Source: a virus
Direction: 5' to 3' (one strand)
Virus record (IMG/VR): IMGVR_UViG_3300022821_000923
Coordinates: 1-30,299 of that record
Length of the DNA: 30,299 nucleotides
The first letter of the stretch is position 1. Every line of letters starts with the position of its first letter. The notes under the pieces were generated by a model. That model worked only from the letters and a program-made list of their open reading frames with translations. It was not told the DNA's origin and searched no databases. Below, in pieces: positions 1-30,299 of the stretch. Position numbers and translations under genes: made by a program.

Positions 1-23
1 CGACGGCGTTATCCTCGAAGCTC

Positions 24-1664
24 TTGAAAGAGAGAACAAGGGAGAATCTAGCGCTTTGGTCGGCCAAGCATCGAACGATTAGAGGTAAACCTTTATCATT
101 TGATGGTCATAAGTATCTCATAGGAATCTATGAAGATACCCATCCATACATCGTCGTTAGGAAATCAGCACAATGTGGAGTAAGTGAATGGATGATGAAT
201 ATCGCATTCTGGTTAGCAGATATCTATAGAATGAACTCAACTATAGTACAACCTGCTGACCCTGAGTTAAGTTCGTTTGTTCATGGAAGAGTAAACCCTG
301 CAATACAAGACTGCCCATATCTACTAGAGAGATTAACATCAACAGATAACATAGGACTAAAGAAGATAGGTAAAGCATTCATATACTTTAGAGGAAGTCG
401 TAAACCTCATAAGCTAAAGACTATTGATAGTGATTGTATGTTATATGATGAGTTGGATGAGTTAACAGAAGGTACATTAGCAAGAGGAGAGAAGAGATTA
501 GGTCATAGTGATTTGAAATGGAGTAGAGCAGTTAGTACACCTACGTATCCTGATGATGGTATAGACAAACTGTATAATGATAGTAATCAGATGCAATGGT
601 TCATACCTTGTAATCATTGTGGATTAAAGCAAACATTGACATGGGAGAAGAACGTAAACTGTGAAACAGGTAAAGTCATATGTATGGATTGTAAGAAAGA
701 AATAGATAGGTTAGCTATGGGAGAATGGGTAGCTAAGTATCCAGAGAGGAAAGGTATCAATGGATATCATATCAATAAACTCATATGTGCAAGAACTGAT
801 ATAGCAAAGATGATAGAGAACAGTCAGAGTATAGCACAGTTCGAAATACAAGAGTTCTTCAATTCAGACTTAGGTTTACCATATGCAGCTAAAGGTAACA
901 GATTAGCAAAGGGAGACTTACGAGCATGTGTAGACCCAACATATCAATGCCCAACTCCAGCAGACCATTGTACTATGGGAGTAGATGTAGGAACAGTATT
1001 GAACGTTAGGATATCAGAGTTGGTAGACAACAAGAGAAGGGTAGTTCATATTTGTACATTGACTAGCTTCGAAGAGTTAGACTCATTGATGGAAATGTAC
1101 AATGTAGATGTATGTGTGATAGATGCTAACCCTGAAACACGGAAGTGTAAAGAGTTCCAACAGAGATTCATAGGTAGGGTATACTTAGCATACTATTGGC
1201 CTTCAGATGATAAACGTAAAGACTTACTAGAGATAAAAGAAGATGAGGAAGAAGGAGCAGATACAGTTAACATCAATAGGACTCAAGCGGGTGACCATGT
1301 AGTAGGGGAATATCAACATAGACAGATAACACTACCAAGTAATGCAGAGTTCATACCTCAGTTCTTCAATCAGATGTGTGCCCCACTAAGAGTAGTAGAG
1401 AAAGCACCCGATGGTAATGAAGTAGCAAAGTATAAAGAGTTTGGTAAACCTGACCATTACTTTCACGCAGACATATACGATTTCATAGCAAACAAGATAA
1501 ACGAAGAAGGTAGTATGATATTCTTCAAGGATAGTGCACAAGGGACAAATAGAGATATGTCAAGGATAGTCCCAATCTCATCTGTAGCAGAGAACAGGCA
1601 TGATAGAGAAGAAAGAGATGATGGGTTAAGAGATACTGCACTATCAAACATGGAGGACTTCTAA
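24..1664 (+). CDS. Terminase large subunit, GpA family (5' end uncertain)
   Basis: ATPase-nuclease motor that cuts concatemeric DNA and pumps it into the prohead. The N-terminal ATPase half has a deviant Walker A of the GpA type (KSAQCGVS, residues 47-54) and a Walker B ending in Asp142-Glu143. A zinc ribbon follows, with Cys196/Cys199 and Cys220/Cys223. The nuclease half has the RNase-H-like acidic positions Asp321 (in MGVDVG), Asp367 (in VIDANPE) and Asp483 (in HADIYDF). The first possible start is TTG at 24, but it has no convincing ribosome site, and the frame stays open to the left edge of the window. The true start therefore probably lies a few codons upstream, outside the window. The 546 residues seen are slightly short for GpA proteins (about 600), which fits a small missing N-terminus. 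The stop overlaps the next start (TAATG). No small terminase subunit is visible. Confidence 0.92.
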   Translation: MKERTRENLALWSAKHRTIRGKPLSFDGHKYLIGIYEDTHPYIVVRKSAQCGVSEWMMNIAFWLADIYRMNSTIVQPADPELSSFVHGRVNPAIQDCPYLLERLTSTDNIGLKKIGKAFIYFRGSRKPHKLKTIDSDCMLYDELDELTEGTLARGEKRLGHSDLKWSRAVSTPTYPDDGIDKLYNDSNQMQWFIPCNHCGLKQTLTWEKNVNCETGKVICMDCKKEIDRLAMGEWVAKYPERKGINGYHINKLICARTDIAKMIENSQSIAQFEIQEFFNSDLGLPYAAKGNRLAKGDLRACVDPTYQCPTPADHCTMGVDVGTVLNVRISELVDNKRRVVHICTLTSFEELDSLMEMYNVDVCVIDANPETRKCKEFQQRFIGRVYLAYYWPSDDKRKDLLEIKEDEEEGADTVNINRTQAGDHVVGEYQHRQITLPSNAEFIPQFFNQMCAPLRVVEKAPDGNEVAKYKEFGKPDHYFHADIYDFIANKINEEGSMIFFKDSAQGTNRDMSRIVPISSVAENRHDREERDDGLRDTALSNMEDF

Positions 1665-1840
1665 TGTATAATGGAGATGCTATAGCACAAGAAGAAAAAG
1701 TAGAACACGATAGAATCCTAGATGATATGGAAGAGAAGGGTTGCTTTAGTAAAATGAGGGATATGATTACTCATATCAAAGAGCATTCAAAGAGCGCTCT
1801 ATGGGGACCCACACTTGGTAAGATAACAGGGGGTAAGTAA
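1664..1840 (+). CDS. Small hypothetical protein (58 aa)
   Basis: A 58-residue reading frame starts at the ATG that overlaps the terminase stop (TAATG). A GGAGG ribosome site lies 7 bases upstream, inside the end of the terminase gene. Its stop in turn overlaps the next start by the same TAATG arrangement, so three genes in a row appear translationally coupled. The product begins MYNGDAIAQEEK and is charged and probably helical; the C-terminal part is Gly/Lys rich (ending in KITGGK). No family is recognised. The coupling and ribosome site are the main reasons to call it a gene. Confidence 0.6.
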   Translation: MYNGDAIAQEEKVEHDRILDDMEEKGCFSKMRDMITHIKEHSKSALWGPTLGKITGGK

Positions 1841-1998
1841 TGGGTAAAGAATGTAACGTAGAAGTGTTCAGTAGAGTAACAGGTTTCTTCAGACCCGTTC
1901 AAACATGGAATAAAGGTAAAGTAGAAGAGTTTAAGGATAGGAACAACTTCAGTATCAATAGTATTAAGAGCACAACAGAAGAGAAGGATGAGGCGTAA
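1840..1998 (+). CDS. Orphan NrdD-like glycyl-radical C-terminal domain peptide
   Basis: A 52-residue protein that resembles the extreme C-terminal part of class III anaerobic ribonucleotide reductase (NrdD). The stretch from Cys5 to Arg34 contains RVTGFFRPVQTWNKGK followed by EEFKDR. This matches the family pattern around the glycyl radical (R-V-x-G-Y then P-x-x-x-W-N-x-G-K and E-F-x-D-R). Gly15 would be the radical glycine; the usual following Tyr is Phe. The paired zinc cysteines of full-length NrdD are missing, with only Cys5 present. No catalytic NrdD barrel or NrdG activase is in the window. Short stand-alone proteins of this type are known in anaerobes, where their role is unclear. It is coupled by TAATG overlaps on both sides and sits in the packaging module. 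The similarity is strong by eye; the function is inference. Confidence 0.68.
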   Translation: MGKECNVEVFSRVTGFFRPVQTWNKGKVEEFKDRNNFSINSIKSTTEEKDEA

Positions 1999-2393
1999 TG
2001 TGTTGTCTATCTAAAGAGAAGAAAAGGTTAAGAGATATTGCTAAGAAGTATCAATCACTGTCGCATGCATTATGGTTAGATGGACCGAACCATCCTGAGA
2101 GTTGGGATTGTGATGTAAGGGTAGACATAGTGGTGACTAAGATGAAAGAAGATGGATTGATTAATGACTGTGAACTCATTGATGAAAAAGGTACCTTGTT
2201 AGCCAAAGGGGATTACGTTTATGAGAGAGGAACAGTTAAGGTACTAAAAGAAGGAAAGTGGGTAAATGGGAGACACGTCAGAATTCGGATGAGGGGAAAC
2301 TTCATAGTCGACCCTGGGATGGATAGTAAGACGTATAAGATGAAACGTACATGGCCAGTCAAGATAATATGGAGTAGCCCCTCTAATCAATAG
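1998..2393 (+). CDS. Hypothetical protein (131 aa)
   Basis: A 131-residue protein of unknown function whose start overlaps the stop of the preceding small gene (TAATG), with GAGG a few bases upstream. The N-terminal 30 residues are Lys/Arg rich and helical-looking after two cysteines (MCCLSKEKKRL). The rest has an alternating pattern expected of a small beta-rich fold, with segments such as VRVDIVVTKM, CELIDEKGTLLAKGDYVY and RHVRIRMRGNFIV. There is no signal peptide, membrane segment or recognisable catalytic motif. By position, between terminase and portal, it could be a packaging accessory or an early head protein, but nothing in the sequence proves it. Confidence 0.75.
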   Translation: MCCLSKEKKRLRDIAKKYQSLSHALWLDGPNHPESWDCDVRVDIVVTKMKEDGLINDCELIDEKGTLLAKGDYVYERGTVKVLKEGKWVNGRHVRIRMRGNFIVDPGMDSKTYKMKRTWPVKIIWSSPSNQ

Positions 2394-2400
2394 GAGGGAT

Positions 2401-2598
2401 ATGAAGATAAGTCAAGTGTTTGTTATAGCACATGATAGAGATAATAAGTTACATCCGAAGGAGTTAGAAACAATGTTAAGAGCCAATCCAGATGGGATTA
2501 TACAACAAGGACAAACAGTAGTAAGAGAGTTAGAGGTAAACAGTCATACTCTTACTTCTATGATTAACTTTGATAAGACCAGAGGGGGTAAGAGATGA
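2401..2598 (+). CDS. Small hypothetical protein (65 aa)
   Basis: A 65-residue acidic/basic mixed protein preceded by AGGAGGG at 2392-2398. That site sits very close to the ATG (about 3-4 bases), so initiation may depend on coupling to the gene just upstream. It starts MKISQVFVIAHDRDNK, with no membrane segment and no cysteines. Its stop overlaps the start of the next gene (ATGA), again suggesting coupled translation. No family is recognised. Confidence 0.65.
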   Translation: MKISQVFVIAHDRDNKLHPKELETMLRANPDGIIQQGQTVVRELEVNSHTLTSMINFDKTRGGKR

Positions 2599-3008
2599 GA
2601 CAGATATGTAACCAATGTTTATCAGTTTGTAAGTTAAAGGATTGCCGATGTCTAAAGTGCGGTAACATATTAGATAGTATGTTTACTGATATAAAGGAGA
2701 AGGGCGATGCAAGTACCACTACACATACAAGAGGTTCTAAAGATGATATTCTTATTATTGATGGTGGGGTTTATATGGATGCTGGTAAAGAAGATAGCGG
2801 AAAAGTAGAACTAGGTAGACCCGTAGTTAAGTTTACCAAAGAGATGATAGGAAGAAAGAAGTTATACAAGACAGGTAAGAAGCCAGGCAAGGGAGCATAC
2901 GTATGTATAGAGTGTAATGAAGATTTGTTCCTAGATGATAAGAGTGATAGATTACCGCCTTGTGGAAGATGTCATAAGACTACATTTGTTAGGGAACGTA
3001 CTATATAA
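2595..3008 (+). CDS. Protein with two zinc ribbons
   Basis: A 137-residue protein with an N-terminal zinc ribbon (Cys5/Cys8 and Cys19/Cys22) and a C-terminal one (Cys104/Cys107 and Cys123/Cys126). The linker between them is Lys/Gly rich and poorly ordered. The C-terminal ribbon has the look YVCIEC...LPPCGRC. This resembles the zinc ribbon at the end of DUF1451-type proteins and other small cellular zinc-ribbon proteins. Such domains usually bind nucleic acid or another protein. Start overlaps the preceding stop (ATGA). Function in the phage is unknown. It is one of six zinc-ribbon-bearing products in the first 13.3 kb. Confidence 0.75.
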   Translation: MRQICNQCLSVCKLKDCRCLKCGNILDSMFTDIKEKGDASTTTHTRGSKDDILIIDGGVYMDAGKEDSGKVELGRPVVKFTKEMIGRKKLYKTGKKPGKGAYVCIECNEDLFLDDKSDRLPPCGRCHKTTFVRERTI

Positions 3009-3020
3009 AGGAATAATATA

Positions 3021-3251
3021 ATGGTGGATGTTGCTTTACTACTTATAAGGATGCCAGAAAGAAGATGGAGAGAGTTGTTCCATGCTTATAGTATTGGTGA
3101 TATCCTTACGGTGGGTAGACTAGTGTATAAGCATCTACAGGCGGACTTAAGAAGAAAAGAAAAGCTTTCAGGGATTAAACATAAGCCACATACTAATGTA
3201 ACCAATGAATTCAAAACTGTAGAGGACTTGGAGAAACTATGGAAATCGTAA
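3021..3251 (+). CDS. Small hypothetical protein upstream of portal
   Basis: A 76-residue protein with an AAGGAAT ribosome site, starting at ATGGTGG. It is basic and likely helical (segments RMPERRWRELFHAYS and LVYKHLQADLRRKEKL). Its last 13 bases overlap the start of the portal gene. The position directly before the portal, and a helical basic make-up, would fit a small DNA-binding packaging factor. There is no clear helix-turn-helix, so this is only a guess. It is not recognised as a known family. Confidence 0.65.
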   Translation: MVDVALLLIRMPERRWRELFHAYSIGDILTVGRLVYKHLQADLRRKEKLSGIKHKPHTNVTNEFKTVEDLEKLWKS

Positions 3252-5989
3252 ACACAATTAAGAACCTTTTTGCTACTAAGAGGATTCCTGCTACAGATGG
3301 ACAGCTAAGGAAAGAGATTAGTAGCAGTGAAGACAATGTGAACTCTTCATTTATGCTTAAGAAGTATAACCCAGATAGTCTAGTAGGGAAGAAAGGACTT
3401 AGGATATATCAGGATATGAAGACTGATGACCAAGTCAAAGCATCTCTTACGATTAAGAAGTTTGCTAGACTTAGTACAGGTTGGGCAATACATCCTGGTG
3501 ATGAGACTAATGACCAAAGCGTAAAGATGGCAGACTTTGTTGAGTATGTATTCAAGAAGATGAAAGGTACGTTTGAGAATGACTTGTTGAATCTGCTGAC
3601 TGCAGTAGAGTTTGGATATTCTCTATCTGAAAAGGTATTTGGTATATACGAAGAAGGAGAGCACAAAGGTAAGATAGGTCTTATGAAGTTAGGTAGTAGA
3701 CAACCATATGGTTATGACTTCAAGTGTGATAATCATAACAACGTAATAGGAGTTGTCTTTGAGAACATGGGAGCAACATTAGATAGTAAAGCCCTCGGGT
3801 CATCTGAGAATCCATTTCCCCCAGAGAAGTTTGTTATATACTCGTACAATAGTGAACATGGTAATCCTTATGGTACATCTGACTTAAGGGCCGCCTATGC
3901 TGCTTGGTGGAGTAAGAAGTTAAACATCAAATGGTGGAACATCTTCAATGAGAGGTTTGGAATGCCTACAGTAATGGCTAAGTATCCTGCAAAGGGTAAA
4001 GGATTGAATAAGACGGCCATTGATGAAATAGACAGCATACTGAAGAACCTGCAAGCCAAATCTGGCTTTAGAACGCCGGATAACATCACATTTGAGTTGT
4101 TAGAAGCAACAAGAAATGGAAAGGTCTCATATGGAGAAGCCATAAACAGATTTGACGGGATGATAGCAAGAGCAGTATTAGTACCTAATCTGTTAGGGTT
4201 TCAAGACCAGCAAGAGGTAGGGAGTTATGCATTAGGTAAGAAGCACTTCGATGTATTCATGTTTGTACTTGAGATGATGGGTAGAGACTTAGAAGAGATG
4301 GTAGTAGGAGAACAAATCATAAGACCTCTTATAGCAATGAACTTTGGAGAGGTAGACATTGACTTGTTACCGAAGTTCAAGTTTGAGAGTTTAGAGGATG
4401 ACCAATCAGATGCAAGAAGTAAAGTAGTAAAGATACTTGCAGATGGTGGATTGATAGATAAGAGAGAAGAATGGGTAAGAGAATATATGAACTTACCAGA
4501 AAGAGACTTAGAGAAGTATCCACATCAGAATGCAATAGGTGAAGTTGATAAAGCACCAGACCCAATACTACCACATAAAGGGTTTGACCCAATAACAGGT
4601 AAACCTATTGGAGCAGATGGTAAGACAGGAGATGAACCTAAAGAACTTCCTAAGAAGAAGGGTAAAGGTAAACTCCCAGGAGGTAAGCCAGGAAGAAAGA
4701 TACCTAATGAGGAAGAAGCGGAACCTAAGAAGATGGCACTTAGTAGAGAGTTGACTTCCTTTGAAGAGAAAACAGACTACGATGAACTCTTAGAAGAGAT
4801 GCTATTCTTAGAGAGTGCTTTGAGAGATGCATTAACTCCCATATGTATCAAGTGGAGAGATGACATCATGAAGAAAGCAGATAAGTTAGTACGGGAGAAA
4901 GACATCAATGGAGTAAACAAACTTCAGTTAAGGTACGTAGGTGAGTTCAAGACGGAGTTGCGTGATGTACTAGTAAAGACATTCTTGGATTCGAAGCTAC
5001 ATGCAATGGAAGAAATCATATCAGTAGGTTACCCAGCAACCATCAAACGTAAGTTCGGATTACTCTCAAAGGTAGACTTTGCAGTCGAACCATGGGACCC
5101 AATCCCGCCGTCAGAGGCATTAGACTTCTTTAACAGGAAAGTGATAGTAACGTATAACCCTCAAGGTAAAGCAAAGAAGAATATACCTTTGGCTAAGAGT
5201 ATAGAGATGAACTACTATGATAAGAGAGCATTTACCATATCTGGTATAGAGAGTGAGTATGTACTAGGTCAGTCTAAACTGATTATTGAGAAAGGTATAA
5301 GAGATGGATTGTTAAAGGATACACAGAAGAGTCTTCATACGTTGTTTCAGAAGTACATTGCAGAGGGGGAGATAAAGAACGGTAAGTTACTCAACGCTGC
5401 AAGATTAGAGACTATAGTAAGAACGAATGTAAATGAAGCATTGAATGAAGGTAGAATGAGAATGTTTCAATCACCCGACGTTAAAGAGTTTGTCCCATAC
5501 CTAATGTGGACTTCTGTATTGGATAATCGTACAAGTCCCTATTGTGAAGGGATGGATGCTAAGATATTCAAGACAGGCGAGATAGAACCACCTCCGGCTC
5601 ACTTCAGTTGTAGGTCTTCAGTCACAGCAGTATCTAAACCAGAGATAGAAGAGAAGGGTGGAGTTGAAGTAAGTGACTTTGCTAAAGAGAGTACTAAGTT
5701 AGGAAGAGCAACAGGCTTTGGATTAGATTGGTTAAACAAGATAACAACATATGCACAAAGGACAGAACCTATTGATGACCAGGATATGAACCCTATAGTG
5801 AGATGTCCTATTGCACAATGCGGTGATACAGACATCATAGAACTATCTGACACATTAGGGACTAGAACATTCTTGTGTCTTAGTTGTAAAACGAAGTTCA
5901 GGGTTACGCAGTATGGAGTTCTATTCATATTCGAACCAGGTAAAGAAGAATGGATAAGACAAACAGTACTAACAGGGTATTGGGGATAA
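3239..5989 (+). CDS. Portal protein (DUF935/Mu gp29-like) fused to MuF/SPP1 gp7-like head morphogenesis domain and zinc ribbon
   Basis: A 916-residue three-part protein. Residues 1 to about 440 look like the DUF935 (Mu gp29-type) portal, the ring through which DNA enters and leaves the head; typical is the early stretch on an unimodal DDQVKASLTIKK and the later LGFQDQQEVGSYALGKKHF. A Lys/Pro/Gly-rich linker (about 450-505) leads to a helical region and a MuF/SPP1 gp7-type minor head domain. Its signature is WTSVLDNRTSPYC (757-769) followed by PPPAHFSCRS (784-793). A C-terminal zinc ribbon follows (Cys856, Cys861, Cys880, Cys883). Portal and MuF are normally two neighbouring genes; here one unbroken frame joins them. 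The start has GGAG about 6 bases upstream and overlaps the previous gene by 13 bases. The domain calls are firm; the role of the zinc ribbon is unknown. Confidence 0.9.
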   Translation: MEIVNTIKNLFATKRIPATDGQLRKEISSSEDNVNSSFMLKKYNPDSLVGKKGLRIYQDMKTDDQVKASLTIKKFARLSTGWAIHPGDETNDQSVKMADFVEYVFKKMKGTFENDLLNLLTAVEFGYSLSEKVFGIYEEGEHKGKIGLMKLGSRQPYGYDFKCDNHNNVIGVVFENMGATLDSKALGSSENPFPPEKFVIYSYNSEHGNPYGTSDLRAAYAAWWSKKLNIKWWNIFNERFGMPTVMAKYPAKGKGLNKTAIDEIDSILKNLQAKSGFRTPDNITFELLEATRNGKVSYGEAINRFDGMIARAVLVPNLLGFQDQQEVGSYALGKKHFDVFMFVLEMMGRDLEEMVVGEQIIRPLIAMNFGEVDIDLLPKFKFESLEDDQSDARSKVVKILADGGLIDKREEWVREYMNLPERDLEKYPHQNAIGEVDKAPDPILPHKGFDPITGKPIGADGKTGDEPKELPKKKGKGKLPGGKPGRKIPNEEEAEPKKMALSRELTSFEEKTDYDELLEEMLFLESALRDALTPICIKWRDDIMKKADKLVREKDINGVNKLQLRYVGEFKTELRDVLVKTFLDSKLHAMEEIISVGYPATIKRKFGLLSKVDFAVEPWDPIPPSEALDFFNRKVIVTYNPQGKAKKNIPLAKSIEMNYYDKRAFTISGIESEYVLGQSKLIIEKGIRDGLLKDTQKSLHTLFQKYIAEGEIKNGKLLNAARLETIVRTNVNEALNEGRMRMFQSPDVKEFVPYLMWTSVLDNRTSPYCEGMDAKIFKTGEIEPPPAHFSCRSSVTAVSKPEIEEKGGVEVSDFAKESTKLGRATGFGLDWLNKITTYAQRTEPIDDQDMNPIVRCPIAQCGDTDIIELSDTLGTRTFLCLSCKTKFRVTQYGVLFIFEPGKEEWIRQTVLTGYWG

Positions 5990-5990
5990 G

Positions 5991-6071
5991 ATGACACTTA
6001 CTATTAATGATGATTTATCTGGTTTATTGTACTTGAGAGTTGGTGCCGGAGCTAAGGTGGAAGTAAGATAA
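5991..6071 (+). CDS. Possible micro-gene (26 aa)
   Basis: A 26-residue frame beginning one base after the portal stop (ATGACACTTACT) and ending 10 bases before the next gene. It is preceded by the weak purine run GGGGATAAG. It begins MTLTINDDLSGLLYLRVG and could form a small beta hairpin. It fills almost the whole gap between two genes in a genome with very little waste, which is the main support. It could equally be a chance frame. Confidence 0.3.
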   Translation: MTLTINDDLSGLLYLRVGAGAKVEVR

Positions 6072-6081
6072 GGAGAAGTAA

Positions 6082-6354
6082 ATGGATAAATGTGCAAAAC
6101 ATGATGAAGTAATGGACAGGACATTTACTGAAGTGAATGCAATAAAGGTAAAGATGGAGAGCATCGATACTAAGATGGATACTATGATAGAGTTTAAGGA
6201 TATGGTACATAAGGTAATATTTGGAAATGGAACTCCAGGATTAAAAGGTAAAGTCGAAACCATAGTAGGAGCAGTTAACAAACAATGGTTTCTAATGGGG
6301 ATTATATTAACAGCAATACTAACAGCAGTTGCAATGCATTTTTGGAAGACTTAA
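6082..6354 (+). CDS. Coiled-coil protein with C-terminal membrane anchor (XhlA-like)
   Basis: A 90-residue protein with an N-terminal helical coiled-coil region (about 5-45). A short FGNGTPGL motif follows, and then one C-terminal membrane segment at about 69-88 with a KT tail. This layout matches small phage proteins related to hemolysin XhlA. Those are often found with holins and lysis genes and are thought to assist membrane damage. A ribosome site AAGGAGA is 6-8 bases upstream. It sits between the portal and a fibre-like gene rather than in the lysis region, which is unusual. Another possibility is a membrane-tethered regulator of lysis or adsorption. No lysin follows it directly. Confidence 0.65.
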   Translation: MDKCAKHDEVMDRTFTEVNAIKVKMESIDTKMDTMIEFKDMVHKVIFGNGTPGLKGKVETIVGAVNKQWFLMGIILTAILTAVAMHFWKT

Positions 6355-6366
6355 GGAGGTGTTAGA

Positions 6367-8550
6367 GTGGCTACAACTATAAACTTTCCAACCGAGACAA
6401 TAATAACTCCATTACCGGTGGATAAGTTATTGATAGCTGACCAGAGTAGTAGTTGGGCAGCAAAGGACATCCTTATGAGTGGTTTGAATACATTCGTAAG
6501 AGGTGCAAGTGGAGACATACTATTATCAGATGGAGAGATTATTGGGAAGGCTTCAGACTCAAGTAGAATACTGTTTGAAGATGCTATTACAGTAACAGCA
6601 TTAGGAGCCATTCAATTTAATGCTCCAGCAGATTCTAATGTGGGATGGCAAGCAGGAAGTGTAGCAGGTTTTCTTGCGTATGGTGCTAATGGAGATATGT
6701 ATTTAAGACCCGGAGAAACTAATGGTATAGTAAACTTCGATTCTGGAGCAGGAGTATATGTAAATGGTGCTCAGGTTCTTCAGATGGGTTCAGCATCAAG
6801 TAATTGTAATGTGTTTCGTATGATAAAGGGTGCCTATACAGGAGACCCTCAAGTAGAGCTAGCCTTAAGTGCGGATGACCAAGGAGACTTTAGTATAACT
6901 GCTGATACAGGAGACATAGTATTAGTATCACCCACTAACTTAGTTTTCTCTCCCGTTGGAGCAATAAACTGGACTACGGGTAACGTATGGTATGTTCCTG
7001 CTGGAAGTGGGACAGATGACCACTTACTTATAGAAAGTTACATTACTGCAGCAACAGCTGGTGATACTGTTGTTCTTGCGGGTGGAGATAACACATCTGG
7101 TGCTGGTACGGATACCTATGTTATCTCTGATGATATAGATATAGCTCAATCTATTAATGTTGTTGGTCAGGGTATTGGTCATACTACTATAGCCTGTGCT
7201 ACTGCTAGTAAGAATGTGTTTGATATAACAGTTGATGATGTCCGTATAGCTAACCTTACGATAGCTATGACTGGAGCTTCTGATATTGGTATAGTATCTA
7301 CTGGTGCAGGAACACCACTCTCAGGACTTATAGTTGACAATGTTAAGATAACAGGAGCTACTGGTGCAACTATTATAGGCATGACGCTCTATGACGCTGG
7401 TGGCACTATAAGCAACGTTGTTATAGAAAATGCTGGTACTGGAAGTTCTGACGGTATAGATATACGCAGGGTTGCTGCCAACACAGATTTTACTACTAAT
7501 ATATACAACAGCAATATAGAGGCAACAAGAGATTCATTGTTATGTATAGGTGCAGTACATTGTATAGTGAACACATATAATACTGTATTGAGTGGTGCAA
7601 CTTATGATGTATTGCAAGCAACATCTGGAGTAGTCACCCTCTACGACACAACCCTAGTAAACAACACTACAAGTGGTACTATTACTTATGGTGGGACGGT
7701 GGTTAGTGATGCTTTCTCAGACGGCACAGCTTCAATGTCTAGTGGCACGATAAGTGACGGTACAGCCTCGATAGTTGGGGGTAAATCAACAGCTCTTAAT
7801 GCTACTGATAATACACATTCCGAAGCAGGTGACCTTCTAGGCATACTTACAGCACCAGTAGCCATTGTAGGGTTTACTAACGCAACTATGGCAGCGGCAC
7901 AGACTGAACTAGGATTAGAGAATGGTGCTGGTAGGGTATGGACTTATGCTTCTACTAACGCACCTAGTAAGACTACTCAAGGTAATGCTTATGTATATAG
8001 TCCAAACGCAACAGCTGGCGGGTATTTAACTACACCAGATACAGACGACATGAGCTTTGATGATAGTGGTACTAATCCGTTTAGCATAGGTGCATGGGTA
8101 GAGGTTGTAGCAGGGGCTACTAATCAGACTATCCTTGGAAAGTGGAACTCAAGTAACTTAGAATATTTATTTCACATAGGTGCTGATGAAAAGTTATGGA
8201 TAGGATTATACGACCAGAGTGTTAGTAAAAACCCAAGTTGTCTTTCGGATGCTGCTTTATCTGAGGGGTGGCATCATATAGTAATGGTTTATGATTCTAC
8301 GGGTGGAGCAACAGCTGCCGATGGAATAACATTTTATGTAGATGGAGTCGCAGTAGCATCAACTGCTACAAACGATGCTTCTTATGTGGCTATGGAAAAT
8401 CTTGCTGCAACTCCAATGATAGGAAAACAACAAACTTCTACGGCATATTTCCAAGGTGACCTAGGCAGACTATTCGTAACGGCAGAAGAACTGAGTGCGG
8501 CACAGGTCTGGCAGTTATATTCCAAGACCCGTGGCTACTACAACATGTAA
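6367..8550 (+). CDS. Fibre-like protein: beta-helix and C-terminal LamG/concanavalin-like domain
   Basis: A 727-residue protein starting with GTG, supported by AAGGAGGTG 7-9 bases upstream. Residues 1-200 are a beta-rich fibre stem with recurring GDxxL-type turns (GASGDILL, GANGDMYL, DTGDIVLV). About 205-460 has the repeating short strands and Asn/Gly/Val ladder of a right-handed beta-helix, as in tailspikes. Next is a repeated DGTAS motif (SDGTASMSSGTISDGTASIVGG region), common in phage fibres. From about 520 to the end comes a LamG-like sandwich: TTPDTDDMSFDDS, then SIGAWVE, WHHIVMVYD, and ITFYVDGVAV. LamG domains bind sugars. It is probably a host-binding or head-fibre protein, but lies between portal and protease rather than after the tail tip. 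Base use in the beta-helix differs from its flanks, suggesting mosaic origin. Confidence 0.75.
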   Translation: MATTINFPTETIITPLPVDKLLIADQSSSWAAKDILMSGLNTFVRGASGDILLSDGEIIGKASDSSRILFEDAITVTALGAIQFNAPADSNVGWQAGSVAGFLAYGANGDMYLRPGETNGIVNFDSGAGVYVNGAQVLQMGSASSNCNVFRMIKGAYTGDPQVELALSADDQGDFSITADTGDIVLVSPTNLVFSPVGAINWTTGNVWYVPAGSGTDDHLLIESYITAATAGDTVVLAGGDNTSGAGTDTYVISDDIDIAQSINVVGQGIGHTTIACATASKNVFDITVDDVRIANLTIAMTGASDIGIVSTGAGTPLSGLIVDNVKITGATGATIIGMTLYDAGGTISNVVIENAGTGSSDGIDIRRVAANTDFTTNIYNSNIEATRDSLLCIGAVHCIVNTYNTVLSGATYDVLQATSGVVTLYDTTLVNNTTSGTITYGGTVVSDAFSDGTASMSSGTISDGTASIVGGKSTALNATDNTHSEAGDLLGILTAPVAIVGFTNATMAAAQTELGLENGAGRVWTYASTNAPSKTTQGNAYVYSPNATAGGYLTTPDTDDMSFDDSGTNPFSIGAWVEVVAGATNQTILGKWNSSNLEYLFHIGADEKLWIGLYDQSVSKNPSCLSDAALSEGWHHIVMVYDSTGGATAADGITFYVDGVAVASTATNDASYVAMENLAATPMIGKQQTSTAYFQGDLGRLFVTAEELSAAQVWQLYSKTRGYYNM

Positions 8551-8563
8551 ACATCGGAGTATA

Positions 8564-9346
8564 ATGAAGAAACGATACATCATACTCATAACCTTAATCC
8601 TTATAGGCTTGCTTCTTACGGGAGGCAAGCTTAAGGAAGCTAATGGTCTTTGTGTTGACAACGCCCTGCTCTGGGGAGAACGATACCAGAACAAGGGTCT
8701 GTCTATCCGCTACGGTCATGGCTGGTGGGGCAACAACCATCACGAGCCTAGCAAACATATGTGGGTAAAGTATTATGACGAGAAGAAAGAGTGGTTAGTC
8801 GGGAAGGATACGATTTGGATGAACAATCCCGGCTGGCCTGTAGAGGCTTATGGCGGATATGAAGTCGGTCATTATGGATACCCAAGTAAAAAGGAAGTAC
8901 ACAAACGGACCCCAAAGGGGCAAGGAGGAAGAGGTATGAAGATAAAGATTGCAGCGTTACTAGAGAAGAAGGAAGCGTTAGATAAGGTTCTAGCGAAAGA
9001 GTTACCGTCCAAGTTATCGTATCGGTTATCTAAGTTGGCAGCAAAGATAACAGCAGAGATGAAGCATATCGAGAATACGAGAAACGAGATGATTAAGAAA
9101 CACGGGGAAGAAGGGGAGAACGGTTCTTTCAAGATTCCTAAAGAGAAGGTAGGAGAGTTTGGAGCAATGTGGAAAGAGTTTACAGAGGAAGAGATAGAAC
9201 TGACAGTAGAACTGATTCCTCAGTCAGCACTTGAGAAATGTACCTTAAGTGCATATGATGTTGCACATCTAGTAGAGTTTGTTGTAGATGATGAACCAAC
9301 ACCGGAAAAGAAAGAAAAACCAGAAAAGAAAGAAAAACCAGAATAG
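8564..9346 (+). CDS. Membrane-anchored transglutaminase-like domain fused to a DUF1617-like domain
   Basis: A 260-residue frame. I chose ATG at 8564 because GGAG lies just upstream and the product opens with a signal or anchor helix (MKKRYIILITLILIGLLL). A longer start at 8495 would lie inside the previous gene and add a non-hydrophobic tail. The domain after the anchor resembles the transglutaminase/papain-like fold, with candidate Cys30 (in LCVDNALLWGE), His65 (in HMWVKYYDE) and Asp82. From Met125 on, the protein looks like a separate helical phage protein of DUF1617 type, ending in a PEKKEK repeat. A strong internal ribosome site precedes Met125. The first 370 bases are visibly more GC rich than the neighbours. 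Role could be cell-wall or protein processing at the cell surface; that part is inference. Confidence 0.62.
   Translation: MKKRYIILITLILIGLLLTGGKLKEANGLCVDNALLWGERYQNKGLSIRYGHGWWGNNHHEPSKHMWVKYYDEKKEWLVGKDTIWMNNPGWPVEAYGGYEVGHYGYPSKKEVHKRTPKGQGGRGMKIKIAALLEKKEALDKVLAKELPSKLSYRLSKLAAKITAEMKHIENTRNEMIKKHGEEGENGSFKIPKEKVGEFGAMWKEFTEEEIELTVELIPQSALEKCTLSAYDVAHLVEFVVDDEPTPEKKEKPEKKEKPE
8936..9346 (+). CDS. Nested in-frame product: DUF1617-like protein (136 aa)
   Basis: An internal ATG in the same frame as the transglutaminase-like gene, preceded by AGGAGGAAGAGG. It would give a 136-residue protein starting MKIKIAALLEKKEALDKV. The composition changes sharply here: upstream is Trp/Gly/His rich, downstream is Lys/Glu rich and helical. 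The segment IENTRNEMIKKHGEE through EEIELTVELIP recalls DUF1617 proteins, which are small stand-alone phage proteins of unknown function. This supports independent translation. The protein ends in two copies of PEKKEK coded by a short tandem DNA repeat. Whether the long form, the short form or both are made cannot be told from sequence. Confidence 0.5.
   Translation: MKIKIAALLEKKEALDKVLAKELPSKLSYRLSKLAAKITAEMKHIENTRNEMIKKHGEEGENGSFKIPKEKVGEFGAMWKEFTEEEIELTVELIPQSALEKCTLSAYDVAHLVEFVVDDEPTPEKKEKPEKKEKPE
9302..9342 (+). repeat. Short tandem repeat coding for PEKKEK
   Basis: Two adjacent copies of an 18-base unit (ccRgaaaagaaagaaaaa) at the 3' end of the gene, coding PEKKEKPEKKEKPE. Copy number could vary by replication slippage without breaking the frame. 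No role is known. Confidence 0.6.
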
Positions 9347-9355
9347 GAGGTACAC

Positions 9356-10903
9356 ATGTGGAAGATTGCCGATGTAGAGAAGTTCGTTAAGAAACTATCA
9401 CCAGTAGAAAAGAAACGTTGGGTAGAGGTAGCTAATAGCGAATCTCCGGAAGCTGCTACGAAAGCAGTTAAGGATTTCAATCTCGCGTCTTTCCTTGATG
9501 GGCCATTAGTAAACATTCGGGGAATGGAAATCTTTCGAGTGGGTACCTGGAATGGTCGTAAGTTCACGGAAGAAGATATAAAGAGAATGGCGAGTAACTT
9601 CAAAGCACTAAAGGAACAAGTTGTTCCGAAGCTAAAGATAACTCATAGAACTGACCAAGAGTCTTTAGCAGGATTAGCATCCTTTGGTGATATCGTTAAT
9701 ATAGAAGCAAGAGAGACGAGAGGTAGTTTAAGACTCTTTGCAGATGTCGATTTCGTTCCTAGTAAGGTAGCAGAGTGGATACGAGATAAGAGATTTGCTG
9801 AAAGAAGTATTGAACTGCGTCTCGGCTTCAAGGTAGATGATACGGTATACAAAGACGTAATCATTGCGGTGTCTCTCTTAGGGCATGAAATTCCCGCTGT
9901 TGCAGGTATGGAACCCATTAAGTTATCAAAGGAAGATAACTTGTTGGATACCAAGGAATTAGTAGGAATAACTTATGCGCTAGAGGGTGAAGAGGATATG
10001 AAGTTTGAAAATTCTTTCGCAAGAGGGGATGGTAAAGGACAAGGGGGACCTTCTCAAGGTGATGGGGGTTCTAGCGTTTGTGTTTGTCCTAGTTGTAGTT
10101 TTCAAAAGGAACATGATAAAGGAACTCCTTGTTCTGAAGTGAGTTGCCCTAAATGCGGGACAAAGATGGTTGGAAAAGACAAATCCAAAGAAGGAGGTGA
10201 AAGTATGGAAATCAAAGACATAGTTGAAAAACTGGCTACTCTGTCAAGTGCTATAGAAGGTATAGCGCAGAAGCAGTCTGATGCAGAAGCGAAGTTCGCT
10301 AAGGAACAGGACGAGACAACTAAGGCTAAGATTCAGGGAGACCTGGATACTTACAAGAAAGAGTTGGATGGTCTTAAGACGATGAAGACAGACTATGAGA
10401 AGATGAAAACTTCACTTGATGAAGCCGAGAAAGAGAACGTAAAACTTCACGCTCAGGCTAAAGAAAGTAAGGTTGAGAGTTTTCTCAAAGACCTGAAGAC
10501 ATCTGGTAAAGTTCTACCAGCGTTCGAAACAGAGGCAAAAGCTATTCTCTTGCAGCTAAATGAAGAGGATAAGTTGGGCACGTTTACGAAGAAAGGCGAT
10601 GATGGGAAGAGTATTGAGACTGAGTTATCTCAGTTTGAAGCGTTCCAGAATCTACTCAGTAAACTTCCTAAACTCGTTGACTTTAAGGAAGCTTCTCCTA
10701 ATGGTAAAGAGGGAGAGGGTGAATTGAAAGATGAGGTTAAGGTAGGGGACGACACTTACAAACTTACTGATGGTGAGTTAGAAGTGGAAGTTCAGAAATA
10801 TATGAAAGAGCATGAGGATGTATCTTATACAGATGCATTGGTACATGTTAGCGCCGCGTTCAAAGAAGAGGACAAGGAGCAGGGACTTTCCGATGAGGAC
10901 TAA
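9356..10903 (+). CDS. Prohead protease (Mu I-like) with zinc ribbon and scaffold domain
   Basis: A 515-residue head maturation protein. Residues 45-200 resemble the Mu gpI-type phage protease: WNGRKFTEEDI, then KITHRTDQES, then DVDFVPSKVAEWIRDKRFAERSIEL. His97 and Ser151 are my candidates for the catalytic pair. About 215-283 is Gly rich and carries a zinc ribbon (Cys244/Cys247, Cys264/Cys267, with extra Cys242 and Cys259). From 284 on it is a long acidic coiled coil, the scaffold that shapes the prohead and is later removed. The ATG has AGGAGGT just upstream. As in lambda C/Nu3 and Mu I/Z, the scaffold seems also to be made alone from an internal in-frame start. The gene stands directly before decoration and capsid genes, as expected. 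Confidence 0.85.
   Translation: MWKIADVEKFVKKLSPVEKKRWVEVANSESPEAATKAVKDFNLASFLDGPLVNIRGMEIFRVGTWNGRKFTEEDIKRMASNFKALKEQVVPKLKITHRTDQESLAGLASFGDIVNIEARETRGSLRLFADVDFVPSKVAEWIRDKRFAERSIELRLGFKVDDTVYKDVIIAVSLLGHEIPAVAGMEPIKLSKEDNLLDTKELVGITYALEGEEDMKFENSFARGDGKGQGGPSQGDGGSSVCVCPSCSFQKEHDKGTPCSEVSCPKCGTKMVGKDKSKEGGESMEIKDIVEKLATLSSAIEGIAQKQSDAEAKFAKEQDETTKAKIQGDLDTYKKELDGLKTMKTDYEKMKTSLDEAEKENVKLHAQAKESKVESFLKDLKTSGKVLPAFETEAKAILLQLNEEDKLGTFTKKGDDGKSIETELSQFEAFQNLLSKLPKLVDFKEASPNGKEGEGELKDEVKVGDDTYKLTDGELEVEVQKYMKEHEDVSYTDALVHVSAAFKEEDKEQGLSDED
10205..10903 (+). CDS. Nested in-frame scaffold protein
   Basis: An internal ATG in the protease frame with a near-perfect ribosome site: AGGAGG at 10192-10197, 7 bases before the start. 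The 232-residue product starts MEIKDIVEKLATLSSAIEG. It is almost entirely acidic coiled coil (about residues 5-105 of the short form), then more acidic helical segments rich in Glu, Asp and Lys, typical of head scaffolding proteins. Lambda Nu3 and Mu gpZ are made from their protease genes in just this way. A second candidate internal start at 9998, also with GAGG upstream, would give the zinc ribbon plus scaffold. The start choice is well supported by sequence; the product levels are unknown. Confidence 0.75.
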   Translation: MEIKDIVEKLATLSSAIEGIAQKQSDAEAKFAKEQDETTKAKIQGDLDTYKKELDGLKTMKTDYEKMKTSLDEAEKENVKLHAQAKESKVESFLKDLKTSGKVLPAFETEAKAILLQLNEEDKLGTFTKKGDDGKSIETELSQFEAFQNLLSKLPKLVDFKEASPNGKEGEGELKDEVKVGDDTYKLTDGELEVEVQKYMKEHEDVSYTDALVHVSAAFKEEDKEQGLSDED

Positions 10904-10988
10904 TAATGTTAGTGCTTTACAAAAGGAAAGCGGTTAGTAGTGTTATTAATTAAATGTAGTCTAATGTTAGTAAATAAAGGAGGGTTAT

Positions 10989-11396
10989 ATGTCAAGTAGA
11001 GGTTATAGACCAGTACTTGCAGACTCTTTTATTGCTGATGAGGCTTTAACTCAGTACTCGGTTGTTGTTTACAGTGGGAGTGGCGCAGCTGGTCAGGAAG
11101 GGCATGTTACTAATGCCGCCGCCAGTGGTGACAATCTCATAGCCGGTATCGTTCAGGATGACGCAGCAGCATCAGGTGATGTTGTAAATGTTATGCAGAT
11201 AGGTAAGAGCTACGTTCGCGCAGCGATTGCAGGTTCTATCGGTGACATGTTGCACATTCATGATGCGACCGGTCAGGTATCTACACCTACGGCTTGGACT
11301 TCTGGAGATGGCGTTGTTGGCCATTATGAAGAAGCACCTACAGCTAGTGGTGATATAGTTACCGCCTATGTAAACATCCGTGAGGAAAAAATCTAA
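10989..11396 (+). CDS. Head decoration protein (DUF2190-like)
   Basis: A 135-residue, Gly/Ala/Val-rich, all-beta protein directly upstream of the major capsid gene, where siphoviruses keep the decoration or capsid-stabilising protein. The sequence GIVQDDAAASGDVVNVMQIG followed later by IGDMLHI recalls DUF2190-type decoration proteins. It has a strong AGGAGGG ribosome site. Codons here and in the capsid gene use more CGT/GGT than the rest, as expected for highly expressed genes. Four of its residue triplets are Ser-Gly-Asp (Ser46, Ser62, Ser105, Ser120), the densest occurrence of that motif in the window. The decoration role comes from position and fold pattern, not from a close family match. 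Confidence 0.68.
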   Translation: MSSRGYRPVLADSFIADEALTQYSVVVYSGSGAAGQEGHVTNAAASGDNLIAGIVQDDAAASGDVVNVMQIGKSYVRAAIAGSIGDMLHIHDATGQVSTPTAWTSGDGVVGHYEEAPTASGDIVTAYVNIREEKI

Positions 11397-11412
11397 AGGG
11401 AGGTGTTAGGCC

Positions 11413-12333
11413 ATGCCTAAAAGAGCAAACGTTCATGTAAGCACGCCACTCACCAATCTTGCGATTAAGTATCGTAACCTCGCGTTCGTTGCTGAGATGC
11501 TACTTCCCGTTGTAAAGGTCGTTAAAGAAAGTGACAAGTACTACATCTTTTCGAGAGAAGAGATGCGGGAAATGGATACTCATCGAGCAATAGGAGCACC
11601 TGCGAACGAGGCAGAGTGGGATGTGTCGACAGGAACATATTCTTGTGAAGAATATGCGTTAAGGAAACTTGTTCCTGACAGGATTGTCAGGAACGCTGAT
11701 GCGCCTATCAGACCGAAAATCACAACCACTGAGAAGTTGATGAAGTGGCTGATGCTCGGTTATGAAAAAAGGGCGAAAGCACTGATAGCTGGTGCTTCTC
11801 TTACAAGTGCTGTCCCAGCAATTAAATGGGATGGAACTAGTCCGATTATCGAATCCGATATTGATACTGCGAAAGCTAGTGTCAGATTGAATGCCGGTGT
11901 CGAGGCGAATATCTTATGTATGAATGACGAAGTGAAAGACGTTGTGAAGAAAGACTCAACCGTCAGGAACCTAATCAGATACACGATTACGGGTTCTGGT
12001 GGCCAGGAACTTCTTGTGAACGGTGACCTTCCTCCGGTCCTTTGGGGCCTGAAAGTCATTCTCGCTCAAGCGACTGAAGATACGTCGAAGAAGGGGCAGA
12101 GTGCTTCTATTTCGCGTATTTGGGACGATGACGTACTTGTATGTTACTCGGAACCTTCACCTTCACTTGAGGCTCTTTCTCTTGGCTATACATTCAGAAC
12201 ATCGAATGGTATTATAGTTAAGACCTGGAGGGATAACGAAAGAGACGGTGATGTTATTCAGCCGAGCATGATTCAGGATGAGAAACTGGTAGCTACTAAC
12301 TCCGGTTATCTGATTGATAATGTTCTTGCGTAA
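11413..12333 (+). CDS. Major capsid protein
   Basis: A 306-residue protein that should form the icosahedral shell. It follows protease/scaffold and decoration genes and has a GGGAGGTG ribosome site. The N-terminal part has STPLTNLAIKYRNLAFVAEM and then LPVVKVVKESDKYYIFSREE. This resembles major capsid proteins of GpE-related and metagenomic siphoviruses. The C-terminal part (YSEPSPSLEALSLGYTFRTS, VKTWRDNERDGDVIQPS) matches the usual capsid end, where P-domain strands are followed by a short tail. It contains no SGD tripeptide, unlike its decoration protein. Length fits an HK97-fold subunit without a large delta domain, in line with a separate scaffold. A G-rich hairpin follows the gene. Confidence 0.85.
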   Translation: MPKRANVHVSTPLTNLAIKYRNLAFVAEMLLPVVKVVKESDKYYIFSREEMREMDTHRAIGAPANEAEWDVSTGTYSCEEYALRKLVPDRIVRNADAPIRPKITTTEKLMKWLMLGYEKRAKALIAGASLTSAVPAIKWDGTSPIIESDIDTAKASVRLNAGVEANILCMNDEVKDVVKKDSTVRNLIRYTITGSGGQELLVNGDLPPVLWGLKVILAQATEDTSKKGQSASISRIWDDDVLVCYSEPSPSLEALSLGYTFRTSNGIIVKTWRDNERDGDVIQPSMIQDEKLVATNSGYLIDNVLA

Positions 12334-12347
12334 CATCTAAGGATAGA

Positions 12348-12375
12348 CTGGTGGGGGTGTAAAAACCCCCACTAG
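12348..12375 (+). terminator. Stable hairpin after the major capsid gene (no T run)
   Basis: An inverted repeat: CTGGTGGGGGT and ACCCCCACTAG can pair over 11 positions with one G-U, around a 6-base loop. No T run follows, so it is not a classic intrinsic terminator. It may stabilise capsid mRNA or damp read-through. A closely similar hairpin with loop bases in common lies at 30246-30267. Confidence 0.55.
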
Positions 12376-12392
12376 CACTAAAGGAGTAAAAG

Positions 12393-12827
12393 ATGCCTAC
12401 ATATGAATACGAATGTGAGAGATGTGGAGAGTTCGAAGTACCCCAGGGAATGAATGAAAAGAAGTTACCTAGGTGCCCTCATTGTAGAGCAAAGGTTAAG
12501 AGGTTGATAAGTGGAGGAAGTGGATTCATACTTAAAGGTGCCGGCTTTTATCAGAACGACTATAAACGCAGTCACATAATTGCAAATAGACCAAAGAAGA
12601 AATCAGCACAAGAGGGAATGGGTCAATGGTCTGAAGAAGCACAAGAGCAGTATGGAGAGGTTGATAAAGGTAATAGGGAAACGTTTAAGAAAGAGAAGAT
12701 GGTACAAGAGCTATCAGAAGATGGTTTTAATGAAGCTGCTATCTCGGGAATGACTGGAACAGATGAACAAGTAGTAAAGAAGATGGTAGATAATAAGGGC
12801 AACATCAAACTAGACGGAAAGTACTAA
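12393..12827 (+). CDS. FmdB-like zinc-ribbon protein
   Basis: A 144-residue protein whose first 60 residues are a clear FmdB/CxxC_CxxC_SSSS-type zinc ribbon. It starts MPTYEYECERCGEFEV, has a second pair in PRCPHC, and then RLISGGSGFILKGAGFYQNDY, the typical family ending. FmdB was described as a regulator of formamidase in a methylotroph, and most family members have no known function. The C-terminal half is charged, with a likely helical segment (QELSEDGFNEAAISGMTG). It has AAGGAG upstream and lies just after the capsid gene hairpin. In a phage it could regulate structural gene expression or be a virion component; neither is shown. Confidence 0.78.
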   Translation: MPTYEYECERCGEFEVPQGMNEKKLPRCPHCRAKVKRLISGGSGFILKGAGFYQNDYKRSHIIANRPKKKSAQEGMGQWSEEAQEQYGEVDKGNRETFKKEKMVQELSEDGFNEAAISGMTGTDEQVVKKMVDNKGNIKLDGKY

Positions 12828-12908
12828 AATTGAACAGCAGTAATGTAACCCTGTGGTTACGAACTGAACGTATACGAAGGATTTACACACAGTAAAAGGA
12901 GGTGAACA

Positions 12909-13322
12909 ATGGACAAATCTACTAAAGTCAATACAAAATGGATTTGCGAGGAATGTGGTAGAGAATATGTAGAATTACCATTTCCTGCTAATTGTGCCTG
13001 TGGTAATTGGGTTGAGGACTTCTTTCGAGAGAAAGATAGATATGATGCTGAAGATGATAAAGCAGGAAGACCTCTACTAGGTATAAAGTACGACCCTAAG
13101 GTATTGAAGGAAAGAGAAGAGAGACTCAAAGAAGGGGGCCCCGTAGTTCAGACTATAGAGGCAGAAGAAGAAACAGTAACCTTTGACTTTGACTCTATGA
13201 GCAAAGTGCAGTTGAGAAGGTATTTACAATCTGTCGGTAGCCCAGCAGCAGATTTACAAGCAAAGCAAGAAGTACTTGTAACTGCATGTAAACGTTGGGA
13301 TGAAGCCGATAAGGCTTGGTAA
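12909..13322 (+). CDS. Zinc-ribbon protein with C-terminal SAP/HeH-like segment
   Basis: A 137-residue protein with an excellent AAAGGAGGTG ribosome site. The N-terminal region has a zinc knuckle-like pattern: WICEEC near residues 12-17, then CACG near 30. The middle is charged and probably disordered. The last 45 residues (SMSKVQLRRYLQSVGSPAAD) look like a small two-helix SAP/HeH-type unit, often involved in DNA binding and found in phage head-tail region proteins. Position between capsid and connector suggests a head completion or connector accessory. It is not assigned to a family with certainty. Confidence 0.65.
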   Translation: MDKSTKVNTKWICEECGREYVELPFPANCACGNWVEDFFREKDRYDAEDDKAGRPLLGIKYDPKVLKEREERLKEGGPVVQTIEAEEETVTFDFDSMSKVQLRRYLQSVGSPAADLQAKQEVLVTACKRWDEADKAW

Positions 13323-13331
13323 GGAGGAAAG

Positions 13332-13826
13332 ATGGAGTACTACGGTAGCAGTGGAGACATAAGAGCGGATATGAATGGAGGGTTAGCAATCACCCATAAT
13401 AACTATATGGGGGAGGCCCAACTCTCTGGTGCTTTGATTACTAGGGCACAGAGAAATGCATATGCGACTATTAATAGTAAACTGGAGTCGTCTTATCCAT
13501 CTCAGGTACCTTGGGCATCAGGAAGTGAACCAGCATTGCTATATGAAATAGCAAATAAGTTGTCAATGTGTTTTATTCTCACTAGGAAGAATCCAGGTAG
13601 TGATCCTTTGGATAAGAACAGGAGAGAAAGATACTGTGAAGAACCTATTAAGGAGTTAGACCAGATAGCAGAATTCGAAATGCAGTTACCTGAGATATCT
13701 TCTCCCTTAGGAGCAAAGGTAAGTCACAACAGAGATTATACACCTGTATGTGATATGGATGATTTAGAAAACCAGAGAGTAGACCCTGACTTGTTGGATG
13801 ACATAGTAGATGAGAGGACTAAATGA
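13332..13826 (+). CDS. Head-tail connector (DUF1320/gp36-like adaptor)
   Basis: A 164-residue helical protein with AAGGAGG upstream. The central part (ITRAQRNAYATINSKL, ALLYEIANKLSMCFI, and RRERYCEEPIKELDQIAEFE) fits DUF1320/Mu gp36-type and gp6-type adaptor proteins. Those consist of helical bundles and form a ring below the portal. It stands just before the Mu gpG-like gene, the usual order for these proteins. The C-terminal 45 residues are acidic. Its stop overlaps the next start (ATGA). The family call rests on pattern and position; a different adaptor family is possible. It contains one SGD triplet near the N-terminus. Confidence 0.62.
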   Translation: MEYYGSSGDIRADMNGGLAITHNNYMGEAQLSGALITRAQRNAYATINSKLESSYPSQVPWASGSEPALLYEIANKLSMCFILTRKNPGSDPLDKNRRERYCEEPIKELDQIAEFEMQLPEISSPLGAKVSHNRDYTPVCDMDDLENQRVDPDLLDDIVDERTK

Positions 13827-14281
13827 TAATATTGTCAATTGACGATAATTCGCAACAGGTGAATACGTATCTTAAGGGATTGGGAAGGAAGATGAGCAAT
13901 CTTGTCATACCCATGAAGCAAATAGGTATGTTGATGCAAAGAAGTGTTGATGATAACTTTCGTCAAGAGGGTAGACCTGCTAAGTGGAAAGCTCTCGCTC
14001 CCAGTACTGTAAAGCAGAGAAGAAAGGGAAGTTCTACTATTCTACAAGATACCGGTACTTTAAAGAATAGCATTAATTACGAGGTTAGAGGTACTAAGGA
14101 AGTAGCGATAGGAACTTCAGTAGCATATGCAGCAACACATAACTTTGGTAGAGTACAGGGAAAGGCCGTAATACCCCAGAGGAAGTTTTTACTCTTTCAA
14201 GAGGAAGATAAAAGAAGGATAAGTAAGGTACTCACAGATTATATAGGAAAGGCATTAACCGGTAAGATGGTGAAGTTTTAA
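13823..14281 (+). CDS. Virion morphogenesis protein (Mu gpG / phage tail completion family)
   Basis: A 152-residue protein. It carries the family hallmarks: QIGMLMQRSVDDNFRQEG, then WKALAPSTVKQRRKG, LQDTGTLKNSINYEV, and YAATHNFGR with PQRKFLLF. These are typical of the phage virion morphogenesis family (Mu gpG, PF05069) and the HK97 gp10-type completion proteins. It is thought to finish the head-tail joint, sitting between connector and tail terminator. Start overlaps the previous stop (ATGA). Length matches the family (about 150). The call is firm. Confidence 0.85.
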   Translation: MIILSIDDNSQQVNTYLKGLGRKMSNLVIPMKQIGMLMQRSVDDNFRQEGRPAKWKALAPSTVKQRRKGSSTILQDTGTLKNSINYEVRGTKEVAIGTSVAYAATHNFGRVQGKAVIPQRKFLLFQEEDKRRISKVLTDYIGKALTGKMVKF

Positions 14282-14295
14282 CGGAGGAGTGAGGA

Positions 14296-14835
14296 ATGGA
14301 GTTATTATTTCTAGTTGATGCAGACGGTAGAGAGATTCTTAACTTAGGAAATTACATACAGGTATATTCTGACCGGGAGGAAGAAGAAGATATGAAAACA
14401 CTACTTATTAATATCAAAACAGCATTAACCGCAGCTAGGACAGTTGGGGCTCTTGATTATGTCCCTGCGCAAGGTATTCAGAAGGTAGCTCCTAAATCTT
14501 TACCACCATTAAGAAATGACCAATTCCCCTTCGTAGGTATTGCCCCAGTCAGTTCTCCAGAGACTTGGTCGTCATCTCATAAAAGAGAAGTTACTCATAC
14601 GGTAGAATTATACTGTGCAAGAAGTTATGAGATACAGGAAGACGCTGTAGACAAGTCAGCAGAATTAGTAGAAAACGTTCTAAGTGTAGTTAGGAACAAT
14701 AAGTTTGACTCATACTTGAGTGCACCATGTCAACCAAGTGTGACTGGCTACATAACAACTCCGTATGGAGATAACATATATTTGATAGTTGCTACTATTT
14801 CACTAGAGTGTAGGAAGTTGTTCCTATCCTCTTAA
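14296..14835 (+). CDS. Tail terminator protein (DUF1834/gp37-like)
   Basis: A 179-residue protein that probably caps the tail tube and joins it to the head, based on order (after gpG-like, before the tail tube) and content. The core has MKTLLINIKTALTA, then LPPLRNDQFPFVGI and a C-terminal IYLIVATISLECRKLFL. A start at 14296 has GGAGGAGTGAGGA just upstream. A second in-frame ATG at 14392 (starting MKTLLINIK) also has GGGAGG upstream. It matches where tail terminator proteins commonly begin, so the first 32 residues may be an extra segment. After this gene the normal order breaks: the next four genes are sugar and radical SAM enzymes. Confidence 0.65.
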   Translation: MELLFLVDADGREILNLGNYIQVYSDREEEEDMKTLLINIKTALTAARTVGALDYVPAQGIQKVAPKSLPPLRNDQFPFVGIAPVSSPETWSSSHKREVTHTVELYCARSYEIQEDAVDKSAELVENVLSVVRNNKFDSYLSAPCQPSVTGYITTPYGDNIYLIVATISLECRKLFLSS

Positions 14836-14844
14836 AACAAACGG

Positions 14845-14860
14845 GAGCTCGAAAGAGCTT
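14845..14860 (+). other. Small hairpin with GAAA tetraloop before the sugar cassette
   Basis: AGCTC and GAGCT pair around a GAAA loop, a stable RNA tetraloop of the GNRA type. It lies directly before the AAGGAGGT ribosome site of the first glycosyltransferase gene. It could mark an mRNA processing or initiation-control site for the cassette. It is short, and there is no T run, so it is not a terminator. Confidence 0.45.
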
Positions 14861-14871
14861 AAGGAGGTAAG

Positions 14872-16092
14872 ATGAGAATATTAGTATTAACAGAAAATCC
14901 TTGCTCACACACAGGGATGGCAAAGGTAGGTGGAGAGATTGCTACTGTCTTGCATGAGTCAGGGCATGAAATCATTTATCTGGCCTGTGGTAGTAGGGAA
15001 GTTGACCCTGACCAGTATCCATTCAAAATTATACCAACAGAACAAGACTCTTGGGGGAAGGATATCTTCGACCAAGTTGTTTATGGAGAAAGACCAGATG
15101 TGGTTCTGACAATTGGTGACCCTTGGTTTTACGATTACTTAACAGACCCTAACCAATGCAAGAGTAGAAACTTATTCTCGTGGGTAGGTTACTTAGCCGT
15201 AGACGGAGAAAAGATAGGTGGGGGTTTACCTAACTTTTGGGGTAAGGTCGTAGTATCTATGGATAGAGTGATTGCGTATACAGATTTCGGTAAAGACGCA
15301 CTACTGAAGAGTTTTCCTTTCTTGGAGGGTAAGTTACCTGTAATCTATCATGGAGTAAATGAGAAAGATTATTATCCTCTACCTCCAGAAGTAAAAAAGA
15401 AGTTTAGAGGTAGATACACTTTTCAGGATAGGTTCATATTTCTCTGTGTTGCAAGAAATCAGGGTAGAAAGAATTGGCCTGAGTTATTCAAGGCTTGGAA
15501 GATAGTACAAGAAGAAGGTATGTGTCCTGGGGCAGTACTTTGGCCACACACTTACTTTTATGACCCTGCAGGGCATAACATTGATGATTTACTTGCAACG
15601 TTTGATTTAGCGGGTTCTCAATCAATAGTGTTCTTTTCTCAGATAGCAAGGGGGAGTAGCTTTTCGAAGTTGATATCTAAACCAGAACTGAACATACTGT
15701 ACAATATGTCAAACGCTTTGGTGTCAATAGGGGGAGAAGGATTTGGTCTTCCTGTTATTGAAGCAATGGCCGCTAAGGTACCAACGTTAGTTCTTAACGA
15801 GTCAGCAACAGGAGAGTTAGGAGGAGAGGAAAGGTCTTTTCTTGTAGAGGCGGGACATTACTTAACAGGGAGATACCTAACTGAAAGACCAGTACCAGAA
15901 CCTAGAGCAATAGCAGAAGCAATGCAACAGATGTATAAGGATGAGGGAGGCAGAACTTATTGCGCAGATAAGGCGTATAGATTTGCCTTAGACCATACGT
16001 GGACAAAGGTGGGAGAACAATGGGTGGCGTTTTTCGATAAGTTAGAATCGCCCACTAAGTATCCTATGATATTAGAGGAGGTAGGAGTATGA
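14872..16092 (+). CDS. Glycosyltransferase, GT4-like (GT-B fold)
   Basis: A 406-residue group 1 glycosyltransferase that should move a sugar from a nucleotide sugar to an acceptor. The N-terminal Rossmann half starts MRILVLTENPCSHTGMAKVG, with the Gly-rich loop typical of GT-B enzymes. The C-terminal half has FLCVARNQGRKNWPELFKAW and the donor-binding EX7E signature EGFGLPVIE with Glu289 and Glu297. No signal peptide or membrane helix is seen, so it acts in the cytoplasm. It has a strong AAGGAGGT ribosome site, and its stop overlaps the next start (ATGA). Sugar and acceptor cannot be predicted. As the first gene of an insertion inside the tail module it probably serves the phage during virion assembly or modifies the host surface. 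Confidence 0.88.
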   Translation: MRILVLTENPCSHTGMAKVGGEIATVLHESGHEIIYLACGSREVDPDQYPFKIIPTEQDSWGKDIFDQVVYGERPDVVLTIGDPWFYDYLTDPNQCKSRNLFSWVGYLAVDGEKIGGGLPNFWGKVVVSMDRVIAYTDFGKDALLKSFPFLEGKLPVIYHGVNEKDYYPLPPEVKKKFRGRYTFQDRFIFLCVARNQGRKNWPELFKAWKIVQEEGMCPGAVLWPHTYFYDPAGHNIDDLLATFDLAGSQSIVFFSQIARGSSFSKLISKPELNILYNMSNALVSIGGEGFGLPVIEAMAAKVPTLVLNESATGELGGEERSFLVEAGHYLTGRYLTERPVPEPRAIAEAMQQMYKDEGGRTYCADKAYRFALDHTWTKVGEQWVAFFDKLESPTKYPMILEEVGV

Positions 16093-17207
16093 ACCAGTTA
16101 ATCTGGCACGGACCCTTTGCAGGGCAATCAGGATATGAAGTAATGACAAGAGCTATGCTCATTGAGTTAGATAAGATGGGTGTTTGTATAGCTTTGGATG
16201 AATCCACTACTTGGAACAGAGAAAAGATATCGTTAGACGAAGATGTAGCACGTAGGTTACAAAGAATGATGAATCAGAAAGTTCAACCAGGTACTCCAGC
16301 GATAATGCATCAGAGAGCACAACAGCGATTACTTGATAGGTTACCTGCAGACTGTAAGAGGTACATCTATACTCTATTTGAGACAGATAGATTACCCGAA
16401 CCTTGGGAGAAGGAATTACAAGCCGTTGATGGAGTGTTTACGTTTAGTAACTTCAACAGGGACTTATGGGCTCAGAACTCAGGGTTGGATAAGGATAGGA
16501 TACATATTCTTCCTTGGGGGATAGAGAAGGAGTTTAAGGTCGATGGCCTTAAAGCGAACATTCTCAATAAGAAAGAGTTCACGTTTATAGCCAATGGTGA
16601 TTTTACAGAAAGGAAGAATTTTGAAGTTCTCCTTGAAGCGTTTACGAAAGAGTTCAAGGCAAACGAAGATGTTTGCTTAGTACTTAAAACGCACTATGGG
16701 GGCTTTGGTATGCAACAAAGAAGAAGACTCGTAAGCAGACTAAAGGAGTTATCTACCTCATGGGTAGCTAATCCACCTAAGATACTGTTCTTTGGAGATA
16801 AAGTAACAACGCCCGATATAGCGAATCTGTATCGAGCATGTGATTGTTTAGTATTACCCAGTAGAGGTGAGGGTTTGGGATTACCTGTGTTAGAGGCGAT
16901 GGCCTGTGGGTTACCCATAATAGCGACCAATTGGTCCTCCTTATCAGAACTGGGCTTTCAGGGACACAACCTTTCTTACACATTAGAACAAATATCGAGT
17001 GTGGATTATATTAGGAAGTGCCCTGAAGCATTGAACCATAAGTGGGCTAGTGTAGATGTGGAAGAGTTACGAAAAGCAATGCGCCATATGTTCACTAATA
17101 AAGAGGAAGCAAAAGCTATGGGTTTAGCTAATGCAGAGACTGCGAAAGCCAGGACATGGCATGACGCAGCGGTAAAGATACTGAAAGTAATCGGAGGTGA
17201 GCAGTAA
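16089..17207 (+). CDS. Glycosyltransferase, GT4-like (second copy)
   Basis: A 372-residue group 1 glycosyltransferase, not a recent duplicate of its neighbour (little identity apart from motifs). The second half has DGVFTFSNFNRDLW, ILPWGIEKEF and FIANGDFTERKNFEVLLEAF. The donor-binding EX7E signature EGLGLPVLE has Glu261 and Glu269, followed by MACGLPIIATNW. There is no signal peptide. Start overlaps the upstream stop (ATGA) and its stop overlaps the next start (TAATG), so the cassette is translationally coupled. The two GT4 enzymes would act in sequence on one glycan or on different acceptors. A short frame at 16333-16524 in another reading frame is only a shadow. Confidence 0.87.
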   Translation: MNQLIWHGPFAGQSGYEVMTRAMLIELDKMGVCIALDESTTWNREKISLDEDVARRLQRMMNQKVQPGTPAIMHQRAQQRLLDRLPADCKRYIYTLFETDRLPEPWEKELQAVDGVFTFSNFNRDLWAQNSGLDKDRIHILPWGIEKEFKVDGLKANILNKKEFTFIANGDFTERKNFEVLLEAFTKEFKANEDVCLVLKTHYGGFGMQQRRRLVSRLKELSTSWVANPPKILFFGDKVTTPDIANLYRACDCLVLPSRGEGLGLPVLEAMACGLPIIATNWSSLSELGFQGHNLSYTLEQISSVDYIRKCPEALNHKWASVDVEELRKAMRHMFTNKEEAKAMGLANAETAKARTWHDAAVKILKVIGGEQ

Positions 17208-18148
17208 TGGGTAAGGAAAAGATAGCAATAGTCCTTACGAGGACATTAGGGGACGTTCTTCTAGTGCATAACCTTATAGATGGTATCTATAAGAAGTACG
17301 AAGAACCAGAGGTAGATGTATACGTGGATGAAGCATACAAAGACATAGTCTTTGGTAATCCTAGGGTAAGTAAGATTTACACTTCTCCAAACTGGTTAAA
17401 GAATTGGGAAGCCATTTTAACGATGGTTGTTGACAAGCAAGGTTTATGGAATTATGACGATGTTCTTATCCCTCAGCAAATAACTCAAGAGGATACGATA
17501 TGGCATCAGTTAGACCATTTAAGGCATCAGCATCTGGTAGATTATTATTTAGACAGATGTAGGTTGCCTGCAAGAGAAGAAGGGGAAAAAGTACAACTCT
17601 TTTTATCAGAGCACGACTATGCAGCAGTAGACAGAGTGCTCGATATAAACAAACAGAACAAGTATGTAGTAGTTCATACTACATCTGGGGTTCCTACTAA
17701 GGATTGGGATAAGTTCGAAGAACTTACTCATCGTCTCTTAGATATGGGGCTTTCAGTGTTTCAGGTAGGGGCAACTACAGATAGACCTGCTAATGGTACT
17801 GTGGATAAGGAAGACGTAAAGTTCTTCGATGTAAGAGAGAAGTTGACTCTTTCTCAGGTAGGAGCGTTATGTAAGAAGGCACTATGCTTTGTGGGTCTCG
17901 ATAGTGGACTGAGTTTTGTAGCAGCATCCTCAGGAACACCTACAATAGTACTTCAGGGTTCTACAATTCCAGAAACATCTGGACCTTGGGGGGAGAACGT
18001 AATCAACGTATTGTCAGAAACCCTTCCACAGTGTGAAGAAATAAGGTGTCACACTAATTGCAGATTCCCGAAGGAAGTGAATGGTAAATGTATCAACAAG
18101 ACGAAAGCGTCTGCGATACTTGATGTAATAAAGGGGTTGTCAGAATGA
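17207..18148 (+). CDS. Glycosyltransferase, GT9 (heptosyltransferase)-like
   Basis: A 313-residue protein of the ADP-heptose:LPS heptosyltransferase (GT9) type. The N-terminal part has IAIVLTRTLGDVLLVHNLI, the typical G-D-x-x-h start. The C-terminal part has VVVHTTSGVPTKDWDKFEEL and GLDSGLSFVAASSGTPTIVL, the family signature. The last 50 residues carry four cysteines (pattern C-x4-C-x3-C and a later Cys). GT9 enzymes in bacteria build LPS core; here the natural acceptor is unknown. Both ends overlap neighbouring genes by 1-4 bases, which ties it to the GT4 and radical SAM genes. Donor could be a heptose or another sugar nucleotide. Confidence 0.83.
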   Translation: MGKEKIAIVLTRTLGDVLLVHNLIDGIYKKYEEPEVDVYVDEAYKDIVFGNPRVSKIYTSPNWLKNWEAILTMVVDKQGLWNYDDVLIPQQITQEDTIWHQLDHLRHQHLVDYYLDRCRLPAREEGEKVQLFLSEHDYAAVDRVLDINKQNKYVVVHTTSGVPTKDWDKFEELTHRLLDMGLSVFQVGATTDRPANGTVDKEDVKFFDVREKLTLSQVGALCKKALCFVGLDSGLSFVAASSGTPTIVLQGSTIPETSGPWGENVINVLSETLPQCEEIRCHTNCRFPKEVNGKCINKTKASAILDVIKGLSE

Positions 18149-19566
18149 GAGTAGTATTCGTAATGGATGATTTTCTTATCGAGCCTTTAGGTATAGGCTA
18201 TCTGAGTTCTGTCCTCAAAGAGGAAGGGCACAAGGTAGACTTGGTAAAGACTAATGGGGATATAACTGTTCCTAAAGAGATGAGAGATTTACATGACGAA
18301 AAGTTCATCCTAGCGTATTCTGTAACAACGGGAACACATCAGTACTACATAAAGTTGAACAATCTGCTGAAGACGTACTTCCAAAATGCAATTGCTGTAT
18401 TTGGTGGACCTCATCCAACTTACTTCCCAGAGGTATTAGAGGAGAGGTGTATCGACTACATCATACGAGGAGAAGCCGAGAAGGCACTTCCAGAGCTTCT
18501 TAGTTGCATAGAAGATGGTAGAGAGTTTAATTGTGGAGAGGTTTGCGATTTGGTACAAGACTTAGACACTATACCATTTCCAGATAGAGATTTACTCTAC
18601 AAGTACGATAGGAATAGAGACAATCCCATTAAAAGCGTTATGACAATGAGGGGTTGCCCATTTAGCTGTACGTATTGTTACAACGTGTTATACAAGCAGT
18701 TATACAGGGAAAAGAAGCAAAAGCTGGTACGATTTAGAGGTGCCAGGAACATAATAGACGAATGTAAGGATTTGAAGAGGTTTCCTTTGGAGATGATATA
18801 CTTCCAGGATGACGAGTTTACTTCTAATCCGAACTTCACAGCACTGATGCTAATGTACAAGGATGAAGTTCAGGTTCCTTTTCACGCACAGTTAAGAATA
18901 GACAGGATAACAGAAGAGAAGATTATCCTATTGAAAGATGCAGGTTGTACGGGTGTGACTTTTGCTATAGAGTCTGGTTCTGAAAGACTTCGGAAAGAGT
19001 TGCTCAACAGACATATGTCTAATGAGAAGATTCTTGCTGGAGTAGCTTTATTGAAGAAGCATAAGATGAAGTTCAGAACTGAGAACATGATAGGAGCGCC
19101 CACAGAAACGAGAAAGGACATCTTAGATACAATTAGGTTGAACATCGCTTGTAAACCTGCTGTAGCTTGGGCATCTATTTTTCAACCCTATCCAAACTTA
19201 GAGTTAGGAAAGAAGTGTGAGGAATTGGGGTTGTGGGAATGTAACGTAGATGACTTTAGCCCCAACTTCTTTGACAAAACTGAGTTGAAGTTTGAACCCC
19301 GTCATGCGAGGTTCGTAAACAATACTCAGAAGTTCTTTGGCTTCATATCGAAGCACAAATGGGCCTTACCCTTAGCTTTATTGCTAAGCCATATCCCAGA
19401 GAACGAAAAGTTTAAGGAGTTTTATGCGTGGTACAAACAAAGAGGCTATAATCTACTCTACAGCAATAAGGAGGGGAAATGTCAGGCAAAGAAAATTCTG
19501 GAAAAAAGACCGTCGAAGGTATCGGTGACGAAGGCTTCGGTACGAAGGTTTTTCCACCAGAGCTGA
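18145..19566 (+). CDS. Radical SAM protein with B12-binding-like N-terminal domain
   Basis: A 473-residue enzyme of the B12-binding-domain radical SAM (BchE-like) class. The N-terminal domain (about 1-135) has the Rossmann pattern of cobalamin-binding domains, with PLGIGYLSSVLKEEGHKV and AVFGGPHPTYFPE. The canonical D-x-H-x-x-G motif is absent, as in many of this class. The radical SAM core has the CX3CX2C cluster motif CPFSCTYC (Cys171, Cys175, Cys178) in RGCPFSC. Such enzymes do methylations, cyclisations or sugar-related rearrangements. Coupled by ATGA to the GT9 gene, it may make or alter the glycan built by the three transferases; that is inference. The last 29 residues overlap the next gene by 88 bases and look unlike an enzyme end, so the frame may have been extended on its 3' side. 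Confidence 0.86.
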   Translation: MRVVFVMDDFLIEPLGIGYLSSVLKEEGHKVDLVKTNGDITVPKEMRDLHDEKFILAYSVTTGTHQYYIKLNNLLKTYFQNAIAVFGGPHPTYFPEVLEERCIDYIIRGEAEKALPELLSCIEDGREFNCGEVCDLVQDLDTIPFPDRDLLYKYDRNRDNPIKSVMTMRGCPFSCTYCYNVLYKQLYREKKQKLVRFRGARNIIDECKDLKRFPLEMIYFQDDEFTSNPNFTALMLMYKDEVQVPFHAQLRIDRITEEKIILLKDAGCTGVTFAIESGSERLRKELLNRHMSNEKILAGVALLKKHKMKFRTENMIGAPTETRKDILDTIRLNIACKPAVAWASIFQPYPNLELGKKCEELGLWECNVDDFSPNFFDKTELKFEPRHARFVNNTQKFFGFISKHKWALPLALLLSHIPENEKFKEFYAWYKQRGYNLLYSNKEGKCQAKKILEKRPSKVSVTKASVRRFFHQS

Positions 19567-19667
19567 TGAGGAGAAGGTGGTCCATGAAAGAGATAATAAC
19601 AATGGTCCATGATGAGTTTTGCAGAGATGGAAAACTCACACAAAAGGTAAAAGATATAACTAAATAA
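19479..19667 (+). CDS. Small hypothetical protein (62 aa) overlapping the radical SAM gene
   Basis: A 62-residue basic protein in another frame from the radical SAM gene. The ATG follows AAGGAGGGG at a good distance. Its first 88 bases lie inside the radical SAM reading frame, far more overlap than the 1-4 bases seen elsewhere. It starts MSGKENSGKKTVEGIGDEGF and has a helical second half (MKEIITMVHDEFCRDGKLTQ). No domain is recognised. It sits between the sugar cassette and the tail tube gene, so it could be a substrate, an adaptor or an ancestral tail gene interrupted by the cassette. Confidence 0.6.
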   Translation: MSGKENSGKKTVEGIGDEGFGTKVFPPELMRRRWSMKEIITMVHDEFCRDGKLTQKVKDITK

Positions 19668-19683
19668 AAAAGGAGGTGATACA

Positions 19684-20562
19684 ATGACAGTTCCAATTGC
19701 AGCACAAGGGTACATGGGAATAAGGAAAGAGTTAAGCTTTGGTAGTGGAGGAGCAGTAACTGAGTATCAATCAATCTACAGTGAAGACCTACAAATTACC
19801 AAAAGTTATTACTACGGAGACAGAGTTATGGATACACCAGCACAGGTTGGTGGAAGATTAATGAATGTTGCCGTAGCAGGTTCAGTAACTTTTCCAGTAA
19901 CTCCCTCAGGACCCGAACAGTGGTGGATAGCGGGTGTAGGTGGTTCTTCGTCTCCTTACGCACCGGATAGACCTTTAAGTTCTTTGGTCTTACACGTTGA
20001 TAGAGAGACAGCAGATATCTATACTTCAGGAGACATGGTGAGTTCTCTTGAGTTTACTTCTTCGCAATCTAATCCTCTCCAGTGTGTAGCCACACTAGAA
20101 GGTAAAGGTTATCAGAAGCTTACTCAGGGTAGTTCAGCATCATTTACTTCTGGGGATGACCCGTATCTACATAACGATGCTGTTTTCGAATTCGATGACG
20201 TAGCGAACACAGATATAACTTCGTTCTCGCTTTCGATAAACAACAATCTCGTTACGGACCTCTATACCACAGGTAAAGAGAGAGTAAGCATACCAGCAAC
20301 TAAAGTTGTAATAACAGGAAGCTTTACGAAGCTGTTTCAGGATACTGATGAGTTGGATAAGTTCTTAAGTGAACTTCCCACGAAACTGGAAGCAACATAC
20401 TCCAGAGATTCGAGCTCATTCAAGCTCCAAATGAACAAGGTATTGTTTGACAATTCATCGTCACCGTTGTCTAGTCAGACAGATTACGTTGCAGAAACAT
20501 TTAACTTTACTGCTTACATCGATGACACAGATAACGATGTGTTAACTTTGACAGTAGTATAA
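19684..20562 (+). CDS. Major tail protein (tail tube)
   Basis: A 292-residue beta-rich protein that should stack as rings to form the tail tube. It has the order expected: before the two overlapping chaperone frames and the tape measure. The N-terminal part (MTVPIAAQGYMGIRKELSFG) and the central LQCVATLEGKGYQKL and ITSFSLSINNNLVTD fit the tube protein group found in many siphoviruses. Ribosome site AAGGAGGTG is 7-9 bases upstream. It has two SGD triplets (YTSGDMV, FTSGDDPY). Assignment rests on order and composition; the family match by eye is moderate. Confidence 0.75.
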   Translation: MTVPIAAQGYMGIRKELSFGSGGAVTEYQSIYSEDLQITKSYYYGDRVMDTPAQVGGRLMNVAVAGSVTFPVTPSGPEQWWIAGVGGSSSPYAPDRPLSSLVLHVDRETADIYTSGDMVSSLEFTSSQSNPLQCVATLEGKGYQKLTQGSSASFTSGDDPYLHNDAVFEFDDVANTDITSFSLSINNNLVTDLYTTGKERVSIPATKVVITGSFTKLFQDTDELDKFLSELPTKLEATYSRDSSSFKLQMNKVLFDNSSSPLSSQTDYVAETFNFTAYIDDTDNDVLTLTVV

Positions 20563-20599
20563 CGGGCGCAAACCTAAAAGGGCGCACAGGAGGAGAGAT

Positions 20600-20974
20600 A
20601 TGAAGTTAGTAAATGTAAAAGAGTCATATGAGGTAGTGTATCAGGAGAAAGATGTAGCTAAGGATAAGCAACCAGTGTTTATGCTGAGGAAACTAAGTGC
20701 AGGAGAAGTTAACTCTATTGATGATGAGATAACTGTCAGTAGGGGAGATGAAACTTTTGCTTATCTTGGTGGAACAGCAACTAGGTTGAAGATTGACTTG
20801 GCCATTGTAAGTTGGAGAAACGTGGAGTTGGTAGAAGGAAAGGATGCTACTTGTAATTCAGCTAACAAGGAACTTCTTCCTTCTATTGTTCAACAGTTCC
20901 TCGCGAAGAGGATTGATGAAGATAACGGTCTCCGGAAGACATCTAAGAGGAGCGAGGAAGAAAAAAACTCGTAA
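20600..20974 (+). CDS. Tail assembly chaperone, frame 0 (gpG-like)
   Basis: A 124-residue protein between tail tube and tape measure. In lambda this place is taken by gpG, which binds the tape measure and recruits tube subunits. The gene is preceded by AGGAGGAGAGAT. Near its end it has the slippery heptamer A AAA AAC at 20962-20968, codons aligned so that tRNAs can slip back one base. In the -1 frame, reading continues without a stop into the next open frame, which has no good ribosome site. That is the standard design for chaperone pairs. The N-terminal half has KDKQPVFMLRKLSAGEVNSID, reminiscent of tail chaperone cores. Confidence 0.8.
   Translation: MKLVNVKESYEVVYQEKDVAKDKQPVFMLRKLSAGEVNSIDDEITVSRGDETFAYLGGTATRLKIDLAIVSWRNVELVEGKDATCNSANKELLPSIVQQFLAKRIDEDNGLRKTSKRSEEEKNS
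20962..20968 (+). promoter_or_regulatory. Programmed -1 ribosomal frameshift site (A AAA AAC)
   Basis: A seven-base slippery sequence in the correct phase (X XXY YYZ), 6 bases before the frame-0 stop. After slippage the next codons read CTC GTA AGG and lead, with no stop, into the frame that contains the ATG at 21001. This joins 123 residues of the first frame to 107 of the second. Placement between tail tube and tape measure is that of lambda G/T. I did not identify a convincing downstream pseudoknot or stem, and did not fold the RNA. Confidence 0.82.
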
Positions 20975-21000
20975 GGGCTACTGAGTTACTGCTGTCGGGG

Positions 21001-21291
21001 ATGTCTTCTCAAGCTGTTTGTGAACAGTTGCAATTGAAGAAGCTTCCCCAGGCTCTAGTGACTTACTTGTTTTGTAGCCCTACACTTGATGGAGAGTTAA
21101 GATGTTTACCTAGGTCGGGTGGGTATTATGACCAAGACCAAAAAGATATGGTAGACTTTCGAATAATTGAGAGTAGAGTATTTGACCACATGAGTAGAGA
21201 GTTCGAAAAGCAAAGGATGGCGATGAAGCACAAAGGACCTAGTGGTCAAGGACCAATAAAGACAGTAACTGTAGCTGAGAAGGACTTGTAA
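21001..21291 (+). CDS. Tail assembly chaperone, -1 frame part (gpT-like)
   Basis: The open frame that supplies the C-terminal part of the frameshift chaperone. The frame is open from the slip point at 20968 and the first ATG in it is at 21001. The only purines upstream of that ATG are GGGG at a poor distance, so independent initiation is unlikely. The fused product (230 residues) would add a segment with YYDQDQKDMVDFRIIESR, then a basic region with MSREFEKQRMAMKHKG. This T-type domain binds tail tube subunits in lambda. It ends 2 bases before the tape measure start. Confidence 0.75.
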   Translation: MSSQAVCEQLQLKKLPQALVTYLFCSPTLDGELRCLPRSGGYYDQDQKDMVDFRIIESRVFDHMSREFEKQRMAMKHKGPSGQGPIKTVTVAEKDL

Positions 21292-21293
21292 AT

Positions 21294-23495
21294 ATGTTGA
21301 ATCAAAGAGCGTTAGAATTAGTTGTCAAAGCCAGGAATGCTACTGCAGCAGGATTAGCTTCCGCTCAGAGGTCAATCCGAAACTTCTCCACGAGGGCAGG
21401 AAATGCTATGAGGGGAGCAGGACGAGCCGGAGGTAAAGCAGCAAAGTTCCTAAAGACTCATTGGATGGCGGTAGCCGCAGTTATTACTGGTGTGGCTATG
21501 GCGGCTATGAAATCATTGAATGCTTTTGCAGACTTCGAAAAGGGATTGGCCAACATAGCTATTCTAATGGGTAGTAATACTGGAGATGTGAAACAGTTTG
21601 AGAAGGCTATTAAGGAATTATCGGTAACCTATGGACTGACTACTAAATCGCTCCTTAAGTCTAGTTTTGACATACATTCTGCTGTAGGAAATACTGCAGA
21701 GTCTTTGAACATCTTAGCTGCTGCTTCTAAACTAGCTGTCGCTGGTGGTTCGGATATGGAAGCAACGACTCAGGGGTTGGTAACTCTAATGGAGGCGTAC
21801 GGGAGTTCTCTTAACGGTGCTGCTGACGCTGCAGACTTGTTATTTAAAGCACAGGTTAGAGCCAGAGCGACTATAGGTGAGTTATCATCTGCTGCTGGTA
21901 GGTTTTTACCAATGGCAAGTGACTTAGAGATTTCTGCTGAAGATACAATGGCCGCGTATGCTAAGATGACTGTCTCGATGGGTAACTATAATGAAGCCGC
22001 TACAGCGATGACAGGTATTATGCAGGGTCTGTTGAAACCTACCGAAGAGTTACAAGCGAAGTCTCAAGATTGGTTCGATATGACTACTCAAGAGGCCTTA
22101 AAACAAGGTAAGTTTTTAGACATCTTAGAAGAGATGGGCAAGGTACGGAAAGAAGAATTAGGACGTATGTTACCTAGGGTTAGAGCCTTGAAGGGATTGA
22201 TAGCAGCAACTAAAGAGATGAATGAGACGAGAAAGTTTGCTATAGAGTTTGCGAATAGGCAGGGTATCACGGAAGAGGCGTTAAAGGTTCAGATGGAGAC
22301 GACTAAGAAGAAATTGGATAAAGTAGCTGCTTCTTGGCATATGATGAATATAGAAGTAGGAGGGTTCATCGCAAAGGAAACTCCCTTAATTAGCGCTATG
22401 CAAAATATAGCATTGGCTATGAGGAAGTTACCAGATATGATAAGGGGGGGACTATTTACATCAGTTAAGGATGGTATCCTAGATGCAATCTTTCCAGGAG
22501 GCGCAGAAGTAGGAAGCAGAGCGGTTGCTTTCGTCAATAACGCTATAGATAAAGTAAGTGGAGTAAAAAAAGATACTGGAGGAGCTCCAACACCAACAAC
22601 TCCAATTGTTTCAGGAGGGGACCCTTGGGAGGGCCAAAGTCAAGAGGAGTTTGCAGCTAATAAGAAACTTGAGATACTAAGAGTTTCGAACACAAAAGAA
22701 GCTGAGTTAGTCTTAGAAGGAACCACAGCAATTGCTGCTATAATGGAAGAGGCTCATGAGAAGACTGCGTATATGAAAGAACAAGAAAAAATAGCAATAC
22801 TTCAAGGAGAGATGGATAAGGTCGCAGCTATTTGGTTGGCGGAGACACAGATTCAAGAAATTCGAGAGGCCGCAGGTGATAGATATATGGAGTTGCTAGC
22901 AGCACAACAGGAAATGGTAAAGAAGGTAGCTTTAGCGAATGCTCAAGCAATTATGAGCTCCACTGCTCAAACAATGGGTTCAGTAGCGTCTCTATTTGAA
23001 ATAGCCCAGGGAGAGAGTAAGAAGTATGCAATGGTCATAAAAGCTCTCAGGGTAGGAGAGGCTATAATAAATACAGCGGTTGCAGTTACTGCTGCATTAG
23101 CAGCACCACCTGGATGGCCTCTCAATATGATGGGCGTAATATCTGCAGGAGCTGCTGGAGCAGTACAGGTAGCAACTATTATGTCACAAGGATTTGCAGC
23201 AGGTACAGATAGTGTCCCTGCAAGTCTAACCCCAGGAGAGATGGTAGTTCCTAAGAGTTTCGCATCTGCGATAAGAGCGGGAAACTTAACTCTAGGAGGA
23301 CCCTCAGGTGGAGGGGAGTCAACAGGAGCAGGTTCAGGAAATGTTGTGAACCACAACTATTACATCCAAGCGGTAGACGCGCCTAGTTTTGCTAATCTGG
23401 TTCAATCGAATCCAGAAGCTATAGAAATAGTCGTTGGAAGGGCAGTTATGAACAATACACCGCTTAGAGGTGCAATGAGGGAGAACTTAATATAA
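21294..23495 (+). CDS. Tape measure protein
   Basis: A 733-residue protein that sets tail length and helps DNA enter the cell. The first 50 residues are basic and helical; a hydrophobic Ala-rich helix follows at about 54-70 (HWMAVAAVITGVAMAAM). The stretch with FEKGLANIAILMGSNTGDV and YGLTTKSLLKSSFDIHSA is typical of TP901-type tape measures. The helical middle contains coiled-coil regions. The C-terminus has FAAGTDSVPASLTPGEMVVP, a common end of tape measures. At about 0.15 nm per residue the tail would be near 110 nm (inference). No lytic domain (SLT or peptidase) is seen inside. The stop overlaps the next start (TAATG). Confidence 0.88.
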   Translation: MLNQRALELVVKARNATAAGLASAQRSIRNFSTRAGNAMRGAGRAGGKAAKFLKTHWMAVAAVITGVAMAAMKSLNAFADFEKGLANIAILMGSNTGDVKQFEKAIKELSVTYGLTTKSLLKSSFDIHSAVGNTAESLNILAAASKLAVAGGSDMEATTQGLVTLMEAYGSSLNGAADAADLLFKAQVRARATIGELSSAAGRFLPMASDLEISAEDTMAAYAKMTVSMGNYNEAATAMTGIMQGLLKPTEELQAKSQDWFDMTTQEALKQGKFLDILEEMGKVRKEELGRMLPRVRALKGLIAATKEMNETRKFAIEFANRQGITEEALKVQMETTKKKLDKVAASWHMMNIEVGGFIAKETPLISAMQNIALAMRKLPDMIRGGLFTSVKDGILDAIFPGGAEVGSRAVAFVNNAIDKVSGVKKDTGGAPTPTTPIVSGGDPWEGQSQEEFAANKKLEILRVSNTKEAELVLEGTTAIAAIMEEAHEKTAYMKEQEKIAILQGEMDKVAAIWLAETQIQEIREAAGDRYMELLAAQQEMVKKVALANAQAIMSSTAQTMGSVASLFEIAQGESKKYAMVIKALRVGEAIINTAVAVTAALAAPPGWPLNMMGVISAGAAGAVQVATIMSQGFAAGTDSVPASLTPGEMVVPKSFASAIRAGNLTLGGPSGGGESTGAGSGNVVNHNYYIQAVDAPSFANLVQSNPEAIEIVVGRAVMNNTPLRGAMRENLI

Positions 23496-24061
23496 TGAGT
23501 GCAGAAATCTTTACAGGAGATATTGTATTATCGTATGAGAAAACAAAGATATATCGAACGTTAGTCTCTCCATTTATGAGTGGTAAGGAGCAAAGACGTT
23601 CTAAGTGGACTCGTCCGAAACATAGATTCAAATGGGGAGCAACTGGAAGGAACACAGAGCAGTCTGATTACCTATACAACTTCTTCAATGGAAAGTCAGG
23701 AAAGGGAGAAAGCTTCTATTGGGAGGCTACAGATGAAAGTCCTATCTCCCAAAGTGGAGATGAACATGTAGGAACTGGAACAGGTTCGGAGAAATCCTTT
23801 CAGTTCGATAGGTATCCAGTTAAGAGTGGTGATTGTGATTTAACCGTAGATGGTACTCCAGTAACAGAGGCTTCTGATTATACGGTGAACTATACTACGG
23901 GCGCAATAGAGTTCTCTGTAGCTCCAGGAAGTGCTGAACTTGTAATGGCAACAGATTATAGATTCTACTATCAAGTTAGGTTTGGTGGGGATGAGTTGTC
24001 GCGAGAACAATTCGCCTACAAACTTTGGAATTTTGACATTGACTTGGTAGAGGTGTTATGA
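23495..24061 (+). CDS. Distal tail protein (DUF2460-like)
   Basis: A 188-residue protein just after the tape measure. It has the DUF2460 pattern: GDIVLSYEKTKIYRTLVSPF, then a central FKWGATGRNTEQSDYLYNFF with the aromatic Gly-rich loop GKSGKGESFYWEATDES. Proteins of this type (gene-transfer-agent gp12 family) form the distal tail ring that links tube and hub. It contains two SGD triplets. Start overlaps the tape measure stop and its stop overlaps the next start (ATGA). Confidence 0.8.
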   Translation: MSAEIFTGDIVLSYEKTKIYRTLVSPFMSGKEQRRSKWTRPKHRFKWGATGRNTEQSDYLYNFFNGKSGKGESFYWEATDESPISQSGDEHVGTGTGSEKSFQFDRYPVKSGDCDLTVDGTPVTEASDYTVNYTTGAIEFSVAPGSAELVMATDYRFYYQVRFGGDELSREQFAYKLWNFDIDLVEVL

Positions 24062-24909
24062 GAAACTTAACTCAAGATTTTAAGACAACTGCATCAGGTG
24101 ACCACAATAGACCAGTCGAATTGATTGACCTCTATCTGGACACAACTACATATTACTTCGTGGCTAACAACACGGAGAGTATTAGCTTCTTCAATGCTGC
24201 TTCGGGAGATGCTGCAGTTTATCAACCAGTACCAGGTTCGAGAAGTTCTGCGAAGTCTTCTTTGGGATTAGACATAGACAGAGTGAGAGTAGGAATATCC
24301 AATGTAGATAAGAGTTTGGTAGGATACTTACAGGCTAATGAGTTCAGAGGTAGACGAATAGTTATCCGACAGGTATTCACTAACGTATTGGGGTCCTCAG
24401 GAGATGCTGTTACTATATTCGATGGTCTAATGGATTCTCCAGCGGTAGACGATAAATGGTTATCCATAAATGTAGTTCCAAGGATAAGTTCGTTGAAGAA
24501 GAAAGCCCCTCACATATGGTATCAGTTACCTTGCAATTGGAGGTTCGGGGGAGAGGAGTGTGGAGTAAATGTAGCAGATGCTGCGTACAGCAAAAGTAAG
24601 ACATGTGACGCTGATTGTACTACAACTGAACTTAAAGGAGTTGATGTAACGGAGGCAGATAGGTATTGGAGAAGAGGTTACGTAAGATTCACATCGGGTC
24701 AGAATGACGGGTACAGACAAACAGTAGATACAAGTATAGTAGGACAGATTACTTTAGACAACCCTATGCCTTATGCACCAGCAGTGGGAGATACATACAC
24801 GGTGCGGACTGGTTGCGATAAGACGTTATTCATGTGCAGTGGCGATTATGGCAACGAAGCAAACTTCGGGGGCTTTCATACCATCCCTGAGAATATGGTG
24901 ATAAAATGA
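24058..24909 (+). CDS. Tail hub protein (DUF2163/BR0599-like)
   Basis: A 283-residue protein of the DUF2163/BR0599 family (gene-transfer-agent gp13 type). The N-terminal part is the hub beta domain (LIDLYLDTTTYYFVA, VTIFDGLMDSPAV). The C-terminal part carries six cysteines: Cys159, Cys168, Cys183, Cys187, Cys253, Cys260. The end reads GCDKTLFMC, then NEANFGGFHTIP, diagnostic of the family. The cysteines may hold an Fe-S cluster, as in lambda gpL; this is inference from conserved cysteines. Four SGD triplets are present. Start and stop overlap neighbours by 4 bases (ATGA), so the distal tail genes are coupled. Confidence 0.85.
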   Translation: MRNLTQDFKTTASGDHNRPVELIDLYLDTTTYYFVANNTESISFFNAASGDAAVYQPVPGSRSSAKSSLGLDIDRVRVGISNVDKSLVGYLQANEFRGRRIVIRQVFTNVLGSSGDAVTIFDGLMDSPAVDDKWLSINVVPRISSLKKKAPHIWYQLPCNWRFGGEECGVNVADAAYSKSKTCDADCTTTELKGVDVTEADRYWRRGYVRFTSGQNDGYRQTVDTSIVGQITLDNPMPYAPAVGDTYTVRTGCDKTLFMCSGDYGNEANFGGFHTIPENMVIK

Positions 24910-25337
24910 TAAATGACAGAGTGCAGAAGTATGTAGGAGTTAAGTATAAACTCAAAGGGGAAACACTAGAGGAGGGCATGGATTGCGTAACTCTATTGAT
25001 AGCCTATTATAGAGAATTGGGAACCCAGGCACAAGAGCAGTTTCCCGATTATGAGTTTGACGGACATTTTATACTTACCACAGCAAGAAAATTCAATGAT
25101 GAGATTGCAAAACTTACCGCCGGAGGACATAGGAGAGATAGGATAGAAGACCTAAAGGAAAACGACTTAATATTCTTCTCCATAAGTGGGAAGGATAGAA
25201 TAGAGTTGGCCGCTGCCTATCTGGGGGATAATAAGTTCTTGTATATGCCTCACGTAGGAAAGAGTTGTATATCTTCCCTCAGTGACTATTGGACGGGGAA
25301 GTTTAGATACGGCCTGGAGGTGGTAGGATGCCTGTAA
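24906..25337 (+). CDS. NlpC/P60-like tail protein, probably catalytically impaired
   Basis: A 143-residue protein where tail tip peptidases of the NlpC/P60 type sit (gene-transfer-agent gp14). The nucleophile Cys27 is in GMDCVTLLIAYYRELG, as in the family's DC motif. In active enzymes the His lies in a HVGIYLG segment. Here the matching segment reads IELAAAYLG (99-107), with no His. The next position normally polar is Tyr113, and a His is found only at 116 (MPHVGK). Either the active site is rearranged or the peptidase is dead and kept as a structural part. The start overlaps the hub gene (ATGA), and 10 bases overlap the J gene. Confidence 0.75.
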   Translation: MINDRVQKYVGVKYKLKGETLEEGMDCVTLLIAYYRELGTQAQEQFPDYEFDGHFILTTARKFNDEIAKLTAGGHRRDRIEDLKENDLIFFSISGKDRIELAAAYLGDNKFLYMPHVGKSCISSLSDYWTGKFRYGLEVVGCL

Positions 25338-28300
25338 CAGCCACCGCTGTAACATATGCCATTATAGGTTGGGTAATTGTCGCTGCCGGAGCCGCTGTAG
25401 TTTACGGTATGATGACTGCTCCGAAGTCTGGAGCAGTTGGTGGCGGTAACCTTATTGGTGCGGGTGGTTCTTCTCCACGATATGGATTTGGTGCTCTTCA
25501 GAATACAACTACTTCAGAGTTACCTCTTCCGATTCTATACGGCACACTGAAGATGTATGGTAACAATGTTTACCAAAGTGAACCTGGTGCTTCAGTAAAG
25601 AGAGCGATTTGTATCTGTATGGGAGAAGTTACAAGTATAACAGATGTTAAAGTAAACGACACTCCAATAGAGGATATTGGAAGTTGTTCCTATACTGCGT
25701 ACCTAGGAACTGAAACCCAAGACCAAGATGAGAGGTTCGCGGGTAAGTTATACGGTATGAGAAGGTTCGCTTATCTAGCGGTTACTCTTACTGCTGGGAG
25801 CAAACTAAAAGGTGGTAACCCCGTTGTATCCTCAACTGTAGCGGGAACGAAAGTACGAACTCCTTATGCAGCACTCAATTGGACCAATACAAAGTACTCC
25901 AATAATCCATCCGCTTGCGTATTGGATTTTCTGACTAATCAAAGATATGGATGTGGATTGGGTGACGATGTAATCGACTTCACCAGTTTCTACAATTCAT
26001 ACCTTTACTGTGATGGTCAAGTAGAAGATGGGGATGGAGGGTTAGAGAATAGATTCGAACTGGATATGGTAATTGACTCTCAGAGGTCTCAGTTAGATAT
26101 CCTAGGTGAGATACTTGCTACCTTTGGAGGGTTCCTAGTGTGGGCCCAAGGTAAACTGTTTCTTAACGTAGAGAAGGAAGAAGTATCAACTCAGGACTTT
26201 GATGAAGATACTATCATACAGGATAGTGCGAAGTTCTCAATGACGGGTAAGGATGAGTTCTACAATAGGATAAAGGTTCTCTTCTTAGACCCCGAGAATG
26301 AATATACGAAAGTTTACGCCATTGCAGAAGACTTGAATGACCAGGTCTTGAGAAACGACTTAGAGGGAGGACGAGGAGTAGTAGGTACAGAAGTCCAACT
26401 TATGGGAATCACCAGACAGAGTCAAGCACTCAGAGTAGCAAACTTCTTTCTGCGAATGTCCCGGGTCGTTGGGGTTAACCTAACATTCAAAACGTCTATC
26501 CTAGCTGTACATTGTGAACCCGGAGATGTCATATCTGTAACTTTACCCGATTACAATTGGGATAAGAAGCAATTCAGAATACTGTCTATAGCCGAAATGG
26601 ATGATGACAATAGGTTGATAGAATGTAGGGAGCACTATGGTACTCTCTATACTGACAGTTATGGAGGGGACTTATCCAACTACACCCGTCCAGTTCTACC
26701 ATTAACAGATTATGAAACGCAACCTCTTCCAAATCCAACAGACGTGGATGCTAAAGAGACTGTTTATTTCAATCACGATGGTGCAGCTATTTCAGATTTG
26801 GAAGTTACTTGGGATGGGATAAAGCAAGGATTTGAATACTTCGATTACTACCAAGTGGAGTTAAGGAAGGTAGGAGATAGTGAATTAGCAAGGTTAGAGG
26901 ATTACAAAGATGACCCAATCCTCAACCTAGGTTTATTCATCAATGTATGGACATCAGGAGATGATGGATATACAGTGGTAGGGTATACGAAAGATGAGTA
27001 TATGACTATTCCAGATGTGGAAAGTCAGGCAACCTATATAATCAGAGTTAAGACAGTCTCCACGAGAGACTATATTTCCGATGGTGCGTATTCTGCTAAC
27101 ATCATCACTTTAGGTAAACAAGGTGCCCCAGCAGTTGTTCAGGGACTTACGAATACATTTACGAACGAGATAACACTGGCTTGGACTCCCAATACAGATG
27201 TAGACCTGTGGGGATATGAAATACGTACTACTGATGTGACTTGGGCCTCTGGTGATGTTTCTAATCTCGTATTTAGGGGTCAGGCGGATACGTACACAAT
27301 AATAAGTCCAGGTTCTCGCGCTCCTGGTACTTATTATTGTAGGGCGATAGACAGGAGTGGTAACTACTCGGTCTCTTCGGCCAGTACTACACCTACCAAT
27401 GCTGCTCCTGCTGCGCCCGTTATAGAACCACTAGTGTGGTTTGGGTTTGCAGAACTAAACTGGGTAGACGTTACAGACCCTGACCTTGTAAGTTACGACA
27501 TCTACGTATCGAGAAATAACACATGGGGGAGTGGGGATGACTGGTTAGAGTCAAAGGTAGTAGGAACCAGAGCAACAATCCTAGGAGACCCTCCAGTTGC
27601 TGGTAGTGGGGATAGTGGAACAAATGACACTCTAACTGCAACAGAGTTAGTAGGTTCTGGAGATAGGAGGTTTGAGGGAGACCAGTTAGCTATAACAAGA
27701 GGTACTGGAAGAGGACAAACTAGACAGGTTATAGGATACGATGCAGTCGCAGGAACAATAACAGGAGACACTGTTTGGGATACTAATCCAGATGCTACCT
27801 CAGAATGGTTGCTGACCGATAAGAGATGGTACAGAGTTTACGGGGTGGATACTTATGGTAGCGGAGATGCTTCAAACGTTGTATCCGTCGAATATAAGAC
27901 GCTAACAGCAGACATGTTTGGCGATGAAGTCATAAAAGCCAGAAATCTCTATGCCGGGGAGATACTAACACTGTCTGCTCAAATCAGAGATGCTATCATA
28001 AACAACGCTCATATCATTAACCTTTCAGTTACGAAACTAATAGCAGGTACCTTAGCTGCAGGCTCGATAGTCATAAACGAATCGGGAGACATAAGAAGTG
28101 ACAATTATGTGGAGGGAGTTACTGGATTCAAATTAGACGGTACAGACGGGTTAGAGATTAACTCGGGAACGATATACGGAGCAGGAGTTTCAGACGTAGT
28201 AGGAAGGTCACTATTTTGGTATCTTCCAGGGTCTCCCGAGTCTGGGGACAACGCCAGTGGAACTTTCATAATGCCTTTCGACGCTACTATAAAGAGTGCA

Positions 28301-28561
28301 AGAGGTTATATAGAGAAACCTTCTTCAGGAGACTCAGTCATAGTAGACGTAGACGTTAATGGTTCATCTATCTGGGCGTCCAGTCAGTGGAACAGAATAA
28401 TACTTCCATCAGGAGATGAAACCCCCGAAACGGTTATCAGAGAAGTATTTGATACAACGACTATCGCATCCGGGGATGAAGTGACTATAGGAGTAGACCA
28501 GATAGGTTCGCTCTATGAGGGTGAAGATATTTCAATTCAACTCGACGTGGAGATAGCATAA
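25328..28561 (+). CDS. Tail tip / host specificity protein J-like
   Basis: A 1077-residue tip attachment protein. It starts with a hydrophobic segment (about 8-28, VTYAIIGWVIVAAGAAVVYG), common in J-type and gene-transfer-agent gp15 proteins. The N-terminal half is the hub/tip domain (YGFGALQNTTTSELPLPILY). From about residue 480 come fibronectin-type III-like beta domains (EVTWDGIKQGF, EITLAWTPNTDVDLWGYE, ELNWVDVTDPDLVSYDIY). The next part has a fibre stem motif, NNAHIINLSVTKLIAGTL, and the C-terminal sandwich starts near FWYLPGSPES. This exposed half holds eleven SGD triplets; the first half holds none. The GGAGGT ribosome site is inside the previous gene. The stop overlaps the next start (TAATG). 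Confidence 0.88.
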   Translation: MPVTATAVTYAIIGWVIVAAGAAVVYGMMTAPKSGAVGGGNLIGAGGSSPRYGFGALQNTTTSELPLPILYGTLKMYGNNVYQSEPGASVKRAICICMGEVTSITDVKVNDTPIEDIGSCSYTAYLGTETQDQDERFAGKLYGMRRFAYLAVTLTAGSKLKGGNPVVSSTVAGTKVRTPYAALNWTNTKYSNNPSACVLDFLTNQRYGCGLGDDVIDFTSFYNSYLYCDGQVEDGDGGLENRFELDMVIDSQRSQLDILGEILATFGGFLVWAQGKLFLNVEKEEVSTQDFDEDTIIQDSAKFSMTGKDEFYNRIKVLFLDPENEYTKVYAIAEDLNDQVLRNDLEGGRGVVGTEVQLMGITRQSQALRVANFFLRMSRVVGVNLTFKTSILAVHCEPGDVISVTLPDYNWDKKQFRILSIAEMDDDNRLIECREHYGTLYTDSYGGDLSNYTRPVLPLTDYETQPLPNPTDVDAKETVYFNHDGAAISDLEVTWDGIKQGFEYFDYYQVELRKVGDSELARLEDYKDDPILNLGLFINVWTSGDDGYTVVGYTKDEYMTIPDVESQATYIIRVKTVSTRDYISDGAYSANIITLGKQGAPAVVQGLTNTFTNEITLAWTPNTDVDLWGYEIRTTDVTWASGDVSNLVFRGQADTYTIISPGSRAPGTYYCRAIDRSGNYSVSSASTTPTNAAPAAPVIEPLVWFGFAELNWVDVTDPDLVSYDIYVSRNNTWGSGDDWLESKVVGTRATILGDPPVAGSGDSGTNDTLTATELVGSGDRRFEGDQLAITRGTGRGQTRQVIGYDAVAGTITGDTVWDTNPDATSEWLLTDKRWYRVYGVDTYGSGDASNVVSVEYKTLTADMFGDEVIKARNLYAGEILTLSAQIRDAIINNAHIINLSVTKLIAGTLAAGSIVINESGDIRSDNYVEGVTGFKLDGTDGLEINSGTIYGAGVSDVVGRSLFWYLPGSPESGDNASGTFIMPFDATIKSARGYIEKPSSGDSVIVDVDVNGSSIWASSQWNRIILPSGDETPETVIREVFDTTTIASGDEVTIGVDQIGSLYEGEDISIQLDVEIA

Positions 28562-29055
28562 TGCCTTCAAAAGACCTTGTTTATAATCAAGACCTAGTAG
28601 TAGTAGAAGGAGGTTCTTTTACTATAGGGGCAATCGCTGATATGAATGATGCTAACGATGCGTCTTATCGGGGCAAGTGGGACGCTCTTGGGGTGACTGC
28701 TGGAGGGTCTATATCCTCAATATGTTGGTTTCCCCGTAGTAAGATACAAGAGGTGAAACTAAAGTTTACTTCAGTTGGAGGAGGAAGAAGTGGGGGGTAT
28801 CGACAATGGGGCATACAATTATACTTTAATGGTGATTGGCAAGACATAATATATGTTGAAACAACTCAGGGGACAACTACAGCAACGTGGATATCAGATG
28901 ATACTGGATGGTCAGGAGTTACAGGAATGAAAGCGATTGTAGTGGGTCTGGGTAGGGATTTGCAAATTCCCTATAGCACTTCTCAGGGGTACGCTTATAT
29001 TTATGAAATGCAAGCTTGGGGGGCCCCTGCTGGGGGCTACCACCATATGTTATAA
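28561..29055 (+). CDS. Hypothetical beta-rich tail-tip protein
   Basis: A 164-residue protein starting at the J stop (TAATG). It has an aromatic and Gly-rich make-up with alternating strands (EVKLKFTSVGGG, WGIQLYFNGDWQDIIYVE, TTATWISDDTGWSG, AYIYEMQAWGAP). This is the pattern of a jelly-roll or discoidin-like binding domain. The position directly after J is where receptor-binding or J-accessory proteins lie. There is no SGD triplet in it. No specific family is recognised; the host-binding role is inference. Confidence 0.65.
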   Translation: MPSKDLVYNQDLVVVEGGSFTIGAIADMNDANDASYRGKWDALGVTAGGSISSICWFPRSKIQEVKLKFTSVGGGRSGGYRQWGIQLYFNGDWQDIIYVETTQGTTTATWISDDTGWSGVTGMKAIVVGLGRDLQIPYSTSQGYAYIYEMQAWGAPAGGYHHML

Positions 29056-29072
29056 CAAACAAGGAGGTAGAG

Positions 29073-29264
29073 ATGGAACAGATTCAAGCAATAGTGGACA
29101 TGATAATAGCGTATATACCTATAGCGTTAACAGTTGTAGGTACGTTTGCTCTTATCGCAACTAAGACACCGAATAAGGTAGATGATAAGATACTCCAGGT
29201 CATACTGGATGTTATCAACTTCCTAGGTGCAAACTTAGGCAAAGCGAAGAACGAAGATGTTTAG
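29073..29264 (+). CDS. Small membrane protein, holin-like candidate
   Basis: A 63-residue protein. I chose ATG at 29073 because AAGGAGGTAGAG lies just upstream; an earlier in-frame start at 29016 overlaps the previous gene and has no ribosome site. It has one strong membrane segment (about 8-29, VDMIIAYIPIALTVVGTFALIA). A TKTPNKVDD linker and a short helix ending in NLGKAKNEDV follow. This resembles small phage membrane proteins with a TPTPKDD-type linker that occur near lysis genes. It may act as a holin, but no endolysin is next to it in the window. Confidence 0.6.
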   Translation: MEQIQAIVDMIIAYIPIALTVVGTFALIATKTPNKVDDKILQVILDVINFLGANLGKAKNEDV

Positions 29265-29496
29265 CATCAGTGCCATTCTCGGGATACTACATCAAGGTCT
29301 TGCGATAGTTCGTAATGCTACAGACCCAGATAAGAAGGATAAGAACTTCAATGTGGGTCTGAAGAAGAATTGGAAGAAGGCTTTGGATGTAGCAGAGGAC
29401 ATCTGTGAACTGATTGATGAACATCAGAACGCATTGCCTGAGAAGGTAAAAAGAAAATATAAAAAACTCAAGAGTAAGTTCAATGATTTGGACTAA
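29257..29496 (+). CDS. Small basic protein after holin-like gene
   Basis: A 79-residue protein overlapping the preceding gene by 8 bases, with AAGCGAAGAACGAAG-type purines rather than a clean ribosome site. This suggests coupled translation. It has a short hydrophobic start (MFSISAILGILHQGLAIV) and then a charged helical part ending in KRKYKKLKSKFNDLD. The mild N-terminal hydrophobic stretch and helical tail could fit a lysis accessory. No family is recognised. It is the last gene before the terminator at 29525. Confidence 0.6.
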   Translation: MFSISAILGILHQGLAIVRNATDPDKKDKNFNVGLKKNWKKALDVAEDICELIDEHQNALPEKVKRKYKKLKSKFNDLD

Positions 29497-29524
29497 CGAA
29501 TAAAAAGTTAAAACTTTTGCGAAT

Positions 29525-29565
29525 AACGCTATCCCTCAATAAACATACGGGGTATAGCGTTTTTT
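29525..29565 (+). terminator. Rho-independent terminator closing the structural operon
   Basis: AACGCTATCCC pairs with GGGGTATAGCGTT (one bulged base) around a loop of about 13 bases. The stem is followed directly by a run of six T. It lies 29 bases after the last structural gene and before the promoter at 29610. It is the clearest terminator in the window. Confidence 0.88.
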
Positions 29566-29609
29566 GTTAAAAGAATTCTTCCTTAGGTAGAATTATTTTA
29601 ATTATTTTC

Positions 29610-29638
29610 TTGACGAAATCGGATTTATAACATATAAT
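29610..29638 (+). promoter_or_regulatory. Sigma70-type promoter
   Basis: TTGACG (29610-29615) and TATAAT (29633-29638) are separated by exactly 17 bases, in an AT-rich stretch just after the terminator. The predicted start of transcription is near 29645, about 48 bases before the next gene. The match to the consensus is near perfect (one mismatch in the -35). Confidence 0.85.
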
Positions 29639-29640
29639 TT

Positions 29641-29656
29641 ATTTATAGATATAAAT
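29641..29656 (+). promoter_or_regulatory. Palindrome overlapping the predicted transcription start (possible operator)
   Basis: ATTTATA and TATAAAT form a 7+7 inverted repeat with a 2-base centre. Its centre lies about 10 bases after the -10 box, at the expected +1 site. Placement fits an operator for a dimeric repressor. AT-rich palindromes arise easily by chance in this sequence, so the call is tentative. Confidence 0.45.
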
Positions 29657-29692
29657 AGAACTAATAAGTTATAACAAACAAGGGAGGCTGCG

Positions 29693-30232
29693 ATGAGAGA
29701 AGTAAAACTAAACGATAGGGAAAAGAAAGCGCTCAGGTTAGTAATTCAAATGGCAGAGAAAGGTACGGGTGGGCAATTTACTTGGAGCGATGAAGTAGTA
29801 TTAGAGTCATACAAGGTAGAGATGACAAAAGCTCAGATGAGTGGATACTTAGCGATGCTGCAGAGGAAAGGTCTTATAACAATCTATCCTAAGGATAAAA
29901 ATAGTGATTCGCCAGGAGGTCAAATAGGCGTAGGTCGCTTAGGTGATATGGAAAACTTAGATTCAGTGAAGAAGTATTTATTTACTACTCATCGCAGTGG
30001 AGACATCACATGGGTGAACTCATACGAGGGGGAGAAAGAAATAGCACGACTGGATGCGAGACAGGGGAACATAAACGTACTGGTAGAAAACTTTATGCAG
30101 ATGAACATTGGAAGAGAGGGATGGAATGAGGTAGCGTTAAAGGAGAAGATAGAAGAACTGAGGGAAAGCTATGCGGACGAGAAAAAATACACGGACATGA
30201 AACTTTCGAACATGGTGTTGATAAACTGCTAA
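29693..30232 (+). CDS. Putative winged-helix DNA-binding protein
   Basis: A 179-residue protein, first gene of the unit driven by the promoter at 29610, with AAGGGAGG upstream. The N-terminal 70 residues have a winged-helix look: LNDREKKALRLVIQMAEKG, then VEMTKAQMSGYLAMLQRKGL followed by the wing-like ITIYPKD. The C-terminal part is charged and helical (LKEKIEELRESYADEKKY). It could regulate the switch between early and late genes, perhaps by binding the palindrome near its own promoter. Both are inference. It is not a recognised family, and there is no catalytic motif. Confidence 0.6.
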   Translation: MREVKLNDREKKALRLVIQMAEKGTGGQFTWSDEVVLESYKVEMTKAQMSGYLAMLQRKGLITIYPKDKNSDSPGGQIGVGRLGDMENLDSVKKYLFTTHRSGDITWVNSYEGEKEIARLDARQGNINVLVENFMQMNIGREGWNEVALKEKIEELRESYADEKKYTDMKLSNMVLINC

Positions 30233-30245
30233 GGAAAACTAAACT

Positions 30246-30267
30246 GTGGGGGTGTAATAGCCCCCAC
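30246..30267 (+). terminator. Hairpin like the one after the capsid gene (no T run)
   Basis: GTGGGGG and CCCCCAC pair over 7 bases around the loop TGTAATAG. Stem and first loop bases match the hairpin at 12348-12375. There is no T run. It lies between the winged-helix gene and the next ribosome site. Confidence 0.5.
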
Positions 30268-30288
30268 GCTAACAAGGAGGGCTGCAAG

Positions 30289-30299
30289 ATGGTAACAAT
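30289..30299 (+). CDS. Start of next gene (cut by window end)
   Basis: An ATG after AAGGAGGGCTGCAAG, a strong ribosome site at good spacing, followed by the codons for Met-Val-Thr before the window ends. Only the start is visible, so no product can be given. Confidence 0.5.

What the first reader, a model, noticed from the sequence alone, without database searches (positions are those of the whole stretch)
14872..19566. Three glycosyltransferases and a radical SAM enzyme inserted as one coupled cassette between tail terminator and tail tube
GT4, GT4, GT9-like and a B12-binding-type radical SAM gene follow each other with 1-4 base overlaps, all on the operon strand, splitting a pair of tail genes normally adjacent. 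The set could build and chemically alter a glycan. Being co-transcribed with late virion genes favours a role in virion decoration or late host surface change rather than early DNA modification. A radical SAM partner of glycosyltransferases in a phage morphogenesis operon is, as far as I know, not a described system.
Basis: partly seen in the sequence, partly recalled or inferred. Interest (0 to 1): 0.75.

Follow-up and report, generated by a model that had tools for sequence, protein, structure and literature searches.

The report
Phage tail-operon sugar-modification gene cassette
A tailed bacterial virus carries, in the middle of its tail-building genes, an old and conserved set of three sugar-attaching enzymes plus a B12/radical-type enzyme, which most likely coats the virus particle with an unusual sugar chain; phages that sugar-coat themselves are known, but the radical enzyme in the set appears to be new.

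Summary
The four genes are real, at the stated coordinates, intact and overlapping by 4, 1 and 4 bases: GT4, GT4, GT9, B12-binding radical SAM. The set is no chimera or recent insert. It recurs at the same site in divergent relatives (L016; L004/L077; L069), the enzymes diverging (34-66% identity) roughly in step with tail proteins, under strong purifying selection (dN/dS 0.04-0.11). In L069 the site holds an 11 kb glycan cluster. The same radical SAM clade also lies with GT9/GT4 genes inside virion modules of two unrelated phages (L071, L075). Cultured phages have GT genes in structural operons: one lies between terminator and tail tube in Magritte, and Corndog-like mycobacteriophages have three GTs plus a methyltransferase, reported to glycosylate capsid and tail tube. 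Best reading: a virion-glycosylation cassette in which the B12 radical SAM enzyme replaces or supplements the usual methyltransferase, altering a sugar (nearest solved structure AprD4) or acceptor side chain (MgmA nearly as near). Host-surface alteration remains the main rival. Known kind, new variant; substrate and chemistry unproven.

The parts
13823..14281 (+). tail completion / Neck1 protein (Phage_tail_S), left flank
   Evidence: PF05069 81.5 bits; phrog_26 112.5 bits
14296..14835 (+). putative tail terminator (start more likely 14392), left neighbour of the cassette
   Evidence: by position only; 63% identical to L016 counterpart, no family or terminator match
14872..16092 (+). glycosyltransferase GT4-a
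   Evidence: PF00534, phrog_2170; E-x7-E motif E289/E297 invariant in the pair aligned; best solved relative chlorovirus GT B736L over full length
16089..17207 (+). glycosyltransferase GT4-b
   Evidence: PF13692 70.5 bits, phrog_2170 115.9 bits; E261/E269 invariant in the pair aligned; its relative in Magritte lies at the same genomic site
17207..18148 (+). glycosyltransferase GT9 (heptosyltransferase family)
   Evidence: PF01075 75.1 bits; weak TibC-type and LPS heptosyltransferase matches; TLGD motif Asp16 and four C-terminal Cys conserved (L069 read)
18145..19566 (+). B12-binding-domain radical SAM enzyme
   Evidence: PF04055+PF02310; CxxxCxxC invariant in 34 sequences; model pLDDT 90.7, nearest folds AprD4 and MgmA
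19479..19667 (+). small 62-aa ORF overlapping the radical SAM 3' end (motif FPxExxRRRWSxKxI), function unknown
   Evidence: conserved in L004 and L016 lineages, strong ribosome-binding site
19684..20562 (+). tail tube protein, right flank and candidate substrate
   Evidence: PF18906 95 bits

Best explanation
The genes form a virion-glycosylation cassette. Expressed late with head and tail genes, the two GT4 enzymes and the GT9 enzyme would build a short glycan from host nucleotide sugars on one or more virion proteins (tail tube and capsid-surface proteins are the first candidates); the B12-domain radical SAM enzyme then alters that glycan (C-methylation, or diol dehydration as in AprD4) or C-methylates the acceptor side chain as in MgmA. 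The coat would mask or stabilise the particle. Shown: gene set, integrity, selection, conserved site, recurrence in unrelated phage virion modules, fold of the radical SAM enzyme. Inferred: late co-expression, virion as target, order of transfer, the radical chemistry.
For: Same cassette at the same site in four lineages, co-diverging with structural genes (rSAM 42%, GTs 50/54/57%, tube 55%, terminator 63%). dN/dS 0.04-0.11 for GT4-a, GT4-b, GT9 and rSAM, disregarding one comparison with only four differences; tube 0.03-0.05. Flat GC; no promoter or terminator excess. The rSAM clade (100/98) gathers six phage lineages and one bacterium; in L071 and L075 it lies with GT9, GT and methyltransferase genes beside portal/adaptor genes. 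L069 expands the site to GT9, MTase, rSAM, LicD, CTP-transferase, GT2s and a second rSAM. Corndog-like phages: O-MTase + 3 GTs inside the virion operon, reported to modify capsid and tail tube. Magritte: a GT between terminator and tube. Closest solved rSAM is AprD4 with its sugar substrate. Bacterial rSAM neighbours include GT4, GT2, GT9, MTase and flippase genes.
Against: No biochemical evidence. No acceptor site identified: the tail-tube model failed (pLDDT 34) and the SGD motif enriched in surface proteins is not enriched in the L016 lineage although it has the cassette. GT9 enzymes mostly act on LPS, and bacterial relatives of the rSAM sit in surface-polysaccharide neighbourhoods, which fits host-surface change as well. 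Gene position does not prove target. I did not read the Freeman 2023 paper itself (not held).
Confidence: 0.58

Rival explanations
1. The cassette remodels the host cell surface (LPS core/O-chain or other envelope glycan) late in infection, blocking superinfection or stopping released phage from re-adsorbing to debris.
For: GT9 is the LPS heptosyltransferase family; bacterial relatives of the rSAM lie near GT9, GT4, GT2 and flippase genes; pelagimyophage GT genes beside tail fibres, in a cluster that also gains radical SAM genes, were read that way (PMC7029224).
Against: No membrane protein, flippase, ligase or lipid-carrier enzyme was recognised among the cassette genes; strict linkage to tail terminator/tube over large divergence; surface-exclusion genes are usually early or prophage-expressed (general knowledge).
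Confidence: 0.25
2. The enzymes glycosylate and further modify the phage DNA.
For: The same virus encodes QueC/D/E, FolE, a DUF5591 protein and a RaSEA-like radical SAM protein, so it probably makes 7-deazaguanine bases; virus GTs that hypermodify DNA are reported (Pyle 2024, cited in PMC12619734).
Against: Those genes sit in a separate replication-type region far from the cassette; GT9 has no match and GT4-b only distant ones in the cultured-phage collection; the cassette lies in the virion operon in every lineage.
Confidence: 0.08
3. The radical SAM enzyme matures a small peptide (RiPP-like), with the 62-aa ORF (and the 87-aa ORF of L016) as precursor, and the GTs glycosylate it.
For: A small conserved ORF directly follows the rSAM gene and an 87-aa ORF precedes it in L016/L004; some B12 rSAM enzymes modify peptides (general knowledge).
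Against: The ORFs look like charged helical proteins without a core-peptide pattern; the 87-aa ORF is absent from the window and L069; no export or protease gene recognised.
Confidence: 0.04

Closest known systems
Virion glycosylation in Corndog-like (cluster O) and Che8-like (F1) mycobacteriophages (Freeman et al. 2023)
   Same: Three tandem, overlapping GT genes plus a methyl-transferring enzyme inside the structural operon; reported target is capsid and tail tube.
   Different: There the set lies between portal and protease, and the partner is an annotated O-methyltransferase, not a B12 radical SAM enzyme; the window's GTs are GT4/GT4/GT9. No sequence relation shown.
Single GT between tail terminator and major tail protein in Microbacterium phage Magritte
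   Same: Same genomic site; the GT is a distant relative of GT4-b (27% identity, E 3e-14).
   Different: One GT only, no rSAM, actinobacterial host; function not tested as far as I know.
AprD4 radical SAM 1,2-diol dehydratase
   Same: Best sequence and fold match of the rSAM in the PDB, with a B12-binding-like domain plus radical SAM domain; acts on a sugar, paromamine.
   Different: About 18% identity in the fold alignment; antibiotic biosynthesis enzyme; AprD4 activity cannot be assumed.
MgmA, methyl-coenzyme M reductase glutamine C-methylase
   Same: Second fold match, nearly equal score; shows that this fold can modify a protein side chain.
   Different: Archaeal, different substrate, 18% identity.
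Pelagimyophage host-recognition clusters with GTs and radical SAM genes
   Same: GT and radical SAM genes close to virion genes (PMC7029224).
   Different: GT8-rich, beside tail fibres and hypervariable; interpreted as host O-chain change.

Membership tests
Phage virion-glycosylation cassette (Corndog type) | several GT genes inside the structural operon | tested here: met
   GT genes between tail genes in four lineages, all three seen in three of them
Phage virion-glycosylation cassette (Corndog type) | partner methyltransferase gene in the set | tested here: inconclusive
   window has a B12 radical SAM enzyme, possibly a C-methyltransferase, instead; L069 has both a SAM methyltransferase and the rSAM
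Phage virion-glycosylation cassette (Corndog type) | glycan on capsid or tail tube protein | not testable with these tools
   needs virion mass spectrometry
GT4 / GT9 glycosyltransferases | family profile above cut-off and catalytic residues present | tested here: met
   PF00534, PF13692, PF01075; E-x7-E and TLGD motifs invariant in the pairs aligned
Radical SAM enzymes with B12-binding domain | CxxxCxxC motif and both domains | tested here: met
   PF04055, PF02310; three Cys invariant in 34 sequences; confident model
AprD4 diol dehydratases (NF033070) | score above the family's curated cut-off | tested here: not met
   66 bits against a cut-off of 500; works-like remains possible
B12-dependent radical SAM C-methyltransferases | cobalamin bound and methyl transfer | not testable with these tools
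   domain present; binding and activity need protein
LPS heptosyltransferases (TIGR02193/02195/02201) | score above curated cut-off | tested here: not met
   66 / 39 / 64 bits against 185 / 135 / 170

The most novel reading that the evidence does not exclude
A phage-associated clade of B12-domain radical SAM enzymes works with GT9/GT4 enzymes inside virion-assembly modules of several unrelated phages to put radical-modified (for instance C-methylated or deoxygenated) sugars on virus particles: a kind of virion chemistry not described before.
Probability: 0.4. Interest if true: 0.8.

Novelty: new variant of a known kind. Interest (0 to 1): 0.6.

Why it matters
Glycosylated phage particles were shown only recently and in few hosts. 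A conserved GT/radical SAM set tied to tail genes in uncultured phages suggests that virion glycans are more widespread and chemically richer than known, gives a searchable signature (this rSAM clade beside GT9 and virion genes), and offers enzymes with which the target can be tested directly.

Tried and rejected
Chimera with a host LPS locus: rejected, identical in independent contigs and conserved in divergent phages. Recent insertion: rejected, GC flat and co-divergence with tail genes. SGD as glycosylation sequon: SGD is the most enriched tripeptide in the window's virion proteins (25 against 2.9 expected; 19 against 1.4 in L009, the L004 contig), coded by varied codons, but not enriched in L016, which has the cassette; left unexplained. 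Tail-tube structure to place candidate sites: model useless. Family-level confirmation of the terminator: none. Host: tail-tube profile in 396 + 384 genomes of the phyla of two bacterial relatives (L021, Nitrospirota; L036, Omnitrophota) gave one distant Nitrospirota provirus without the cassette; host unresolved. The phages collection has no relative of the GT9 or tube and one weak rSAM match. Sampling site (sample numbers recalled as Ace Lake, Antarctica) could not be verified.

Full report
Observation. The window is an IMG/VR virus record of 30,299 bases. The four genes are open and in the stated order with overlaps of 4, 1 and 4 bases. Family matches are clear: GT4 (PF00534), GT4 (PF13692), GT9 (PF01075) and B12-binding + radical SAM (PF02310, PF04055), all above curated cut-offs. 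Left is a tail-completion protein (PF05069), then a protein that by position should be the tail terminator but has no family match; right is a tail tube protein (PF18906). The 117-base gap before the tube is mostly filled by a small ORF, 19479-19667, with a strong ribosome-binding site, overlapping the end of the radical SAM gene and conserved in the L004 and L016 lineages (FPxExxRRRWSxKxI). No promoter or terminator stands out against shuffles.

Age and selection. The same cassette at the same place is seen in independent contigs with identical sequence (L002, L003; L006 as far as its contig reaches), in L016/L015 and their kin (GT4-a 50%, GT4-b 54%, GT9 57%, rSAM 42%, tube 55%), in the L004/L077 lineage (rSAM 66%, GT4-a 59%, GT4-b 60%, seen on two contigs that I take to be one lineage, GT9 not covered) and in L069 (GT4-a 40%, GT4-b 41%, GT9 34%, rSAM 50%, tube 45%). 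Sequence variants within the L016 group give dN/dS of 0.04-0.11 for the four enzymes, leaving aside one comparison with only four differences; tube 0.03-0.05. G+C is the same in and around the cassette. It is an old, selected part of these phages. Distant phages have the neighbours adjacent: RDJL Phi1 by annotation (its major capsid protein is a 29% relative of the window's; its 'major capsid' gp78 after the terminator is probably its tail tube, by position) and a Nitrospirota provirus.

Recurrence. A profile search found three further phage lineages with this radical SAM clade. L069 fills the terminator-tube site with 11 kb of glycan genes: GT4, GT4, GT9, methyltransferase, rSAM, SPASM protein, GT2 genes, LicD, cytidylyltransferase, GT2 + methyltransferase, rSAM/SPASM. 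L075 has FkbM and other methyltransferases, the rSAM, a GT (PF13524) and a GT9 between large terminase and portal. L071 has GT9, GT4-like, GT2-like and methyltransferase-like genes, then the rSAM, next to an SU10-type adaptor (only the GT9 and adaptor were profile-tested). In the tree the six phage proteins and one Nitrospirota chromosomal protein (L021) form a supported clade (100/98). L021 itself lies beside a GT9-like gene read from its sequence. Of 82 neighbours of bacterial relatives, 4 are GT9, 4 GT4, 4 GT2, 6 methyltransferases and 3 flippases.

What the enzymes look like. Catalytic motifs are intact (E-x7-E in both GT4s; TLGD in GT9; CxxxCxxC in the rSAM). The rSAM model is confident (pLDDT 90.7). 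Nearest solved structures are AprD4 with the sugar paromamine (E 4e-20) and MgmA, a protein glutamine C-methylase (1e-19), then cobalamin-dependent methylases. So the fold fits sugar or protein side-chain chemistry; which one cannot be told.

Comparison with known systems. Corndog-like mycobacteriophages hold an O-methyltransferase and three overlapping GT genes inside the virion operon (Firecracker, Catdawg). PMC11600133 states, citing Freeman 2023, that these enzymes modify capsid and tail tube; PMC12619734 says glycans sit at the C-termini of both. Magritte has a GT, a relative of GT4-b, exactly between terminator and major tail protein; S-CBS4 and Mae-JY09 have GT genes elsewhere in the head module. 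The general kind is therefore known; the B12 radical SAM partner is the new element. I found no paper on it in the open library, which misses most subscription journals.

Interpretation. Virion glycosylation with radical-SAM tailoring is the most economical explanation (0.58). Host-surface change is the main rival (0.25). DNA modification (0.08) is less likely although this virus probably does modify its DNA by another, 7-deazaguanine-type pathway encoded elsewhere. Everything beyond gene content, conservation and fold is inference.

Noticed in passing
L013:2296-4680 (IMGVR_UViG_3300023233_000046): The cassette's radical SAM gene carries an in-frame intein placed just before the third Cys of CxxxCxxC (PF14890 37.8 bits, TIGR01443); nearly identical copies in L014/L016 lack it.
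   Followed up: partly
rest of the same virus genome, G001 (loci L055-L057), reverse-complement coordinates about 16157-26214: FolE, QueD, QueE, QueC, a DUF5591 (ArcS-domain) protein and a RaSEA-like radical SAM protein (61 bits, below cut-off): possibly an archaeosine-type DNA base modification by an ArcS/RaSEA-like route.
   Followed up: partly
G001 reverse-complement coordinates 33480-38765: A second glycan-type cluster in the same virus: rSAM/SPASM, B12 rSAM, possible aldo/keto reductase (by eye only), methyltransferase, GT2, GT4.
   Followed up: partly
window 10989-11396, 19684-20562, 23495-24909, 25328-28561: Tripeptide SGD is strongly enriched in virion proteins (25 against 2.9 expected; none in major capsid, tape-measure or the 916-aa protein at 3239), with varied codons; also in the L004 lineage (L009: 19 against 1.4), not in L016.
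   Followed up: partly
L016:6415-6678 and L004:2-156: Small conserved ORF (87 aa in L016) between GT9 and rSAM (upstream of rSAM in L004), absent from the window, no family match.
   Followed up: partly
window 1-30299 against G001: G001 (53,965 bases) overlaps the window at both ends, so the genome appears circularly permuted, roughly 62 kb.
   Followed up: partly
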